Source of the DNA: an uncultured Oscillospiraceae bacterium
GTDB lineage: Bacteria; Bacillota; Clostridia; Oscillospirales; Oscillospiraceae
Length of the DNA stretch: 53,581 bases
Assembly: GCA_944386905.1 (NCBI GenBank)
Contig: CALXCW010000002.1
Location: 1-53,581, forward strand
Reading direction: 5' to 3'
Below the pieces are notes generated by a model, which was not told where the DNA came from, made no database searches, and worked only from the letters and a program-made list of their open reading frames with translations. The translations under genes and the position numbers were made by a program. Of the stretch, positions 1 to 53,581 are shown piece after piece. The first letter of the stretch is position 1, and every line of letters starts with the position of its first letter.

Positions 1-642
1 GGGCTCTTCTACCAGAACCTGGGCAAGGATCCCCAGGGCATCACCATCCGCCTCACCAAGCGCATTCCCGCCCAGGCAGGTCTCGGCGGCGGCAGCGCCG
101 ACGCGGCGGCGGTGCTTCTGGCGCTCAATCGCCACGAGGGAAACCCCTTCTCCCGGGACGAACTGGGAAAGCTGGCGGAAAAGTTGGGCAGTGACGTACC
201 GTTTCTGCTCTTGGGCGGTACGAAATTGGCTCAGGGCAGGGGAGAGGTGCTTTCGGAGCTTCCCGCTATGCCCCAGTGCTTCTACCTGGTGGTGAAGCCG
301 GACTTTTCCGTCTCCACCCTTTCGCTCTACCAGGCCATTGACCAGGCAGAGGCGGTCTACCATCCCAATACCGGCGCCATGGTGGAAGCCCTTCGCAAAG
401 GCGACCTCTTGGAGGTGGCGGGGTATCTCGGCAACAGCTTCGAGCCCCTGGTGGCGGCAGAGCATGGCGAGATCTTGGCCATCCGCACGGTGATGGAGGA
501 CTGCGGTGCGCTGGGCAGCGCCATGACCGGCTCCGGCTCGGCGGTCTTTGGCATCTTCGATGCCTTTGACATGGCCGCCATGGCCAGTATGCAGCTCATG
601 GAGCGCTACCAGACCTTCCTGGCATGCAACATCGTAGAATAG
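1..642 (+). CDS. ispE: 4-diphosphocytidyl-2-C-methyl-D-erythritol kinase (5'-truncated by window)
   Basis: ATP-dependent kinase of the MEP isoprenoid pathway, phosphorylating CDP-methylerythritol in the cytosol. The frame is open from base 1 and the start lies outside the window; 213 residues are visible, roughly three quarters of the usual length. The GHMP-kinase ATP motif is clear at about bases 76-105 (PAQAGLGGGSADAAA), and the C-terminal GHMP glycine motif (GSAMTGSGSAVFG) appears near base 510. A terminator-like hairpin follows the stop, and spoIIR lies immediately downstream. Two further MEP genes (dxr, ispG) lie 8-11 kb away. Identification is secure from the motifs; only the missing N-terminus limits it. 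Confidence 0.95.
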   Translation, partial: GLFYQNLGKDPQGITIRLTKRIPAQAGLGGGSADAAAVLLALNRHEGNPFSRDELGKLAEKLGSDVPFLLLGGTKLAQGRGEVLSELPAMPQCFYLVVKPDFSVSTLSLYQAIDQAEAVYHPNTGAMVEALRKGDLLEVAGYLGNSFEPLVAAEHGEILAIRTVMEDCGALGSAMTGSGSAVFGIFDAFDMAAMASMQLMERYQTFLACNIVE

Positions 643-645
643 ACC

Positions 646-675
646 GTATAAAATCAAAAAATACCGTCCATACTT
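646..675 (+). promoter_or_regulatory. spoIIR: Candidate SigF-type promoter for spoIIR
   Basis: GTATA at 646-650, then 15 bases, then GTCCATACTT at 666-675. The forespore SigF consensus is roughly GYATA-N15-GGNNANANTR, so the -35 is perfect and the -10 matches most fixed positions. Family knowledge says spoIIR is a SigF gene. The element overlaps the left arm of the ispE terminator. The assignment is inference from consensus and context. Confidence 0.45.
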
Positions 676-707
676 GCCATACTACATGGGAAATGGACGG
701 TATTTTT
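656..707 (+). terminator. ispE: Rho-independent terminator after ispE
   Basis: Bases 661-671 (ATACCGTCCAT) pair perfectly with 693-703 (ATGGACGGTAT) across a 21-base loop. The stem is flanked by five A on the left and followed by a T run at 703-707. It ends exactly where the spoIIR ATG at 708 begins, so it also borders the next gene's start. Confidence 0.75.
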
Positions 708-1319
708 ATGGTACTTACGAGAACAAAACGGATATTGCTGGCTACCGCGCTGGTTTTTGCGGCCACTTCTACAGCTGTCGCCGCCTTGCAGCGCGAGCAG
801 ATGGCGCTCTCAGAAAAGCTTATCCGCCTCCACGTGGTGGCAAACTCTGATTCCGAGGAAGATCAGGCCGTGAAGCTCCAGGTGCGCGATGCGGTGCTTG
901 CTGTGGCCGAACCGCTGCTGGAGGATGCCGAGTCACCGCTGGAGAAACTTCAGGCCGCATTGCCGGAGATTGAAGAAGCGGCGGAGAACTGCCTGCGTGC
1001 CCAGGGGGATGATCACGATGTGACGGTGACGCTGGCAAAGGAACAGTTTCCCACACGCGTCTACGACAGCTTTTCGCTCCCCGCTGGGCAGTATACGTCG
1101 CTGCGGGTGACCATCGGCACAGGAACGGGACACAACTGGTGGTGCGTCGTGTTTCCGGCAATCTGCTTTACCGCCACAGCGGGAGAAGTGGAGAGTGCTG
1201 CCGTTGCTGGAGGCTTTACCGCAGAAGAGGTGCGCCTGATTACCGAGGAAGGCGGTTATGAGCTCAAATTTAAGGCCATAGAGTGGGTGGAGTGGCTTCA
1301 GCAAACGCTCTTTGGTTAA
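708..1319 (+). CDS. spoIIR: Stage II sporulation protein R
   Basis: SpoIIR is made in the forespore and exported to the intermembrane space, where it triggers SpoIIGA to process pro-SigmaE in the mother cell. The 203-residue product has an N-terminal basic stretch and hydrophobic signal/anchor segment (residues about 5-24). The family hallmark RLHVVANSDSEEDQ follows at about 42-55, and a conserved Trp-Trp-Cys-Val-Phe-Pro segment lies further on. I prefer the ATG at 708; an in-frame ATG at 693 would add five residues. Neither has a good Shine-Dalgarno. The stop overlaps that of the convergent permease. Confidence 0.9.
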   Translation: MVLTRTKRILLATALVFAATSTAVAALQREQMALSEKLIRLHVVANSDSEEDQAVKLQVRDAVLAVAEPLLEDAESPLEKLQAALPEIEEAAENCLRAQGDDHDVTVTLAKEQFPTRVYDSFSLPAGQYTSLRVTIGTGTGHNWWCVVFPAICFTATAGEVESAAVAGGFTAEEVRLITEEGGYELKFKAIEWVEWLQQTLFG

Positions 1320-2584
1320 CGCCAGACAAACCAGCAGAACAGATAACCCACCAACACGGCCACCAGGGTGAAAGGCACGCCGATGCGCAAAAAGTCGCGG
1401 GTTTTCACTTCGCAGCCGTTTTTTGTCAAAATGCCAATGGTGGCGATGTTGGCTGAGGCGCCGATGGGGGTGAGATTACCGCCTAAGGTTGCGCCCACCA
1501 GCAGGCCGAGGTAGAGCACAGTGGGAGTGGTATCCATCAGCGAGGCGATAGAGGTGACCACAGGCAGCATGGTGGCGACGTAGGGAATATTGTCTACAAA
1601 GGCGGAAATGACCACGGATCCCCAGACGATGAGCGTGTACATTAAGAAGAGGTTGTCGCCGCCCAGGGAAACCAGCAGAGCACTGATCATGTCGATCACG
1701 CCGGCACGGGTGATGCTGTCAATGACCACAAAGAGGCCCGCCAGGAGCAACAGTGTGACATAGTCGATTTCCTGGAGCGTATGACCCAAGACGGAAAGGC
1801 TTTTGGAGCGAAGCACTTCACGGATAAGCCCGATTACGCACAGCCCCGCGCAGATGAGGCCGTTGGTGAGCTCCGGCTTATGGGGCAGGAAGGATGCCGC
1901 AATCAGCAGCGCCACCGTGGCAAGGAGCAGGAAGCTGGGGAAGTAATCCTCCACCTCGGTGCGATCAGTAGCTTCCACCTTGCCCTTTTCGTGACGAAAT
2001 AGGTACATGATAACCGGCACCGTCGCAAGGGCGCCCAGTTCTACAGCCCAGAAAATACTGAATTTTCCGTCCATAAAGAAGAAGTCCAGGAAATTCATAC
2101 CGGCGTAACCACCCAGCAAAATGGAGGTGGTGTCGCCCACCAGCGTGGCTGCACCCTGGAGGTTGGATGAGACGGAAATGGAGATCAGCATAGGCACTGG
2201 GGAGATGTGGAGTTTCTTGCAGATGGCCAGGGCAACCGGAGCGATCATCAAGACTGTGGCCACATTATCCACAAAGGCCGAGACCACGCCGGCAAACAGG
2301 GACATCACCACCGCAGCCCACATGGCGTTGGGGCACTTACTCAGAAGGACATCCGCCATGCGGTTTGGCATTTTTGAGGCGATAAACAGTGAGACGGAGC
2401 CCATAGTGCCGGCAAGCATCAAAAGAACATTCCAGTTGATGGCTGTCACCACGCCGCTCAAGGGCATGACGCCCAGGACAATGAAAATGGCGGCGGAGCC
2501 CAAAGCAATGAGATAGCGCCACTTTTGAAACAGGATCATCAGGACATAAGTGATGAGGAAGAGAATCAATGCGGGTATCTGCAA
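1316..2584 (-). CDS. ArsB/NhaD/SLC13-superfamily (ion transporter) permease
   Basis: Integral membrane transporter of 422 residues with about ten hydrophobic segments. Two internally repeated helix motifs (SAFVDNVATVLM at about 106 and SAFVDNIPYVATM at about 315) and a glycine-rich GNLTPIGASANI segment near 375 are typical of the ion-transporter superfamily (citrate, arsenite and Na+/H+ members). The substrate cannot be told from sequence. It starts at a TTG (2584) with AAGGAG eight bases upstream. There is no neighbouring ars gene, which argues against arsenite as the obvious substrate. It is monocistronic with its own promoter, and its stop overlaps spoIIR's. Confidence 0.8.
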   Translation of the reverse strand: MQIPALILFLITYVLMILFQKWRYLIALGSAAIFIVLGVMPLSGVVTAINWNVLLMLAGTMGSVSLFIASKMPNRMADVLLSKCPNAMWAAVVMSLFAGVVSAFVDNVATVLMIAPVALAICKKLHISPVPMLISISVSSNLQGAATLVGDTTSILLGGYAGMNFLDFFFMDGKFSIFWAVELGALATVPVIMYLFRHEKGKVEATDRTEVEDYFPSFLLLATVALLIAASFLPHKPELTNGLICAGLCVIGLIREVLRSKSLSVLGHTLQEIDYVTLLLLAGLFVVIDSITRAGVIDMISALLVSLGGDNLFLMYTLIVWGSVVISAFVDNIPYVATMLPVVTSIASLMDTTPTVLYLGLLVGATLGGNLTPIGASANIATIGILTKNGCEVKTRDFLRIGVPFTLVAVLVGYLFCWFVWR

Positions 2585-2636
2585 GCGAAACGCTCCTTCC
2601 GGCCGCCGGCGTACCGGTGGCAGCTAGTCTTTTTAG

Positions 2637-2665
2637 ATCTTAACACAGGGCGACTCCTGGGTCAA
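2637..2665 (-). promoter_or_regulatory. SigA-type promoter for the permease gene
   Basis: On the minus strand TTGACC (2665-2660), a 17-base spacer, and TAAGAT (2642-2637). It lies about 50 bases upstream of the TTG start and just after the glnS terminator. Confidence 0.65.
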
Positions 2666-2681
2666 TCAGGAGGTTTTGACG

Positions 2682-2717
2682 AAAAAAGCGTGCTTTGAGC
2701 CCAGAGCCAAAGCACGC
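2682..2717 (-). terminator. glnS: Rho-independent terminator of glnS
   Basis: A perfect 10-bp stem (2688-2697 with 2708-2717) with a 10-base loop is followed on the minus strand by six T (2687-2682). It lies 11 bases beyond the glnS stop. Confidence 0.9.
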
Positions 2718-2728
2718 CGGAAGGATTG

Positions 2729-4411
2729 TTACACGGTGGGTTTGTAGCTGTCCTTTAGGGATACGGCACGGTTAAAGACCAGGTGACCGGGTTTGGAATC
2801 CTTGCTGTCGGCGCAGAAGTAGCCGGTGCGCATAAATTGGAACCGATCCTGGGGCTGGGCCGAGGCCAGGAAGGCCTCTACCTTGCAGCCGGTGCGGACT
2901 TCCAAAGAGTCGGGATTGAGACACGCGAGGAAATCTTTGTCAGCGGCGTCGGGAGCCGGGTCGGAGAAGAGGTTGTCATAGAGACGCACTTCGGCGTCCA
3001 GTGCCGTGGCGGCGTCTACCCAGTGGATGGTGGACTTGACTTTGCGGCCGTCGGCAGGGTCACCGCCCCGGGAGTCGGGGTCATACTCACAGAGAACTTC
3101 CAAAATTTTGCCGCTGTCGTCCTTGACGCAGCCGGTACACTTGACCACATAGGCACCCTTGAGGCGGACTTCATTGCCGGGATAGAGACGGAAGAACTTA
3201 CCCACCTTGGCCTCCATAAAGTCTCCGGCCTCGATGTAGAGATCGCGGGAGAAGGTGACGGGGTGGGTGCCGCTTTCGGGATCGACGGGATTGTTCTCCA
3301 CCTGGAAGGTCTCGCTTTGTCCCTCGGGATAGTTGGTTACGGTGAGCCGGATGGGATCCAGAACAGCCATCACCCGCTGAGCGCTCTGGTTGAGATCTTC
3401 CCGCAGGCAGTGCTCTAAGAAGGCGTACTCCACCGTGGAGGCCGCCTTGGCCACGCCGATGCGCTCACAGAAGTTGCGAATGGACGCGGGGGTATAGCCC
3501 CGGCGCCTTAGGCCGCAGAGGGTGGGCATTCTCGGATCATCCCAGCCGGAGACCTTGCCTTCCTCCACCAGCTGGCGCAGCTTGCGCTTGGACATAACGG
3601 TATAGTTGATGCCCAGGCGGGCAAATTCGATTTGGCGAGGCTTGGCAGGCAGAGAGCAGTTTTCGACGACCCAGTTGTAGAGGGGCCGATGGGCCTCAAA
3701 CTCCAGAGAGCACAGCGAGTGGGTGATGTGCTCCATGGCGTCCTCAATGGGATGGGCGAAATCGTACATGGGATAAATGCACCATTTGTCCCCGGTGCGG
3801 TGGTGGGGCTGGTGGTTGATACGGTAGAGGGCGGGGTCACGCATATTGAAGTTGCCGCTGGCCAAATCGATCTTGGCTCGTAGGGTCATGGCGCCATTGG
3901 GGAATTCTCCGGCGCGCATCCGGCGAAAGAGATCCAGCGATTCTTCCTTGGGCCGGTCACGGTAGGGAGACTTGGCTGGCGTGTTGAGGTCGCCGCGGTA
4001 TTCGCGCATCTGTTCGGGGGTCAGTTCACAGACGTAGGCCAGGCCCTTTTCAATGAGTTCCTCGGCACACTGGTACATGACCTCGAAATAGTCCGAGGCG
4101 TAGTAGAATCGGTCGTCCCAGTCAAAGCCCAGCCAGTGGATGTCCTCCTGTATGGCTTCAACATATTCCGTATCCTCTTTGGTGGGGTTGGTGTCGTCCA
4201 TACGGAGGTTGCACATACCACCGAATTTCTCTGCGGTGCCGAAGTCAATGCAAAGCGCTTTGCAGTGGCCGATATGGAGATACCCATTGGGCTCAGGGGG
4301 GAAACGGGTGTGGACGGTCATACCCTCGTACTGTCCGCCGGGGGCGATATCCTTTTCAATAAAAGCGTGAATAAAATTTTGCGACTCCAGGGGCTTGAGT
4401 TCCTCGGGCAT
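2729..4411 (-). CDS. glnS: Glutaminyl-tRNA synthetase
   Basis: Class I aminoacyl-tRNA synthetase charging tRNA-Gln directly. The 560-residue product matches the family length. It has the HIGH-type signature within PPEPNGYLHIGHCKAL (residues about 37-52) and a KMSKS-type VMSKRKL (about 272). The C-terminal beta-barrel anticodon-binding region ends in a conserved basic NRAVSLKDSYK stretch. The ATG at 4411 is chosen because GAGGAGG sits seven bases upstream; the frame is open further upstream but runs over the promoter. It is monocistronic and flanked by its own promoter and terminator, with no T-box leader since the 5' UTR is only about 30 bases. Confidence 0.96.
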   Translation of the reverse strand: MPEELKPLESQNFIHAFIEKDIAPGGQYEGMTVHTRFPPEPNGYLHIGHCKALCIDFGTAEKFGGMCNLRMDDTNPTKEDTEYVEAIQEDIHWLGFDWDDRFYYASDYFEVMYQCAEELIEKGLAYVCELTPEQMREYRGDLNTPAKSPYRDRPKEESLDLFRRMRAGEFPNGAMTLRAKIDLASGNFNMRDPALYRINHQPHHRTGDKWCIYPMYDFAHPIEDAMEHITHSLCSLEFEAHRPLYNWVVENCSLPAKPRQIEFARLGINYTVMSKRKLRQLVEEGKVSGWDDPRMPTLCGLRRRGYTPASIRNFCERIGVAKAASTVEYAFLEHCLREDLNQSAQRVMAVLDPIRLTVTNYPEGQSETFQVENNPVDPESGTHPVTFSRDLYIEAGDFMEAKVGKFFRLYPGNEVRLKGAYVVKCTGCVKDDSGKILEVLCEYDPDSRGGDPADGRKVKSTIHWVDAATALDAEVRLYDNLFSDPAPDAADKDFLACLNPDSLEVRTGCKVEAFLASAQPQDRFQFMRTGYFCADSKDSKPGHLVFNRAVSLKDSYKPTV

Positions 4412-4448
4412 GGCAGAATCCTCCTCATGGTACACATTCTGAAAAATA

Positions 4449-4477
4449 ATTATAATCGATTTTTCCTGGGAAAGCAA
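4449..4477 (-). promoter_or_regulatory. glnS: SigA-type promoter of glnS
   Basis: On the minus strand TTGCTT (4477-4472), a 17-base spacer and a perfect TATAAT (4454-4449), about 40 bases before the ATG. Confidence 0.8.
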
Positions 4478-4524
4478 CGATGATTCCACTGCTTTCGGCG
4501 TAAATTCAAAAAACCGCCAATACC

Positions 4525-4553
4525 TTTACTTTTTGGCATGATGGTGCTATAAT
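4525..4553 (+). promoter_or_regulatory. SigA-type promoter of the NSS transporter gene
   Basis: TTTACT (4525-4530), 17-base spacer, perfect TATAAT (4548-4553), about 45 bases before the TTG start and divergent from the glnS promoter. Confidence 0.8.
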
Positions 4554-4597
4554 CAGCTTTACCTGCGCAAAGTGCAAAAGAACACAGGAGAGAGGGA

Positions 4598-5944
4598 TTG
4601 ACTGTGAATCAACGTGAGCGATTGGGAAGCCGGCTGGGCTTTATTCTTCTCAGCGCCGGCTGCGCCATTGGCTGCGGAAACGTCTGGAAGTTTCCGTGGA
4701 TGACCGGGCAGAACGGCGGTGGAGGCTTTGTGCTGATCTACCTGCTGTGCCTGATTTTTTTGGGGCTGCCCGCGATGGTGATGGAGCTGTCCGTGGGACG
4801 TGCTGCCCAGGCAAGTCCCGTGCACATGTATCAGAAGATTGAAAAACCTGGACAGAAATGGCACATCCATGGCTATTTTGCCCTATTCGGAAACCTCTGC
4901 CTTATGGCCTTTTATACGGTGGTAGCGGGTTGGCTGCTCTTTTATTTTGTCCAGTTTTTGCTGGGCCACACCGCGACCTTGGGCTTTGTACCGATGATTA
5001 CCAACCCGGGGATCAATGTGGGTTATATGGCCGTCGTCGTGGTGGCAGGCTTCTTCCTGCTGAGCTTCAATCTTCAAGGCGGTCTGGAGCGGGTGACCAA
5101 GTACATGATGGTGGCGTTGCTGGTACTGATGGTGGTACTGGCGGTGCGCAGCGGTTTCCTCGCAGGGGCTCGGGAAGGCCTTTCTTTCTATCTGATGCCC
5201 GACTTTTCCAAGATCACCGGCGAGACGGTGGTGGCTGCCATGAACCAGGCCTTTTTCACCCTGAGCTTGGGCATTGGCTCAATGGCGATTTTTGGAAGCT
5301 ATATCGGCAAGGAGCGCACGCTGCTGGGAGAATCCATCAACATTATCGCGCTGGACAGCTTTGTGGCCATCACTGCCGGTCTTATTCTCTTCCCCGCCTG
5401 CTTTACCTACGATCTAGAGGTGGGCTCAGGGCCTTCGCTGCTCTTTGATACCATGGTTGCGGTATTCAATCATATGGAGGGCGGCCGCTGGTGGGGCGCG
5501 ATGTTCTTTTTGTTTATGGTGTTTGCGGCTATGTCCACAGTGTTTGCTGTGTTTGAGAACATCCTTGCCTGTGTGCGGGAAATGACTGGCTGGAGCCGCC
5601 CCAAGGGCAGCGTGATCTGCGGCACGGTCGTGTTCCTGCTTTCCTTGACCACGGCTTTGGGTTACAGCGTGTTTTCTGGGTTCGTTCCCTTTGCCGATGG
5701 TACCGCATGGCTGGATCTGTGGGATTTCCTGGTATCCTATAATCTCTTGCCTTTGGGTTCTCTTTGCATTGTCCTATTCTGCTGCAATCGCTGGGGCTGG
5801 GGGTGGGAGAACTTCCTGGCGGAGGCTAATGCCGGCAGCGGCCCGAAACTTAGCAGTGGTCTCAAGGGATACTGCCGGTATGTCCTGCCGCTTATGATCC
5901 TTTTTATCTATCTCTACGGCATGGTTACCTTCACTTGGCGTTGA
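4598..5944 (+). CDS. Neurotransmitter:sodium symporter (NSS/SNF) family transporter
   Basis: Sodium-coupled amino-acid-type transporter in the cytoplasmic membrane. The 448-residue product shows the NSS hallmark in the first helix, with GNVWKFPW at about residue 27 and NGGGGFVLIY just after, the unwound substrate and sodium site of LeuT-fold proteins. It has about eleven hydrophobic segments, the usual bacterial short form lacking the twelfth helix. The start is a TTG at 4598 with AGGAG seven bases upstream; a GTG six bases later is the alternative. The substrate (probably an amino acid) is inferred from the family. It has its own promoter and terminator. Confidence 0.9.
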   Translation: MTVNQRERLGSRLGFILLSAGCAIGCGNVWKFPWMTGQNGGGGFVLIYLLCLIFLGLPAMVMELSVGRAAQASPVHMYQKIEKPGQKWHIHGYFALFGNLCLMAFYTVVAGWLLFYFVQFLLGHTATLGFVPMITNPGINVGYMAVVVVAGFFLLSFNLQGGLERVTKYMMVALLVLMVVLAVRSGFLAGAREGLSFYLMPDFSKITGETVVAAMNQAFFTLSLGIGSMAIFGSYIGKERTLLGESINIIALDSFVAITAGLILFPACFTYDLEVGSGPSLLFDTMVAVFNHMEGGRWWGAMFFLFMVFAAMSTVFAVFENILACVREMTGWSRPKGSVICGTVVFLLSLTTALGYSVFSGFVPFADGTAWLDLWDFLVSYNLLPLGSLCIVLFCCNRWGWGWENFLAEANAGSGPKLSSGLKGYCRYVLPLMILFIYLYGMVTFTWR

Positions 5945-5948
5945 TTGC

Positions 5949-5978
5949 GCGGCGGCTTCGGCCGCCGCTTCGTTTTTT
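5949..5978 (+). terminator. Rho-independent terminator after NSS transporter
   Basis: Perfect 8-bp GC stem (5949-5956 with 5961-5968) closed by a TTCG tetraloop, followed after four bases by a T6 run. Confidence 0.9.
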
Positions 5979-6125
5979 GAACGCGACGCAGAATGTGAAG
6001 AAACTGAAAATTTCCCAGAGAAGTGAAAAATAAGGCTATGCAAACCAGCGCTTTTCATATAAAATAGATACCAGCAATAGACGGGAGGTCTGCCTTCCCG
6101 GGGAGCAGAAGGAGTGTATCCCAGT

Positions 6126-6851
6126 ATGAACAAACCAATTTACCGGCGCGTCCTGCTGAAGATCAGCGGCGAGGCTCTGGCCGGCAGTCAGCACCGAGGT
6201 CTGGATTTTCAGGTGATCGGCGAAGTATGCGATGTGGTCAAAAAGTGCGTAGAGCTGGGTGTCCAGGTGGGCATCGTCGTGGGTGGCGGCAACTTCTGGC
6301 GCGGCCTCAAAGATGGTGGCGACAGCATGGAGCGAACCCGGGCCGATCATATGGGCATGCTGGCCACGGTGATCAATGCCTTGGCTGTGGCGGACTCGCT
6401 GGAGCAGCGGGGCGTTGAGGTGCGGGTACAGACGGCCATCGCTATGAATGAGATTGCCGAGCCCTATATCCGTGGCCGTGCCATCCGCCATTTGGAAAAG
6501 GGTAGAGTGGTCATCTTTGGCTGCGGTACCGGCAACCCCTACTTCTCCACTGACACCGGTGCGGTGCTTCGAGCTGCAGAGATTGAAGCTGACGCCATTC
6601 TGCTGGCCAAGAACATCGATGGCGTTTACAGCGCAGATCCTATGAAAGATCCCACCGCCGTGAAGTTCGATGAGATCACCTATGATGAAATCCTCGCCCG
6701 TCATCTCATGGTCATGGATTCCACGGCCACGTCTCTTTCCATGGACAATCACATTCCCATCGTTCTGTTTGCACTGAAAGATCCCGAAAATATCCTGCGT
6801 GTCGTTTTGGGCGAGCAGGTCGGAACAATCGTGAAGGAGGAAATTTCGTAA
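6126..6851 (+). CDS. pyrH: UMP kinase
   Basis: Phosphorylates UMP to UDP; a cytosolic hexameric amino-acid-kinase-fold enzyme. The 241-residue product has KISGEAL near the N-terminus, the phosphate loop GGGNFWRG at about 56-63, [14 protein letters not shown] at about 74-87 and [15 protein letters not shown] near 145. The ATG at 6126 follows AAGGAG (6109-6114) at 11 bases; a GTG at 6114 overlaps that ribosome site and is rejected. It heads the long plus-strand run, and frr overlaps its stop by one base, so the pair is translationally coupled. Confidence 0.96.
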
Positions 6852-7402
6852 TGGCAGAGTTTCAGGAATTTACCCGCAAAATGGAAAAAACCCTGGAGGT
6901 TTTGGGCAGCCAGTTTGGCTCTGTCCGCGCAGGCCGTGCCAATGCCCAGGTGCTTGACCGCATTACCGTCTCCTACTACGGCCAGGATACGCCCGTCGGG
7001 CAGGTGGCAAGTATTTCCTCGCCGGATCCCCGCACCTTGGTGATCCAGCCCTGGGATAACAGCCTCCTGAAGCCCATTGAGAAAGCCATCCAGCAGTCGG
7101 ATCTGGGAATCAATCCTCAGAATGACGGCCGGATTATTCGCCTGGTATTCCCACAGCTCACCGAGGAGCGCCGCCGCGATCTCACAAAACAGGTGAAGAA
7201 GTACGCCGAGGACGCCAAGGTGGCTGTCCGCAATATTCGCCGTGACGGCATGGATGCCCTCAAGAAGCAGCTCAAGAAGAGTGAGATCACCGAGGACGAC
7301 CAGAAGAAGGGGGAGAAAGACCTCCAGGAGCTCACCGACAAATATATCAAAAAGGTTGATGACCTCTGTGCCAAGAAAGAAAAAGAACTGATGGAGATCT
7401 GA
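6851..7402 (+). CDS. frr: Ribosome recycling factor
   Basis: Splits post-termination ribosomes together with EF-G. It is 183 residues, close to the standard length, with the family signature SVRAGRANAQVLDRI at about residues 25-39 and the long charged helices of the three-helix domain at the C-terminus (DLTKQVKKYAEDAKVAVRNI). The start ATG overlaps the pyrH TAA (TAATG), with GAAGGAGG upstream inside pyrH. A hairpin lies directly after it, before uppS. Confidence 0.97.
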   Translation: MAEFQEFTRKMEKTLEVLGSQFGSVRAGRANAQVLDRITVSYYGQDTPVGQVASISSPDPRTLVIQPWDNSLLKPIEKAIQQSDLGINPQNDGRIIRLVFPQLTEERRRDLTKQVKKYAEDAKVAVRNIRRDGMDALKKQLKKSEITEDDQKKGEKDLQELTDKYIKKVDDLCAKKEKELMEI

Positions 7403-7410
7403 GATCACCA

Positions 7411-7437
7411 CTAAAAGCCGCCTCGGGCGGCTTTTAG
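7411..7437 (+). terminator. Hairpin terminator after frr
   Basis: A 12-bp perfect stem CTAAAAGCCGCC/GGCGGCTTTTAG with a 3-base loop. The U tract forms the 3' side of the stem rather than following it, so it may only attenuate transcription into uppS. Confidence 0.65.
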
Positions 7438-7458
7438 AATCGGGTAAGGAAGAGAAAT

Positions 7459-8199
7459 ATGGCGTTTTTTAAGAAAAAGAGCGTTTCGGCACCGCCGCTG
7501 CCGCCGCCGAAGCATATTGCCATTATCATGGACGGCAATGGCCGCTGGGCTACCCGCAAGGGGTTGCCGCGCACGGCGGGGCATGCGGCGGGCAGCGAGG
7601 TTTTTCGTCGCATTGCCACCTATTGCCGCGATATTGGCATCAGTTACCTCACAGTTTACGCTTTTTCCACCGAGAACTGGAAACGATCTGAGGAAGAAGT
7701 AACCGCCATCATGGGACTGCTCAAAAAGTACCTGTTTGAAGCATTGGAGAAAATGGAGAAAGATCAGATCAAACTGAGATTTTTAGGAGATCTTACTCGC
7801 CTCTCTCCGGAACTTCTGGCGCTCATCGACCGTACCAACGCAGTCTCAGAGAAGTATGAGGGGTTCCAGGCCAATATTTGTCTAAACTACGGCGGGCGGG
7901 ACGAGATTGTCCATGCGGCCCGGGCCTTTGCCCGTGCCTGCGTTAAAGGAGAGGCGAATCCCGACGAACTCACCGAGATGCAATTTGGTTCCTATCTCTA
8001 TTCCGCCGGGATCCCTGACCCGGATCTCATCATCCGTCCCAGCGGCGAAGTGCGTGTTTCAAACTTTTTGTTATGGCAGTCGGCCTATGCGGAATACTAT
8101 TTTACAGACGTCCTCTGGCCTGACTTTACCCCCGCAGAACTTGACAAGGCCATTGCCGCCTACCATGGGCGCAATCGCCGTTTTGGAGGCGTGAAATAA
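7459..8199 (+). CDS. uppS: Undecaprenyl diphosphate synthase (cis-prenyltransferase)
   Basis: Condenses isopentenyl units onto farnesyl diphosphate to make the C55 carrier for peptidoglycan. The 246-residue product carries MDGNGRWA at about residues 23-30 (catalytic Asp), the ENW-R-S-E region near 75-80, and the C-terminal SGE-R-SNFLLWQ signature at about 195-208 followed by the YAEYYF-D segment. GTAAGGAAG lies upstream of the ATG. It is followed directly by cdsA, the common envelope-lipid pairing. Confidence 0.96.
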   Translation: MAFFKKKSVSAPPLPPPKHIAIIMDGNGRWATRKGLPRTAGHAAGSEVFRRIATYCRDIGISYLTVYAFSTENWKRSEEEVTAIMGLLKKYLFEALEKMEKDQIKLRFLGDLTRLSPELLALIDRTNAVSEKYEGFQANICLNYGGRDEIVHAARAFARACVKGEANPDELTEMQFGSYLYSAGIPDPDLIIRPSGEVRVSNFLLWQSAYAEYYFTDVLWPDFTPAELDKAIAAYHGRNRRFGGVK

Positions 8200-9015
8200 G
8201 TGAAAACGAGAATCATTGTAGCGTCGGTGGGACTGCCGCTTCTGCTGGTGGTGTTGTTGGCCCTGCCGCCGGTGGCCACGGGTATCCTGGTGGGTGCGAT
8301 GTCGGTTATCGCGGTGTATGAGCTGCTCTATCAGACGGGATTGGCACGGAACCTCTATCTGCTGGTGCTCTCGGCGCCGATGGCGCTGGCTGTGTCGCTT
8401 TGGAGCTGCGGCGGCGGCGAATGGAAGCCTGCGCTGGTGGGTATCTGGATCTATTTGATCGCCTTGGCGGCGGTGATGCTGGCGGCCCACACGGCGCTGA
8501 AATTTGAGACGATCTGCATAAGCATGTTTGCCGGTATTGTCATTCCGCTGCTTCTTTCCTCCCTGACTCGGATTCTCTTCCTGGATTACGGACGGTTTTA
8601 CATTCTGATTCCCCTGGTTTTGGCCTTTTCTTCAGACAGCGGCGCATACTTTGCCGGCTGTTACCTGGGCAAGCACAAGTTGGCTCCGGTGGTGAGTCCG
8701 AAAAAGACCTGGGAGGGGGTGGCAGGCGGTGCAGCGGCCGCAGTGGTAATGATGCTTGTGTACTGCCTGGTGCTGGATCTGGCTTTTTCGCTGGAGGTGC
8801 GCTTTGGCGCGGCCATTCTCTATGGCCTCCTCGGTTCTGCCGTCAGCGTTGTGGGGGATCTGTTCTTCTCAGTGATCAAACGCCAGACCGGGATCAAGGA
8901 TTTCGGGTTCCTGCTCCCCGGTCACGGCGGCATACTTGACCGGTTTGACAGCATGACCTTTGTGGCGCCGTTGGCGGAAAGCCTTCTGCTGTTGGTGCCT
9001 TTGATTGTGGGGTGA
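8200..9015 (+). CDS. cdsA: Phosphatidate cytidylyltransferase
   Basis: Makes CDP-diacylglycerol from phosphatidate and CTP in the membrane. The 271-residue product has about eight hydrophobic segments and the C-terminal CDS signature. This starts with SDSGAYFAGCYLGKHKLAP (about 145-165) and SPKKTWEG, then GDLFFSVIKRQTGIKDFG and PGHGGILDRFDS, the acidic motif that binds divalent metal. The start is a GTG directly abutting the uppS stop (TAAGTG). dxr begins downstream, overlapping its stop region closely. Confidence 0.95.
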   Translation: MKTRIIVASVGLPLLLVVLLALPPVATGILVGAMSVIAVYELLYQTGLARNLYLLVLSAPMALAVSLWSCGGGEWKPALVGIWIYLIALAAVMLAAHTALKFETICISMFAGIVIPLLLSSLTRILFLDYGRFYILIPLVLAFSSDSGAYFAGCYLGKHKLAPVVSPKKTWEGVAGGAAAAVVMMLVYCLVLDLAFSLEVRFGAAILYGLLGSAVSVVGDLFFSVIKRQTGIKDFGFLLPGHGGILDRFDSMTFVAPLAESLLLLVPLIVG

Positions 9016-9019
9016 AGCC

Positions 9020-10189
9020 ATGAAGCGAACCATCTCTCTCCTGGGTTCCACTGGCTCCATTGGCCGCCAGACCTTGGATGTGGCGGAAAACTTGGACATT
9101 AAAGTGGCTGCGCTGACCTGCGGGAGAAATCTTGCGCTCTTTGAGACGCAGTGCCGCAGGTTCCGCCCCGCTCTTGCAGTGATGGCCGAGGAGTCATTGG
9201 CTGCGCAATTGCGCGACCGCCTGGCCGATTTGCCGCAGATTACGGTGATGTCTGGTGAAGCCGGGCTGCTGGCTGCGGCGGCACTGCCCCAGGCCGACAC
9301 GGTCATAACGGCCGTGGTGGGGATGCTGGGCCTGAAGCCCACCCTAGCCGCGATCCGGGCGAAAAAGCGGATTGGCCTTGCCAACAAGGAAACGCTGGTC
9401 TGTGCCGGAGAACTGGTTATGGCAGAAGCCAAACGCTGTGGGGCTGAGATCATTCCTGTGGATTCAGAGCACTCGGCCATTTTCCAATGTCTTATGGGCA
9501 ATCAGGACAGAGGAGAGGTTAAGCGCCTCATCCTCACAGCCTCCGGCGGCGCTTTTTATGGCTGGAGCCGCGCACAGCTGGAGAAGGCCACCAAAGAGCA
9601 GGCGCTGCGTCATCCCAACTGGAAAATGGGGCCGAAGATCACCGTGGATTGTGCCACCATGCTCAACAAAGGTCTGGAGTTTATCGAGGCCATGCGCCTT
9701 TATTCCATGCCCCCGGAGAAGATTGCCGTGGCAGTGCACCGACAGAGTATAGTCCACTCTCTGGTAGAATACTGTGATGGCGCGGTATTGGCCCAGCTGG
9801 GGGTACCGGATATGCGTATTCCCATTCAGTTGGCCCTGACTTATCCCCGACGTCAGCCCAGTCCAGCGGCGGCGCTGGATCTCTTTACCTGCGGGCCGCT
9901 GACCTTTGAGCCGCCGGATGAGGAAAACTTCCCTTGCCTGGGTCTGGCCATGGCGGCGGCCAAAAGCGGCGGAACAGCCTGCGCTATCCTCAACGGCGCC
10001 AACGAGGTTGCCGTGGCTGCGTACTTGCGAGACGCCGTCGGGTTTTATGACATCTCCGATGGAATTGCCTATGCCCTGGACACCGTCCCCGTCACCGCCG
10101 ACACGGCGCTGGAGGCGGCGTTGGAGGCAGATGCCCAGGCACGGGAAGCAGTGCGGGCTTATTTTCATCGGATTGGAAAGGTGATTTAA
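9020..10189 (+). CDS. dxr: 1-deoxy-D-xylulose 5-phosphate reductoisomerase
   Basis: First committed step of the MEP pathway: rearranges and reduces DXP to MEP with NADPH. The 389-residue product begins with the nucleotide-binding GSTGSIGRQTL (8-18). It shows the metal-binding PVDSEHSAIFQCL (about 145-157), HPNWKMGPKITVDCATMLNKG (about 196-216, split here by family convention) and HRQSIVHSLVEY (about 240). The ATG at 9020 is preceded by GGGGTGAAG that overlaps the cdsA end. Next gene rseP starts one base after its stop. Confidence 0.96.
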   Translation: MKRTISLLGSTGSIGRQTLDVAENLDIKVAALTCGRNLALFETQCRRFRPALAVMAEESLAAQLRDRLADLPQITVMSGEAGLLAAAALPQADTVITAVVGMLGLKPTLAAIRAKKRIGLANKETLVCAGELVMAEAKRCGAEIIPVDSEHSAIFQCLMGNQDRGEVKRLILTASGGAFYGWSRAQLEKATKEQALRHPNWKMGPKITVDCATMLNKGLEFIEAMRLYSMPPEKIAVAVHRQSIVHSLVEYCDGAVLAQLGVPDMRIPIQLALTYPRRQPSPAAALDLFTCGPLTFEPPDEENFPCLGLAMAAAKSGGTACAILNGANEVAVAAYLRDAVGFYDISDGIAYALDTVPVTADTALEAALEADAQAREAVRAYFHRIGKVI

Positions 10190-10190
10190 T

Positions 10191-11249
10191 TTGTATATTC
10201 TTCTGGCAATCCTTATTTTCAGCGTCCTGATCTTTGTCCACGAGCTGGGGCACTTTCTCCTTGCCAAGCTCTTCGGTGTGCGCGTCAATGAGTTTGCTCT
10301 GTTTATGGGCCCGGCGCTCTTCAAGAAAGAGGTGGGAGAGACCACCTATTCCATTCGCTGCATCCCCATCGGCGGTTACTGCGCCATGGAAGGCGAGGAC
10401 GAGGCCAGCGATGACCCCCGCTCTTTTACTGCGGCGGCTGCCTGGAAGCGGGCGCTGATCCTGGTTGCCGGTGCGGCGTTCAACTTTATCACCGGACTTG
10501 TGCTGCTGGTGGTACTTTACGCCACAGTCAGCGGATTTTCTACAGCGAAGATCGTGGATTTTTATGAGGATTGCCCCCTTCAAGGGGAGGAGAAGCTCCA
10601 GGTGGGCGACGAGTTTTACAGCATCGATGGTGAGAGAGTCTATCTTTACTCAGACCTTTCCCTGCTGCTGCCGCGCAACTCTACCGGCGTATATGACATC
10701 GTTGTCCGCCGGGATGGCAAGCTGGTGGAACTCGAGGACTTTGAAATGACACAGCAAGCCTATGAGGAAAACGGCCAGACGGTCTATCGCTATGGAATTT
10801 ACTTCGGTGTGGAGGATAACAACCTGGGGACGCTGCTGAAAAACAGCTGGTATTCAGCATTGGACTTCGTGCGCATCGTGCGAATGAGTCTGCAGGATCT
10901 GGTGTCGGGCTGGCTCTCCATCGACGATATGAGCGGCCCTGTGGGGATTGTCTCAGTGATTGCCCAGACGGGAGAACAGGCGGAATCCACCCAGGAGGCG
11001 GCGCTGAATATCGCGTATCTCGCGGCATTTATTGCCGTGAACCTGGCGGTGGTAAATCTCCTGCCCATTCCGGCGCTGGACGGCGGGCGCGTCTTTTTCC
11101 TGCTGGTTACCTGGGTCATCGAGACGGTGCTCCGCCGGAAGATCGATCCCAAGTACGAAGGTTATATCCATGCCGTGGGCATGATTCTACTTCTTTTGTT
11201 CCTGGCGTTCATCACATTCAAAGATATCTGGAAATTGATAGGTGCTTAA
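10191..11249 (+). CDS. rseP: RseP/SpoIVFB-type site-2 membrane metalloprotease
   Basis: Intramembrane zinc protease (M50) that cleaves anti-sigma factors and signal-peptide remnants. The 352-residue product has HELGHF at about residues 17-22 in the first membrane helix (two His plus Glu), a central PDZ-like region around 100-190, and the second active-site motif NLLPIPALDGGRV near 290. The start is TTG at 10191, with AAAGGTGA about ten bases upstream and only one base after the dxr stop. The placement between dxr and ispG is the conserved order in Bacillota. Confidence 0.93.
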   Translation: MYILLAILIFSVLIFVHELGHFLLAKLFGVRVNEFALFMGPALFKKEVGETTYSIRCIPIGGYCAMEGEDEASDDPRSFTAAAAWKRALILVAGAAFNFITGLVLLVVLYATVSGFSTAKIVDFYEDCPLQGEEKLQVGDEFYSIDGERVYLYSDLSLLLPRNSTGVYDIVVRRDGKLVELEDFEMTQQAYEENGQTVYRYGIYFGVEDNNLGTLLKNSWYSALDFVRIVRMSLQDLVSGWLSIDDMSGPVGIVSVIAQTGEQAESTQEAALNIAYLAAFIAVNLAVVNLLPIPALDGGRVFFLLVTWVIETVLRRKIDPKYEGYIHAVGMILLLLFLAFITFKDIWKLIGA

Positions 11250-11250
11250 T

Positions 11251-12288
11251 ATGACGAGACAGATCCATGTAGGCGATGTCGCGGTGGGCGGCGGCGCGCC
11301 GGTGTCCATCCAGTCCATGCTCAACACAAAGACCACCGATGTGGTGGGGAGCCTCTCGCAGATCCGCGCACTGGCAGCGGCTGGGTGTGAAATTGCCAGG
11401 CTGGCTGTACCGGACATGGAGGCGGCGGCCGCCTTTGGAAAAATTGCGGCACAATCGCCGCTGCCTTTGGTGGCCGACATCCACTTTGACTACAAGCTTG
11501 CAATCGCGGCGGCGGAGCAGGGGGCGGCTAAAATCCGCATCAATCCCGGCAACATCGGCAGTGAGGAGCGGGTAAAGGCTGTGGTGGACTGCTGCAAGGC
11601 GCACCACATTCCCATCCGCATCGGGGTCAATGGCGGCAGCCTGGACAAAGCGCTCCTTCAAAAGTACGGCCATCCTACACCAGAAGCCTTGGTGGAGAGC
11701 GCCTTTTCCCACATCGCCCTTCTGGAAAAGTATGGGTTTTATGACATCTGTGTCTCCATGAAATCCAGCACAGTGCCGCTGATGATGGCTGCCTACCGGC
11801 TCTTTGCTGAGAAATCCGACTATCCGCTCCATCTGGGTGTCACGGAGACCGGTACTGAAACCATGGGCGTCATCAAGTCGGCGATGGGCATCGGCGGACT
11901 ATTGTGCTTGGGAATTGGCGATACCATCCGCGTTTCCCTGACCGCCGACCCGGTGAAGGAGGTATTGGCAGCCAAGTCCATCTTAAAAGCGGCGGGACTT
12001 CGCAAGGAGGGTGTGAATCTCATTGCCTGCCCCACCTGCGGTCGGACGCGCATCGACCTCATCGGCCTTGCCGGGCGCGTGGAGGAGGCGCTGAAGGATT
12101 GCAAAAAGCCCATCACCGTGGCGGTCATGGGCTGTATTGTCAACGGCCCTGGCGAGGCCAGGGAGGCAGACGTTGGCATTGCCGGCGGAGAGGACTGCGG
12201 CGTCCTCTTCGTCAAGGGAGAGCTCAAGGAAAAACTTCCCTATGACCAATTGCTGCCGGCGCTTTTACGGTACATCGACGCCCTTTAA
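11251..12288 (+). CDS. ispG: (E)-4-hydroxy-3-methylbut-2-enyl-diphosphate synthase (flavodoxin/ferredoxin-dependent)
   Basis: Penultimate MEP-pathway enzyme, a [4Fe-4S] protein that reduces MEcPP to HMBPP. The 345-residue product has the TIM-barrel start (VSIQSMLNTKTTD) and NPGNIG (about 97-102). The cluster cysteines lie in CPTCGRT (about 263-269) and GCIVNGPGEA (about 300-309). The ATG at 11251 lies one base after the rseP TAA. It is the compact bacterial form without the insert domain of plant and Chlamydia enzymes. Confidence 0.96.
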   Translation: MTRQIHVGDVAVGGGAPVSIQSMLNTKTTDVVGSLSQIRALAAAGCEIARLAVPDMEAAAAFGKIAAQSPLPLVADIHFDYKLAIAAAEQGAAKIRINPGNIGSEERVKAVVDCCKAHHIPIRIGVNGGSLDKALLQKYGHPTPEALVESAFSHIALLEKYGFYDICVSMKSSTVPLMMAAYRLFAEKSDYPLHLGVTETGTETMGVIKSAMGIGGLLCLGIGDTIRVSLTADPVKEVLAAKSILKAAGLRKEGVNLIACPTCGRTRIDLIGLAGRVEEALKDCKKPITVAVMGCIVNGPGEAREADVGIAGGEDCGVLFVKGELKEKLPYDQLLPALLRYIDAL

Positions 12289-12318
12289 TGGGCTAACACT
12301 GCACAAAAGAGGAATACC

Positions 12319-15300
12319 ATGAAGGATGTCGTCTATCTCTTGGAGCTCTTCTCCGCCTGTCCTCTCAGCGAGGACAGGCGTGCTGTCTTTGAAAAGGCCA
12401 CTGTGGTGGGCGCGGAAATTGACCCCGAGGAACGGCGGGTAGCCGTCTGTGTGGCGGCGCCGACTTATCTCAGCAGCGATGCAGTCAAAAAACTGCGGGA
12501 GGATGTGGCTGCTTATTACAGTTTGGGCAGCTTGGAATTGTCATGTACCTATCCCCCGGAGGCATTGGCTGCGGCAGATCACCGGGACTTTGCTGATCTG
12601 CTCTGCGCTGCCTATCCGCCCGCCCGTGCCATTCTGGCCGGCAGCCGATGGGAGTTGGACGCCACTGCGGTGACCATCCACCTGGCAGCCAACGGCAAGG
12701 ATCAGCTGGAGCCCTATCTCCCGGTGTTGGCGAGGCATTTTCAAAAGACCTTCAGTGCTACGCCTGCCCTTGCCATCACCTGTCACAATGCGCTGGAAGG
12801 TGAAGCCCTCTTCTCTGCCACGGCCAAGCTCCGGGAGGAGGCCATCCGCGCGCTGCCTCAGCAGCCAGTGCCGTCAGCCACGACAACCGCGCCTGGGGCG
12901 GGAAAGAACGGCGGTGGTTCCGGCGATGATACGCTGATTTTTGGCCGACCTTTCTACGGAGAGGCCACGGCTATGTCGGCACTGGAACTGGACATGTACA
13001 AAGTCATCGTCCAGGGGGAGGTCTTTGCGGTCAACCATCGGGAGCTCAAAAAGCGCAATGCCTGGATTGTCTCCTTTGATATGACCGACTATACCGGCTC
13101 TGTACGAATCAACCAGTTCATGGAGGCGGACAAGGCCAAGCCTATCCTGGAGCGTATCAAGCCCGGTATGTGGATCGGCATACAGGGTAAAATGGCCTTT
13201 GATCGCTATGAAAATGAGATGGTCATGCAGCCCCAGGGGATTATGGTGGCGCAGAAACCACAGCGAATTGACGCAGCGCCGGAAAAGCGGGTGGAGCTTC
13301 ATCTGCATACGCGTATGTCCAGTATGGATGCACTCACCGACGTAGGAAAGGTAGTGGCCCAGGCTGCTGCCTGGGGCCACAAAGCCATCGCCATCACAGA
13401 CCACGGCACAACCCAGTCGTTCCCCGATGCCCTCAAGGCCAGCAAGAATAAGGTGGCCGGGACGGATCAGCCTATCAAGATTCTCTACGGTGTGGAGGCC
13501 TACTTCGTCAACGATGTGGATGACCGCATCGTTGTCCACGGCAATCGAGAGCAGCCTCTCACCGGCGCTTTTGTGGCTTTTGATTTGGAGACCACCGGCC
13601 TCTCAGCCCAGAATGATGTCATCACGGAAATTGGTGCAGTGATCTATCAAAACGGCGAAATTTTAGACCGCTTCCAGTCCTTTGTCAACCCGCACAGACC
13701 CTTGAGTCAGAAGATCATTGACCTTACCGGAATCACCGACGAGATGCTCGCCGACGCGCCGGATGAGAGCGATATTATTCCTGAGTTTTTGAAATTCTGC
13801 GGGGATCTCCCCCTTGCAGCCCACAATGCCGACTTTGACGTTGGGTTTATTCTTGCTGCATGCCGTCGCCTGGGAATCGACTATGATCCCACATATGTGG
13901 ACACGTTGATCCTGGCGCAAAATCTTCTGCCCGATCTCAAAAATCACAAGCTCAACATTGTGGCCGACGCGTTGAGCCTCCCAGAGTTCAATCATCACCG
14001 GGCTGTGGACGACGGTGTCACCGTGGCGCATATGCTGCGGCGGTTCTTTGAGATGCTCCATGAGCAGGGGATTACAGCCATCTCACAGATCAATGAAAAA
14101 ATGGTGTCACTCCGTTCCGGCAGTCATATTCTCGACCGCCAGGCACGGCATATGCTTCTCTTTGCGAAAAACCAGACGGGTCTGCGCAATCTATACCGGC
14201 TGGTGTCCTATTCCAATCTCAAATATTTTCGTCGCGTGCCGCGCATCCCCAAATCGGAGCTGATGCAGTGGCGCGAGGGAATCCTGGTGGGCTCTGCCTG
14301 CGAGGCGGGGGAGCTATTCCAGGCCATTGTGGCCCACAAAAGCCATGCTGAGCTCCTCCGTATCGCGGAATTCTACGACTTTCTGGAGATTCAGCCCCTG
14401 TGCAACAACGCCTTTATGCTTGCAAAAGGCCTCGCCGAGAGCGAGGAGGAACTGCGGGACTTCAACCGAACCGTGGTACGCCTGGGGAGGGAACTTCACA
14501 AACCCGTCGTGGCCACCGGCGACGTCCACTTCCAGAACCCAGAGGATGAAATCTACCGTCGCCTGCTGCTTGCCTCGAAGGGCTTTGAAGATTGCGACCG
14601 GCCGCTTCCGCTCTTCTTCCGCACCACGGACGAGATGTTGGAAGAGTTCTCCTATCTGGGTGCGGAAACGGCCAAGGCCGTGGTGGTGGATGGCCCAAAT
14701 CTCATTGCCGACATGTGTGACACCATTCGACCTGTGCCCCACAATCTCTTTGCCCCCTCCATTGAAAACTCCGTAGAAGATTTGAAGCGCCTGGTCTACG
14801 GCAAAATGCATCGCCTCTATGGCGAAAACCCGCCGGAACTCATCACCAAACGTGTGGAGACGGAGATGCATGACATCATTACTTGTCATTATGATGTGAT
14901 CTATATGTCTGCCCAGAAGTTGGTGCAGAATTCCTTGGAACACGGCTATTTGGTTGGCTCCCGTGGTTCAGTGGGCTCATCTATTGTAGCCTATATGTCG
15001 GGGATCACGGAAGTGAACTCCTTTCCGCCCCACTACCGCTGTCCGGCGTGTAAGTACACCACCTTTGAGGTGCCCGAGGGAATCGCCTGTGGGGCGGATC
15101 TGCCCGATGCCCAGTGTCCCAAATGCGGCGCCAAGTTCGCCAAGGAGGGCTTCAATATCCCATTTGAAACCTTTTTGGGGTTTGGCGGCGATAAGGTGCC
15201 TGATATCGACCTGAACTTCTCCGGCGAATATCAGTCCCGCGCTCATGCCTACTGCGTAGAAATGTTTGGCTCTTCCCACGTGTTTAGGGCCGGAACCATC

Positions 15301-16626
15301 GGCACGGTTGCCGAAAAAACGGCCTTCGGTTATGTGAAGAACTATTTGCGCGAGCGGGACAAGACCGTGTCTAAGGCGGAAGAGAACCGCCTGGCGGCTG
15401 GCTGTGTAGGCGTCAAACGTACCACTGGCCAGCACCCCGGCGGCCTGGTGGTGATTCCCCAGGAAAATGAGATCTGGGATTTTTGCCCGGTGCAGCATCC
15501 GGCAGATGATCCTCACTCAGACATTATTACCACCCAATTTGAATACCACTCCATGGAGGAAAACCTCTTGAAGCTGGACATGCTGGGCCATGATGACCCC
15601 ACCATGATCCGCATGATGGAGGACTTGACGGGCGTCAATGCCCAGGAAATCCCGCTGGATGACAAGGACACCATGTCCATCTTTTGCTCCAGTAAGGTTT
15701 TGGGGTTTGAAAATGATCCCATTCTGGGCCCCACCGGCGCCTGCGCCATTCCCGAGTTTGGCACCAGCTTTGTCCGGGGAATGCTCCTGGACACCAAACC
15801 CGACAAATTCGACATTCTGGTGCGTCTCTCTGGTTTTTCTCATGGCACCGATGTATGGCTGGGAAATGCGAAGGAATTGATCACGTCTGGCACTGCAACG
15901 GTCTCTCAAGCCATCGGCTGCCGCGACGATATCATGCTCTATCTGATTTCCTGTGGTATGCCGGAGAAACGGTCGTTTAAGATTATGGAGTCGGTGCGAA
16001 AGGGCAGAGGCCTCCCAGAGGGTGCCGAGGACGAAATGCGAAAGGCAGGTGTGCCCGGCTGGTATATCGATTCATGCAAGAAGATCAAATATCTTTTCCC
16101 GAAAGCCCACGCTGTAGCCTATGTGATGATGGCTTTCCGAATTGCTTGGTTCAAGGTGCACCATCCGCTTGCTTTCTATGCTGCCTACTTCTATCGACGC
16201 AGTCAGAAAGACGGTTTTGACGCCGCCATGATGACCGGAGGCCTGGAGGCCGTGCGGGATAAAATCAAGGAAATTCAGAATAACCCCGACGCCTCGGGGA
16301 AGGAAGAGGATCTTCTCACCACGCTGGAGGTCTGTTACGAGTTTCATCTCCGCGGCTTCTCCTTTGCACCCATTGACATCTATGAATCCGATGCGCTGCG
16401 CTTCAATATTCGCGATGGCAAGCTTCTGCCGCCCTTTGTGGCGGTGGCGGGTCTGGGTGAGACGGCGGCACTGGATATCGCAGAGGGGCGCAAGGGCAAG
16501 CGGTTTATCTCCATTGAGGAGTTTGCTGCCGCCTGCCCCAAGGTATCCAAGACCCACATTGAGAATCTCAAGGAGGCGGGGGCCTTTGGCAGCCTGCCGG
16601 AGACCAGTCAGGTGACGCTGTTTTAA
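12319..16626 (+). CDS. polC: DNA polymerase III alpha subunit, PolC type (Gram-positive)
   Basis: Main replicative polymerase of low-GC Gram-positives, with built-in proofreading. The 1435-residue product has an N-terminal region, then an OB fold at about 215-315. The PHP domain (VELHLHTRMSSMDALTD, about 324) is split by a DEDD exonuclease (FVAFDLETTGL, about 417, to HNADFDVGF). A zinc-finger-like Cys set follows around 908-935 (CPAC and CPKC pairs). The catalytic PDIDLNFSG lies at about 959, and tandem HhH-like segments lie at the C-terminus. GAGGAA precedes the ATG. Its TAA shares the TTAA tetranucleotide with the convergent gene's stop. Confidence 0.97.
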   Translation: MKDVVYLLELFSACPLSEDRRAVFEKATVVGAEIDPEERRVAVCVAAPTYLSSDAVKKLREDVAAYYSLGSLELSCTYPPEALAAADHRDFADLLCAAYPPARAILAGSRWELDATAVTIHLAANGKDQLEPYLPVLARHFQKTFSATPALAITCHNALEGEALFSATAKLREEAIRALPQQPVPSATTTAPGAGKNGGGSGDDTLIFGRPFYGEATAMSALELDMYKVIVQGEVFAVNHRELKKRNAWIVSFDMTDYTGSVRINQFMEADKAKPILERIKPGMWIGIQGKMAFDRYENEMVMQPQGIMVAQKPQRIDAAPEKRVELHLHTRMSSMDALTDVGKVVAQAAAWGHKAIAITDHGTTQSFPDALKASKNKVAGTDQPIKILYGVEAYFVNDVDDRIVVHGNREQPLTGAFVAFDLETTGLSAQNDVITEIGAVIYQNGEILDRFQSFVNPHRPLSQKIIDLTGITDEMLADAPDESDIIPEFLKFCGDLPLAAHNADFDVGFILAACRRLGIDYDPTYVDTLILAQNLLPDLKNHKLNIVADALSLPEFNHHRAVDDGVTVAHMLRRFFEMLHEQGITAISQINEKMVSLRSGSHILDRQARHMLLFAKNQTGLRNLYRLVSYSNLKYFRRVPRIPKSELMQWREGILVGSACEAGELFQAIVAHKSHAELLRIAEFYDFLEIQPLCNNAFMLAKGLAESEEELRDFNRTVVRLGRELHKPVVATGDVHFQNPEDEIYRRLLLASKGFEDCDRPLPLFFRTTDEMLEEFSYLGAETAKAVVVDGPNLIADMCDTIRPVPHNLFAPSIENSVEDLKRLVYGKMHRLYGENPPELITKRVETEMHDIITCHYDVIYMSAQKLVQNSLEHGYLVGSRGSVGSSIVAYMSGITEVNSFPPHYRCPACKYTTFEVPEGIACGADLPDAQCPKCGAKFAKEGFNIPFETFLGFGGDKVPDIDLNFSGEYQSRAHAYCVEMFGSSHVFRAGTIGTVAEKTAFGYVKNYLRERDKTVSKAEENRLAAGCVGVKRTTGQHPGGLVVIPQENEIWDFCPVQHPADDPHSDIITTQFEYHSMEENLLKLDMLGHDDPTMIRMMEDLTGVNAQEIPLDDKDTMSIFCSSKVLGFENDPILGPTGACAIPEFGTSFVRGMLLDTKPDKFDILVRLSGFSHGTDVWLGNAKELITSGTATVSQAIGCRDDIMLYLISCGMPEKRSFKIMESVRKGRGLPEGAEDEMRKAGVPGWYIDSCKKIKYLFPKAHAVAYVMMAFRIAWFKVHHPLAFYAAYFYRRSQKDGFDAAMMTGGLEAVRDKIKEIQNNPDASGKEEDLLTTLEVCYEFHLRGFSFAPIDIYESDALRFNIRDGKLLPPFVAVAGLGETAALDIAEGRKGKRFISIEEFAAACPKVSKTHIENLKEAGAFGSLPETSQVTLF

Positions 16627-16988
16627 TGGTTACGCGGCTTGCGGAAAAACTCCAATAGCCCGACGAGCACCAAGAATCCACCGAAGAGCCTGCGCAAAAG
16701 CGCCAGCTCCAGCCCCACGGCTAGAGAGGCTCCCACTGCGGCGGCGGCGCAGCCGGCCAGAGCAGCTGGAATTACAGCGCGCCATGCGACCTGCTTGCTT
16801 CGGATGTGGAAAATAAGCGCACCCAGGGACGTGGGCAAAAAGTAGAGCAGATTGATCCCCTGGGCCACTGTTTGGGCAAGGCTGCACATGGCGGTGAGAT
16901 AGACCATCAGCAGAGAGCCGCCGCCGATGCCGAAGCCCGAAAGTATGCCGCAAGCGACGCCCACCGCCCCGGCGAGGATGGCCGCCAT
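16623..16988 (-). CDS. TauE/SafE-type permease, C-terminal half (half-size protein)
   Basis: Membrane protein of 121 residues with about four hydrophobic segments. It corresponds to the second repeat of a TauE/SafE sulfite/anion exporter: GVACGILSGFGIGGGSLLM near the start is the repeat hallmark. It starts at ATG 16988, overlapping the TGA of the upstream half by one base (TGATG), so the two halves are translationally coupled. A full-length family protein (about 250 residues) would equal the two products joined. The likely functional unit is a heterodimer; the substrate is unknown. Its stop shares TTAA with the polC stop. Confidence 0.8.
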   Translation of the reverse strand: MAAILAGAVGVACGILSGFGIGGGSLLMVYLTAMCSLAQTVAQGINLLYFLPTSLGALIFHIRSKQVAWRAVIPAALAGCAAAAVGASLAVGLELALLRRLFGGFLVLVGLLEFFRKPRNH

Positions 16989-17350
16989 CACAGCAGCAGC
17001 CGCAGACCGCCCCAGACGATCAGCGCGCCAAAGATGCGGTGTAGAAGCTGCGGCGGTACCCGTCGAAAGAGGAGCCCGCCCAATAGCCCGCCCAGAAAGC
17101 CGCCGAGCAGATAGGGCCATGCGTCGCGCAGCGGCAGAGCTCCGGCCTTGCCATAGACAAATAGGGATACAATACAAAGGGGCAGGATGATGGCGATGGA
17201 GGAAGCGAAGGCCTCCTTGTCGGGGAGTCTTCCCAGATGGATGAGCAGCGGCACCAGCACCATCCCGCCGCCAGCGCCAAAGAAACCGTTGATGAGCCCT
17301 GCTGCGCCGCCGCAGACAGCAAAAGGCAGCCAGGTTTTCCAAGACTTCAA
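16988..17350 (-). CDS. TauE/SafE-type permease, N-terminal half (half-size protein)
   Basis: Hydrophobic 120-residue protein with about four membrane segments and the N-terminal TauE/SafE hallmark GAAGLINGFFGAGGGMVLVP (residues about 15-34). It ends in Leu-Leu-Leu-stop exactly where the sister gene begins. The start is a TTG at 17350 with GGGAGG nine bases upstream, located in the arm of a hairpin that follows tcdA. The two-gene split is clean: ribosome sites and ends are intact, and the frame change falls between repeats. It therefore looks like a natural two-gene arrangement, not a recent frameshift. Confidence 0.8.
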   Translation of the reverse strand: MKSWKTWLPFAVCGGAAGLINGFFGAGGGMVLVPLLIHLGRLPDKEAFASSIAIILPLCIVSLFVYGKAGALPLRDAWPYLLGGFLGGLLGGLLFRRVPPQLLHRIFGALIVWGGLRLLL

Positions 17351-17357
17351 ACAAATC

Positions 17358-17389
17358 GCCCTCCCATGGAAGGTTTTCCAGGGGAGGGC
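17358..17389 (-). terminator. Hairpin between tcdA-like gene and TauE pair
   Basis: A 12-bp stem with one mismatch (17358-17369 with 17378-17389), followed on the minus strand by a T-rich ATTTGTTT. It may terminate the tcdA-like transcript. Its 3' arm contains the GGGAGG ribosome site of the first TauE gene, so it could also limit that gene's translation. Confidence 0.5.
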
Positions 17390-17393
17390 AGTT

Positions 17394-18086
17394 TTATTCT
17401 GTCGGTGCGGTCAGGGCCTGGACAATGTGTCCGGCCATCATCAGTCCTGCACAACTGGGAACCCATGCGACTGAGCCAGGTACTGTGGCGCCTGGACAGC
17501 GGGTGGGCGTTTCCGTGGAGTAGAGCACCTGATGATGGATGATGCCCCGCTTTTTCAGCTCCCGGCGCATCACCCGAGCCAGGGGGCAGACGGAGGTCTG
17601 GGCCAGGTCGATCAGAGTGAGTTGGGAAGGATCGAGCTTATTGCCGGTGCCCATTGCGCTGAGGATTGGAATTTCCCGGGAAATGGCCGTGGCAATCAGG
17701 TCGGTTTTGCAGGCGACGGAGTCGATACAGTCGGCAATATAGTCCAGGTGCTGGTCGAAAAACGTCTCGCGTGTCTCCGGTGTATAGCGCAGTTGCAGGA
17801 CTCGCAGGCGGCAATGGGGATTGATGTCGCGGATGCGTGATGCCATGACCTCTGCCTTGGGTCGGCCCAGGGTGGAGTGCAGAGCCACCAGCTGGCGGTT
17901 GAGATTGGTTTGTGCCACGATGTCGTCATCCACCAGAGTCAGCGCTCCGATTCCAGAGCGGGCCAGAGCTTCGGCACAGAAGCTGCCTACGCCGCCCAGT
18001 CCAAAGACGGCCACGTGTTTTTCAGCCAGCACATCAAGAGCGGCTTCGCCCAGCACCATGGCCGTTCTCTGCCATGCTTCCATCAT
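17394..18086 (-). CDS. tcdA: TcdA-like tRNA threonylcarbamoyladenosine dehydratase (ThiF/E1 fold)
   Basis: E1-like ATP-dependent enzyme that cyclises t6A37 in tRNA. The 230-residue product has the Rossmann nucleotide motif GLGGVGSFCAEALARSGIG at about 29-47, then DDDIVAQTNLNRQ (about 53-65), DCIDSVACKTDLI (about 118) and DLAQTSVCPLARVMRREL, all typical of the TcdA branch of ThiF proteins. It is slightly shorter than the E. coli protein. ATG at 18086 is chosen for GGAGGG six bases upstream. A MoeB/ThiF role is less likely because no partner sulfur-carrier gene is nearby. Confidence 0.88.
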   Translation of the reverse strand: MMEAWQRTAMVLGEAALDVLAEKHVAVFGLGGVGSFCAEALARSGIGALTLVDDDIVAQTNLNRQLVALHSTLGRPKAEVMASRIRDINPHCRLRVLQLRYTPETRETFFDQHLDYIADCIDSVACKTDLIATAISREIPILSAMGTGNKLDPSQLTLIDLAQTSVCPLARVMRRELKKRGIIHHQVLYSTETPTRCPGATVPGSVAWVPSCAGLMMAGHIVQALTAPTE

Positions 18087-18118
18087 CGAAATCCCTCCGT
18101 CCGATTGTCCCAAGATAG

Positions 18119-18149
18119 TCAAAAAGGCCGCAAAACGCGGCCTTTTTGA
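18119..18149 (-). terminator. Bidirectional-looking terminator after the parvulin gene
   Basis: A 13-bp perfect stem (18119-18131 with 18137-18149) with a 5-base loop. The outer stem is an A5/T5 pair, so it could act on either strand. It lies 11 bases past the stop of the parvulin gene. Confidence 0.8.
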
Positions 18150-18160
18150 AAATGCAGTGT

Positions 18161-19666
18161 TTATCGGCTGGCGATAAAGCGCATGCCGAAAGCGTTGGTG
18201 GTATAGCTGGTCTCGCCAATGACCTCGGACTCCCACGCCGTATAGTCATTATTGCGCAGCGTCTCCTCCACCAGATAGTCACGGTAGATTTTACCGTAAC
18301 CGGAGAAGTACATCACATGGTAGCCGTACTCCGTCTCGATGATATCGGTGTCACCCACTTGGCGATCGGGGTCAAAGCACCAATTCTCAAAGCTTTCAAC
18401 CATGGAGCCGGGGGTGATGTTTTCGTAGAGGCCGCCCTCGGGAGAGTCCGCAGACTTCTCATCTGCCAGCGCGGCGAAGGACTCTTCGGTGGCATCGCCG
18501 GCCAGGAACTCGTCCAGAATCTCCTGGGCATCTTCCTTGGCGGTGGCCATGGCCTCTTCGTCGGTGGTGTCACTGACGCTCACCAGAATGTGACGGACGT
18601 TGGGAAGCTGATAGGTGCGGTCAGTGTGCTCAATGAAATACAGCACGTAGTAGCCCAGATCACCGTTCTGGATGTAGGTAGTGTCGCCGGGCTCCCGGGC
18701 GCTGTCAGCCAGCCATTCACGGTAGGCTTCACCGCAGCTGCTCAGCGTGTAGTCCTCCCGCAGCGTATAGGTCTCGTCCTCGTAGGTCTCCTTGTTGTCC
18801 TCATCGGCCAGCTCGACGGTATAGTCAAGATAAGCCTGCTCATCGCCCTGGGAGGCTTCAGCCATCTCCTTGGCCTTGGTTTCGCACTCGGCCAGGGCAG
18901 CGTCGTTGTCGAAGTCCTCGTCATCGGAGGAGGGGACATTGACGGAATAGAGTCGATAGGTCACACCGTCAAAGTCCTCGGTGTGCTCGTCATAGTAAGC
19001 GGAAATCTCGTCGGCCGAGTAGGTGTAGCTGTCCAGTATCTGGGAGGCGTAGTTAGTGGCTACCAGGGATATGGTGAGATACTCCCGATAAGTATCCAGC
19101 GTGCAGCCCTGACCGTAGAGGTAGGTGAGGTAAGTAGCACCGCTGCTGTAGCCGTTGACGGTGGCATAAAGGTCGAGCATGCTCATTTCGTTCTCGATCT
19201 GCGCGGTGTCGTCCTCGGTAAGGGTGTAGCCATTGGCCAGAGCCTCTTCATAGACGGCATAGACCTCATGGGCGGTGGTGAAGGCGGTGTCGAGGAAGTA
19301 GTCCTCCCAAGTGGCAAACTCATCGGTATAGTAAGCCTGTTCATCCAGGGGCTTGGATGAGTCAATAAACATGCTCAGGGAGTCGCCCATGGAAGAGCTG
19401 AAGCTCTGGTAGGCAGAGCCATAGAAATAGTTCACCATGGCGGGAGACAGTTCATAGCCATTCACGGTGGCGGCCACGGTGTGGGTGACGAAAAAGCCGG
19501 TGCTGACCATTGCGAAAAATACAATGGCAGCCACGATGATCACGGCCAGGACAACGTACAAAACGGTCTTGCCGGTTTTGCTCATGCCTTTAGAGGCGCT
19601 GGAAGCCTGCGCCGAGGCCGCATCAGGGGTTGCCTGCCGCTTTTTCTTTTCGCGGGATGCGCTCAT
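18161..19666 (-). CDS. Membrane-anchored peptidyl-prolyl cis-trans isomerase (PrsA/SurA-like, parvulin)
   Basis: Extracytoplasmic foldase of 501 residues. A basic, Ser/Ala-rich N-terminus precedes one membrane anchor at about 33-55, then a long acidic SurA-N-like helical region. The parvulin (PpiC) domain lies at about 345-460 with RHILVS and the GDTDIIETEYGYHVMYF segment. It lacks the lipobox Cys of true PrsA, so anchoring is by the helix. The ATG at 19666 is supported by AGAGGA nine bases upstream; an ATG at 19675 abuts that site too closely. The acidic composition suits an exported protein. Confidence 0.85.
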   Translation of the reverse strand: MSASREKKKRQATPDAASAQASSASKGMSKTGKTVLYVVLAVIIVAAIVFFAMVSTGFFVTHTVAATVNGYELSPAMVNYFYGSAYQSFSSSMGDSLSMFIDSSKPLDEQAYYTDEFATWEDYFLDTAFTTAHEVYAVYEEALANGYTLTEDDTAQIENEMSMLDLYATVNGYSSGATYLTYLYGQGCTLDTYREYLTISLVATNYASQILDSYTYSADEISAYYDEHTEDFDGVTYRLYSVNVPSSDDEDFDNDAALAECETKAKEMAEASQGDEQAYLDYTVELADEDNKETYEDETYTLREDYTLSSCGEAYREWLADSAREPGDTTYIQNGDLGYYVLYFIEHTDRTYQLPNVRHILVSVSDTTDEEAMATAKEDAQEILDEFLAGDATEESFAALADEKSADSPEGGLYENITPGSMVESFENWCFDPDRQVGDTDIIETEYGYHVMYFSGYGKIYRDYLVEETLRNNDYTAWESEVIGETSYTTNAFGMRFIASR

Positions 19667-19721
19667 GTGGTTCATTCCTCTCATACGTTTACTTGCATTT
19701 CGCCTGCGGCGATACCAACTA

Positions 19722-19750
19722 ATTATAGCGAATACCCACGAAGGTTGCAA
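19722..19750 (-). promoter_or_regulatory. SigA-type promoter of the parvulin gene
   Basis: On the minus strand TTGCAA (19750-19745), 17-base spacer, perfect TATAAT (19727-19722), about 56 bases before the ATG. Confidence 0.8.
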
Positions 19751-19881
19751 GTGTTATTCCGCAATTTTTGAAGTCGGTCATAGAAAATTTACAGCTTTTC
19801 ACCCAATTTTCGGCGAAGTAGGAAAAAGGCGCGGCGTTGTGCTTTTTATCGGAGAAGAAGCTGTTGGCTTGCGCAAGGGCC

Positions 19882-19910
19882 TTGCTCTCAGCGGCCCGGG
19901 ACGGTATAAT
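19882..19910 (+). promoter_or_regulatory. purB: SigA-type promoter of purB
   Basis: TTGCTC (19882-19887), 17-base spacer, perfect TATAAT (19905-19910), 43 bases before the ATG. The leader is short, so no purine riboswitch is present. Confidence 0.8.
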
Positions 19911-19952
19911 AGAGGCAAATCGTTGATTTATTCCGTTAGGAGGAATTATCCC

Positions 19953-21389
19953 ATGGCTACAAACACCTATGAAAGCCCTCTGGCCAGCCGCTATGCCAGC
20001 AGTGAGATGCTCTACATCTTCTCACCGGACAAAAAGTTTACTACCTGGCGCAGGCTGTGGATTGCCCTTGCCAGGGCTGAGATGGAACTGGGGTTGCCGA
20101 TCACCCAGGCCCAGGTGGACGAACTGGAGCAGCACCGCGACGAAATTGACTACGCCGCTGCAGCCCGCTATGAGCGGCAGCTGCGCCACGACGTTATGGC
20201 GCACATCCATGCCTACGGCGATCTCTGCCCCACCGCGATGCCCATTATCCACTTGGGCGCCACCAGCTGCTACGTGGGTGACAACACCGACGTCATCCTG
20301 ATGAAAGAGGGGCTGGAGCTTTTGCGGGGTAAGCTGGTCAATCTAATTGATCGACTTACAAAATTTGCCATGGACTACCGTGCCCTCCCAACCTTGGGCT
20401 TTACCCATTTCCAGCCTGCGCAGCTCACCACCGTGGGCAAGCGGGCTACTCTCTGGGCCAATGAGCTGGTGATGGATTTGGAGGAGCTGGAGCATCGGAT
20501 TGCTTCCTTGCAGTTCCGCGGCGTTAAGGGGACTACCGGCACCCAGGCCAGCTTCCTGGAGCTCTTTGGCGGCGACCATGAGAAGGTGCGTCAGCTGGAA
20601 AAGAAGGTTTCGGAGGAGCTGGGCTTTGAGAAGGTCGTGCCGGTCTGCGGACAGACCTACTCGCGAAAGATGGACGCCAATGTTCTTGCCACCCTTTCTG
20701 CCATTGCCCAGTCGGCGGGAAAATTTGCAACAGATCTGCGGCTCCTATCCCATCTCAAGGAACTGGAGGAGCCTTTCCAGGAAAAGCAGATCGGCTCCTC
20801 GGCCATGCCCTACAAGCGAAACCCCATGCGCTGTGAGCGTATCTGTGCTCTGGCGCGCTACGTCATCGCCGATGCGCTCAATCCTGCCTTTACGGCCTAC
20901 AACCAGTGGTTTGAGCGTACACTGGATGATTCTGCCAACAAGCGGCTCTCCATCCCCGAGGCGTTCCTAGCGGTGGACGCCATTTTGGAAATCTACCTCA
21001 ACGTGACAGACGGCCTGAAGGTCTATCCTAAGGTCATTGAACGCCACATCCGAGAGGAACTGCCTTTCATGGCCACGGAGAACATTATGATGGATGCTGT
21101 CAAGCGTGGCGGTGACCGTCAGGCCCTGCACGAGCGCATCCGTGTTCATGCAGTGGCGGCGGGCAAGGTGGTCAAGGAGGAGGGCGGACAGAACGATCTC
21201 ATCGACCGTATCGCTGCCGATCCCATGTTTGGACTTTCCAAGGAGGAGATTGTGGCGCACATGAATCCATCTGCCTATATTGGCCGGTGTGTCCAGCAAG
21301 TGGAGGAGTTTGACCGCGAGGTGGTCGAACCCATTCGCAGTCGTTATGGGGCGCTGCTCACCGATGAGCAGCCGGAGCTCAAAGTGTAA
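19953..21389 (+). CDS. purB: Adenylosuccinate lyase
   Basis: Removes fumarate from SAICAR and adenylosuccinate in purine synthesis. The 478-residue product belongs to the fumarase/aspartase fold. It shows the flexible-loop signature IGSSAMPYKRNPMR (about 287-300) with the catalytic Ser, HLGATSCYVGDN (about 101-112), and THFQPAQ-TT-GKR (about 151-163). The frame is open far upstream, but ATG 19953 has AGGAGG eight bases before it and starts downstream of the promoter. The sequence resembles the longer, eukaryote-like PurB form rather than the 430-residue Bacillus form (my impression, not tested). Confidence 0.95.
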   Translation: MATNTYESPLASRYASSEMLYIFSPDKKFTTWRRLWIALARAEMELGLPITQAQVDELEQHRDEIDYAAAARYERQLRHDVMAHIHAYGDLCPTAMPIIHLGATSCYVGDNTDVILMKEGLELLRGKLVNLIDRLTKFAMDYRALPTLGFTHFQPAQLTTVGKRATLWANELVMDLEELEHRIASLQFRGVKGTTGTQASFLELFGGDHEKVRQLEKKVSEELGFEKVVPVCGQTYSRKMDANVLATLSAIAQSAGKFATDLRLLSHLKELEEPFQEKQIGSSAMPYKRNPMRCERICALARYVIADALNPAFTAYNQWFERTLDDSANKRLSIPEAFLAVDAILEIYLNVTDGLKVYPKVIERHIREELPFMATENIMMDAVKRGGDRQALHERIRVHAVAAGKVVKEEGGQNDLIDRIAADPMFGLSKEEIVAHMNPSAYIGRCVQQVEEFDREVVEPIRSRYGALLTDEQPELKV

Positions 21390-21402
21390 GGAGGGGAGAA
21401 GG

Positions 21403-22080
21403 ATGCTTCTCGATACGATCCATGCTGCGATCTTTGATCTGGATGGTACGCTTCTCGATACGCTGGGAGATATCGCTGCGGCGGCGAATCGCTCCCTGGC
21501 CCGCTATGGCCTGCCGCAGCTGGAGCCGCAGCGCTACCGCGCCCTGGTAGGGCACGGGATCCGCCGCCTTTTTGGCCAGGCTATCGCGCAAGAGCAGCAG
21601 GCGGCTTACTTTGATGCGGTTTTAGCTGCCTATTTGGCCGACTATCCAGCCCATTGTACGGAGCATACGACCTATTTCCCTGGCGTCCAAGCCTTTCTCG
21701 AGATGCTGTCGCAGCGGGGAATCCGCCTGGCCGTGATTTCCAACAAGACGGAGACGACGGCGCAAAAGGTGATGGCCCACTACTTTCCCGAAGTAGAGTG
21801 GGCATTCCTCTGGGGCAACAATGGCACGCGTCCGCTCAAACCAGCTGTGGAGGCCGGAAAGCTTGCCTGCGAGACGCTGGGACTCTCACCGTCGGAGATA
21901 CTCTACGTTGGCGACGGTGATACTGACATGGAGTTTGCTTCGGCCATGGGCTTTGTAGCTGCCGGTGTCACCTGGGGCTACCGGGATCGTGAACAGCTGC
22001 TGGCTGCCGGCGCTGATTTCCTCTCCGACAGCTTTGAAGAATTGGCACAGAATTTGGGCCTATCATGCCAGCGGAGGTAG
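21403..22080 (+). CDS. HAD-superfamily hydrolase, phosphoglycolate-phosphatase-like
   Basis: Cytosolic phosphatase of 225 residues. HAD motif I is DLDGTLLDT (about 12-20), motif II is the Ser/Asn in VISNKTE (about 112), and a conserved Lys lies in RPLKPA. Motif IV is VGDGDTDMEFA (about 168-178). The helical cap between motifs I and II matches the Gph/PpaX type. It follows purB after 13 bases, with GGAGGGGAGAAGG before the ATG, so it is co-transcribed with purB. The true substrate is not deducible; phosphoglycolate, pyrophosphate or a nucleotide are all possible. Confidence 0.88.
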   Translation: MLLDTIHAAIFDLDGTLLDTLGDIAAAANRSLARYGLPQLEPQRYRALVGHGIRRLFGQAIAQEQQAAYFDAVLAAYLADYPAHCTEHTTYFPGVQAFLEMLSQRGIRLAVISNKTETTAQKVMAHYFPEVEWAFLWGNNGTRPLKPAVEAGKLACETLGLSPSEILYVGDGDTDMEFASAMGFVAAGVTWGYRDREQLLAAGADFLSDSFEELAQNLGLSCQRR

Positions 22081-22085
22081 GAGCG

Positions 22086-22748
22086 ATGCTGGAGACCATG
22101 GCGCACTTTTTCAACAGCCGCCTGGCGGAGTATGAGGCCCACCAGCTGTGCGCGATCGAAGGCGCCAGGAGCTTTTACCCCTTTACGGCAGCCCAATTGC
22201 CCCGGCAGGAGCGGGCAGAAATCCTGGACTTGGGCTGCGGCACAGGACTGGAGCTGGAAGCATACTACGCCGTGAACCCCACAGCTCACGTCACCGGGAT
22301 TGATCTGGCGGGGGATTTGCTGCGGGTGCTGGAGCGTAAATTTCCCCGCACCTTTATCACCGTGGTGAAAGGCTCCTACTTTTCTGTGCCGCTGGGAGAG
22401 GGCCGGTACGACGCCGCTGTGTCGGTGGAGTCTTTGCACCATTTTACCCAGGCTGAGAAAATTCCGCTCTATAAAAGCGTGCGACGGGCATTGCGTCCGA
22501 ATGGCTTTTTCCTGCTGACAGACTATTTTGTAGCAACAGCTGAGGAAGAGAACGCGATGCGTCAGGCGTTTCTCCGGGAGAAAGCGGCCCAGTGCCTGCC
22601 GGATGGGGAGTATTATCACTATGATACGCCTCTGACTCTGGAGCATGAGTGCCAAGCGCTCACAGCGGCGGGGTTTTCCGCCGTGGAATGCCTGGGGCAG
22701 TGGGGCTCTACGGCGACTTTGAAAGCCTGGAACCATGCCGGGTTGTAA
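22086..22748 (+). CDS. Class I SAM-dependent methyltransferase
   Basis: A 220-residue soluble methyltransferase with motif I ILDLGCGTGLELEA at about residues 44-57, an acidic residue in VTGIDLAGD (about 68-76), and the post-motif VSVESLHHFTQAEK. The substrate is unknown. ATG 22086 has GGAGG eight bases upstream (inside the HAD gene end); an ATG at 22065 overlaps the HAD gene and has no ribosome site. It is the last gene of the purB operon. Confidence 0.85.
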   Translation: MLETMAHFFNSRLAEYEAHQLCAIEGARSFYPFTAAQLPRQERAEILDLGCGTGLELEAYYAVNPTAHVTGIDLAGDLLRVLERKFPRTFITVVKGSYFSVPLGEGRYDAAVSVESLHHFTQAEKIPLYKSVRRALRPNGFFLLTDYFVATAEEENAMRQAFLREKAAQCLPDGEYYHYDTPLTLEHECQALTAAGFSAVECLGQWGSTATLKAWNHAGL

Positions 22749-22755
22749 AATGCAT

Positions 22756-22791
22756 AAAACGCTGAGAGTTGGCTTTTGCCAGCTCTCAGCG
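22756..22791 (-). terminator. pyk: Terminator of pyk (minus strand)
   Basis: A 14-bp stem with one mismatch (22760-22773 with 22778-22791) and a TTTT loop, followed on the minus strand by TTTTATGCATTTT. It lies between the convergent methyltransferase and pyk genes. Confidence 0.6.
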
Positions 22792-22864
22792 CCAGTGGGT
22801 CGCAAAAGTGCTTTCCGCACGCTGCCTAGGATTGCAGCCATGAAAAAGGGAAATGCTTTTTTGG

Positions 22865-22895
22865 ATGTGCGGGGGGCAAAGCGCTCCCCGCACAT
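22865..22895. other. GC-rich hairpin downstream of pyk
   Basis: Perfect 10-bp inverted repeat ATGTGCGGGG/CCCCGCACAT with an 11-base loop and no T run on either side. It lies directly after the pyk stop and may protect the pyk mRNA 3' end or assist the second hairpin beyond it. Confidence 0.6.
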
Positions 22896-22899
22896 TCCA

Positions 22900-24315
22900 T
22901 TATACGTATTGTTCAACCTTGATCAGGTTGGTGTTGCCGGAAGTGCCATTGGTAACGCCGCCGGTGATGACAATGCGGTCGCCTTGGGTGAGATTGAGCA
23001 CCGACTGAGCCAGTTTCTTGGCTGTGTAGAAGAGAACCTCAGTAGAGGGAAGCTCTTCACACATCAGCGGTGTGACGCCCCAGGAGAGAGCCAGTTTGCG
23101 CCAGGTGCGCTCATTGGTGGTGATGCCTACAATATCCATGGGAGGCCGGAACCGGGAGACCATGCGTACTGTGCCGCCGGAGAGAGAGCAGGCGACAATG
23201 GCTTTGGCGCCGATGTCGATGGCCATGCCGCAGGTGGCGTGGGAGATGGCGTCTACAATGTTGTGGGTGGGGAACTGAGTGGAGTGAAAACGCGCCTCAT
23301 AGCGAATAGATTGCTCTGTGCGCTCAGCGATCTTGGCCATAGTGGCCACTGCCTCGGCCGGGTACTTGCCCATGGCGCTTTCGCCGGAGAGCATGATAGC
23401 GCTGGTGCCGTCGTAGACGGCGTTGGCCACATCAGAGATTTCGGCACGGGTGGGACGGGGGTTGAAGATCATGCTTTCGAGCATTTCAGTGGCGGTGATA
23501 ACCCGCTTGCCCAGCAAACGGCACTTGGTGATGAGCTGCTTCTGAATGGCGGGAAGCTCTTCAAAGGGAATCTCCACACCCATATCACCGCGGCCAATCA
23601 TAATACCTTCGCAGCGCTTGCAGATTTCCTCGATATTGTCCACGCCGGGCTGGTTTTCGATTTTTGCGATCAAGGCGATGTCGTCACCGCCATTGGCATG
23701 GAGGAACTCGTGCACTACGTCCAAATCCTTGGCGCAGGAGACGAAGGAGCAAGCGATGTAATCCACTTCGTTGGCAATGCCGAAGAGGATGTCCTGTTTG
23801 TCCTGTTCACTGAGATAAGGCTGGCTGAGAATTTTGCCGGGGAAGCTCATGCTCTTGCGGTCGGACAGAACGCCGCCAATTTTGGTGGTACAGCGGATGT
23901 CCTTACCTTTGATTTCCTCCACTTGAAAGGAGAGCAGACCATTATTGAGCAAGATGGTGTCTCCTACGGAGAGGTCGTTGACCAGTCCGGGATAGGAGAT
24001 GGAGACTTCCTGCTGATTGCCTTTGACATCTCGGGCCGTAAAGGTGAAGGGATCACCGTCTTGGAGCGTGATTTTTCCGTCCTCGAAGGTCTTAATGCGA
24101 AACTCGGGACCCTTGGTGTCAAGCATGATGGCGATGGGAAGGTTGAGCGCCTTGCGCACCTTTTTGATGGTGTTCATCTTTTTCTGGTGTTCTTCGTGGC
24201 TGCCGTGGGAGAAGTTCAGCCGAGCCACATTCATGCCGGCGAGGCAGAGCTTGGTGAGCATCTCCTCGCTCTCACTGGCGGGGCCAATGGTACAGATAAT
24301 TTTCGTTTTACGCAT
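22900..24315 (-). CDS. pyk: Pyruvate kinase
   Basis: Final glycolytic step, PEP + ADP to pyruvate + ATP. The 471-residue product is the short form without the extra PEP-utilising domain seen in Bacillus. It starts MRKTKIICTIGPASES, with the substrate-loop LNFSHGSHEEH (about 35-45), MLDTKGPEFR, and the active-site signature AKIENQPGVDNIEEI (about 218). IGRGDMGVEIPFEELP (about 241-256) and the K+/nucleotide-site NPRPTRAEISDVANAV also appear. The ATG at 24315 has AGGAGG seven bases upstream; the frame stays open above it without a ribosome site. Confidence 0.96.
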   Translation of the reverse strand: MRKTKIICTIGPASESEEMLTKLCLAGMNVARLNFSHGSHEEHQKKMNTIKKVRKALNLPIAIMLDTKGPEFRIKTFEDGKITLQDGDPFTFTARDVKGNQQEVSISYPGLVNDLSVGDTILLNNGLLSFQVEEIKGKDIRCTTKIGGVLSDRKSMSFPGKILSQPYLSEQDKQDILFGIANEVDYIACSFVSCAKDLDVVHEFLHANGGDDIALIAKIENQPGVDNIEEICKRCEGIMIGRGDMGVEIPFEELPAIQKQLITKCRLLGKRVITATEMLESMIFNPRPTRAEISDVANAVYDGTSAIMLSGESAMGKYPAEAVATMAKIAERTEQSIRYEARFHSTQFPTHNIVDAISHATCGMAIDIGAKAIVACSLSGGTVRMVSRFRPPMDIVGITTNERTWRKLALSWGVTPLMCEELPSTEVLFYTAKKLAQSVLNLTQGDRIVITGGVTNGTSGNTNLIKVEQYV

Positions 24316-24447
24316 ATCGAACCTCCTGGAAATGTAATAATAGACGATCCGGCTGCTGATGCAGCTGGAAAAAAGCGGAACACAACCCCATAATATTATG
24401 CCATATAATTTCGAAAATTGCACGGCAAAAATGGAGCTGCTTCTGTT

Positions 24448-24492
24448 AAAAAAACGCAAAAATGGCCTGGAACAACGCCCAGACCATTTTTG
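24448..24492 (-). terminator. Terminator of the aminotransferase gene
   Basis: A 14-bp stem with one mismatch (24457-24470 with 24479-24492), followed on the minus strand by a T7 run (24454-24448). It stands between the aminotransferase and pyk. Confidence 0.9.
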
Positions 24493-24506
24493 GATGAAAG
24501 AGCGGA

Positions 24507-25703
24507 TTATTTCATGGTTTTCTGGTAGGCTTCAATACCCAGAGCCAGCAAATCCATGGCACGAGAGAGATCTGCCTCGTTCAGCACATAGGCGATACGG
24601 ATCTCATTGACACCCTTGCCGGGGGTGGCATAGAAGGAATGACCGGGGGAGAACATCACAGTCTCTCCGTGATCCTCAAAGTCGGTGAGAAGCCATGCCT
24701 GGAACTTGTCGGCGTCGTCCACAGGAAGAGCTGCCATGAGGTAAAATGCGCCGTCAGGGGTCTTGGCGGTGACATTGGGGATGGAATGAAGCTTGCGCAT
24801 TACGGTGTCGCGGCGACGCTGGTACTCCTGACGCACCTGGTCGAAGTAGGACTGCTCAACGTTGTAGAGAGCAGCAGCAGCCACTTGGTCAAGGGTAGCT
24901 ACGGACAGGCGGGCCTGGCAAAACTTCATAGCTTCGGCCATCAGAGCCTTATTTTTGGAGATCAGGCAGCCGATTCTCGCGCCGCAGGCGGAGAAACGCT
25001 TGGATACAGAATCCACAATCACCAGGTGATCCTGCCCCCGCTCCATGGTACCCATGGTGACCAGGCCTTCACCGTTGTAGGTGAACTCGCGGTATACCTC
25101 ATCGCAGATGAGGTATAGATCGTGCTCCATGGCGATATCCAGCAGGAGCTGACGCTCTTCGGCATTGAGAATTACACCGGTGGGATTGGAGGGGTTGGTG
25201 ATGAGAATGGCGCGGGTGTTCTCATGGATCAGGGGTTCGATTTTGGCGCGGTCGGCGTAATGATAGCCCTCCTCGGGAGAGGTGGGGATGGGCTGGATCT
25301 CGCCGCAGGCAGCGCGGATAAAGGTGGCGTAATTGGGGTAATAGGGTTCAGGGATCAGAACCTCACTGCCGGGGTCAAGGATGCACTGCATGAGAATGCT
25401 CAGAGCCTCAGAGCCTCCGGTGGTGGCGAGAATCTCACTCTCATCGTAATGGGCGCCCAGACGGTTATAGTAACCCTGGACGGCATGGAGGAAGGAGGGA
25501 ATGCCGGGAGACTCCGCATAGGCCAGCACAGGCGAGGAAAACTGACGCACTGCATCAAAATACAGCTCGGGGGTGGCGATATCCGGCTGGCCAATATTGA
25601 GGTGGTAAATCTTGCGCCCTTTTGCCTGGGCCTCCACAGCCAGAGGATGAAATTTCCGCATGGGGGAGAGTTCACAGGTCTGAATGCGCTGAGAGAGTTT
25701 CAT
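24507..25703 (-). CDS. Pyridoxal-phosphate-dependent class I aminotransferase
   Basis: A 398-residue fold-type I aminotransferase of the AspC/MalY-like group. Landmarks are LNIGQPDI (about 35-42), ATTGGSEALSILM (about 93-105), the NPSNPTG motif (about 170-176), the acidic CDEVYREF (about 201) and the PLP Schiff-base lysine in VDSVSKRFSACGARIG (about 230-245). A C-terminal NEIRIAYV contains the carboxylate-binding Arg. AAGGAGG lies before the ATG. The amino-acid substrate cannot be assigned; an aspartate or aromatic enzyme is likely. It is monocistronic with a strong promoter. Confidence 0.9.
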   Translation of the reverse strand: MKLSQRIQTCELSPMRKFHPLAVEAQAKGRKIYHLNIGQPDIATPELYFDAVRQFSSPVLAYAESPGIPSFLHAVQGYYNRLGAHYDESEILATTGGSEALSILMQCILDPGSEVLIPEPYYPNYATFIRAACGEIQPIPTSPEEGYHYADRAKIEPLIHENTRAILITNPSNPTGVILNAEERQLLLDIAMEHDLYLICDEVYREFTYNGEGLVTMGTMERGQDHLVIVDSVSKRFSACGARIGCLISKNKALMAEAMKFCQARLSVATLDQVAAAALYNVEQSYFDQVRQEYQRRRDTVMRKLHSIPNVTAKTPDGAFYLMAALPVDDADKFQAWLLTDFEDHGETVMFSPGHSFYATPGKGVNEIRIAYVLNEADLSRAMDLLALGIEAYQKTMK

Positions 25704-25757
25704 GGCCGTACCTCCTTAATAACCTGAAAAGCCAGGAAAAACGTAGCGATGTGGAGT

Positions 25758-25786
25758 ATTATACACCATCCGCCGGTAGAATGCAA
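25758..25786 (-). promoter_or_regulatory. SigA-type promoter of the aminotransferase gene
   Basis: On the minus strand TTGCAT (25786-25781), 17-base spacer, perfect TATAAT (25763-25758), 55 bases before the ATG. It lies in the gap after rnfB. Confidence 0.8.
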
Positions 25787-25811
25787 CTGTTCGTAGGCCC
25801 AGGACGAAAAA

Positions 25812-26600
25812 TCAGGAAAAAAGAGAGATTGCTCCCACAGGGCAGCTTTCGGTACAGGCCCCGCAGCCGGTGCATTTGCTCTGGTCAATGGAGGCCAGGT
25901 TGTTTTCCACGTGAATGGCGCCACTGGGGCAGACCTTTTCACATTTTTTGCAGCCGATGCAGCCGGTGGAGCAGGCCTTCTTGGTGATGATGCCCTTATC
26001 CTGACTGCTGCATCGGACGATGACGTGGGTATGGGCGGGGATCAGAGAGATGAGATGGTTTGGGCAGGTTCTGACACACAGGCCGCAGCCGATACAGTCC
26101 GCCGCAGTGACCCGGGCAAGGCCGTCGCGTAGATGGATGGCCCCCTGAGGACAGGCGTGGGCGCAGTCTCCGTAGCCCAGACAGCCGTAGGAGCAGGCGC
26201 CGTCACCGGCGAAGAGGAGGTTGGCGCCGGCGCAGGTGTTGATGCCCAAGTAGTCACACTTTTTCTGCGAATGGACGCAGCCGCCATAGCAGCGGACGTA
26301 GGCCCGCTGAGCAACCACGGTTTCGGCGGTGACACCCAGCACCGCCGCGATTTCGCCGGCGGCCTTGGGGCCGCCCGGGACGCAGAGGCTTGGCTTGGCG
26401 CTGCCCGCGGCCAATGCCTGGGCGTAGCCGTCACAGCCGGCATAGCCGCAGGCGCCGCAGTTGGCCCCAGGCAGGCATGCGCGCACCTTGGTGAACGTTT
26501 CGTCCACCGGCACAGCCATGAACTTGGAGGCAGCTACCAGCATCACGGCGGCTAACAGGCCGATGACGGTGACAGCCAGAATGGGGATGAGAATGTCCAT
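25812..26600 (-). CDS. rnfB: Rnf complex subunit B (iron-sulfur protein)
   Basis: Electron-entry subunit that receives electrons from ferredoxin. The 262-residue product has an N-terminal membrane helix (about 5-25). The Fe-S/ACT-like 4-Cys motif CLPGANCGACGYAGC follows at about 42-57. Four ferredoxin-type CxxCxxC-type sets lie further on: around 138-155, CIGCGLCVRTCP (about 168), CIGCKKCEKVCP (about 215) and CTGCGACTESCP (about 243). It is the last gene of the operon, 13 bases after rnfA. No convincing terminator follows it before the aminotransferase promoter. Confidence 0.95.
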   Translation of the reverse strand: MDILIPILAVTVIGLLAAVMLVAASKFMAVPVDETFTKVRACLPGANCGACGYAGCDGYAQALAAGSAKPSLCVPGGPKAAGEIAAVLGVTAETVVAQRAYVRCYGGCVHSQKKCDYLGINTCAGANLLFAGDGACSYGCLGYGDCAHACPQGAIHLRDGLARVTAADCIGCGLCVRTCPNHLISLIPAHTHVIVRCSSQDKGIITKKACSTGCIGCKKCEKVCPSGAIHVENNLASIDQSKCTGCGACTESCPVGAISLFS

Positions 26601-26613
26601 AATCCGTCCCTCC

Positions 26614-27207
26614 TTAACCGAACAGGTTTGTGATGATGCCCGCGAAGCCGAAGAAGGACAGCGACACGATGGCGGCGGAGATCAGGGTGATGGGCAGACC
26701 TTCAAAGGACTTGGGCGGCTTGGCTACCGCCACTCGGGAACGGACGCCGGAGAAGAGTACCATGGCCAGGAAGAAGCCCAGGCCGCAGCCCAGGGAGGTG
26801 AGCATGGAGTCCATAAAGCCCAGGCCGTCGCGGATATTGTTCACCGTGACGCCCAGCACGGCGCAGTTGGTGGTGATAAGGGGTAAATACACACCCAGTG
26901 AGGCATGGAGACCGGGAAGATAACGCTTGAGAATAATTTCCACCAGCTGCACCAATGCGGCAATGACCAGAATAAAGACCACTGTCTCCATATAGGTGAA
27001 ATCGATTTTTCCGGCCAAGAGGAAGTGGTAGATGGGCCAGGTGACGGCGGTGGCCATTAGCTGAACAAAGATCACAGCCAGAGACATGCCAGTGGCCTGA
27101 TCGAGCTTTTTCGATACGCCTAGAAATGGGCAGATACCCAAGAATTTGACCAGGACATAGTTGTTGGTGATGGCTGCAGTGAGGATGGTGACAAGTGCCA
27201 ACTTCAT
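26614..27207 (-). CDS. rnfA: Rnf complex subunit A
   Basis: Integral membrane subunit of 197 residues with six hydrophobic segments, homologous to RnfE and to NqrE. The first helix region carries NNYVLVKFLGICPFLGVSKK, and the fourth has the half-membrane LITTNCAVLGVTV. The Cys in each (CPF and NCA) is the pair that coordinates an intramembrane Fe cluster with RnfE in this family. It starts with an ATGA overlap on the rnfE stop, so it is translationally coupled. Confidence 0.95.
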   Translation of the reverse strand: MKLALVTILTAAITNNYVLVKFLGICPFLGVSKKLDQATGMSLAVIFVQLMATAVTWPIYHFLLAGKIDFTYMETVVFILVIAALVQLVEIILKRYLPGLHASLGVYLPLITTNCAVLGVTVNNIRDGLGFMDSMLTSLGCGLGFFLAMVLFSGVRSRVAVAKPPKSFEGLPITLISAAIVSLSFFGFAGIITNLFG

Positions 27208-27875
27208 TTGCTCTCACACTCCTTTCCCTTGCAGCTGGCCGCGGCGGGACAGCCGGCGCAGCCGCCTTCGGCAGATACCTTGCGGCCTTTGGTGAGCTTG
27301 TTGACCAGGGCGATCATGCACCCAAAGATGCAGAAGCCACCGGGCGCCATGGAGAGAATGGAGATGGGATTGTCACTGAGCCAAGGGATGGGCATACCAC
27401 AGAAAGTGCCGCTGCCAAAGACCTCACGGATTACAGCCATGGCAGTCAGCGCCAGGGTGAAGCCCAGGCCCATACCTACGCCGTCCAACGCAGAATCAAG
27501 CACGGTGTTCTTGTTGGCAAACATCTCGGCTCGGCCGAGGATAATGCAGTTGACCACGATCAAGGAAAGATATACGCCCAGGGATTCATAGAGACTGTAG
27601 GCGTAGGCTTCCAGCACCATAGAGACCACTGAGACAAACCCGGCAATGAGCACGATATAGCAGGGGATGCGCACCTGGTCGGGAATGGCCTTGCGCAGGG
27701 CTGAAATGGCCATATTGGAGCAGATAAGCACAGCTGTGGCGGCCAGACCCATGCCGATGGCGGCTGTGACCGAGGTGGAGATGGCCAGGGTGGGACAGGT
27801 GCCCAATACCAGCACCAGCACAGGATTTTCCTTGATCAGGCCGCGAAGGATAATGGAGAGCTTGGAATGTTTCAT
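27204..27875 (-). CDS. rnfE: Rnf complex subunit E with cysteine-rich C-terminal tail
   Basis: Membrane subunit of 223 residues with six hydrophobic segments. It has the repeat motifs ENPVLVLVLGTCPTLAIS (about 16-33) and SLIVVNCIILGRAE (about 103-116), whose Cys residues match those of RnfA. It has an extra tail of about 20 residues after the last helix with four cysteines, CAGC-n5-C-n4-C. This resembles the small FeoB-associated Cys-rich tails, suggesting metal or cluster binding at the cytosolic face. It starts three bases after rnfG, whose last codons contain the AGGAGG site. Confidence 0.93.
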   Translation of the reverse strand: MKHSKLSIILRGLIKENPVLVLVLGTCPTLAISTSVTAAIGMGLAATAVLICSNMAISALRKAIPDQVRIPCYIVLIAGFVSVVSMVLEAYAYSLYESLGVYLSLIVVNCIILGRAEMFANKNTVLDSALDGVGMGLGFTLALTAMAVIREVFGSGTFCGMPIPWLSDNPISILSMAPGGFCIFGCMIALVNKLTKGRKVSAEGGCAGCPAAASCKGKECESK

Positions 27876-27878
27876 GTC

Positions 27879-28415
27879 CTAACCTCCTTGCACCGCATCA
27901 AAAGCGGCAAAGCAATCGCGGACGCAGCTTTCATAGGCTTCCGAGGTAATGGTGGCGCCGGAAATGGCATCCACACCGGAAAGGCCGGCGTCCTGCCCGA
28001 TATACTGATCGGTATAGCTGGCATTGGCTGTCTGGCCGCCCAGCGTTTTCGTCTCGCTGGTGACGTCGATGGTAGCCACAGCAGCCAAAAGACCGTCGGG
28101 AAGGATGGCAGCCATGACGGTGATTTCACCATCAAAGCCGCGGCCGATGGCGGTAAAGACATAACCGACGGTCTCTCCCACGCCATCCACGCCGCGGTAA
28201 GCGCTGGCGATGGAGGCGGGAAGCTGGTCGTTGGGAAGCACTTCAAAGGACTGCGCTTCAGGCAGCACGGTGCGGCGGCTGGCATCCTCGCGCTCTGCGG
28301 CGGCTGCTTCGATCACCGGGGCGGTAAAGCGGTTGACCACAGCCAGGGCGCCGGAGATCACCAGACAGATGGCGACCAGAATGGCAACGCTCTGCAGGCT
28401 GACTTTATCTTTCAT
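27879..28415 (-). CDS. rnfG: Rnf complex subunit G (covalent FMN protein)
   Basis: A 178-residue protein with one N-terminal membrane helix (about 10-30) and an extracytoplasmic FMN-binding domain. The C-terminal DAISGATITSEA (about 150-161) is the flavinylation motif, with the second Thr (SGATxT) expected to carry phosphoester-linked FMN. ATG 28415 has GGAGG upstream and overlaps the rnfD stop (ATGA type). The frame is open upstream, but that part is antisense-like text over rnfD. It would need ApbE for flavin transfer; no apbE gene is in the window. Confidence 0.94.
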   Translation of the reverse strand: MKDKVSLQSVAILVAICLVISGALAVVNRFTAPVIEAAAAEREDASRRTVLPEAQSFEVLPNDQLPASIASAYRGVDGVGETVGYVFTAIGRGFDGEITVMAAILPDGLLAAVATIDVTSETKTLGGQTANASYTDQYIGQDAGLSGVDAISGATITSEAYESCVRDCFAAFDAVQGG

Positions 28416-29335
28416 TTGGCGACACCTCCCAACGGCTTGCTCCGCGTCCAGCGGGAGAGATAGGGCGTAAGGATATTCATAAAGAGGATGGCGAAGGAAA
28501 CGCCTTCGGCGTAGCTGCCCCATTGACGAATCAGAACTGTAAACAGGGCGCAGCCCAGGCCGAAGAGCACTCGGCCAAAGGTGGTGGAGGGGGTGGTGGC
28601 GTAGTCGGTGGCCATGAAGATGGCGCCCAGGAGCAGTCCCCCGGAGAGAATCTGGCAAAGGGCATAACTGGCCGAGCCGCCCAGAGGCCAGGAGAGGAGG
28701 AACACCGCACCCACATACACCACGGTGGTATGCCAGGAAATTACACCGCGCAACAGCAGATAGACAAAGCCGATCAGAAGTGCCAGACCACTGACCTCAC
28801 CCAGACATCCGCCCTTGAGTCCCAGGAACATATTCCATATCGAAGGCAGTGAGGACAAATCGCCTGCGCGCATCAACGCCAGCGGTGTGGCAGAGGACAC
28901 CGCGTCGGGGAACTGCCAAGTGGTCATGGCCTTGGAGAAGGAGAGGAAGAGAACAATGCGTCCGACAATGGCGGGGTTGGCAAAGTTGCGGCCGATTCCC
29001 CCGAAGAGCTGTTTGACCACCACGATGGCAATGATGCTGCCCAGAGCAGCTTGCCACAGTGGGATGGTTACCGGCAGGTTGTATGCCAGGAGCATTCCCG
29101 TCACCACAGCAGAGAAGTCGGAGATGGTGACCTCGCTGCCTACGGCTTTTTCAAAGAGATATTCGGCGGCAACGGCGGCTGCCACAGCGACAGCCACCAC
29201 AGCCAGCGCCCGCCAGCCGAAAATCCATACGGCGGCTGCCAGTGCCGGCAGAAGGGCGATGACTACATCGCGCATCAGCACGGCAGTCGTGGTGCGGGTG
29301 TACATGTGGGGCGAGGAAGATACCAGGAGCTTCAT
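28412..29335 (-). CDS. rnfD: Rnf complex subunit D (covalent FMN protein)
   Basis: Integral membrane subunit of 307 residues with about nine to ten hydrophobic segments, related to NqrB. The opening VSSSPHMYTRTTTAVLMRDV is the usual RnfD N-terminus. The predicted FMN-carrying Thr sits in DAVSSATPLALM (about 144-155); most homologues have SGAT here, so the Gly is replaced by Ser. NFANPAIVGRI and the late GCALFTVLIRQWGSYAEGVSFAI-type helix are also typical. It starts within an ATGA overlap with the rnfC stop. Confidence 0.94.
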   Translation of the reverse strand: MKLLVSSSPHMYTRTTTAVLMRDVVIALLPALAAAVWIFGWRALAVVAVAVAAAVAAEYLFEKAVGSEVTISDFSAVVTGMLLAYNLPVTIPLWQAALGSIIAIVVVKQLFGGIGRNFANPAIVGRIVLFLSFSKAMTTWQFPDAVSSATPLALMRAGDLSSLPSIWNMFLGLKGGCLGEVSGLALLIGFVYLLLRGVISWHTTVVYVGAVFLLSWPLGGSASYALCQILSGGLLLGAIFMATDYATTPSTTFGRVLFGLGCALFTVLIRQWGSYAEGVSFAILFMNILTPYLSRWTRSKPLGGVAK

Positions 29336-30672
29336 GGCTTGACTGCCTCCTTCTGCGCCTTTGCGCGGAGATATGCCGCCACCTGGGCTTTCGCCAGGCG
29401 ATTGGTCTGCACCAGGGGTCGGTGGGCCGGGCAGATAAAGCTGCAACAGCCGCATTCCATACAGAGGTTGACCTTCAGCGCGGCGAGAGCAGCAACATCG
29501 CCGGCGGCGTAGGCATCCTCCACCTCTGCCGGCATCAGTCGGAGGGGACAGTGGGCAATGCACCGACCGCAGCGGATGCAGGATGTGGAGGCAGGCGGCG
29601 TGGCTTCTGCCTCGGCAAAGGCCAAAACGGCATTGGTGTTTTTGAGAATTGGCTCTGAGAGCTCCGGCACGGTAATGCCCATCATGGGGCCGCCATAGAG
29701 CACTTTCCGGGGCTCTGCCTTGAAGCCGCCGCAGAAGTCGAACACATCGGCCAGAGAGGCACCGATGGGGGCTACAACATTTTTCGGCTCCTTCACGGCG
29801 GAGCCGTCCACGGTGATGCACTTACGCACCAGCGGCAGGCCATATTTTAGGTACCGGGCGATGGAGGCCAGCGTGGTCACGTTAATGACAATGGCGCCCA
29901 CATCTAAGGGGAGCTTACCTTCCGGAACCAGGCGACCCATGGTGTGATAGATCAGCACCTTTTCACCGCCTTGTGGGTACATGGAGGGCAGGGAGCAGAC
30001 CTCCATTGCGTCCTCATGGCGGCAGAGCTCTTCGAACAGGGAGATGCACTGGGGCTTATTATCCTCGATGGCAAAGAGAATCTTGGGGGCACGGAGATAC
30101 TTTTGCAAAATTCTGGCTCCCTCCATCACCAGCTTGGATTGGTCGAGCATGGTACGGGTGTCGGAGGTGATGTAGGGTTCACATTCGGCGCCGTTGACGA
30201 TAACGGCATCCACCTGTGCCATATTTTTCACCGTGAGCTTCACCGAGGTGGGAAAACCCGCGCCGCCCAGGCCCACGATGCCACTGTCGGTGAGGGCCTG
30301 CAAAAACTCTTCCTGGTTGCGAACCACCGGCGGTTTGAGCCCCTCGTAGCGGGCCATTTGTCCGTCGGATTCGATGGTGATGGCCGGAATACGCCTACCA
30401 TTGGAGGCGAGAAAGCTGTCTATTTTTTTCACGGTGCCGGAGATGGAAGCATGGACAGGGGAGGATACGAAGCCGTCGGCTTCAGCGATCCGCTGGCCCA
30501 TTTTTACATATTCCCCCACCTTCACCAGCGGCCGCGCCGGGGTGCCGATGTGCATCGACATGGGGATGGTCACCGATTTGGGACAGTCCATGATGACAGC
30601 CGGCATGGATGCCGTGTTTTTATGGTGCGGCACATGGACACCGTGCATTTTAAGCTGTATCCAGAAATTCAT
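29332..30672 (-). CDS. rnfC: Rnf complex subunit C (NADH/FMN and Fe-S subunit)
   Basis: Peripheral subunit of 446 residues that reduces NAD+. It has an N-terminal barrel-like region with GVHVPHHK, a glycine-rich nucleotide site GLGGAGFPTSVKL (about 135-147) and an SLBB-like region in the middle. Two [4Fe-4S] motifs lie at the C-terminus, CIRCGRCIAHCP (about 363) and CMECGCCSFICP (about 402). The start is uncertain: AGGAG touches ATG 30672 with no spacing, and ATG 30648 (MHGVHVPHH) better matches typical N-termini but has no ribosome site. It is the first gene of rnfCDGEAB. Confidence 0.93.
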   Translation of the reverse strand: MNFWIQLKMHGVHVPHHKNTASMPAVIMDCPKSVTIPMSMHIGTPARPLVKVGEYVKMGQRIAEADGFVSSPVHASISGTVKKIDSFLASNGRRIPAITIESDGQMARYEGLKPPVVRNQEEFLQALTDSGIVGLGGAGFPTSVKLTVKNMAQVDAVIVNGAECEPYITSDTRTMLDQSKLVMEGARILQKYLRAPKILFAIEDNKPQCISLFEELCRHEDAMEVCSLPSMYPQGGEKVLIYHTMGRLVPEGKLPLDVGAIVINVTTLASIARYLKYGLPLVRKCITVDGSAVKEPKNVVAPIGASLADVFDFCGGFKAEPRKVLYGGPMMGITVPELSEPILKNTNAVLAFAEAEATPPASTSCIRCGRCIAHCPLRLMPAEVEDAYAAGDVAALAALKVNLCMECGCCSFICPAHRPLVQTNRLAKAQVAAYLRAKAQKEAVKP

Positions 30673-30722
30673 CTCCTGCGATCCGTCCTTTCATCCTGGT
30701 TATGCCGCGGTGCGGCGAAAAG

Positions 30723-30768
30723 AGAGGCGGTGTGCCGAGAGGCAACGTCTCTTTGGCACACCACCTCT
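30723..30768 (-). promoter_or_regulatory. rnfC: Attenuator-like hairpin in the rnf leader
   Basis: On the minus strand a 14-bp stem with one G-T pair (30768-30755 with 30736-30723), an 18-base loop, then CTTTTC. It lies between the rnf promoter and rnfC, so it could terminate transcription early unless relieved. Confidence 0.55.
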
Positions 30769-30796
30769 TTAAAGAACTGTGGAACGATATGGTATT

Positions 30797-30824
30797 ATCA
30801 TATCAAAAAAAGGGGGAAAGTCAA
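30797..30824 (-). promoter_or_regulatory. rnfC: SigA-type promoter of the rnf operon
   Basis: On the minus strand TTGACT (30824-30819), 16-base spacer, TATGAT (30802-30797), preceded by an A/T-rich tract. The predicted leader to rnfC is about 118 bases. Confidence 0.7.
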
Positions 30825-30907
30825 TAAAAATTGTTCAACTACCATAAAAATGGATATGATTACCGGGAATAAAACATACTTCCTTTTGAAAGATCCATCG
30901 CAGGGCG

Positions 30908-32509
30908 CTATTCTTGCGGCGAATGCATCGCCAGCACCGCCTCGGCGCAGCGCATACCGTCTACCGCTGCCGACATGATTCCACCGGCGTAACCCGCGCC
31001 CTCGCCGCAGGGATAAAGTCCCCGTACAGCCGATTGAAGATCCGCGCCGCGGAGAATGCGCACCGGTGAGGAGCTGCGTGTCTCTGGAGCGGTTAAGACG
31101 GCATCCGGTAGGTTGTAACCATGGAGCTTCTTGTCCAGCGCGGGAATGGCCTGCTCCAGCACACGGGTCAGCCGCGGCGGCAGAACATCATGGAGGTCGC
31201 ACAGCGTTACGCCGGGGCGGTAAGAGGGCACGACGGTGCCCAGAGCGGTGGAAGGCCGTCGGGCCAGAAAGTCCTCCATCCGCTGGGCCGGCGCGTGGTA
31301 ATTTCCGCCGCCGGCGGCAAATGCCTGCTGCTCCAGCTGTCGCTGCCAGTACATGCCGCCCAGGGTGGAGCGGTCGGGAAAGTCCTCGGGTTGGAGGGTG
31401 ACCAACAGGGCCGCATTGGCATTGGCGCCGTCGCGGGCAGCGTTGCTCATACCGTTGGTCACCACGCCGCCGGCTTCTGACGCAGCGGCGACCACCGCAC
31501 CGCCCGGGCACATACAAAAGGTATATGCGGAGGTGCCGTCGTCCAGATGGACGTTCAGCTTGTAATCCGCAGGCGGCAGCAAACCGGTTTCGGCAAGGGA
31601 ACCGTATTGGCTGCGGTCGATGAGAGCCTGGGGGTGTTCCACTCGCACGCCCATGGAGAAGGGTTTGGGCTCCATGGGTACGCCCTGGGCAAGCAGAGCC
31701 TCAAAGGTATCGCGGGCGCTGTGGCCGATGGCCAGTATCACCTGAGAACAGGGGAGAGGGGAAATTTTACCGTTGCAGAGTATCTGGAGTCCAATGACGG
31801 CCCCAGCTTTCAGACAGAGCTCGGTCATCTGATGGCCGAAGCGAACTTCACCGCCCAGATCGAGGATGCGCTGACGGATCGCTTGGACGACGGTCAAAAG
31901 GATGTCTGTCCCCACATGGGGCTTGGCATCGTAAAGGATTTCGGGGTTGGCCCCCGCAGCAACGAACTGTTCCAGCACCCACTGACAGCGCTCATTCTTT
32001 GTGCCTGTGTTGAGCTTGCCGTCGGAGAAGGTGCCGGCGCCGCCTTCGCCGAACTGGACGTTGCACATGGGATCCAGCGCTCCGCTCTGCCAAAAGGTTT
32101 CCACCAGCCGGTGGCGCGTGGCTGCGTCGAAGCCTCGCTCCAGGACAATGGGCCGCAAACCGGCCTCGGCTAGCACCAGAGCGGCGAACATGCCCCCTGG
32201 CCCGAAGCCCACTACCACAGGCCGCTCGGGCGTCGGGACGCACTGGGGAATGGTGTAGACATAGTCCTCCGCCATGGTAATCTTGGAATTTTTCAGTCGC
32301 CGTACCAGCTTTTCTGCGCCATGGCGCACAGATACATCCACGGTGTAGTTCCAACGGATGTCCTGCTTTTTTCGCGCGTCAAGGGAACGCTTTTTGATGA
32401 CAAGATAGGAAATTTCCTCCGGAGCCACCCTGAGGACTCTTGCGCACAGATCGGCCAGGCGACTCTGGCTCTCCCCGGGACGGAGGGTGAGATCGCGAAT
32501 TCGGATCAT
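30908..32509 (-). CDS. NAD(P)/FAD-dependent oxidoreductase (YtfP-like; long form)
   Basis: A 533-residue flavoprotein. An N-terminal domain of about 85 residues (basic, with KKRSLDARKK) precedes the FAD Rossmann motif VVVGFGPGGMFAALVLAEAG (about 97-116). FGEGGAGTFSDGKLNT (about 155), a central insert, and a C-terminal GEGAGYAGGIMSAAVDG (about 505) that closes the FAD site follow. This architecture is that of a widespread family of uncharacterised bacterial FAD dehydrogenases. It starts at ATG 32509 with AGAAGGAG five bases upstream and overlaps the preceding gene by ATGA. Substrate unknown. Confidence 0.85.
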   Translation of the reverse strand: MIRIRDLTLRPGESQSRLADLCARVLRVAPEEISYLVIKKRSLDARKKQDIRWNYTVDVSVRHGAEKLVRRLKNSKITMAEDYVYTIPQCVPTPERPVVVGFGPGGMFAALVLAEAGLRPIVLERGFDAATRHRLVETFWQSGALDPMCNVQFGEGGAGTFSDGKLNTGTKNERCQWVLEQFVAAGANPEILYDAKPHVGTDILLTVVQAIRQRILDLGGEVRFGHQMTELCLKAGAVIGLQILCNGKISPLPCSQVILAIGHSARDTFEALLAQGVPMEPKPFSMGVRVEHPQALIDRSQYGSLAETGLLPPADYKLNVHLDDGTSAYTFCMCPGGAVVAAASEAGGVVTNGMSNAARDGANANAALLVTLQPEDFPDRSTLGGMYWQRQLEQQAFAAGGGNYHAPAQRMEDFLARRPSTALGTVVPSYRPGVTLCDLHDVLPPRLTRVLEQAIPALDKKLHGYNLPDAVLTAPETRSSSPVRILRGADLQSAVRGLYPCGEGAGYAGGIMSAAVDGMRCAEAVLAMHSPQE

Positions 32510-33720
32510 GGTTTCTCCTTCTGACCCAGATACCCGGCCAAACGGCCGGAGCTCCAGGCCCACTGTAGATTGTAGCCGCCGCAGTCGCCGTCCACATCCA
32601 GCACCTCGCCGCAGGCAAAGAGGCCGGGACAGAGGCGGCTTTCCAGGGTATCGGCGCGAAATTGGGATGTGTCGGCACCGCCGGCGGTGACCTGGGCCTG
32701 ATCAAAGCCCATGGTGCCCAACACAGTCAATGGAAAATGTTTGGCTACGCGGGTCAAGCGCGACAATTCATCGTCGTTGAGGCTCTCAATCCGGCGACCG
32801 TGCGGGAGCCCTGCGGCGCGCAGTACAGCTTGCCCCAGTCGGTTGTGGAGGGCGCCGGTGAGAAAGTCCTCCGTGAGAAGGGAGGGAAAAGCTTCGCGAC
32901 GGCGACGCCAAAAGTCCAGTAGTGCTGCTTCGTCCCAGGGCCGCAGCAGATCCAGAAGCAGCGTCTGGCCTGACCGGATGGCCCGGGAGAGGTCAAAGAC
33001 CGCCGGGCCGCTGATGCCGAAGTCGGTGAACTGCACCTCGCCGCCGCCCACGGCCACAGTGGCGCCGTTTTCTTTGAGTACGAGTCCCGCATCGGCCCGG
33101 ACACCCTTGAGACCCCGAATGGCTGCCGTGTCGGTACGCACCTGTACCAGCGAGGGAGAGAGATCTGTGATGCGATGGCCCAGGGATTTGAGAAGCCGAT
33201 AGCCAAGATCGGTTCCACCCAGCTTGCCGCCGGCCTGGCCGCCGCAGGCGAGGATCACCTTGTCACCATAATAAGAAGAACCGGCGGCGGTCTTGGCACT
33301 GTAGCCCCGGGCCTTTTTTGCAAGACTGGTCACTTCGCTGCCGCAGACCACCGTGATGCCGGAACGCTCCAGAGAAAAGCGCAGCACATCCAATACGCTG
33401 TTGGCCTGATCGGAGAAGGGGTAGACCCGACCGGAGGCCTCGGTCACAGTGAGCAGACCAAGCGTTTCAAAAAAGGCCAGAGTATCCTCCACCGGGAAAG
33501 CCGTCAGCGCCGGAAGGAGAAAAGTGTCTGTACAGCCGTGGTAGTGCGCTGTGGATATTTTGCGGTTAGAAAGATTGCACCTGCCGTTGCCGGTGGCCAA
33601 AAGCTTGCGTCCCACCCGGGACTGGCGCTCCAAAAGCGTGACTTGATTGCGGGGATCTTGCGCAGCAGTGAGGGCGGCGACCATGCCGCTGGCGCCGCCG
33701 CCGATGACCAGGATCTTCAT
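32506..33720 (-). CDS. BaiN/HI0933-like NAD(P)/FAD-dependent oxidoreductase
   Basis: A 404-residue flavoprotein with an N-terminal FAD motif VIGGGASGMVAALTAA (residues 5-20) and the family signature RVGRKLLATGNGRCNLSN (about 36-53). The C-terminal GLFACGEVLDVDGDCGGYN (about 368-386) completes the FAD site. HI0933-type proteins include BaiN, linked to bile-acid dehydroxylation in gut Clostridia, but the family is broad and that role is only one possibility. GAAGGAG precedes the ATG. It is the first gene of a two-gene operon with the next FAD protein. Confidence 0.87.
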   Translation of the reverse strand: MKILVIGGGASGMVAALTAAQDPRNQVTLLERQSRVGRKLLATGNGRCNLSNRKISTAHYHGCTDTFLLPALTAFPVEDTLAFFETLGLLTVTEASGRVYPFSDQANSVLDVLRFSLERSGITVVCGSEVTSLAKKARGYSAKTAAGSSYYGDKVILACGGQAGGKLGGTDLGYRLLKSLGHRITDLSPSLVQVRTDTAAIRGLKGVRADAGLVLKENGATVAVGGGEVQFTDFGISGPAVFDLSRAIRSGQTLLLDLLRPWDEAALLDFWRRRREAFPSLLTEDFLTGALHNRLGQAVLRAAGLPHGRRIESLNDDELSRLTRVAKHFPLTVLGTMGFDQAQVTAGGADTSQFRADTLESRLCPGLFACGEVLDVDGDCGGYNLQWAWSSGRLAGYLGQKEKP

Positions 33721-33761
33721 GGGCTTCTCCTTCCGAACTTCCGCGAGGGGATGTCTGTATC

Positions 33762-33790
33762 AGTATAATATAGCTGCTGCCCTGAAACAA
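33762..33790 (-). promoter_or_regulatory. SigA-type promoter of the FAD-protein operon
   Basis: On the minus strand TTGTTT (33790-33785), 17-base spacer, TATACT (33767-33762), about 40 bases before the ATG. Confidence 0.75.
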
Positions 33791-33796
33791 GAGCCT

Positions 33797-33824
33797 TTGC
33801 TTTTTTCAGAAAATATGATACGAT
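33797..33824 (+). promoter_or_regulatory. Promoter of the ylmH-like gene, possibly leaderless
   Basis: TTGCTT (33797-33802), 16-base spacer, TACGAT (33819-33824). The expected transcription start falls on or next to the ATG at 33831, and no Shine-Dalgarno is present. Confidence 0.5.
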
Positions 33825-33830
33825 AATTCC

Positions 33831-34616
33831 ATGGAGAAACGATTGAAAATTGACCGGGTAGCGGAGAGCGCAGAGGATCGCATCCTCTTTGCCCGGCTTT
33901 ATGACAAGCTTACCACGGCCGAGCAGCGCGCTATGCCGGGAATCACCTGTTTCCTCTCTCCCCGGGAGCAGGAACTGCTCCGGCAGCTTTTACCGGAGCT
34001 CGAATTGGTCTTTTTTGGCGGCCACAGAGAGGCGGAGCGGGCGATGGCCTGCTATTTGCCGGAATATCTCGACGAGACTTGGCTTGCCGGGCCTGAAGGG
34101 CCGGTGGCTGCGGTTCGCGCTTCGTTCTATGAAAAAGATGCCCTTACGCACAGGGACTTCCTGGGAAGCCTGATGGGCGCGGGCATCAAGCGCGAGACGG
34201 TGGGAGATATCTACGTCAGCCGGGGCAGCTGCGACTTCCTGGTGACGCGGGAGATCTTACCCTATGTGTTGGACAATCTCACCAGTGCAGGACGCACACG
34301 GCTTTCCCTGGCGGAGATCCCTCTGGAGGCGGTGGCGGGGCCCAACTATACGGTCAAAGAGCTGCGCGATACGGTGGCCTCGCTGCGGTTGGACGCATTG
34401 GTGGGCGCCGGCTTCGGCATGGCTCGTGGCAAGGCCGCGGAGCTCATCGCAGCTGGGAAGGTATCGGTGGATGGACTTCCCTGTCTCAAGGGCGACAAGA
34501 TTGTGCAGGAGGGAAGCAAGATCTCTGCCCGTGGATTGGGCAAGCTGGTGCTGCGGGCCGTCAACGGCCGTACCAGGAAAGATCGCATCAGCATCACGCT
34601 GGAAAAATATCTTTGA
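33831..34616 (+). CDS. ylmH: YlmH-like S4-domain RNA-binding protein
   Basis: A 261-residue cytosolic protein resembling YlmH, an S4-domain protein that binds the ribosome and has been tied to rescue of stalled 50S subunits. The N-terminal part has DRILFARLYDKL and an FLSPREQ segment; the middle has YEKDALTHRDFLGSLMGAGI and RGSCDFLV. The S4 domain occupies about 185-245 (LRLDALVGAGFGMARGKAAE and ISARGLGKLVL). In many Bacillota ylmH sits in the division cluster; here it stands alone with a DUF896 gene. The ATG has no ribosome site. Confidence 0.85.
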   Translation: MEKRLKIDRVAESAEDRILFARLYDKLTTAEQRAMPGITCFLSPREQELLRQLLPELELVFFGGHREAERAMACYLPEYLDETWLAGPEGPVAAVRASFYEKDALTHRDFLGSLMGAGIKRETVGDIYVSRGSCDFLVTREILPYVLDNLTSAGRTRLSLAEIPLEAVAGPNYTVKELRDTVASLRLDALVGAGFGMARGKAAELIAAGKVSVDGLPCLKGDKIVQEGSKISARGLGKLVLRAVNGRTRKDRISITLEKYL

Positions 34617-34630
34617 TGAAAGGAACCGCG

Positions 34631-34831
34631 ATGGAACAGAGGAAAATCGACCGGATCAACGCTCTGGCCCGGAAATCCAAGGCCGAGGGCCTGACCGAGG
34701 AAGAGAAAGCGGAACAAGCACAGCTGAGACAGGAATATGTAGCCGCTGTAAAAGCCAGCCTCACTGCCCAGCTGGAAAATACCTATCTGGTGGACGATAA
34801 GGGAAAGAAGCACAAGCTCAAACATCACTAG
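34631..34831 (+). CDS. DUF896 (YnzC-like) small protein
   Basis: A 66-residue, charged, mostly helical cytosolic protein. IDRINALARKSKAEGLTEEE (residues 5-24) is the DUF896 helical-hairpin signature, followed by AEQAQLRQEYVAAVKASL and a basic tail. The function is not established; the B. subtilis member YnzC belongs to the SOS-regulated yneA operon region. ATG 34631 has AAAGGA upstream, 14 bases after the ylmH-like stop, so it is co-transcribed. Its 3' end overlaps the convergent WYL gene by 14 bases. Confidence 0.85.
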   Translation: MEQRKIDRINALARKSKAEGLTEEEKAEQAQLRQEYVAAVKASLTAQLENTYLVDDKGKKHKLKHH

Positions 34832-35822
34832 GATCGCTTTTGCCGTGACGATACTGGTCGATGGCAGGTTGACAAAGGAGAATGTATTGGTCAATGACCC
34901 ACTCCGGCGAAAGTATCCTGGCCTGATCGCCGAAACCTGCCAGCCAAGCAAAAAAGGGCGGTGAGACGGCGATATCCATGGAGAAGATGAAGTGCTCCGG
35001 CCCGTCGGGGATAAGCATGGTGTCCATGCCGAAGCGGTCGAGCACCACACCTGCCAACCGCCGGTGAAAGCGCATGCGTACCGGGACGGTGGTGCCGCCA
35101 AACATGGAAAAGACATTGCGGCCATAGGCTGCGGGGGAGAGCTTTTTTGCTTCGTCGGTGATGATCCGGGGCTTACCGGTGGCGCAGATGTCGGCCATCT
35201 TGTCCACACGGTAATGGGTAATACCGTGGCGGGGAGAGTGGGCAACAAGATAGTAGTTTTCGTTGTCCCACACAAGGGCGTAGGGACTTGCTTCATAGCG
35301 GCCTTCGCGAAAGTGGCGCTGCCCATCTAAGCCCCACTCAAAGTAGCGGAAGGTGATGCGACTGTTTTGGGAGATGGCCTCCTGGAGCTGGTCAACCAGA
35401 TAGTAAATGCTCTCAACCATGGTTTTGACGCGGCCGGTGACCATGACCGGCTGTGTCAGACTGACAGCCAGGTGGCGGCTGGTCATCCGACCCAGTTTGG
35501 CAATAAGCTCCAGGGACTTTTTGGTGGTGAGGAACTTCGACGACTGCACCGCGTCCACCAAAAGCTTCAACTCCGGGAGTTCAAATTCCCGGGAAGCCAG
35601 GTAATACCCGCCGTTTTTTCCCCGGAGATGGAGGATATCCATGCCGAAGGCCTGGAGGCAGGCAATATCATTATAGATGGCTTTCCTCTCCGCTTGGATT
35701 CCCAGGTTTTGAAGATAGTCGAGAATTTTCTGCACAGTGAGCGGATGCTGCTCATCGGTCTGCTGTTCCAGGAGATCTTTGAGGTAGAGCAGCTTCAACT
35801 TTTGGAGTTCAGAGCGCGCCAT
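34818..35822 (-). CDS. WYL-domain HTH transcriptional regulator
   Basis: A 334-residue DNA-binding regulator. An N-terminal winged helix (about 1-65, with LTVQKILDYLQNLGIQAERK and IYNDIACLQAFG) is followed by a WYL domain at about 150-230 (ASPYALVWDNENYYLVAHSP and HYRVDKM). A C-terminal extension follows. WYL proteins sense ligands, often nucleic acids or nucleotides, in stress and defence settings, but none is evident here. The ATG at 35822 has AAAGGAGG seven bases upstream. The frame stays open for another 1.2 kb upstream over hppA, which is not coding. Confidence 0.88.
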   Translation of the reverse strand: MARSELQKLKLLYLKDLLEQQTDEQHPLTVQKILDYLQNLGIQAERKAIYNDIACLQAFGMDILHLRGKNGGYYLASREFELPELKLLVDAVQSSKFLTTKKSLELIAKLGRMTSRHLAVSLTQPVMVTGRVKTMVESIYYLVDQLQEAISQNSRITFRYFEWGLDGQRHFREGRYEASPYALVWDNENYYLVAHSPRHGITHYRVDKMADICATGKPRIITDEAKKLSPAAYGRNVFSMFGGTTVPVRMRFHRRLAGVVLDRFGMDTMLIPDGPEHFIFSMDIAVSPPFFAWLAGFGDQARILSPEWVIDQYILLCQPAIDQYRHGKSDPSDV

Positions 35823-35854
35823 GGTTGTGCCTCCTTTCCCGCTTAGGGAGGATA

Positions 35855-35883
35855 TTACCAGTATAACAGAAACATTGTACAAT
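35855..35883 (+). promoter_or_regulatory. hppA: Candidate hppA promoter overlapping a palindrome
   Basis: TTACCA (35855-35860), 17-base spacer, TACAAT (35878-35883). The -10 lies inside the perfect 10-bp palindrome ATTGTACAAT (35874-35883), a possible operator for the divergent WYL regulator. The leader from here to hppA is about 208 bases. Confidence 0.5.
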
Positions 35884-35908
35884 AAATGGGACATAAAATC
35901 AATGCAGT

Positions 35909-36011
35909 GCCGGTCTCGATGGGAGGGATGGAAGGCAGCGGCAATTTCGGCCACCGGCTGGAGGATCCACCATAGCACCAACCATATTGGACGCCTGTTC
36001 CCCATTGCCGC
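35909..36011 (+). promoter_or_regulatory. hppA: Structured hppA leader with interleaved complementary segments
   Basis: GCCGGT (35909-35914) can pair with ACCGGC (35953-35958), and GCGGCAAT (35938-35945) with ATTGCCGC (36004-36011). The two helices interleave, so they form either a pseudoknot or mutually exclusive folds. I do not recognise it as a known riboswitch class. Confidence 0.35.
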
Positions 36012-36098
36012 GCAGCAAAGCTGGACGGAGGGGGCGCCGCCGCAGGATTCACCTTTTAGGCAGGTTCGACATGCTGGAGCGAAATGGAGGTATCGTAT

Positions 36099-38282
36099 AT
36101 GCAGCTGATGATTGTACTGGTTGTGTTTGCAGCCGGATTGGCCCTGGCCTTTGCGGCGTTTAACTTTTGCCTTGTGAAAAAGCTGCCAGAGGGCACTGAG
36201 AAGATGCAGGAGATTGCTGCTGCCATCCGCGTGGGCGCCAATGCTTTTATCTCCTATGAGTATACGGTGCTGCTGGTGGTGATTACGATTGTGGCGCTGA
36301 TTCTCGCAGTGGTCACCATGTGGCAGGCGGGGGTTGCGCTGATCATCGGCGCGGTAATGTCCGGCTGCGCCGGCTTCGTGGGTATGAAAATAGCCACCTA
36401 TGCCAATGTCCGCGTTTCCAACCGTGCCCGGGAGAGCCACGACATCGGAAAAACGCTCAAGGTCGCCTTCCAAGGCGGTTCGGTGATGGGCCTTTGCGTG
36501 GGTGGCTTTGCGCTCTTGGGCCTCTTCTTGGTTTATCTGATCTTCGGTCTGGGGTTGGGGCAGCTCTATGTCACGGAAGCAAGTTATGTAAACTATTTGG
36601 GGCTCAGCTTTATCCCCTTTACCATGACCCTCTCTGGCTATGCCCTGGGCTGCTCCATCGTTGCCATGTTCAACCGCGTCGGCGGCGGCATCTACACCAA
36701 GGCTGCAGACATGGGCGCCGACCTGGTTGGCAAGACTGAGGCGAACATTCCCGAGGATGATCCCCGCAACCCGGCCACCATTGCCGACAATGTGGGCGAC
36801 AACGTAGGCGATGTGGCTGGCTTGGGCTCTGATCTTTTGGAGAGCTATGTGGGTGCCATCTCCTCGGGTATCATCCTGGCCTATCATATGTTTCTGCAGT
36901 CCGGCGCTTGGGGTACCGGCATGACGGAGACAATTTTGCAAAAGTGCATTCTCTTCCCGCTGATTTTTGTCTCCCTGGGGCTGATTGCCTGCTGTATTGG
37001 CATCGGCTGGCTCCTGGCCAAGCGCCATCTCTCGGAAAATCCTCGACTGGAGCTCAACGGCGCAACCTATGTGGCGGCATTGCTGACCATCGTTTTGGGT
37101 TTTGCGGCTGCCTGGTTTTTGTTCCGCGATGAGGATGCAGCGATTTTGAAGGCGTCGCTGGGCTTTGCTGCGGGGAGCCTTTCACCTTGGATAGCGGCGG
37201 CCATCGGCGTGGTAGCCGGTGTGGTCATTGGCATGCTGGCGGAATACTATACGTCGGCGGACTACCGTCCCACCCGTCTCTTGGCCAATGCCGCCACCGA
37301 GGGCTCCGCGCTGACCATCACCCAGGGACTCGCCCTGGGCATGCGTTCGTGTATGGCGCCATGTGTGGTGCTGGGCGCAGGTATCGTCACGTCCTATGCC
37401 GTGTCGGGCATGTACGGCGTTTCCATGGCGGCCATGGGTATGCTCTCCTTCGTCACGGCCACCGTGTCGGTGGACACTTACGGCCCCATCTCCGACAACG
37501 CCGGCGGTATTGCGGAAATGAGCGAGCTGGATCCTGAGGTGCGCAAGATTACGGACACGCTGGACTCCGTGGGCAACACCACCGCCGCCATTGGCAAGGG
37601 GTTTGCCATCGGCTCCGGTGCGCTGGCCGCTCTGGCGCTGATGATTTCCTATCTCTACTCCTTTAACGAAGTGGGTACCGATCTGATCCTCAACCTGATG
37701 GAGCCCATGGTGCTGGCCGGTGCCATTGCCGGCGGTGCGCTGCCGTTTTTGTTCTCGGGCATGCTCATTGAGGCGGTGGCCAAGGCTGCGCGGAAGATGG
37801 TGGACGAAGTGCGCCGCCAGTTCCGGGAGATTCCCGGAATTTTGGAGGGTAAGGCCAAGCCGGACTATAAGACCTGCATCTCCATCTCCTACAAGGGTGC
37901 TATAGACGAGATGAAGGCGCCGTCCCTTCTTGCCATTGTGGTGCCGGTGGCCACAGGCTTCCTCTTCGGCCCCAGCTTTGTAGGAGGGCTCATCATCGGC
38001 TCCACCCTGGCGGCAATTATGATTGCGATTTTCTGCGGTAATGCGGGCGGTGCGTGGGATAACGGTAAAAAGTTTATCGAAGCAGGCGGCGTACCGGGTG
38101 CCGGAAAGGGTACCGCCACCCACAGCGCAGCTGTGGTTGGCGATACCGTGGGCGATCCGCTCAAAGATACCGTTGGCCCTTGTCTGGATATCTTCATAAA
38201 AATCATGTCTACGGTCTCACTGGTGGCAAGTCCCGTCTTTGCCCAGTACAACCTGGTGGGGTGGATCCAAAGCCTGTTCTGA
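36099..38282 (+). CDS. hppA: Membrane-bound ion-translocating pyrophosphatase (K+-dependent type)
   Basis: Hydrolyses PPi and pumps Na+ and/or H+ across the membrane. The 727-residue product has about 16 hydrophobic segments and the catalytic DNVGDNVGDVAGLGSDL (about 229-245). GNTTAAIGKGFAIGSG (about 491-506) follows, and its Ala at the diagnostic site marks the K+-dependent subfamily. A C-terminal GDTVGDPLKDT segment (about 678) is also present. Na+ versus H+ specificity cannot be settled by eye; many clostridial K+-dependent enzymes pump Na+. The ATG at 36099 is chosen for GGAGG eight bases upstream; ATG 36084 is five codons earlier. Confidence 0.95.
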   Translation: MQLMIVLVVFAAGLALAFAAFNFCLVKKLPEGTEKMQEIAAAIRVGANAFISYEYTVLLVVITIVALILAVVTMWQAGVALIIGAVMSGCAGFVGMKIATYANVRVSNRARESHDIGKTLKVAFQGGSVMGLCVGGFALLGLFLVYLIFGLGLGQLYVTEASYVNYLGLSFIPFTMTLSGYALGCSIVAMFNRVGGGIYTKAADMGADLVGKTEANIPEDDPRNPATIADNVGDNVGDVAGLGSDLLESYVGAISSGIILAYHMFLQSGAWGTGMTETILQKCILFPLIFVSLGLIACCIGIGWLLAKRHLSENPRLELNGATYVAALLTIVLGFAAAWFLFRDEDAAILKASLGFAAGSLSPWIAAAIGVVAGVVIGMLAEYYTSADYRPTRLLANAATEGSALTITQGLALGMRSCMAPCVVLGAGIVTSYAVSGMYGVSMAAMGMLSFVTATVSVDTYGPISDNAGGIAEMSELDPEVRKITDTLDSVGNTTAAIGKGFAIGSGALAALALMISYLYSFNEVGTDLILNLMEPMVLAGAIAGGALPFLFSGMLIEAVAKAARKMVDEVRRQFREIPGILEGKAKPDYKTCISISYKGAIDEMKAPSLLAIVVPVATGFLFGPSFVGGLIIGSTLAAIMIAIFCGNAGGAWDNGKKFIEAGGVPGAGKGTATHSAAVVGDTVGDPLKDTVGPCLDIFIKIMSTVSLVASPVFAQYNLVGWIQSLF

Positions 38283-38303
38283 AATGAAAGGTCGAATCAA
38301 TTT

Positions 38304-38351
38304 CCCCGCCCCTGCGAGATTTACCGTTTCGCAGGGGCGGGGGTCTCTTTT
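38304..38351 (+). terminator. hppA: Rho-independent terminator of hppA
   Basis: A perfect 14-bp GC-rich stem (38304-38317 with 38329-38342) with an 11-base loop, followed by TCTCTTTT. Confidence 0.9.
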
Positions 38352-38357
38352 GCTTTT

Positions 38358-39626
38358 TTACGGAGAAACGTACTTCTTACGTTTTTTGACGTAAAGGAGC
38401 AGTATGACGACTACTTCCAGACAGTATGTCGCGCCAAAGGCAAGATTACGAATGGCAACCTTATTCTGCGCCTCGATGAGATCCTGCTGCGTGCATACGG
38501 TGATGGGCAAGATCGTCCCCTCCTGGGGTACATATCGAATGGAAATGACGCTCTTGTTTCGATCGATATAGCTACAGACGACCTTTCCGTGTTGATCCTC
38601 CAGTGTTGCGATCAGTGCCTCGTCTTGAGAGATTTCGTTCCCATTTTCATCGAAGTAGATTTCTTTGATTTGGGTATCTGGGCTTTGAGAATTTGGGATA
38701 TCCTGCTCCATGAAGGTGATAAAACTCTCGTAGTCATCGAAGGTGGTGCCGTCCATGATGGAATAAGGCCCCCAAATTTCCGTTGCCGCCATATGGGTGA
38801 GACACGTGACGGCCAGAAGTACGACCAGGATGATTGCCAAGATCCGCTTCAAACTGTGGTTGTGGCGGTAGACCGCAGTTTCTGCATCGTTGAGGATGTA
38901 GAGACCGCGTTTGAGAAGGGATGCGTTTACAAAATAGCAGATCACGGCATAGGCCACCAGGAAGGCCGCAGCGCTGGTGGCACCGTAGATCAGTAATCCC
39001 GTCATGCCCAGCCCCACATGTGCATCCACCAGGAGCATGGGAAAGGTAAATCCCGTCAGCCCGACGGTCAAGGCGATGGATTGTTCCGATAGCTTCAAAA
39101 CGCGCCGGTGGAAAGCCGAAAGACTTTGCGCATCCAGACCAGCGTCCTCCACGCTGAGAAAAGCCTGGTTTTTCATAATCAATAGGAAGATGATACTTGA
39201 TAGGAAGAAAATCGCGCCCAATAGAAAGCCCAGTACCGCCTTGAGAAAGGCGAGATTACATATGAGCGCGCAAATCAGACCGATGGCAGATAGCAACATG
39301 GTGTAGTAACACTGCGTCTGATAGCTGGACAAGGTGGATTTTAGGAGCCACTGCCGCTGCTTTTCGCCCTTGGCGGTGGCATTCTCTCCCTCCGGGGCAG
39401 ATCGATCCTCCGGAGGTTTTCGTTCTCCACGCAGCAGTTCGTCGCAGCTCACACAGAAGATCTCCGCAATCACTGGGATTAAAGCCAAGTCCGGAGTGCC
39501 TTCATCGCGTTCCCACCGGCTGACAGTCTTGTCAGAAACGTGCAGCCGGTCGGCCAGATCCCGCTGGGTCATACCGTTCGCCTTGCGCAATGCGGCGATC
39601 AAGGCGCCAATGGTTTTCTTTTCCAT
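38358..39626 (-). CDS. Membrane-anchored XRE-family transcriptional regulator
   Basis: A 422-residue protein with an N-terminal Cro/C1-type HTH (about 5-60: IAALRKANGMTQRDLADRLH, VSDKTVSRWERD, then a PDLALIPVIAEIF helix). A charged linker and several membrane segments follow (about 110-150, 185-240, 265-285). An extracytoplasmic region of about 100 residues (acidic, DEALIATLEDQHGK) precedes a last helix at about 395-412 with a basic end. The layout suggests a one-component membrane sensor-regulator. AAAGGAGA precedes the ATG. The base composition looks lower in GC than neighbours by eye. The ligand and targets are unknown. Confidence 0.82.
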   Translation of the reverse strand: MEKKTIGALIAALRKANGMTQRDLADRLHVSDKTVSRWERDEGTPDLALIPVIAEIFCVSCDELLRGERKPPEDRSAPEGENATAKGEKQRQWLLKSTLSSYQTQCYYTMLLSAIGLICALICNLAFLKAVLGFLLGAIFFLSSIIFLLIMKNQAFLSVEDAGLDAQSLSAFHRRVLKLSEQSIALTVGLTGFTFPMLLVDAHVGLGMTGLLIYGATSAAAFLVAYAVICYFVNASLLKRGLYILNDAETAVYRHNHSLKRILAIILVVLLAVTCLTHMAATEIWGPYSIMDGTTFDDYESFITFMEQDIPNSQSPDTQIKEIYFDENGNEISQDEALIATLEDQHGKVVCSYIDRNKSVISIRYVPQEGTILPITVCTQQDLIEAQNKVAIRNLAFGATYCLEVVVILLLYVKKRKKYVSP

Positions 39627-39710
39627 AGTAGTTTCTCCTTTCGCTGCTGTAGCTTGCCTTCATTCTACAGTTCCGACGGAGAGAAAACCATCCAGCGGAC
39701 TTAGAATGTC

Positions 39711-39725
39711 TCTCAGAATCTGAGA
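39711..39725. promoter_or_regulatory. 15-bp palindrome upstream of the XRE regulator gene
   Basis: Perfect inverted repeat TCTCAGA-A-TCTGAGA in the 107-base gap between the XRE regulator and the gene upstream. It lies 85 bases above the XRE start. Position and symmetry suit an HTH-dimer operator, possibly autoregulatory. Confidence 0.4.
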
Positions 39726-39733
39726 ATTCGCCA

Positions 39734-41254
39734 TTACGGCAGCAAATCCACGGTAAAATCGGCAAATTGCGTCTCATGGAATACCATGCGCCATTCTACC
39801 GATTTTGCAGGAGAAAAGTGCAGTGCCGAGCAAGCGGCGTGGAGCTTCCCAGGTCTTTTTTGCCCGAGGATCATGGAGGTGGGGCCATCTGCGCCACGGA
39901 TGATCCCGATGACGGCCACCGAGGTGGCCACCGGCTGCCCTGGGGCGGGCGGCTCCCTTTTTGGTTGATCGCTTTCGACGCAATCGGAGACTTCCAGCAC
40001 ACCGTCGGGCAGTTCCGGCGAGAGTGTGTAGGTCATAGCCATATAGTGGCTGGGATAGACGGCGTTTTTCCTGGGCATTTTGCTCCAGTCCATCACCTGC
40101 GGCGCATATTCTTGTAAAGTCAAGCAGTATTCTTTGCCGCCATAGGAAAAAACCACTGTGTCTCCAGGGCTTCTCACCTGGAAGTGCTTTCCGGGACGCG
40201 CCACGGCCTCCTGGGAAAGGGTGAGGGAGAGGGTGCGAATGTCCGGCCTGCGTTTGGTTACATAGGGGAAGCAGAAGCGCCAGATCATCCAGCCATAGTT
40301 CGGATCGAGCTGATAGTGCTTCGCCGCCCACGCCCCTTCACACTCTAGCATGTACCCCTCTGGCACGCAGGGGTTATAGGAGGTACCGCAGCCGCGTTTC
40401 ATGCGAAGATCCTTTCCGTTGAGATGCAAGGTGGGGCGAAAGGAAAATTGCAGAGGGTTTTCGGCTTCCATCTGCATCCGCTCCTCCCGCGTGAAGGAAC
40501 GATGCGCTTCGCTTTCGATGCGCAAATTCCATTTTCCCTGAAAGGCCAGGAGTGCAGATGGATCTGCCCGCATGCAGAAATCCACCACCAGCCCCTTCCC
40601 GCAGATATACAACGCAGGGATATACCAAGTCCGTTCCGCCCAGGGAAACGTCCTGCAGATTGAGATTTCTCTTCCGGCGCGGCGGCCGCGGCGGTGATGG
40701 AAGAAGCCGCCGTCAAAGGTGACCTTCCATTCAGGCTCTATTTGCGGCGCGTCGGGATTCATGTCCGGGTCGTAGTAGTCCTCGGTGTATTTGACTTTGG
40801 AGTAGTCGAAGGCGGCTTGTACATCCTTTAGGTACTCCCATGGCTGTTCCATGGGGGTGAGGCCGGTCTGCGCGCCGATTTGCTTGAGCACGATTTTCGA
40901 CTCCTCCGTTGGCAGATTGTCCGCGAGAAAGGCAGAAAATTGTGCTTTGTCCCACTGCCAGGCCTGTTCCAGCGGCGCGCTGTCGCCGCAGGCCAGAAGG
41001 AGCCGAAGAAAGTCGTCGAAAGTGTAAGAAAGGGGATGCACGAAATTGGGAGAGGTGTTCATGGGGCTGACGGCAAAGACCATCTCTCCAAACCCCCGGA
41101 TGAAGCAGAAATGAATGCCGTCCACCCCTGCCCAGCCGAAGATCTTGGCCCCCTTGGGCGTGCAGAAATAGGGATAGGCGTCGGTGCGCTGTTCCACGCC
41201 AAGGGGCGCTAGATCAATCTGCTTTTTTAAAAAAGCCGGATATGTCATCTTCAC
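39734..41254 (-). CDS. Unrecognised soluble protein with a decarboxylase-beta-like GADGPT motif
   Basis: I do not recognise this 506-residue family. It is rich in Trp, Phe and Pro, with no signal peptide or membrane segment. The N-terminus has LAPLGVEQRTDAYPYFCTPK; the middle has a beta-rich stretch with a His-His-Arg-Arg-Gly-Arg-Arg patch. Near the C-terminus (448-464) lies VIGIIRGADGPTSMILG, closely matching the GIIGGADGPT membrane motif of Na+-pumping decarboxylase beta subunits, although the rest is unrelated. I choose GTG 41254 because GGAGGG lies six bases upstream and a promoter overlies the earlier ATG (41293). Confidence 0.6.
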   Translation of the reverse strand: MKMTYPAFLKKQIDLAPLGVEQRTDAYPYFCTPKGAKIFGWAGVDGIHFCFIRGFGEMVFAVSPMNTSPNFVHPLSYTFDDFLRLLLACGDSAPLEQAWQWDKAQFSAFLADNLPTEESKIVLKQIGAQTGLTPMEQPWEYLKDVQAAFDYSKVKYTEDYYDPDMNPDAPQIEPEWKVTFDGGFFHHRRGRRAGREISICRTFPWAERTWYIPALYICGKGLVVDFCMRADPSALLAFQGKWNLRIESEAHRSFTREERMQMEAENPLQFSFRPTLHLNGKDLRMKRGCGTSYNPCVPEGYMLECEGAWAAKHYQLDPNYGWMIWRFCFPYVTKRRPDIRTLSLTLSQEAVARPGKHFQVRSPGDTVVFSYGGKEYCLTLQEYAPQVMDWSKMPRKNAVYPSHYMAMTYTLSPELPDGVLEVSDCVESDQPKREPPAPGQPVATSVAVIGIIRGADGPTSMILGQKRPGKLHAACSALHFSPAKSVEWRMVFHETQFADFTVDLLP

Positions 41255-41283
41255 GAACTTCCCTCCAAACTCTGTTTTTATCA

Positions 41284-41312
41284 ATTGTAGCATAGTTCCT
41301 TCCTGATGGCAA
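41284..41312 (-). promoter_or_regulatory. SigA-type promoter of the unrecognised GADGPT gene
   Basis: On the minus strand TTGCCA (41312-41307), 17-base spacer, TACAAT (41289-41284). The -35 abuts the T run of the exporter terminator, so transcription stops and restarts within about 60 bases. Confidence 0.6.
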
Positions 41313-41344
41313 AAAAATCCCGCCGGAGAAGAACCAGCAGGATT
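41311..41344 (-). terminator. Terminator after the ABC exporter genes
   Basis: On the minus strand an 11-bp stem with G-T pairs (41344-41334 with 41326-41316) and a 7-base loop, followed by a T run ending at 41311. Confidence 0.75.
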
Positions 41345-41349
41345 TTCTT

Positions 41350-43233
41350 TCATTTGGGCTCTTTTTGAGAAGCGACATAGTACTGCGCCTGGGCGGTGAA
41401 AAGGGTGTGATAGAGCCCCTTTTCCTCGGCCATTAGGGAGGCATGGGTGCCCTCCTGTACCACTTTGCCCTGGTCGAACACGGCGATCTCATCGCAGAAT
41501 TTGCATGAGGAGAGACGGTGGGAGATATATACGGCCGTCTTGTCCTCCAAAATCGCGTTGAAGCTCTCATAGACCTGCGCCTCTGCCAAGGGGTCGAGGG
41601 CTGCCGTAGGCTCATCCAGGATGATGAAAGGGGCATCGCGGTAAAGCGCCCGTGCCAGGGCAATTTTCTGGGCTTCACCGCCGGAGACGTCCACGCCGTC
41701 TTTTTTTAGCTCCTTATAGAGGTATGTTTCTAGTCCCTGGGGCAGCTCCGTGAGCCGCTGCCCAAAGCCTGCTTTCTGAAGGCATGCAGTGACGCGGGCG
41801 GCTTCGTAGGTCTCAGCAGCCGCCACGTTTTCCCCCAGGGGCAGTGCCAGGAGCTTGAAATCCTGGAACACCACAGAGAAAAGTGCGAGATAATCTTCGT
41901 AGCGATACTTGCGGATATCGATCCCGTTGAGGCGAATTTCTCCCACGGTCGGGTCGTAGAGCCGACAGAGGAGCTTGATAAAGGTGGTCTTGCCCGAGCC
42001 GTTTTTGCCCACCACGGCCAGGCGGCTGCCCACTTGAAATCGGAGGTTCACATGGGAAAGGGCCCAGGTGTCGCTTCCAGGATAGCGGAAGGATACATCT
42101 CGGAACTCGATTTCATACTTCCGGTCTGCCCGCTTTTCCGTGGTGAGGCTGCCCTGGTACATCTCATTGGGCAGATCCAGCAGGGAATAGACCTTACCTA
42201 AAAAGGAGGCATTGTTGTTCAACTGCCCCAGATAACTAAAAATGCCGGTAATTCCCAGAAAAAGGTTGGCGATGGCGCCCACATACTGGCTTACCTCACC
42301 CACACCGAAGGCGCCGCCCCAGGCCTTGAGGCAGACGAAGAGATAGATGACGCCGGTGGTCAACATCATGAGCCCACGGGAGAGTGCGAGGAGCCCGCCC
42401 ATGATACCTTTGGCCACTTTGGCCAGAGAGGAGCCGGGGCCGAAGAGATTTTGCATGCAGAGATTGACCGACAGCACATTTTCCTGTTGACCGTAGATGC
42501 GGATATCGGGCGCTCGGCTGCGGTCATCGGTCATGCTGCAGAAAAAGCTGAAAATCCGATTTCCCAGCGTACCGTCCGAGGCATGTTCCGCCCAGTAGGC
42601 CGTGGACTTGGCACCGGAGAGAGAGGAGAACACGGCGATGGTGAAGAGTAGCGCCAGCATCAGCGCCGCTGTCAGGGGATGGTTGAGAAACGTCAGAGGG
42701 CTGCCGGACGGAACGGGATAGAGAAACAAACTGACCGAGAGGCCAATGCCGCCAAAGATACGGAAAATAGCCGTGAGCATGGGCTCCAACAGGAGCAAGG
42801 TAAAGGTGAGGCCGAATCCCATGAATGTGTCATTTTGCCGAATTTGGGTGTAGAGATCATAGACAGCCTGCCGGTCGATGACGGCGAAATCCATGGAGAG
42901 CATTTTGTCCATAAATATACGGCTGACGCAGCGCTCGGCAGCGCTTTGGTGGTAGTTCTTCCACCGGGTAAGCAGCCCGCCCAGCAAGGAAAGCATGCCT
43001 GCGCTTCCCAGCGCCAGCACAGCCCAAAAGAGAATCTGCTGCCCGTTGCGATTTCCGGCCAGCTCGCCCAGCAGCCGCGCGGCAAAGTAGATGGCAGCGT
43101 AGCGCTCGATTTCCTTGACGAGAGACATGAGCGCGGTGGAAACAATCAGTCCGGGGCGGAGTTTCCGCCAGATTCTCATGGCGCGCCAGGTGTTATGCCA
43201 TGCCTGGCGTTTGGTGAGCTGATTCTGCTGCAT
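41350..43233 (-). CDS. ABC exporter, fused permease/ATPase, subunit 2
   Basis: A 627-residue half-transporter of the type I (ABCB/MsbA-like) exporter fold. About six membrane helices occupy the first 330 residues. An ATPase domain follows with Walker A GKNGSGKTT (about 407-415), signature VSGGEAQKIALARAL (about 513), Walker B FIILDEPTAALDP (about 535) and the H-loop SHRLSS. The start ATG 43233 has AAAGGGG nine bases upstream and overlaps the 3' end of subunit 1 by 41 bases. Both ATP sites look canonical. It probably forms a heterodimer with subunit 1; the cargo is unknown. Confidence 0.88.
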   Translation of the reverse strand: MQQNQLTKRQAWHNTWRAMRIWRKLRPGLIVSTALMSLVKEIERYAAIYFAARLLGELAGNRNGQQILFWAVLALGSAGMLSLLGGLLTRWKNYHQSAAERCVSRIFMDKMLSMDFAVIDRQAVYDLYTQIRQNDTFMGFGLTFTLLLLEPMLTAIFRIFGGIGLSVSLFLYPVPSGSPLTFLNHPLTAALMLALLFTIAVFSSLSGAKSTAYWAEHASDGTLGNRIFSFFCSMTDDRSRAPDIRIYGQQENVLSVNLCMQNLFGPGSSLAKVAKGIMGGLLALSRGLMMLTTGVIYLFVCLKAWGGAFGVGEVSQYVGAIANLFLGITGIFSYLGQLNNNASFLGKVYSLLDLPNEMYQGSLTTEKRADRKYEIEFRDVSFRYPGSDTWALSHVNLRFQVGSRLAVVGKNGSGKTTFIKLLCRLYDPTVGEIRLNGIDIRKYRYEDYLALFSVVFQDFKLLALPLGENVAAAETYEAARVTACLQKAGFGQRLTELPQGLETYLYKELKKDGVDVSGGEAQKIALARALYRDAPFIILDEPTAALDPLAEAQVYESFNAILEDKTAVYISHRLSSCKFCDEIAVFDQGKVVQEGTHASLMAEEKGLYHTLFTAQAQYYVASQKEPK

Positions 43234-45040
43234 GCATTGCATCCCCTTTCTCGTAGTATCGCCGCTGCACGGAAAAGAGCTTGGCGTAAAGGCCGCCCTG
43301 TTGGAGTAGAGCCTCATGGCTTCCCACCTCGGCGATGCGCCCATTTTCCAGCAGAACAATGCGGTCGCAGAACCGGGTGGAGGCCAGCCGGTGGGAGATA
43401 AACAGGGAAGTCTTTCCCCGAGTCATATCGCTGTACTGCAAATATATTTCCCGCTCGGTGATGGGGTCGAGCGCGGCGGTAGGTTCATCCAGCACCAGCA
43501 CGGCGCCGTCGCGGTAGAGGGCCCTTGACAGCATCAATCGCTGGGTTTGACCGCCGGAGAGCTCGGTGCCGTCGTCGTAGATGGAGCGACCCAGGTGGGT
43601 CTGCAGTCCATGGGGCAGTGCGCGCACCACCTCAGAGAGCCCTGCGTCTTGGAGGCACTGCCAGACTTTGGCCTCATCAATGCCAGTTACACGCTGGGCG
43701 ACGTTTTCTGCGACCGTCGCTTCCAACAGAGAAAACTCCTGGAACACTGCTGAAAAGAGACGGTAGTATGCCCGGCGGTTGAAGTTTCGGATGTCTATGC
43801 CGTTGAGACGGATTGTCCCCTCGGTAGGATCGAGAAAACCGCACAATAGTTTTACCAGCGTGGTCTTGCCCGCGCCGTTTAATCCCACCACGGCCAGCTT
43901 TTCTCCCCGGTGGAGGATGAGACTGAGATCGTGGATGGTGGCCTCTGTCGCACCGGGATAGCGGTAGGAGACGTGCTCCAGCTGGAGTGTATAGGTTCCG
44001 TTTGTGGCGTCGGGGATGGGTTCGCCGCCGATGAGGCAAAATCGCTCGGGCCATTCGAGAAACTCCCGTACCACGGAGATCTCCAGGCTTTCCTTGCTCA
44101 ACTGGGTAAATTGTTCAAGAATGCCCGTGATCCACTGAGTAAAGCCACTGGCTGCGGTGAAATAGAGCAGGAATGTGGATGCACTGAGGTTTTCCGTCAG
44201 CGTGAGGTGAAGAAGGTAGCCGTAGGCGATGCCGTTTCGCAGCAGCGAGAGTAGAAAGTCCGATAGATTCATCAGGAAATGGTGTCGCTCTCGCCGGGAG
44301 AGAAAGCCTTCATAGAGCCGAAAGCTCTTTTGCCAGACCTCCTGGAGCCACGGTGTTAGGCCGAAGATGCGGATGTCTTTGGCAAAGGTGCGGGAAGTGA
44401 CGGTTTTATTCACATAGCGCATTTGCGCGGTGTAGGCAGCCTCTTCCTCTCGGTGGTGGTAGCCCCACTGATTGATGTGGCGGCTCACGTAATACCCTGC
44501 CACGGTGGTGGCGATGATCACAAAAAGGAGAAGGGGAGAGAGGGGGGAAAGCAGCGCCAGATACACGGCAAATCCCAGCAGATTGGCCAGAATGTTTGTC
44601 CAGGTGAACCAGATGTTTTCTGCGGGAGACTGGTTGTCTTCGCAGGCGCTGGAGGCGCGCTCCTTGCGCTGTAAAAAGGTGGTGTCCAGAAGATTTTCGT
44701 AGGACGTCTGCGCCATTTTCTCGGCAATGGCCTCGATGAGCTTGATCCGCACTGTGACCCGTCCAAAGAGCTTGTTGAGATCCAAGTATTCTTTGGCAGC
44801 GGCAAAGAGAATCAGCGCCCCGGTAAAGATGGCGATGGCGCCGAGAAGCTGGGGAAGGGATGCCCCGCGCTCCAACTGTTGCAAAATCCCCGGCGCAATC
44901 AGAAGCTGTACGACCGTCTCACCCGCTGTGGCCACAGCCAGAACGACGCTTATGGCCAGCACGCTTTTACAATGCCGCCAGGCGAGCGTGACCATGTAGC
45001 CTGAGTTCTGCCAGAGATTGTATTTGGGTTTTTCGTGCAT
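43193..45040 (-). CDS. ABC exporter, fused permease/ATPase, subunit 1
   Basis: A 615-residue half-transporter with N-terminal membrane helices (about 15-330). Its ATPase carries Walker A GLNGAGKTT (about 384-392), signature LSGGQTQRLMLSRAL (about 493), Walker B VLVLDEPTAALDP (about 514) and SHRLAS (about 547). GGAGGTGAG precedes the ATG. It lies directly downstream of the LytTR response regulator/kinase pair, separated by 94 bases holding direct repeats and a -10 element. The pair resembles exporters of peptides or drugs controlled by LytTR systems, but no precursor peptide or peptidase domain is present. Confidence 0.88.
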   Translation of the reverse strand: MHEKPKYNLWQNSGYMVTLAWRHCKSVLAISVVLAVATAGETVVQLLIAPGILQQLERGASLPQLLGAIAIFTGALILFAAAKEYLDLNKLFGRVTVRIKLIEAIAEKMAQTSYENLLDTTFLQRKERASSACEDNQSPAENIWFTWTNILANLLGFAVYLALLSPLSPLLLFVIIATTVAGYYVSRHINQWGYHHREEEAAYTAQMRYVNKTVTSRTFAKDIRIFGLTPWLQEVWQKSFRLYEGFLSRRERHHFLMNLSDFLLSLLRNGIAYGYLLHLTLTENLSASTFLLYFTAASGFTQWITGILEQFTQLSKESLEISVVREFLEWPERFCLIGGEPIPDATNGTYTLQLEHVSYRYPGATEATIHDLSLILHRGEKLAVVGLNGAGKTTLVKLLCGFLDPTEGTIRLNGIDIRNFNRRAYYRLFSAVFQEFSLLEATVAENVAQRVTGIDEAKVWQCLQDAGLSEVVRALPHGLQTHLGRSIYDDGTELSGGQTQRLMLSRALYRDGAVLVLDEPTAALDPITEREIYLQYSDMTRGKTSLFISHRLASTRFCDRIVLLENGRIAEVGSHEALLQQGGLYAKLFSVQRRYYEKGDAMHAAESAHQTPGMA

Positions 45041-45059
45041 CGTCTCACCTCCAAGTCCA

Positions 45060-45065
45060 GCATAG
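45060..45065 (-). promoter_or_regulatory. -10 element of a candidate exporter promoter
   Basis: On the minus strand TATGCT (45065-45060), 19 bases before the subunit 1 ATG. At 17 bases upstream the sequence is GCGCCA, a poor -35, as expected for an activator-dependent promoter. Confidence 0.45.
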
Positions 45066-45068
45066 CAG

Positions 45069-45116
45069 AAAAAATCCCCAGTGGCGCGTTTCGGGGACGA
45101 ATTGCGCCATCCGGGG
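45069..45116 (-). terminator. Hairpin with T run between the histidine kinase and the exporter
   Basis: On the minus strand CCCCGGATGGCGC (45116-45104) pairs imperfectly with GCGCCACTGGGG (45087-45076), followed by a T6 run (45074-45069). It probably ends the regulator transcript. It overlaps the direct repeats. Confidence 0.55.
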
Positions 45117-45122
45117 GACGAA
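45093..45122 (-). promoter_or_regulatory. Direct repeats with LytTR-site geometry upstream of the ABC exporter
   Basis: TTCGTCCCC occurs twice on the minus strand (45122-45114 and 45101-45093) with a 12-base spacer, 21 bases start to start. AgrA-like LytTR regulators bind 9-bp direct repeats with a 12-base spacer. The repeats sit at about -40 to -69 from the start predicted by the downstream TATGCT, the right place for activation. Confidence 0.6.
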
Positions 45123-45134
45123 CTGTTTAGGGAC

Positions 45135-45797
45135 TTACACCTGGGGAATCAAAATCTCCGTGGTAAATGCGCCGTCCTCGGAATTGCGGCTCACGTACCC
45201 ATCCAGCCGGTCGAGGATAGCGTCAATGCGGGTGAGGCCGAAGCCGTGGCCCTCGCCCTTGGTGGAGCGAAAACTCCGCCCGAACTTTTCCTGCTTTTTC
45301 GCTGCGGTAAAGTTGGTAAAAGAGATGTAGAGTTGGGTGCCCTTCATATCCATATACACACGAATAAGCCGCTGCCCTTTCGGAAGCTGCATATTTGCCT
45401 CGATGGCGTTGTCGAAGAGGTTGCCGAGAATGCAGCATAGATCCAACTCCGACATGGTGAGCTTTACTGGGATGTGAGCGTCGGCCAGTACCGGAATCTC
45501 CCGGGACTTACAGAGTGAGAGCTTGGAATTCAAGATGGCGTCGGCCATGGGGTTTCCTGTTTTGACTGCGGTGTCCACCGTGCTGAGGTCGGTATCCAGC
45601 AGGTCGAGATAGTCCTGGATGGCCTGTAGATTTCCCTCCGCAGCATAGACTTTCATGGCTTGGATGTGGCTTTTATAGTCGTGCCGCCAGCCGCGGATCT
45701 GCTTGTACATGGTCTCAACCTCGGCAAAATGGGTTTCGATGAGCTCCCGCTGATAGGCTGCGATTCGCTTGTCGATATACTTCGAAAGAAAACCCAT
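45135..45797 (-). CDS. Soluble GHKL-type sensor histidine kinase (AgrC/LytS-like catalytic part)
   Basis: A 220-residue kinase. The phospho-acceptor region is RGWRHDYKSHIQAM (about 34-47, His followed by Asp-Tyr), typical of LytTR-partner kinases. The ATP-binding N box is LGNLFDNAIEANM (about 125-137), and the G box is KGEGHGFGLTRID (about 180-192). The N-terminal multi-helix membrane sensor usual in AgrC-like kinases is absent, leaving a short coiled segment. ATG 45797 has AGAGGA nine bases upstream. It lies four bases after the response regulator. How it senses a signal is unclear. Confidence 0.85.
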   Translation of the reverse strand: MGFLSKYIDKRIAAYQRELIETHFAEVETMYKQIRGWRHDYKSHIQAMKVYAAEGNLQAIQDYLDLLDTDLSTVDTAVKTGNPMADAILNSKLSLCKSREIPVLADAHIPVKLTMSELDLCCILGNLFDNAIEANMQLPKGQRLIRVYMDMKGTQLYISFTNFTAAKKQEKFGRSFRSTKGEGHGFGLTRIDAILDRLDGYVSRNSEDGAFTTEILIPQV

Positions 45798-45801
45798 GGC
45801 G

Positions 45802-46500
45802 TTATGTCCTCTCAATAATGGCGCGATTGAGTTGATCATAGGCACCTCGCGGCAAGGGCAAGGCGGTGCCGTCGGAAAGTAAGATTTCCTGCTTGGTTAC
45901 CCGCCGGATGCAAAAGAGGTTGACAATCAGTGAGCGCCCCACAGGAAAGAAACGCTCGTCCAGCTGGGGGAGAAACTCCTTGAGAGGACGCTTGACACGA
46001 TAGTCCTCACCGGCGTGAACGGTGACGTAGTTTTGCACTACATCCAAATAGCGGATTTCTCCCAGCCGCAGCCGCAGGAGCTGACTGCTCCACTCCAGCG
46101 GCAGATACTTGGCGCTTTGCAAAAGGCGAGCGCGTGCACGGTCGAGAACCGAAAAGAATTTCTCCTGCTGGACGGGCTTTACCAGATAATGAAGCGCTCC
46201 CACTTCATAGCCCTCGGCGATGTAGTCGCCATAGCCGGTGATAAAAACAATCTCCAAGAGATCGTTTTTATGCCGGATTTTCTTGGCCATGGTCACACCG
46301 TCCATACGGGATAGTTCGATATCCAGAAGCAGCAGATCGTAGCAGGGGAAATTCTCATAATGAAAGAGAAACTGCTCGGCTGAGGCGAAGAGGCGGATTG
46401 TGACCGCCTCCCCCCGCATCTGGGCCCATGCTTGCAAGAGCGTTTGAACGGCATGGCGATCAGTCTCCCGGTCGTCAACAATGGCTGCGGAAATTGCCAT
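45802..46500 (-). CDS. LytTR-family response regulator
   Basis: A 232-residue regulator with an N-terminal receiver domain: acidic pair VDDRE (about 8-12), phospho-acceptor Asp in LLLLDIELSRMDG (about 60), Thr in FITGYGD (about 88) and Lys in YLVKPV (about 110). The LytTR DNA-binding domain (about 135-230) has IRYLDVVQNYVTVHAGE and FFPVGRSLIVNL. AAGGAAG precedes the ATG. A TATAAT on the minus strand at 46558-46553 overlaps the upstream gene's stop and may be its -10, though no good -35 is seen. Confidence 0.92.
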   Translation of the reverse strand: MAISAAIVDDRETDRHAVQTLLQAWAQMRGEAVTIRLFASAEQFLFHYENFPCYDLLLLDIELSRMDGVTMAKKIRHKNDLLEIVFITGYGDYIAEGYEVGALHYLVKPVQQEKFFSVLDRARARLLQSAKYLPLEWSSQLLRLRLGEIRYLDVVQNYVTVHAGEDYRVKRPLKEFLPQLDERFFPVGRSLIVNLFCIRRVTKQEILLSDGTALPLPRGAYDQLNRAIIERT

Positions 46501-46516
46501 GGGATCACTTCCTTGG

Positions 46517-46544
46517 AAAAAAAGCAGCGGGCTGGCCGCTGCTT
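46517..46544 (-). terminator. Terminator after the zinc-ribbon gene
   Basis: A perfect 9-bp stem AAGCAGCGG/CCGCTGCTT with a 5-base loop; on the minus strand the stem runs into a T7 run (46523-46517). It separates the ylbJ-side genes from the LytTR pair. Confidence 0.85.
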
Positions 46545-46553
46545 GGAGGTAAA

Positions 46554-46763
46554 TTATAATGAATAGTCTTTCTCTTCGTATTTGGAAAAGTCCTGGGCCT
46601 TTGGACGAGCCGGGACGCGCTTCAGGGGATCATAGCGAAACCGGCGGCACTGGTGGGAGGAAGGCACCACGCCGCACTTTTGGCAGATCATCTGCTCGTC
46701 GCTGATTTTCCCTGCAAAGGCGCAGTAGGCGCAGCGGCGGTCGATCTTTTTGCGAAACAGCAT
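46554..46763 (-). CDS. Small putative zinc-ribbon protein
   Basis: A 69-residue basic protein with five Cys: CAYC (11-14), CQKC (27-30) and Cys39, followed by RRFRYDPLKRVPARP. Two CxxC pairs 12 residues apart suggest a zinc knuckle; the conserved-looking tail suggests a defined family, but I cannot name a function. ATG 46763 has GGAGG at seven bases, so it is a real gene. It lies 23 bases downstream of ylbJ on the same strand, followed by a terminator, so it is probably co-transcribed with ylbJ and perhaps expressed during sporulation. Confidence 0.75.
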   Translation of the reverse strand: MLFRKKIDRRCAYCAFAGKISDEQMICQKCGVVPSSHQCRRFRYDPLKRVPARPKAQDFSKYEEKDYSL

Positions 46764-46786
46764 AGAATACACCTCCATTGTCCCCA

Positions 46787-47863
46787 TTATAGCCCATGTT
46801 CCGCCGAATTTCCAGTGGTTATTTTTGTAGAGCGCCATGCCGGAAGGCCCAATGCGATTGCCAAGAGCATCAGAAGCAGCAGTACGGAGAAATAAATCTC
46901 CCGACAGGGTGCCATACAGGGTTGGGCCAGGGGCAAGAGGGGCGCCGCAGCCAGAGCCAGCGCAAAGCTTAGCAGGGCTTGAAGGAGCTTCCCGGAGAGG
47001 AAACGCCGGCCGGTGAGACCTTGCTGGGAGAGCAAAGAGAGCGTCTGCATCTGCACGCACAGTCCACCGAAGCCCAGTAAACCCGCCGCAGTGGCGAACA
47101 AAAGCTCCGCCGGCCAGGGGAGAACGGCGAGGCGCGTGGTGCCGCCTGCCAGCTCCAGCGCACCGCTCAGCAGGGCGAAGCCGCCGCTATTGCGCAGAGC
47201 AGGCGGCAGCAGCGCGGCAAGAATCGACGTGACCACCGAGAAGAAGATTACGAACAGGCACACGGAGAAGAAGGACTTGCCGGCTTCCCGGACGGCGGCG
47301 GGCAGCGCGTCGCGTAGGGGAAGGGAAGCTGCTTCCTGCCATGTGCGGCTGACGGGTTTGGCTGTGGGACGAAATATTATCCCGAGTATCAGGGCGGCGC
47401 AGAGATGAATGACCATCAGCGCAAGGCCTGCAGCGGTGCTGCCGAAGAGACCCCGGCCCACCACGCCGATTAAGAAGGCGGGGCCGGCGTTGTTGCAGAA
47501 GAAGAGAACGTCCTCGGCTTCCTCGAGGGTGAGACTGCCCTGGCGGTATAGGCGACACACAGCCTGAGCGCCGACCGGATAGCCGCCAACAGCTCCCAGC
47601 AACAGTGCAGGAGCCGCGGCTCCAGGCAGACGGAACAGAGGCCCCACCCATCGACTGGCCGCCCGGCTCATCCGTCCGGCAATTCCCAGGCGTACCCAAA
47701 GCTCTGTCAGGACAAAGAAGGGGAAGAGGCTGGGCAGCAGCGTTCCGGCGCAGAGGTTCAGAGCCTCCCGAGCGGCCTGTGTGGCGGCGCCGGGGAGAAG
47801 GATCAGCGACGCGGCGCAGAGTAGAAGCCCCACGGCGCCGAGCGCGGTTTTTATGGTAGCCAT
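46787..47863 (-). CDS. ylbJ: Sporulation integral membrane protein YlbJ
   Basis: A 358-residue membrane protein with about eight to ten hydrophobic segments and gate-type (nucleoside-recognition-like) domains. Landmarks are LNLCAGTLLPSLFPFFVLTE (about 36-55), GAVGGYPVGAQAVCRLY (about 90-106) and FFCNNAGPAFLIGVVG (about 120-135), all typical of YlbJ, which is needed for spore cortex formation in B. subtilis. ATG 47863 has AGGTG eight bases upstream; an ATG six bases earlier is too close to it. It is divergent from yqfC across an 88-base gap holding SigE-like elements. Confidence 0.9.
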   Translation of the reverse strand: MATIKTALGAVGLLLCAASLILLPGAATQAAREALNLCAGTLLPSLFPFFVLTELWVRLGIAGRMSRAASRWVGPLFRLPGAAAPALLLGAVGGYPVGAQAVCRLYRQGSLTLEEAEDVLFFCNNAGPAFLIGVVGRGLFGSTAAGLALMVIHLCAALILGIIFRPTAKPVSRTWQEAASLPLRDALPAAVREAGKSFFSVCLFVIFFSVVTSILAALLPPALRNSGGFALLSGALELAGGTTRLAVLPWPAELLFATAAGLLGFGGLCVQMQTLSLLSQQGLTGRRFLSGKLLQALLSFALALAAAPLLPLAQPCMAPCREIYFSVLLLLMLLAIALGLPAWRSTKITTGNSAEHGL

Positions 47864-47882
47864 GATCATCTCACCTCGCAAG

Positions 47883-47928
47883 AATCTATGCGCCTTGGGA
47901 CAATTCCTTTCCCACGCCGCATAAGAAT
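47883..47928. promoter_or_regulatory. Candidate back-to-back SigE-type promoters for ylbJ and yqfC
   Basis: Plus strand: ACAATT (47900-47905), 14 bases, CATAAGAAT (47920-47928). Minus strand: CATAGATT (47890-47883) below a shared AATT core. The SigE -10 consensus is about CATACANT, with 13-15 bases to the -35. The plus-strand match is better than the minus. Both genes are SigE targets in Bacillus (family knowledge). Confidence 0.4.
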
Positions 47929-47951
47929 CTCCAAGAAGGGGGTATCATACC

Positions 47952-48236
47952 ATGAAAGCAAGGGAACTGCTGGCCGACATGGCCGAAAAAATGGAGCTTC
48001 CGGCGGACATCGCCGCAGGCCTTCCCACTATGGAACTGTGCGGCTTTCGGGAGTTCAGCATGGAGCCCCACGGCGGGCTGGTGGAATATGATCGGGAGAG
48101 GATCTCTCTGGAGAGCACCCTAGGCAGGGTGACGGTGCTGGGAGAGAATCTCACCATTCGGCGGATGAACCGCCAGCGGATCACTGTGGCAGGACAATTG
48201 CGGGCAGTGGAGCTCCAGGAGGATGACCATGGCTGA
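47952..48236 (+). CDS. yqfC: Sporulation protein YqfC
   Basis: A 94-residue YabP/YqfC-family protein made in the mother cell. It shows LCGFREFSMEPHGGLVEYDR (about 29-48), SLESTLGRVTVLGENLTIRR (about 52-71) and a closing ITVAGQLRAVEL, the beta-rich repeat pattern of this family. AAGGGGG lies 12 bases before the ATG. The last eight bases overlap the start of yqfD, the usual partner gene. Confidence 0.92.
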   Translation: MKARELLADMAEKMELPADIAAGLPTMELCGFREFSMEPHGGLVEYDRERISLESTLGRVTVLGENLTIRRMNRQRITVAGQLRAVELQEDDHG

Positions 48237-49467
48237 GTGGTATGGGCGATTGTTGGGGCAAGTGGAGCTGGTGATTCACGGCGCAGATCCGGTGCAGGCG
48301 CTCAATTGTCTGACCCAGGCGCGGCTTCCTTTCTGGGATATCGATTGGCGGGATCGCTTGACGGTGTCAGTAAAGGTACCGCGTCGAGTGGTTCAGGCGG
48401 CGGAAGCGGTCATCGCGGATGCGATGTGCACGGTGGAGCGGGGAACGCCGCAGGGTCTGCCCCGGCTGTGCGCACGGGCGCTGCACCGTCCGGTTCTGTT
48501 GGTATTTTTGCTGCTCAACCTGGCCATGGCGGCGATTTTACCCCAGTTTGTGTTCTTTTACCGTGTCAGCGGCAATGAGACGGTGCCAGAGGACGCCATT
48601 CTTCGGGCGCTTTCAGACTTAGGAGTAGGATTTGGTACCTTCGGCCCCGAAATTCGGCCCCAGTGGATCAAAGATCATTTGCTCAATATCTTGCCTGAGC
48701 TTCAGTGGGTTACGGTGGTGCAGAGCGGTTGTTTGGCAGAAGTGGTGGTGCGGGAACGGCCCGAGACGCCCAAGACAGAAGATCAGAAGGCATTTTCCCA
48801 TGTGGTGGCCACCCACAGCGGCTTGATCACCGAGATGTCGGTCTTGGCGGGTCAAGCGCTGTGCGAGGTAGGCGACACGGTGGTGGAAGGGCAGAGGTTG
48901 GTCTCAGGGCTGGTGGATCTGGAGCGCACCTATACGCTGGTGAATGCTGAGGCGGAGATCTATGCCAGAACCTGGCACCGGGGCACAACGGTGATGCCCC
49001 AGTTTACCCAGCGAAAGCAAGCAACCGGCGCATCCTTCCAATGCCTGTGGTTGGAGGTGGGAAAGCACCGCATAAAAATCTTCGGAAACAGTGGAATTTT
49101 GGTGGCGGACTGTGATAAAATGGTGGAGAGAAAACCGCTGACCCTTCCCGGTGGATGGGAGACGCCGGTGTGTCTTGTGGTGGAGACCTTCACCTGCTAT
49201 GAGACAGCACCGGTTCAGACCTCGGAGGTGGAGGCCCAGCTGTGTCTGGAGGACTATGCCAGGACGACGACCCTTGCCTCTCTGGTGGCGGGAGAAATCC
49301 TGGAGCCGCGCTTTGAGCTCACGGAAAGCGGCGGCGTCTATCGCCTTTCCTGGGTGCTGGAGTGCCGGGAGATGATCGCAAGGTCAGTGGAATTTCACTT
49401 AAACGAAGAGGAATTTACCCATGATGGAACGAACCGTGAACGCAGAGCGGATGGAGCAAGTGATTGA
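48229..49467 (+). CDS. yqfD: Sporulation protein YqfD
   Basis: A 412-residue YqfD-family protein of the mother cell. The N-terminal domain of about 80 residues ends in one membrane helix at about 84-105 (RPVLLVFLLLNLAMAAILPQ). An extracytoplasmic region follows with the FYRVSGNETVPEDAI and IRPQWIKDHLL segments, then a pair of beta-barrel-like regions. ATG 48229 is six bases after AGGAGG; the ATG at 48223 touches that site. The 3' end overlaps phoH by 47 bases. Confidence 0.92.
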   Translation: MAEWYGRLLGQVELVIHGADPVQALNCLTQARLPFWDIDWRDRLTVSVKVPRRVVQAAEAVIADAMCTVERGTPQGLPRLCARALHRPVLLVFLLLNLAMAAILPQFVFFYRVSGNETVPEDAILRALSDLGVGFGTFGPEIRPQWIKDHLLNILPELQWVTVVQSGCLAEVVVRERPETPKTEDQKAFSHVVATHSGLITEMSVLAGQALCEVGDTVVEGQRLVSGLVDLERTYTLVNAEAEIYARTWHRGTTVMPQFTQRKQATGASFQCLWLEVGKHRIKIFGNSGILVADCDKMVERKPLTLPGGWETPVCLVVETFTCYETAPVQTSEVEAQLCLEDYARTTTLASLVAGEILEPRFELTESGGVYRLSWVLECREMIARSVEFHLNEEEFTHDGTNRERRADGASD

Positions 49468-50425
49468 GGTATTCGGCTCCCTGGACGAAAACATCCGCAG
49501 AATTGAAGATGCCTTCCAGGTGCATATCGTCAACCGGGGTGAGGAGCTCAAGGTGCAGGGCGAGGAGGAAAATGCCGACCGCGGCGTCCGCGCCATCGAA
49601 GGTCTGCTAGGCCTGGCTGCCAAGGGCGAGACCATCGATGAGCAAAAGGTGCGCTATCTCATTGATCTGGTGAGAAGTGGAAACGACGACAAGATTGGTT
49701 CCATGGCCCAGGATGTGGTGTGTGTCACCGCCAAGGGAAAGCCCATCAAGGCTAAAACTTTGGGGCAACAAAAGTATCTCCGGGCCATAGAAAAGAACAC
49801 CATCACCCTGGGCGTTGGCCCTGCTGGCACAGGCAAGACGTATCTGGCTGTGGCCGAAGCTGTGGCGGCATTCCGGGCCAAGGCGGTGAACCGTATCATC
49901 CTCACCCGTCCGGCGGTGGAGGCAGGGGAGCGGCTGGGATTTCTGCCCGGCGATCTTCAGAACAAAGTGGATCCATACCTTCGGCCGCTCTACGATGCCC
50001 TCTTTGACATGCTGGGCCCGGAGACCTACAATAAGTATCTCGAGCGGGGCAACATTGAAGTGGCGCCCTTGGCCTATATGCGCGGCCGCACCCTGGACGA
50101 CAGCTTCATCATCCTCGACGAGGCTCAAAATACGACGCGTGAGCAGATGAAGATGTTCCTCACCCGCCTGGGCTTTGGATCTAAAATCGTCATCACCGGC
50201 GACGTTACTCAGATCGACTTGCCCCGGGACAAGGTCAGCGGTCTCAAGGACGCCATGCGTGTTCTTGAGGGTGTGGAGGACATTGCCATCTGCCGCCTCA
50301 GTGCTCACGACGTGGTGCGCCACGCTCTGGTGCAGCGGATCGTGGCGGCCTATGAGCAGTACGAAAAGACCAAGCTCCCGCCCCAGGGCGGCAGCGGACA
50401 TAAATTCAAGAGGAAAATGCCATGA
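49421..50425 (+). CDS. phoH: PhoH-family ATPase
   Basis: A 334-residue PhoH-like P-loop protein, often linked to RNA metabolism and encoded next to ybeY. An N-terminal KH-like part (about 10-100) is followed by Walker A GPAGTGKTY (about 132-140), LTRPAVEAGERLGFLPGDL (about 164-182), Walker B SFIILDEAQNTT (about 228-239) and ITGDVTQIDLP. GAGGAA lies eight bases before the ATG pair at 49421. It overlaps yqfD upstream and ybeY downstream (ATGA), so all are translationally coupled. Confidence 0.94.
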   Translation: MMERTVNAERMEQVIEVFGSLDENIRRIEDAFQVHIVNRGEELKVQGEEENADRGVRAIEGLLGLAAKGETIDEQKVRYLIDLVRSGNDDKIGSMAQDVVCVTAKGKPIKAKTLGQQKYLRAIEKNTITLGVGPAGTGKTYLAVAEAVAAFRAKAVNRIILTRPAVEAGERLGFLPGDLQNKVDPYLRPLYDALFDMLGPETYNKYLERGNIEVAPLAYMRGRTLDDSFIILDEAQNTTREQMKMFLTRLGFGSKIVITGDVTQIDLPRDKVSGLKDAMRVLEGVEDIAICRLSAHDVVRHALVQRIVAAYEQYEKTKLPPQGGSGHKFKRKMP

Positions 50426-50916
50426 AATACAAAATTAACATCCGGTTTGACAAAAAACGTCTGGCCAACGTGGGTATGTCCATCCATTTGACCCGATGCA
50501 TTACCACGGCGCTCCAAGTGCAGCAGGTGACGTTCCCCTGTGAGATCAATGTTCTGGTCACCGACAACGCCGGTATTCGCGCCATCAACAATGCCCAGCG
50601 GCAGATTGACCAGGCCACGGACGTGCTGTCCTTCCCCATGTTTACCCTGACGCCCGGGGAATTGCCTGACGATGTGCAGGATTTGCTTGATCCTGATACG
50701 GGTCGGGTGCCCCTGGGGGATATGGCCATTTCTTTGGAGCGAGCGCTAACCCAGGCAGAGGAGTTTGGCCACGGCATCAAGCGGGAACTGGGCTACTTGG
50801 CCGTCCACTCGGTGCTCCACCTGCTGGGTTACGACCACCTGGATGAAGGCCCCATGAAGCGCCAGATGCGCCGCCAGGAGGAAACCATCATGGCCCAGCT
50901 TCTTTTGACGAGATAA
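50422..50916 (+). CDS. ybeY: Endoribonuclease YbeY (16S rRNA maturation)
   Basis: A zinc-dependent RNase of 164 residues acting in 16S rRNA 3'-end maturation and ribosome quality control. The metal site HSVLHLLGYDH (about 132-142) gives the H-n3-H-n5-H pattern, and ATDVLSFPM (about 65-73) is the other hallmark. It has a slightly longer middle loop (LTPGELPDDVQDLLDPDTG) than E. coli YbeY, as usual in Clostridia. It starts in an ATGA overlap with phoH and is followed by era. Confidence 0.95.
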   Translation: MKYKINIRFDKKRLANVGMSIHLTRCITTALQVQQVTFPCEINVLVTDNAGIRAINNAQRQIDQATDVLSFPMFTLTPGELPDDVQDLLDPDTGRVPLGDMAISLERALTQAEEFGHGIKRELGYLAVHSVLHLLGYDHLDEGPMKRQMRRQEETIMAQLLLTR

Positions 50917-50927
50917 CGGAGGAACCC

Positions 50928-51809
50928 ATGACAAAATCCGCAATGATTTCCATTTTGGGCCGCCCCAACGTGGGAAAGTCCACGCTGACCAATGCCCTGG
51001 TGGGAGAGAAAATCGCCATTGTCTCCCACAAGCCGCAGACCACCCGCAACCGTATCTGCGGTATTTTTACCCGCGGGGAGACGCAGTTTGTGGTCATGGA
51101 TACCCCGGGTTTTCATAAGCCCAGAACAAAGCTGGGCGACTATATGGTGGGTGTAGTGGAGGAATCGGTGGCTTCGGTGGATGCAGCCTTTTTACTGGTG
51201 GAGCCCATTGCCAATATCGGCCCCCAGGAGGAGGCGCTGATGGAGCAGCTCAAAGCCTCCGGTGTGCCGGCGGTGCTGGTCATTAACAAGATTGACACGG
51301 TGGAGAAGGAGGAACTTCTGGCTGTGATCGCCTGCTACAGCCAGGCGCATAGCTTTGCCGCCGTGGTGCCCATCAGCGCCAAGACCGGAGAAGGCTTGGA
51401 GGCGCTGCTCCTGGAGGCGGAAAAATTCGCCCGTCCCGGCCCCCATCTTTTCCCAGAGGATGCAGTCACCGATCAGCCGGAGCGGCAAGTGATGGCGGAG
51501 ATCATCCGCGAGAAACTGTTGTGGTGCCTGGATCGAGAGGTTCCCCATGGAACCGCGGTGGAGGTCACTCGCTTTTCTGAGCGCGACGATGGGATTATCG
51601 ACTTGGATGCTACGATTTACTGCGAAAAGGCCAGCCACAAAGGCATTATCATCGGCAAAAACGGCGCGATGCTCAAGAAAATCTCCACCATGGCCCGCAC
51701 CGACTGCGAGCGCTTCATGGGCACGAAAGTCTATTTGCAGACTTGGGTCAAGGTAAAGGAAAACTGGCGCGACAGCGACTTTTTGATTCGCAACTTTGGC
51801 TATCAATAG
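50928..51809 (+). CDS. era: GTPase Era
   Basis: Small-subunit assembly GTPase of 293 residues. The G domain has G1 GRPNVGKST (11-19), G2 around TTRN (about 37-40), G3 DTPGF (about 60), G4 NKID (about 122) and G5 SAKTGEG. The C-terminal KH domain (about 205-290) has IYCEKASHKGIIIGKNGAML, the GxxG RNA-binding loop. GGAGGAA precedes the ATG, 11 bases after ybeY. It completes the conserved phoH-ybeY-era block. Confidence 0.97.
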   Translation: MTKSAMISILGRPNVGKSTLTNALVGEKIAIVSHKPQTTRNRICGIFTRGETQFVVMDTPGFHKPRTKLGDYMVGVVEESVASVDAAFLLVEPIANIGPQEEALMEQLKASGVPAVLVINKIDTVEKEELLAVIACYSQAHSFAAVVPISAKTGEGLEALLLEAEKFARPGPHLFPEDAVTDQPERQVMAEIIREKLLWCLDREVPHGTAVEVTRFSERDDGIIDLDATIYCEKASHKGIIIGKNGAMLKKISTMARTDCERFMGTKVYLQTWVKVKENWRDSDFLIRNFGYQ

Positions 51810-51887
51810 GCCGCTTCCAATCATTATCACGTATGACGGCTTCCCCCGCGCAAATGCTAAGGAAAATGCACTATGGGAGGAAACGCC

Positions 51888-52037
51888 ATGAAACAGCAGT
51901 ATTTTTGGGAATTATTTCTCGCCAGCGGTGATCCTGTCGCCTATCTTTGCTATCAAAACGCCAGAAAGGAGCTCGAGGGCGATGTACACCAAGACCCTGG
52001 GGCTGGTGCTGCGGGAGACGGAGTACCGGGATTCTGA
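51888..52037 (+). CDS. yqzL: YqzL-like small protein
   Basis: A 49-residue frame with GGGAGG seven bases upstream of the ATG. The first half (MKQQYFWELFLASGDPVAYL) matches the YqzL pattern of an aromatic-rich helix: Trp and Phe, then a Gly, then Tyr. YqzL is a tiny Bacillota protein encoded between era and recO, exactly as here. The C-terminal 17 residues are Gly/Ala-rich and overlap the recO start in another frame, so the functional part is probably the first 30 residues. Its function is unknown. Confidence 0.65.
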   Translation: MKQQYFWELFLASGDPVAYLCYQNARKELEGDVHQDPGAGAAGDGVPGF

Positions 52038-52734
52038 TAAACTTCTCACTGTGCTGACCCGGGCGCGGGGCAAGGTAACGCTCCGCGCCCGAGGGGTGCG
52101 CAGCCGCCGCAGCCCGCTCAAGAGCGGCTGTCAGCTGCTGGCCTATTCGGAATTTACTCTCTTTGAAAACCGGGGTAATTTTGTGGTGGATGAGGCCGTG
52201 GCGCAAGAGCTGTTCCTGCCTCTCAGGCAGGACATTGAGCTTTTGGCCCTGGCCTCCTATTTTGCACAGGTGGCCGAGGTGCTCTCCCGGGAGGAGGATC
52301 CCGACGAGGCACTCTTATCCCTTACCTTGAATGCCTTGAGCGCCCTGTGTCGACCAAACCCACCCCAGCAAAAGATCAAGGCAGCCTTTGAAATGCGTGC
52401 CGCTTGTATCTCGGGCTACACCCCCTTGCTCGATGGCTGCGCCGTCTGCGGCAATACGCAGCCGGATCGCTTTTTGGTGCGCAGCGGTACGGTGCAGTGC
52501 GCCGCCTGCCGTCAGCTGGGCGAGGAAGGGCTCCACTTGCCCTTGAGTCCCGGCAGTCTCACAGCGCTTCGCTATCTTGCTACCTGTCCGCCCAAGCGGC
52601 TCTTTTCCTTTTCGTTGGGAGAGCAGTCATGCCGTGAGCTCAGCGACGTGGCTGAGACCTACCTGCTCACCCAGTTGGAGCGGGGATTTTTTACGTTGGA
52701 TTTTTACAAATCCCTGGGGGTTCGCCCTGTATGA
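51982..52734 (+). CDS. recO: DNA repair protein RecO
   Basis: Recombination mediator of 250 residues that loads RecA with RecR. It has an N-terminal OB fold (residues 1-80, with LGLVLRETEYRDSDKLLTVL and ARGVRSRRSPLKSG), then a helical domain. The zinc site is formed by CAVCGN (about 153-158) and CAACRQ (about 173-178). ATG 51982 has AAAGGAG ten bases upstream, and its first 56 bases overlap yqzL in another frame. The order era-yqzL-recO is the conserved Bacillota arrangement. Confidence 0.94.
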   Translation: MYTKTLGLVLRETEYRDSDKLLTVLTRARGKVTLRARGVRSRRSPLKSGCQLLAYSEFTLFENRGNFVVDEAVAQELFLPLRQDIELLALASYFAQVAEVLSREEDPDEALLSLTLNALSALCRPNPPQQKIKAAFEMRAACISGYTPLLDGCAVCGNTQPDRFLVRSGTVQCAACRQLGEEGLHLPLSPGSLTALRYLATCPPKRLFSFSLGEQSCRELSDVAETYLLTQLERGFFTLDFYKSLGVRPV

Positions 52735-52796
52735 CCGAGGCCGTGCGGGGGACAAGATCAATTATGAGTATATTGAGTATATAAGGAAATAAAACT

Positions 52797-53581
52797 ATGT
52801 GTACATTGATGCATAAATCCATGGAAAAGCTAGAGCTTCCGGCGGTGCTGGATCTGCTGGCCGCCCAAGCTGCCAGCAGAGAGGCCAAGGCCCGCTGCAA
52901 AGCGCTGGAGCCGCTCTACGACCGGGAGGACATCCTCCTGCGTCAAAAGGAGACTTCCGCAGCCTGCCATCTCATCAGCCTCAAGGGTTCTCCGTCTCTG
53001 GCTGGTGCTCAAGATGTCAGCGCGTCCTTGGCACGGGCTGAGCGAGGCGGCACACTCTCCCCCGGAGAACTTTTAAAGATCGCCGCAGTTCTCCGCAGCG
53101 CTCGGCAGGTAAAGAACTATGCCGAGACCGACGCAGTGGCTACGGTGCTTGACCCCTACTTTTTGCAGCTGGTAGGGAACAAATACTTAGAGGATCGCAT
53201 TGAGCGGGCCATACTCTCCGAAGAGGAGATCGCCGACGCTGCCAGTCCCGAGCTGGCCAATATCCGCCGCCATATCCGCGTCAAAAGCGCGTCGGTACGC
53301 GAATCCCTGCAGAAGATTATCTCTTCGCCCACTTACGCCAAGTATCTTCGTGAACCTATCATTACCATCCGCTCCGATCGATTTGTTGTGCCGGTAAAGA
53401 GCGAGTGCAAGTCGGCGATTCCCGGCCTGGTACACGATGTGTCCGCTTCGGGCAATACGTTTTTCATCGAACCCATGCAGGCTGTCAATGCCAATAACGA
53501 TCTGCGGGAGCTCTTTGCCCAGGAGCGCAAAGAGATTGAACGCATTCTGGCCGAACTCTCCGCTGAGGCGGCGGGTTACCG
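52797..53581 (+). CDS. mutS2: Endonuclease MutS2, N-terminal part (3'-truncated by window)
   Basis: About 261 residues are visible before the window ends. MEKLELPAVLDLLAAQAAS is the usual MutS2 opening, followed by the clamp-like region with ITIRSDRFVVPVKSECKSA and VHDVSASGNTFFIEP, which precedes the ATPase domain. The ATPase and Smr domains lie outside. MutS2 acts in recombination control and in splitting collided ribosomes. ATG 52797 has AAGGA nine bases upstream; ATGs at 52809 and 52821 are in frame but lack ribosome sites. It lies 62 bases after recO with no terminator between. Confidence 0.93.
   Translation, partial: MCTLMHKSMEKLELPAVLDLLAAQAASREAKARCKALEPLYDREDILLRQKETSAACHLISLKGSPSLAGAQDVSASLARAERGGTLSPGELLKIAAVLRSARQVKNYAETDAVATVLDPYFLQLVGNKYLEDRIERAILSEEEIADAASPELANIRRHIRVKSASVRESLQKIISSPTYAKYLREPIITIRSDRFVVPVKSECKSAIPGLVHDVSASGNTFFIEPMQAVNANNDLRELFAQERKEIERILAELSAEAAGY

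Follow-up and report, generated by a model that had tools for sequence, protein, structure and literature searches.

A tandem repeat matching LytTR operators as the probable activator site of an ABC exporter in an uncultured Oscillospiraceae bacterium

The 94-base gap that separates a response regulator/kinase gene pair from two ABC exporter genes in an uncultured Oscillospiraceae bacterium contains two direct repeats, which are very probably the switch by which the regulator turns the exporter on. From the sequence comparisons presented below, we put at roughly 0.88 the probability that the adjacent LytTR response regulator uses this pair as its activator site at the promoter of the exporter. 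Dozens of gut bacteria with a matching regulator gene have the pair too, equally far from the promoter. Usually, a single target is detected for it. LytTR tandem-repeat activator sites are already known as a general kind; this one is a variant in its half-site subfamily, in the overlap of the operator with a putative terminator and in that no such site stands in front of the regulator gene.

All genes of the cassette lie on the minus strand of the window, i.e. the whole stretch of 53,581 nucleotides that was analysed. The presumed binder is encoded at 45802-46500 and consists of a receiver and a LytTR domain (Pfam Response_reg, 63 bits; LytTR, 44.9 bits with a cut-off of 22.6 bits); its profile matches ComE over the full length. 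It is followed by a GHKL histidine kinase (45135-45845; Pfam HATPase_c_5), and hydropathy analysis found no transmembrane-like stretch in this kinase nor in 41 of 44 orthologous frames. Across relatives, median identity is 73% for the kinase, 55% for the regulator and 51% for the exporter, which is partial in many loci. This order is the reverse of what is expected for a sensor, and the kinase may read a conserved internal cue or partner. The ORF list and Pfam place the first half-exporter, the presumed target gene, at 43193-45040, and the second, next in the operon, at 41350-43233 (start taken at the ATG of MQQNQ). Both are MsbA-like half-transporters with intact ATPase motifs. The exporter statistics given here leave out the second half-exporter. 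Downstream of them, a 539-aa ORF (39734-41353) has no match to a Pfam or NCBIfam family. No peptide precursor gene was recognised in the ORF list of the window, which covers small ORFs non-exhaustively. A terminator-like hairpin with a T-tract (46522-46544) lies ahead of the regulator gene, so that regulator and kinase are probably transcribed as a separate unit.

The 9-mer TTCGTCCCC occurs on the minus strand at 45122-45114 and again at 45101-45093, with a spacer of 12 bases and thus a period of 21 bp, or two turns of the helix. These positions, the spacer and the gap from the kinase stop (45135) to the exporter start (45040) agree with an earlier note on this DNA. That note proposed the 9-mer itself as the repeat unit of a candidate LytTR operator; the repeats are real, but the LytTR half-site is in another register and begins four bases ahead of the 9-mer. 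In the corrected register, the left half-site ACAGTTCGT (45118-45126) is followed by a conserved CCCC at 45117-45114, and the right half-site GCAATTCGT (45097-45105), 21 bp away, by a conserved CCCC at 45096-45093. Compared with what we take to be the general LytTR consensus, the left half-site fits at 9/9 positions and the right one at 7/9. The exact TTCGTCCCC pair is found a single time in the window, never in dinucleotide-preserving shuffles, and once, at this site, in the 1.99-Mb draft genome (81% complete). When that genome was scanned with a 20-position pattern allowing up to three mismatches, this site scored zero, none scored one or two, and five background sites scored three, so that the genome-wide search proposed in the earlier note came out in favour of the pair. 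The mismatch profile was likewise empty between real site and background in three sister genomes with the regulator, and no site with fewer than two mismatches was present in two sister genomes without a regulator match.

Relatives of the regulator and exporter were gathered from 300 family genomes, 391 class genomes and GTDB contigs. Among 55 non-redundant exporter upstream regions, 46 had a 21-bp pair scoring at least 17/20, while background pieces mostly scored 12-14 and the few high null scores included real sites. With the period left free between 12 and 40, 45 of the 47 best pairs that reached 17/20 fell at 21 bp. Conservation in orthologous loci, another check named in the earlier note, was thus borne out. 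The pair also persists at exporters separated from the regulator. Six solo exporters (L048, L049, L050, L051, L062/L090 and L099) all retain it in front; regulator and kinase lie downstream on the opposite strand in L049 and L051 and are not upstream of the exporter in L050, L062/L090 and L099, and L048 is a short contig. Genome G097 has two exact pairs, both in front of such exporters, and one of these exporters lies apart from the regulator. The upstream region of L056, an exporter 55% identical for which no regulator or kinase was found in the flanks, has no pair. In L051, three half-sites stand in a row at 21-bp steps ahead of the exporter (3052-3110).

The occurrence of the pair follows that of the regulator. 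Genomes with a match above 200 bits were counted as regulator-positive, which applied to 23 of the 300 family genomes. The exact pair was present in 17 of these 23 and in none of the other 277 (Fisher p ~4e-23, kinship ignored); in the class set it was present in 7/10 regulator-positive genomes and 2/381 others (p 2e-11). As the genomes are related, these p-values overstate independence. When one mismatch was allowed at the exporter, 22 of the 23 family genomes had the pair, and in the sole exception (G055) regulator and kinase are followed by non-exporter genes. A motif search with one mismatch allowed, however, gave additional chance hits that were not at exporters and came mostly from genomes lacking the regulator; the conclusions therefore rest on exact matches. 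Outside the regulator-positive genomes of the class set, the pair of G577 stands before the remnant of a decayed exporter, with a fragment of a regulator close by. The exact pair of G652, also in the class set, has no homologous exporter start and looks like a chance occurrence. The draft genome encodes two further LytTR domains, one of which might use the site in place of the adjacent regulator. We consider this extremely improbable, because the exact pair is missing from all family genomes without the orthologue, 79 of which have other regulator matches at E <= 1e-20, and because the neighbouring regulator subfamily has a repeat type of its own. Upstream of 44 regulator genes, the best pair scores were 11-16/20, which is the background range, and no autoregulation was detected.

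The pair stands at a fixed distance from a putative promoter. The extended -10 element TGCTATGCT lies at 45059-45067 (minus strand), with its TATGCT hexamer at 45064-45059, one base from the 45065-45060 given in the earlier note. The absence of any sigma-70 -35/-10 match within 44900-46700 supports that note's remark that no decent -35 exists. Across the 46 loci, TGnTAnnnT is found 36-38 bp from the right TTC in 40 (37 bp in 34 loci, 36 or 38 bp in six more) and plain TAnnnT at 36-38 bp in 44. The offset to the extended -10 stays fixed, while the distance to the start codon ranges between 61 and 185; in half-site register, the right half-site lies 41 bp upstream of the hexamer. Exporter transcription is predicted to start near 45052, which would put the centre of the repeat pair at about -56. 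The Shine-Dalgarno sequence GGAGGTGAG (45052-45044) coincides with this predicted start, giving a leader of only ~12 nt, and comparably short leaders are predicted for several relatives.

Taken together, the pair tracks the regulator, keeps a fixed offset to the -10 and stays with distant exporters, which supports the proposal that it is an activator site with the exporter as target. According to this proposal, the soluble GHKL kinase would phosphorylate the regulator, and two regulator molecules would occupy ACAGTTCGT and GCAATTCGT from the same side of the helix, immediately ahead of the would-be -35. They would then recruit RNA polymerase to TGCTATGCT, presumably weak alone, so that both exporter genes would be transcribed from about 45052. 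Some LytTR regulators repress, PlnD being an example (PMC2714321), and the regulator might likewise repress the exporter through the pair. This is very unlikely here, as the pair lies upstream of a promoter without a -35 and with the same offset as at promoters known to be activated (41 bp in HdrR; PMC6193735).

The described LytTR arrangement consists of tandem 9-bp repeats with a 12-bp spacer upstream of a promoter (PMC2714321, PMC4064291, PMC6193735). The cassette conforms to it in having half-sites 21 bp apart, a fixed promoter offset and a regulator with a LytTR domain. The HdrR/BrsR LytTR Regulatory Systems of Streptococcus mutans (PMC6193735) are like it in that a weak promoter with an extended -10 is immediately preceded by two 9-bp direct repeats with a 12-bp spacer. 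Half-site-to--10 offsets computed from Table 2 of that paper are 41 bp for HdrR, the same as here, 40 for BrsR and 42 for SMU_433. However, HdrR and BrsR pair with a membrane inhibitor and drive their own operons, whereas here a response regulator is followed by a soluble GHKL kinase instead of a membrane inhibitor protein, the exporter is the presumed target, and the regulator gene has no pair in front of it. PlnC/PlnD of Lactobacillus plantarum and AgrA of Staphylococcus are, as here, regulators with a receiver and a LytTR domain (PMC2714321, PMC4227749). The pln repeats are in tandem with the same 12-bp spacer and a different half-site, TACGTTAAT (PMC2714321); the AgrA direct repeats are centred near -60, close to the position predicted here. 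Both systems differ from the cassette in their membrane kinases, peptide signals and self-activated operons: neither a membrane-embedded kinase nor an operator before the regulator's own operon was found in it.

The operator overlaps a hairpin (45116-45076) followed by a T-tract (45074-45069), together spanning 45069-45116 on the minus strand, which was missed in the first reading. The fold has a predicted energy of -27.6 kcal/mol (z -3.7) and probably serves as intrinsic terminator for the regulator-kinase transcript; a loop limit of 8 kept it out of the terminator-scan list. One arm of the 62-nt fold of the window is the C-run behind the left half-site, and the right repeat lies inside the fold; a 39-nt fold restricted to the surroundings of the right repeat is unremarkable (z -0.8). 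A hairpin in which the region of the right repeat pairs with a downstream G-rich arm is present in 36 of the 46 loci, usually with a T-tract after it and directly before the -10. In 35 distinct sequences, 74% of the cells are paired against 40-55% for slid partners, and 10 double-changed cells were counted against 3.6 in shuffles. The inverted arm was considered as a third protein site and is disfavoured, as its differences from the half-site are often such that G-U pairing in the RNA is retained; one pair is U-G in 22/35 and U-A in 10/35 sequences.

Since the hairpin makes use of the CCCC of each repeat as well, the conservation of this part may stem partly from RNA. It is nevertheless highly improbable that they are conserved only as arms of the regulator-kinase terminator, with no protein reading them as DNA, even though the hairpin is widely kept and its pairing exceeds the slid controls. 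The repeats persist without the hairpin: ten loci have both repeats and no hairpin, among them all six solo exporters, whereas the hairpin is present in 36/40 collinear exporter loci. As most of the solo loci are closely related to one another, this contrast represents only a few independent events. Furthermore, for a terminator a single arm would suffice; neither a second copy at exactly 21 bp nor a fixed offset to the -10 is required. Under the preferred reading as an activator site, the hairpin and T-tract would end transcription of the regulator-kinase operon, so that exporter expression would depend on the activated promoter and not on read-through. A coupling of the two functions, in which the bound regulator would alter termination or read-through of its own operon besides starting exporter transcription, is rather unlikely; if true, the regulator-kinase transcript would be linked conditionally to the exporter genes.

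The half-site sequence was also compared with AlgR of Pseudomonas aeruginosa, which has the published core CCGTTCGTC and the rhlI site CCGTTCATC (PMC4064291). Of the 92 half-sites in the 46 loci, 47 match this core at 7/9 positions, 24 at 6/9, 11 at 8/9, seven at 5/9 and three at 9/9. As identity is mostly 6-8/9, the half-site resembles that of AlgR in sequence and those of Agr/Pln in arrangement. The G/A variation recurs in the rhlI site, but AlgR sites are not necessarily tandem with a 12-bp spacer, and phylum, kinase and targets differ. The distinct specificity suggested in the earlier note thus holds with respect to Agr; yet the sequence is close to the AlgR core, and a few orthologous half-sites are identical to it.

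Regulators 34-44% identical to that of the window also occur with GHKL kinases, and many show TTCGTGC-type repeats with a 21-bp period after the kinase; others in this identity range have no repeats in the stretch examined. For the TTCGTGC-type repeats, the -10 is mostly at 37 bp, the TG-extended form having a chance rate of 2.7% per region. Some genomes carry both subfamilies, e.g. G020, G526 and G622, each beside its own repeat type. Nine positions separate the subfamilies, and three of them coincide with or adjoin positions where the LytTR domain contacts DNA. TTCRTCMCC goes with Asn157 and Gly188, and TTCGTGC with His at both aligned positions. Asn157 aligns with the His of SHRLIAH in AgrA (His169, counted from L171 and H174 of PMC4227749) and Gly188 with AgrA His200 in FFRCHNS; the third position, Pro217, adjoins Arg218. 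This residue-base pairing is a correlation along a phylogenetic split and not proof of a code. Two subfamilies with their own repeat types would nonetheless make a LytTR base-recognition code testable by single residue or base swaps.

In the open-licence literature searched, including LytTR papers, no description of the cassette, motif or regulator family was found, and the repeat sequence matched only unrelated papers. For a regulator family of Oscillospiraceae, Lachnospiraceae and beyond, the results provide a likely target and a likely DNA specificity, and they mark exporters whose cargo can be sought. The presence of the same regulator-kinase-exporter cassette (46%, 62% and 54% identical, respectively) in a contig of Bifidobacterium pullorum (L052:3413-6782), where its operator is degenerate, suggests transfer between phyla. 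In a sister genome (L096:1398-8850), a second exporter pair directly follows the first, and one operator may therefore drive four exporter genes.
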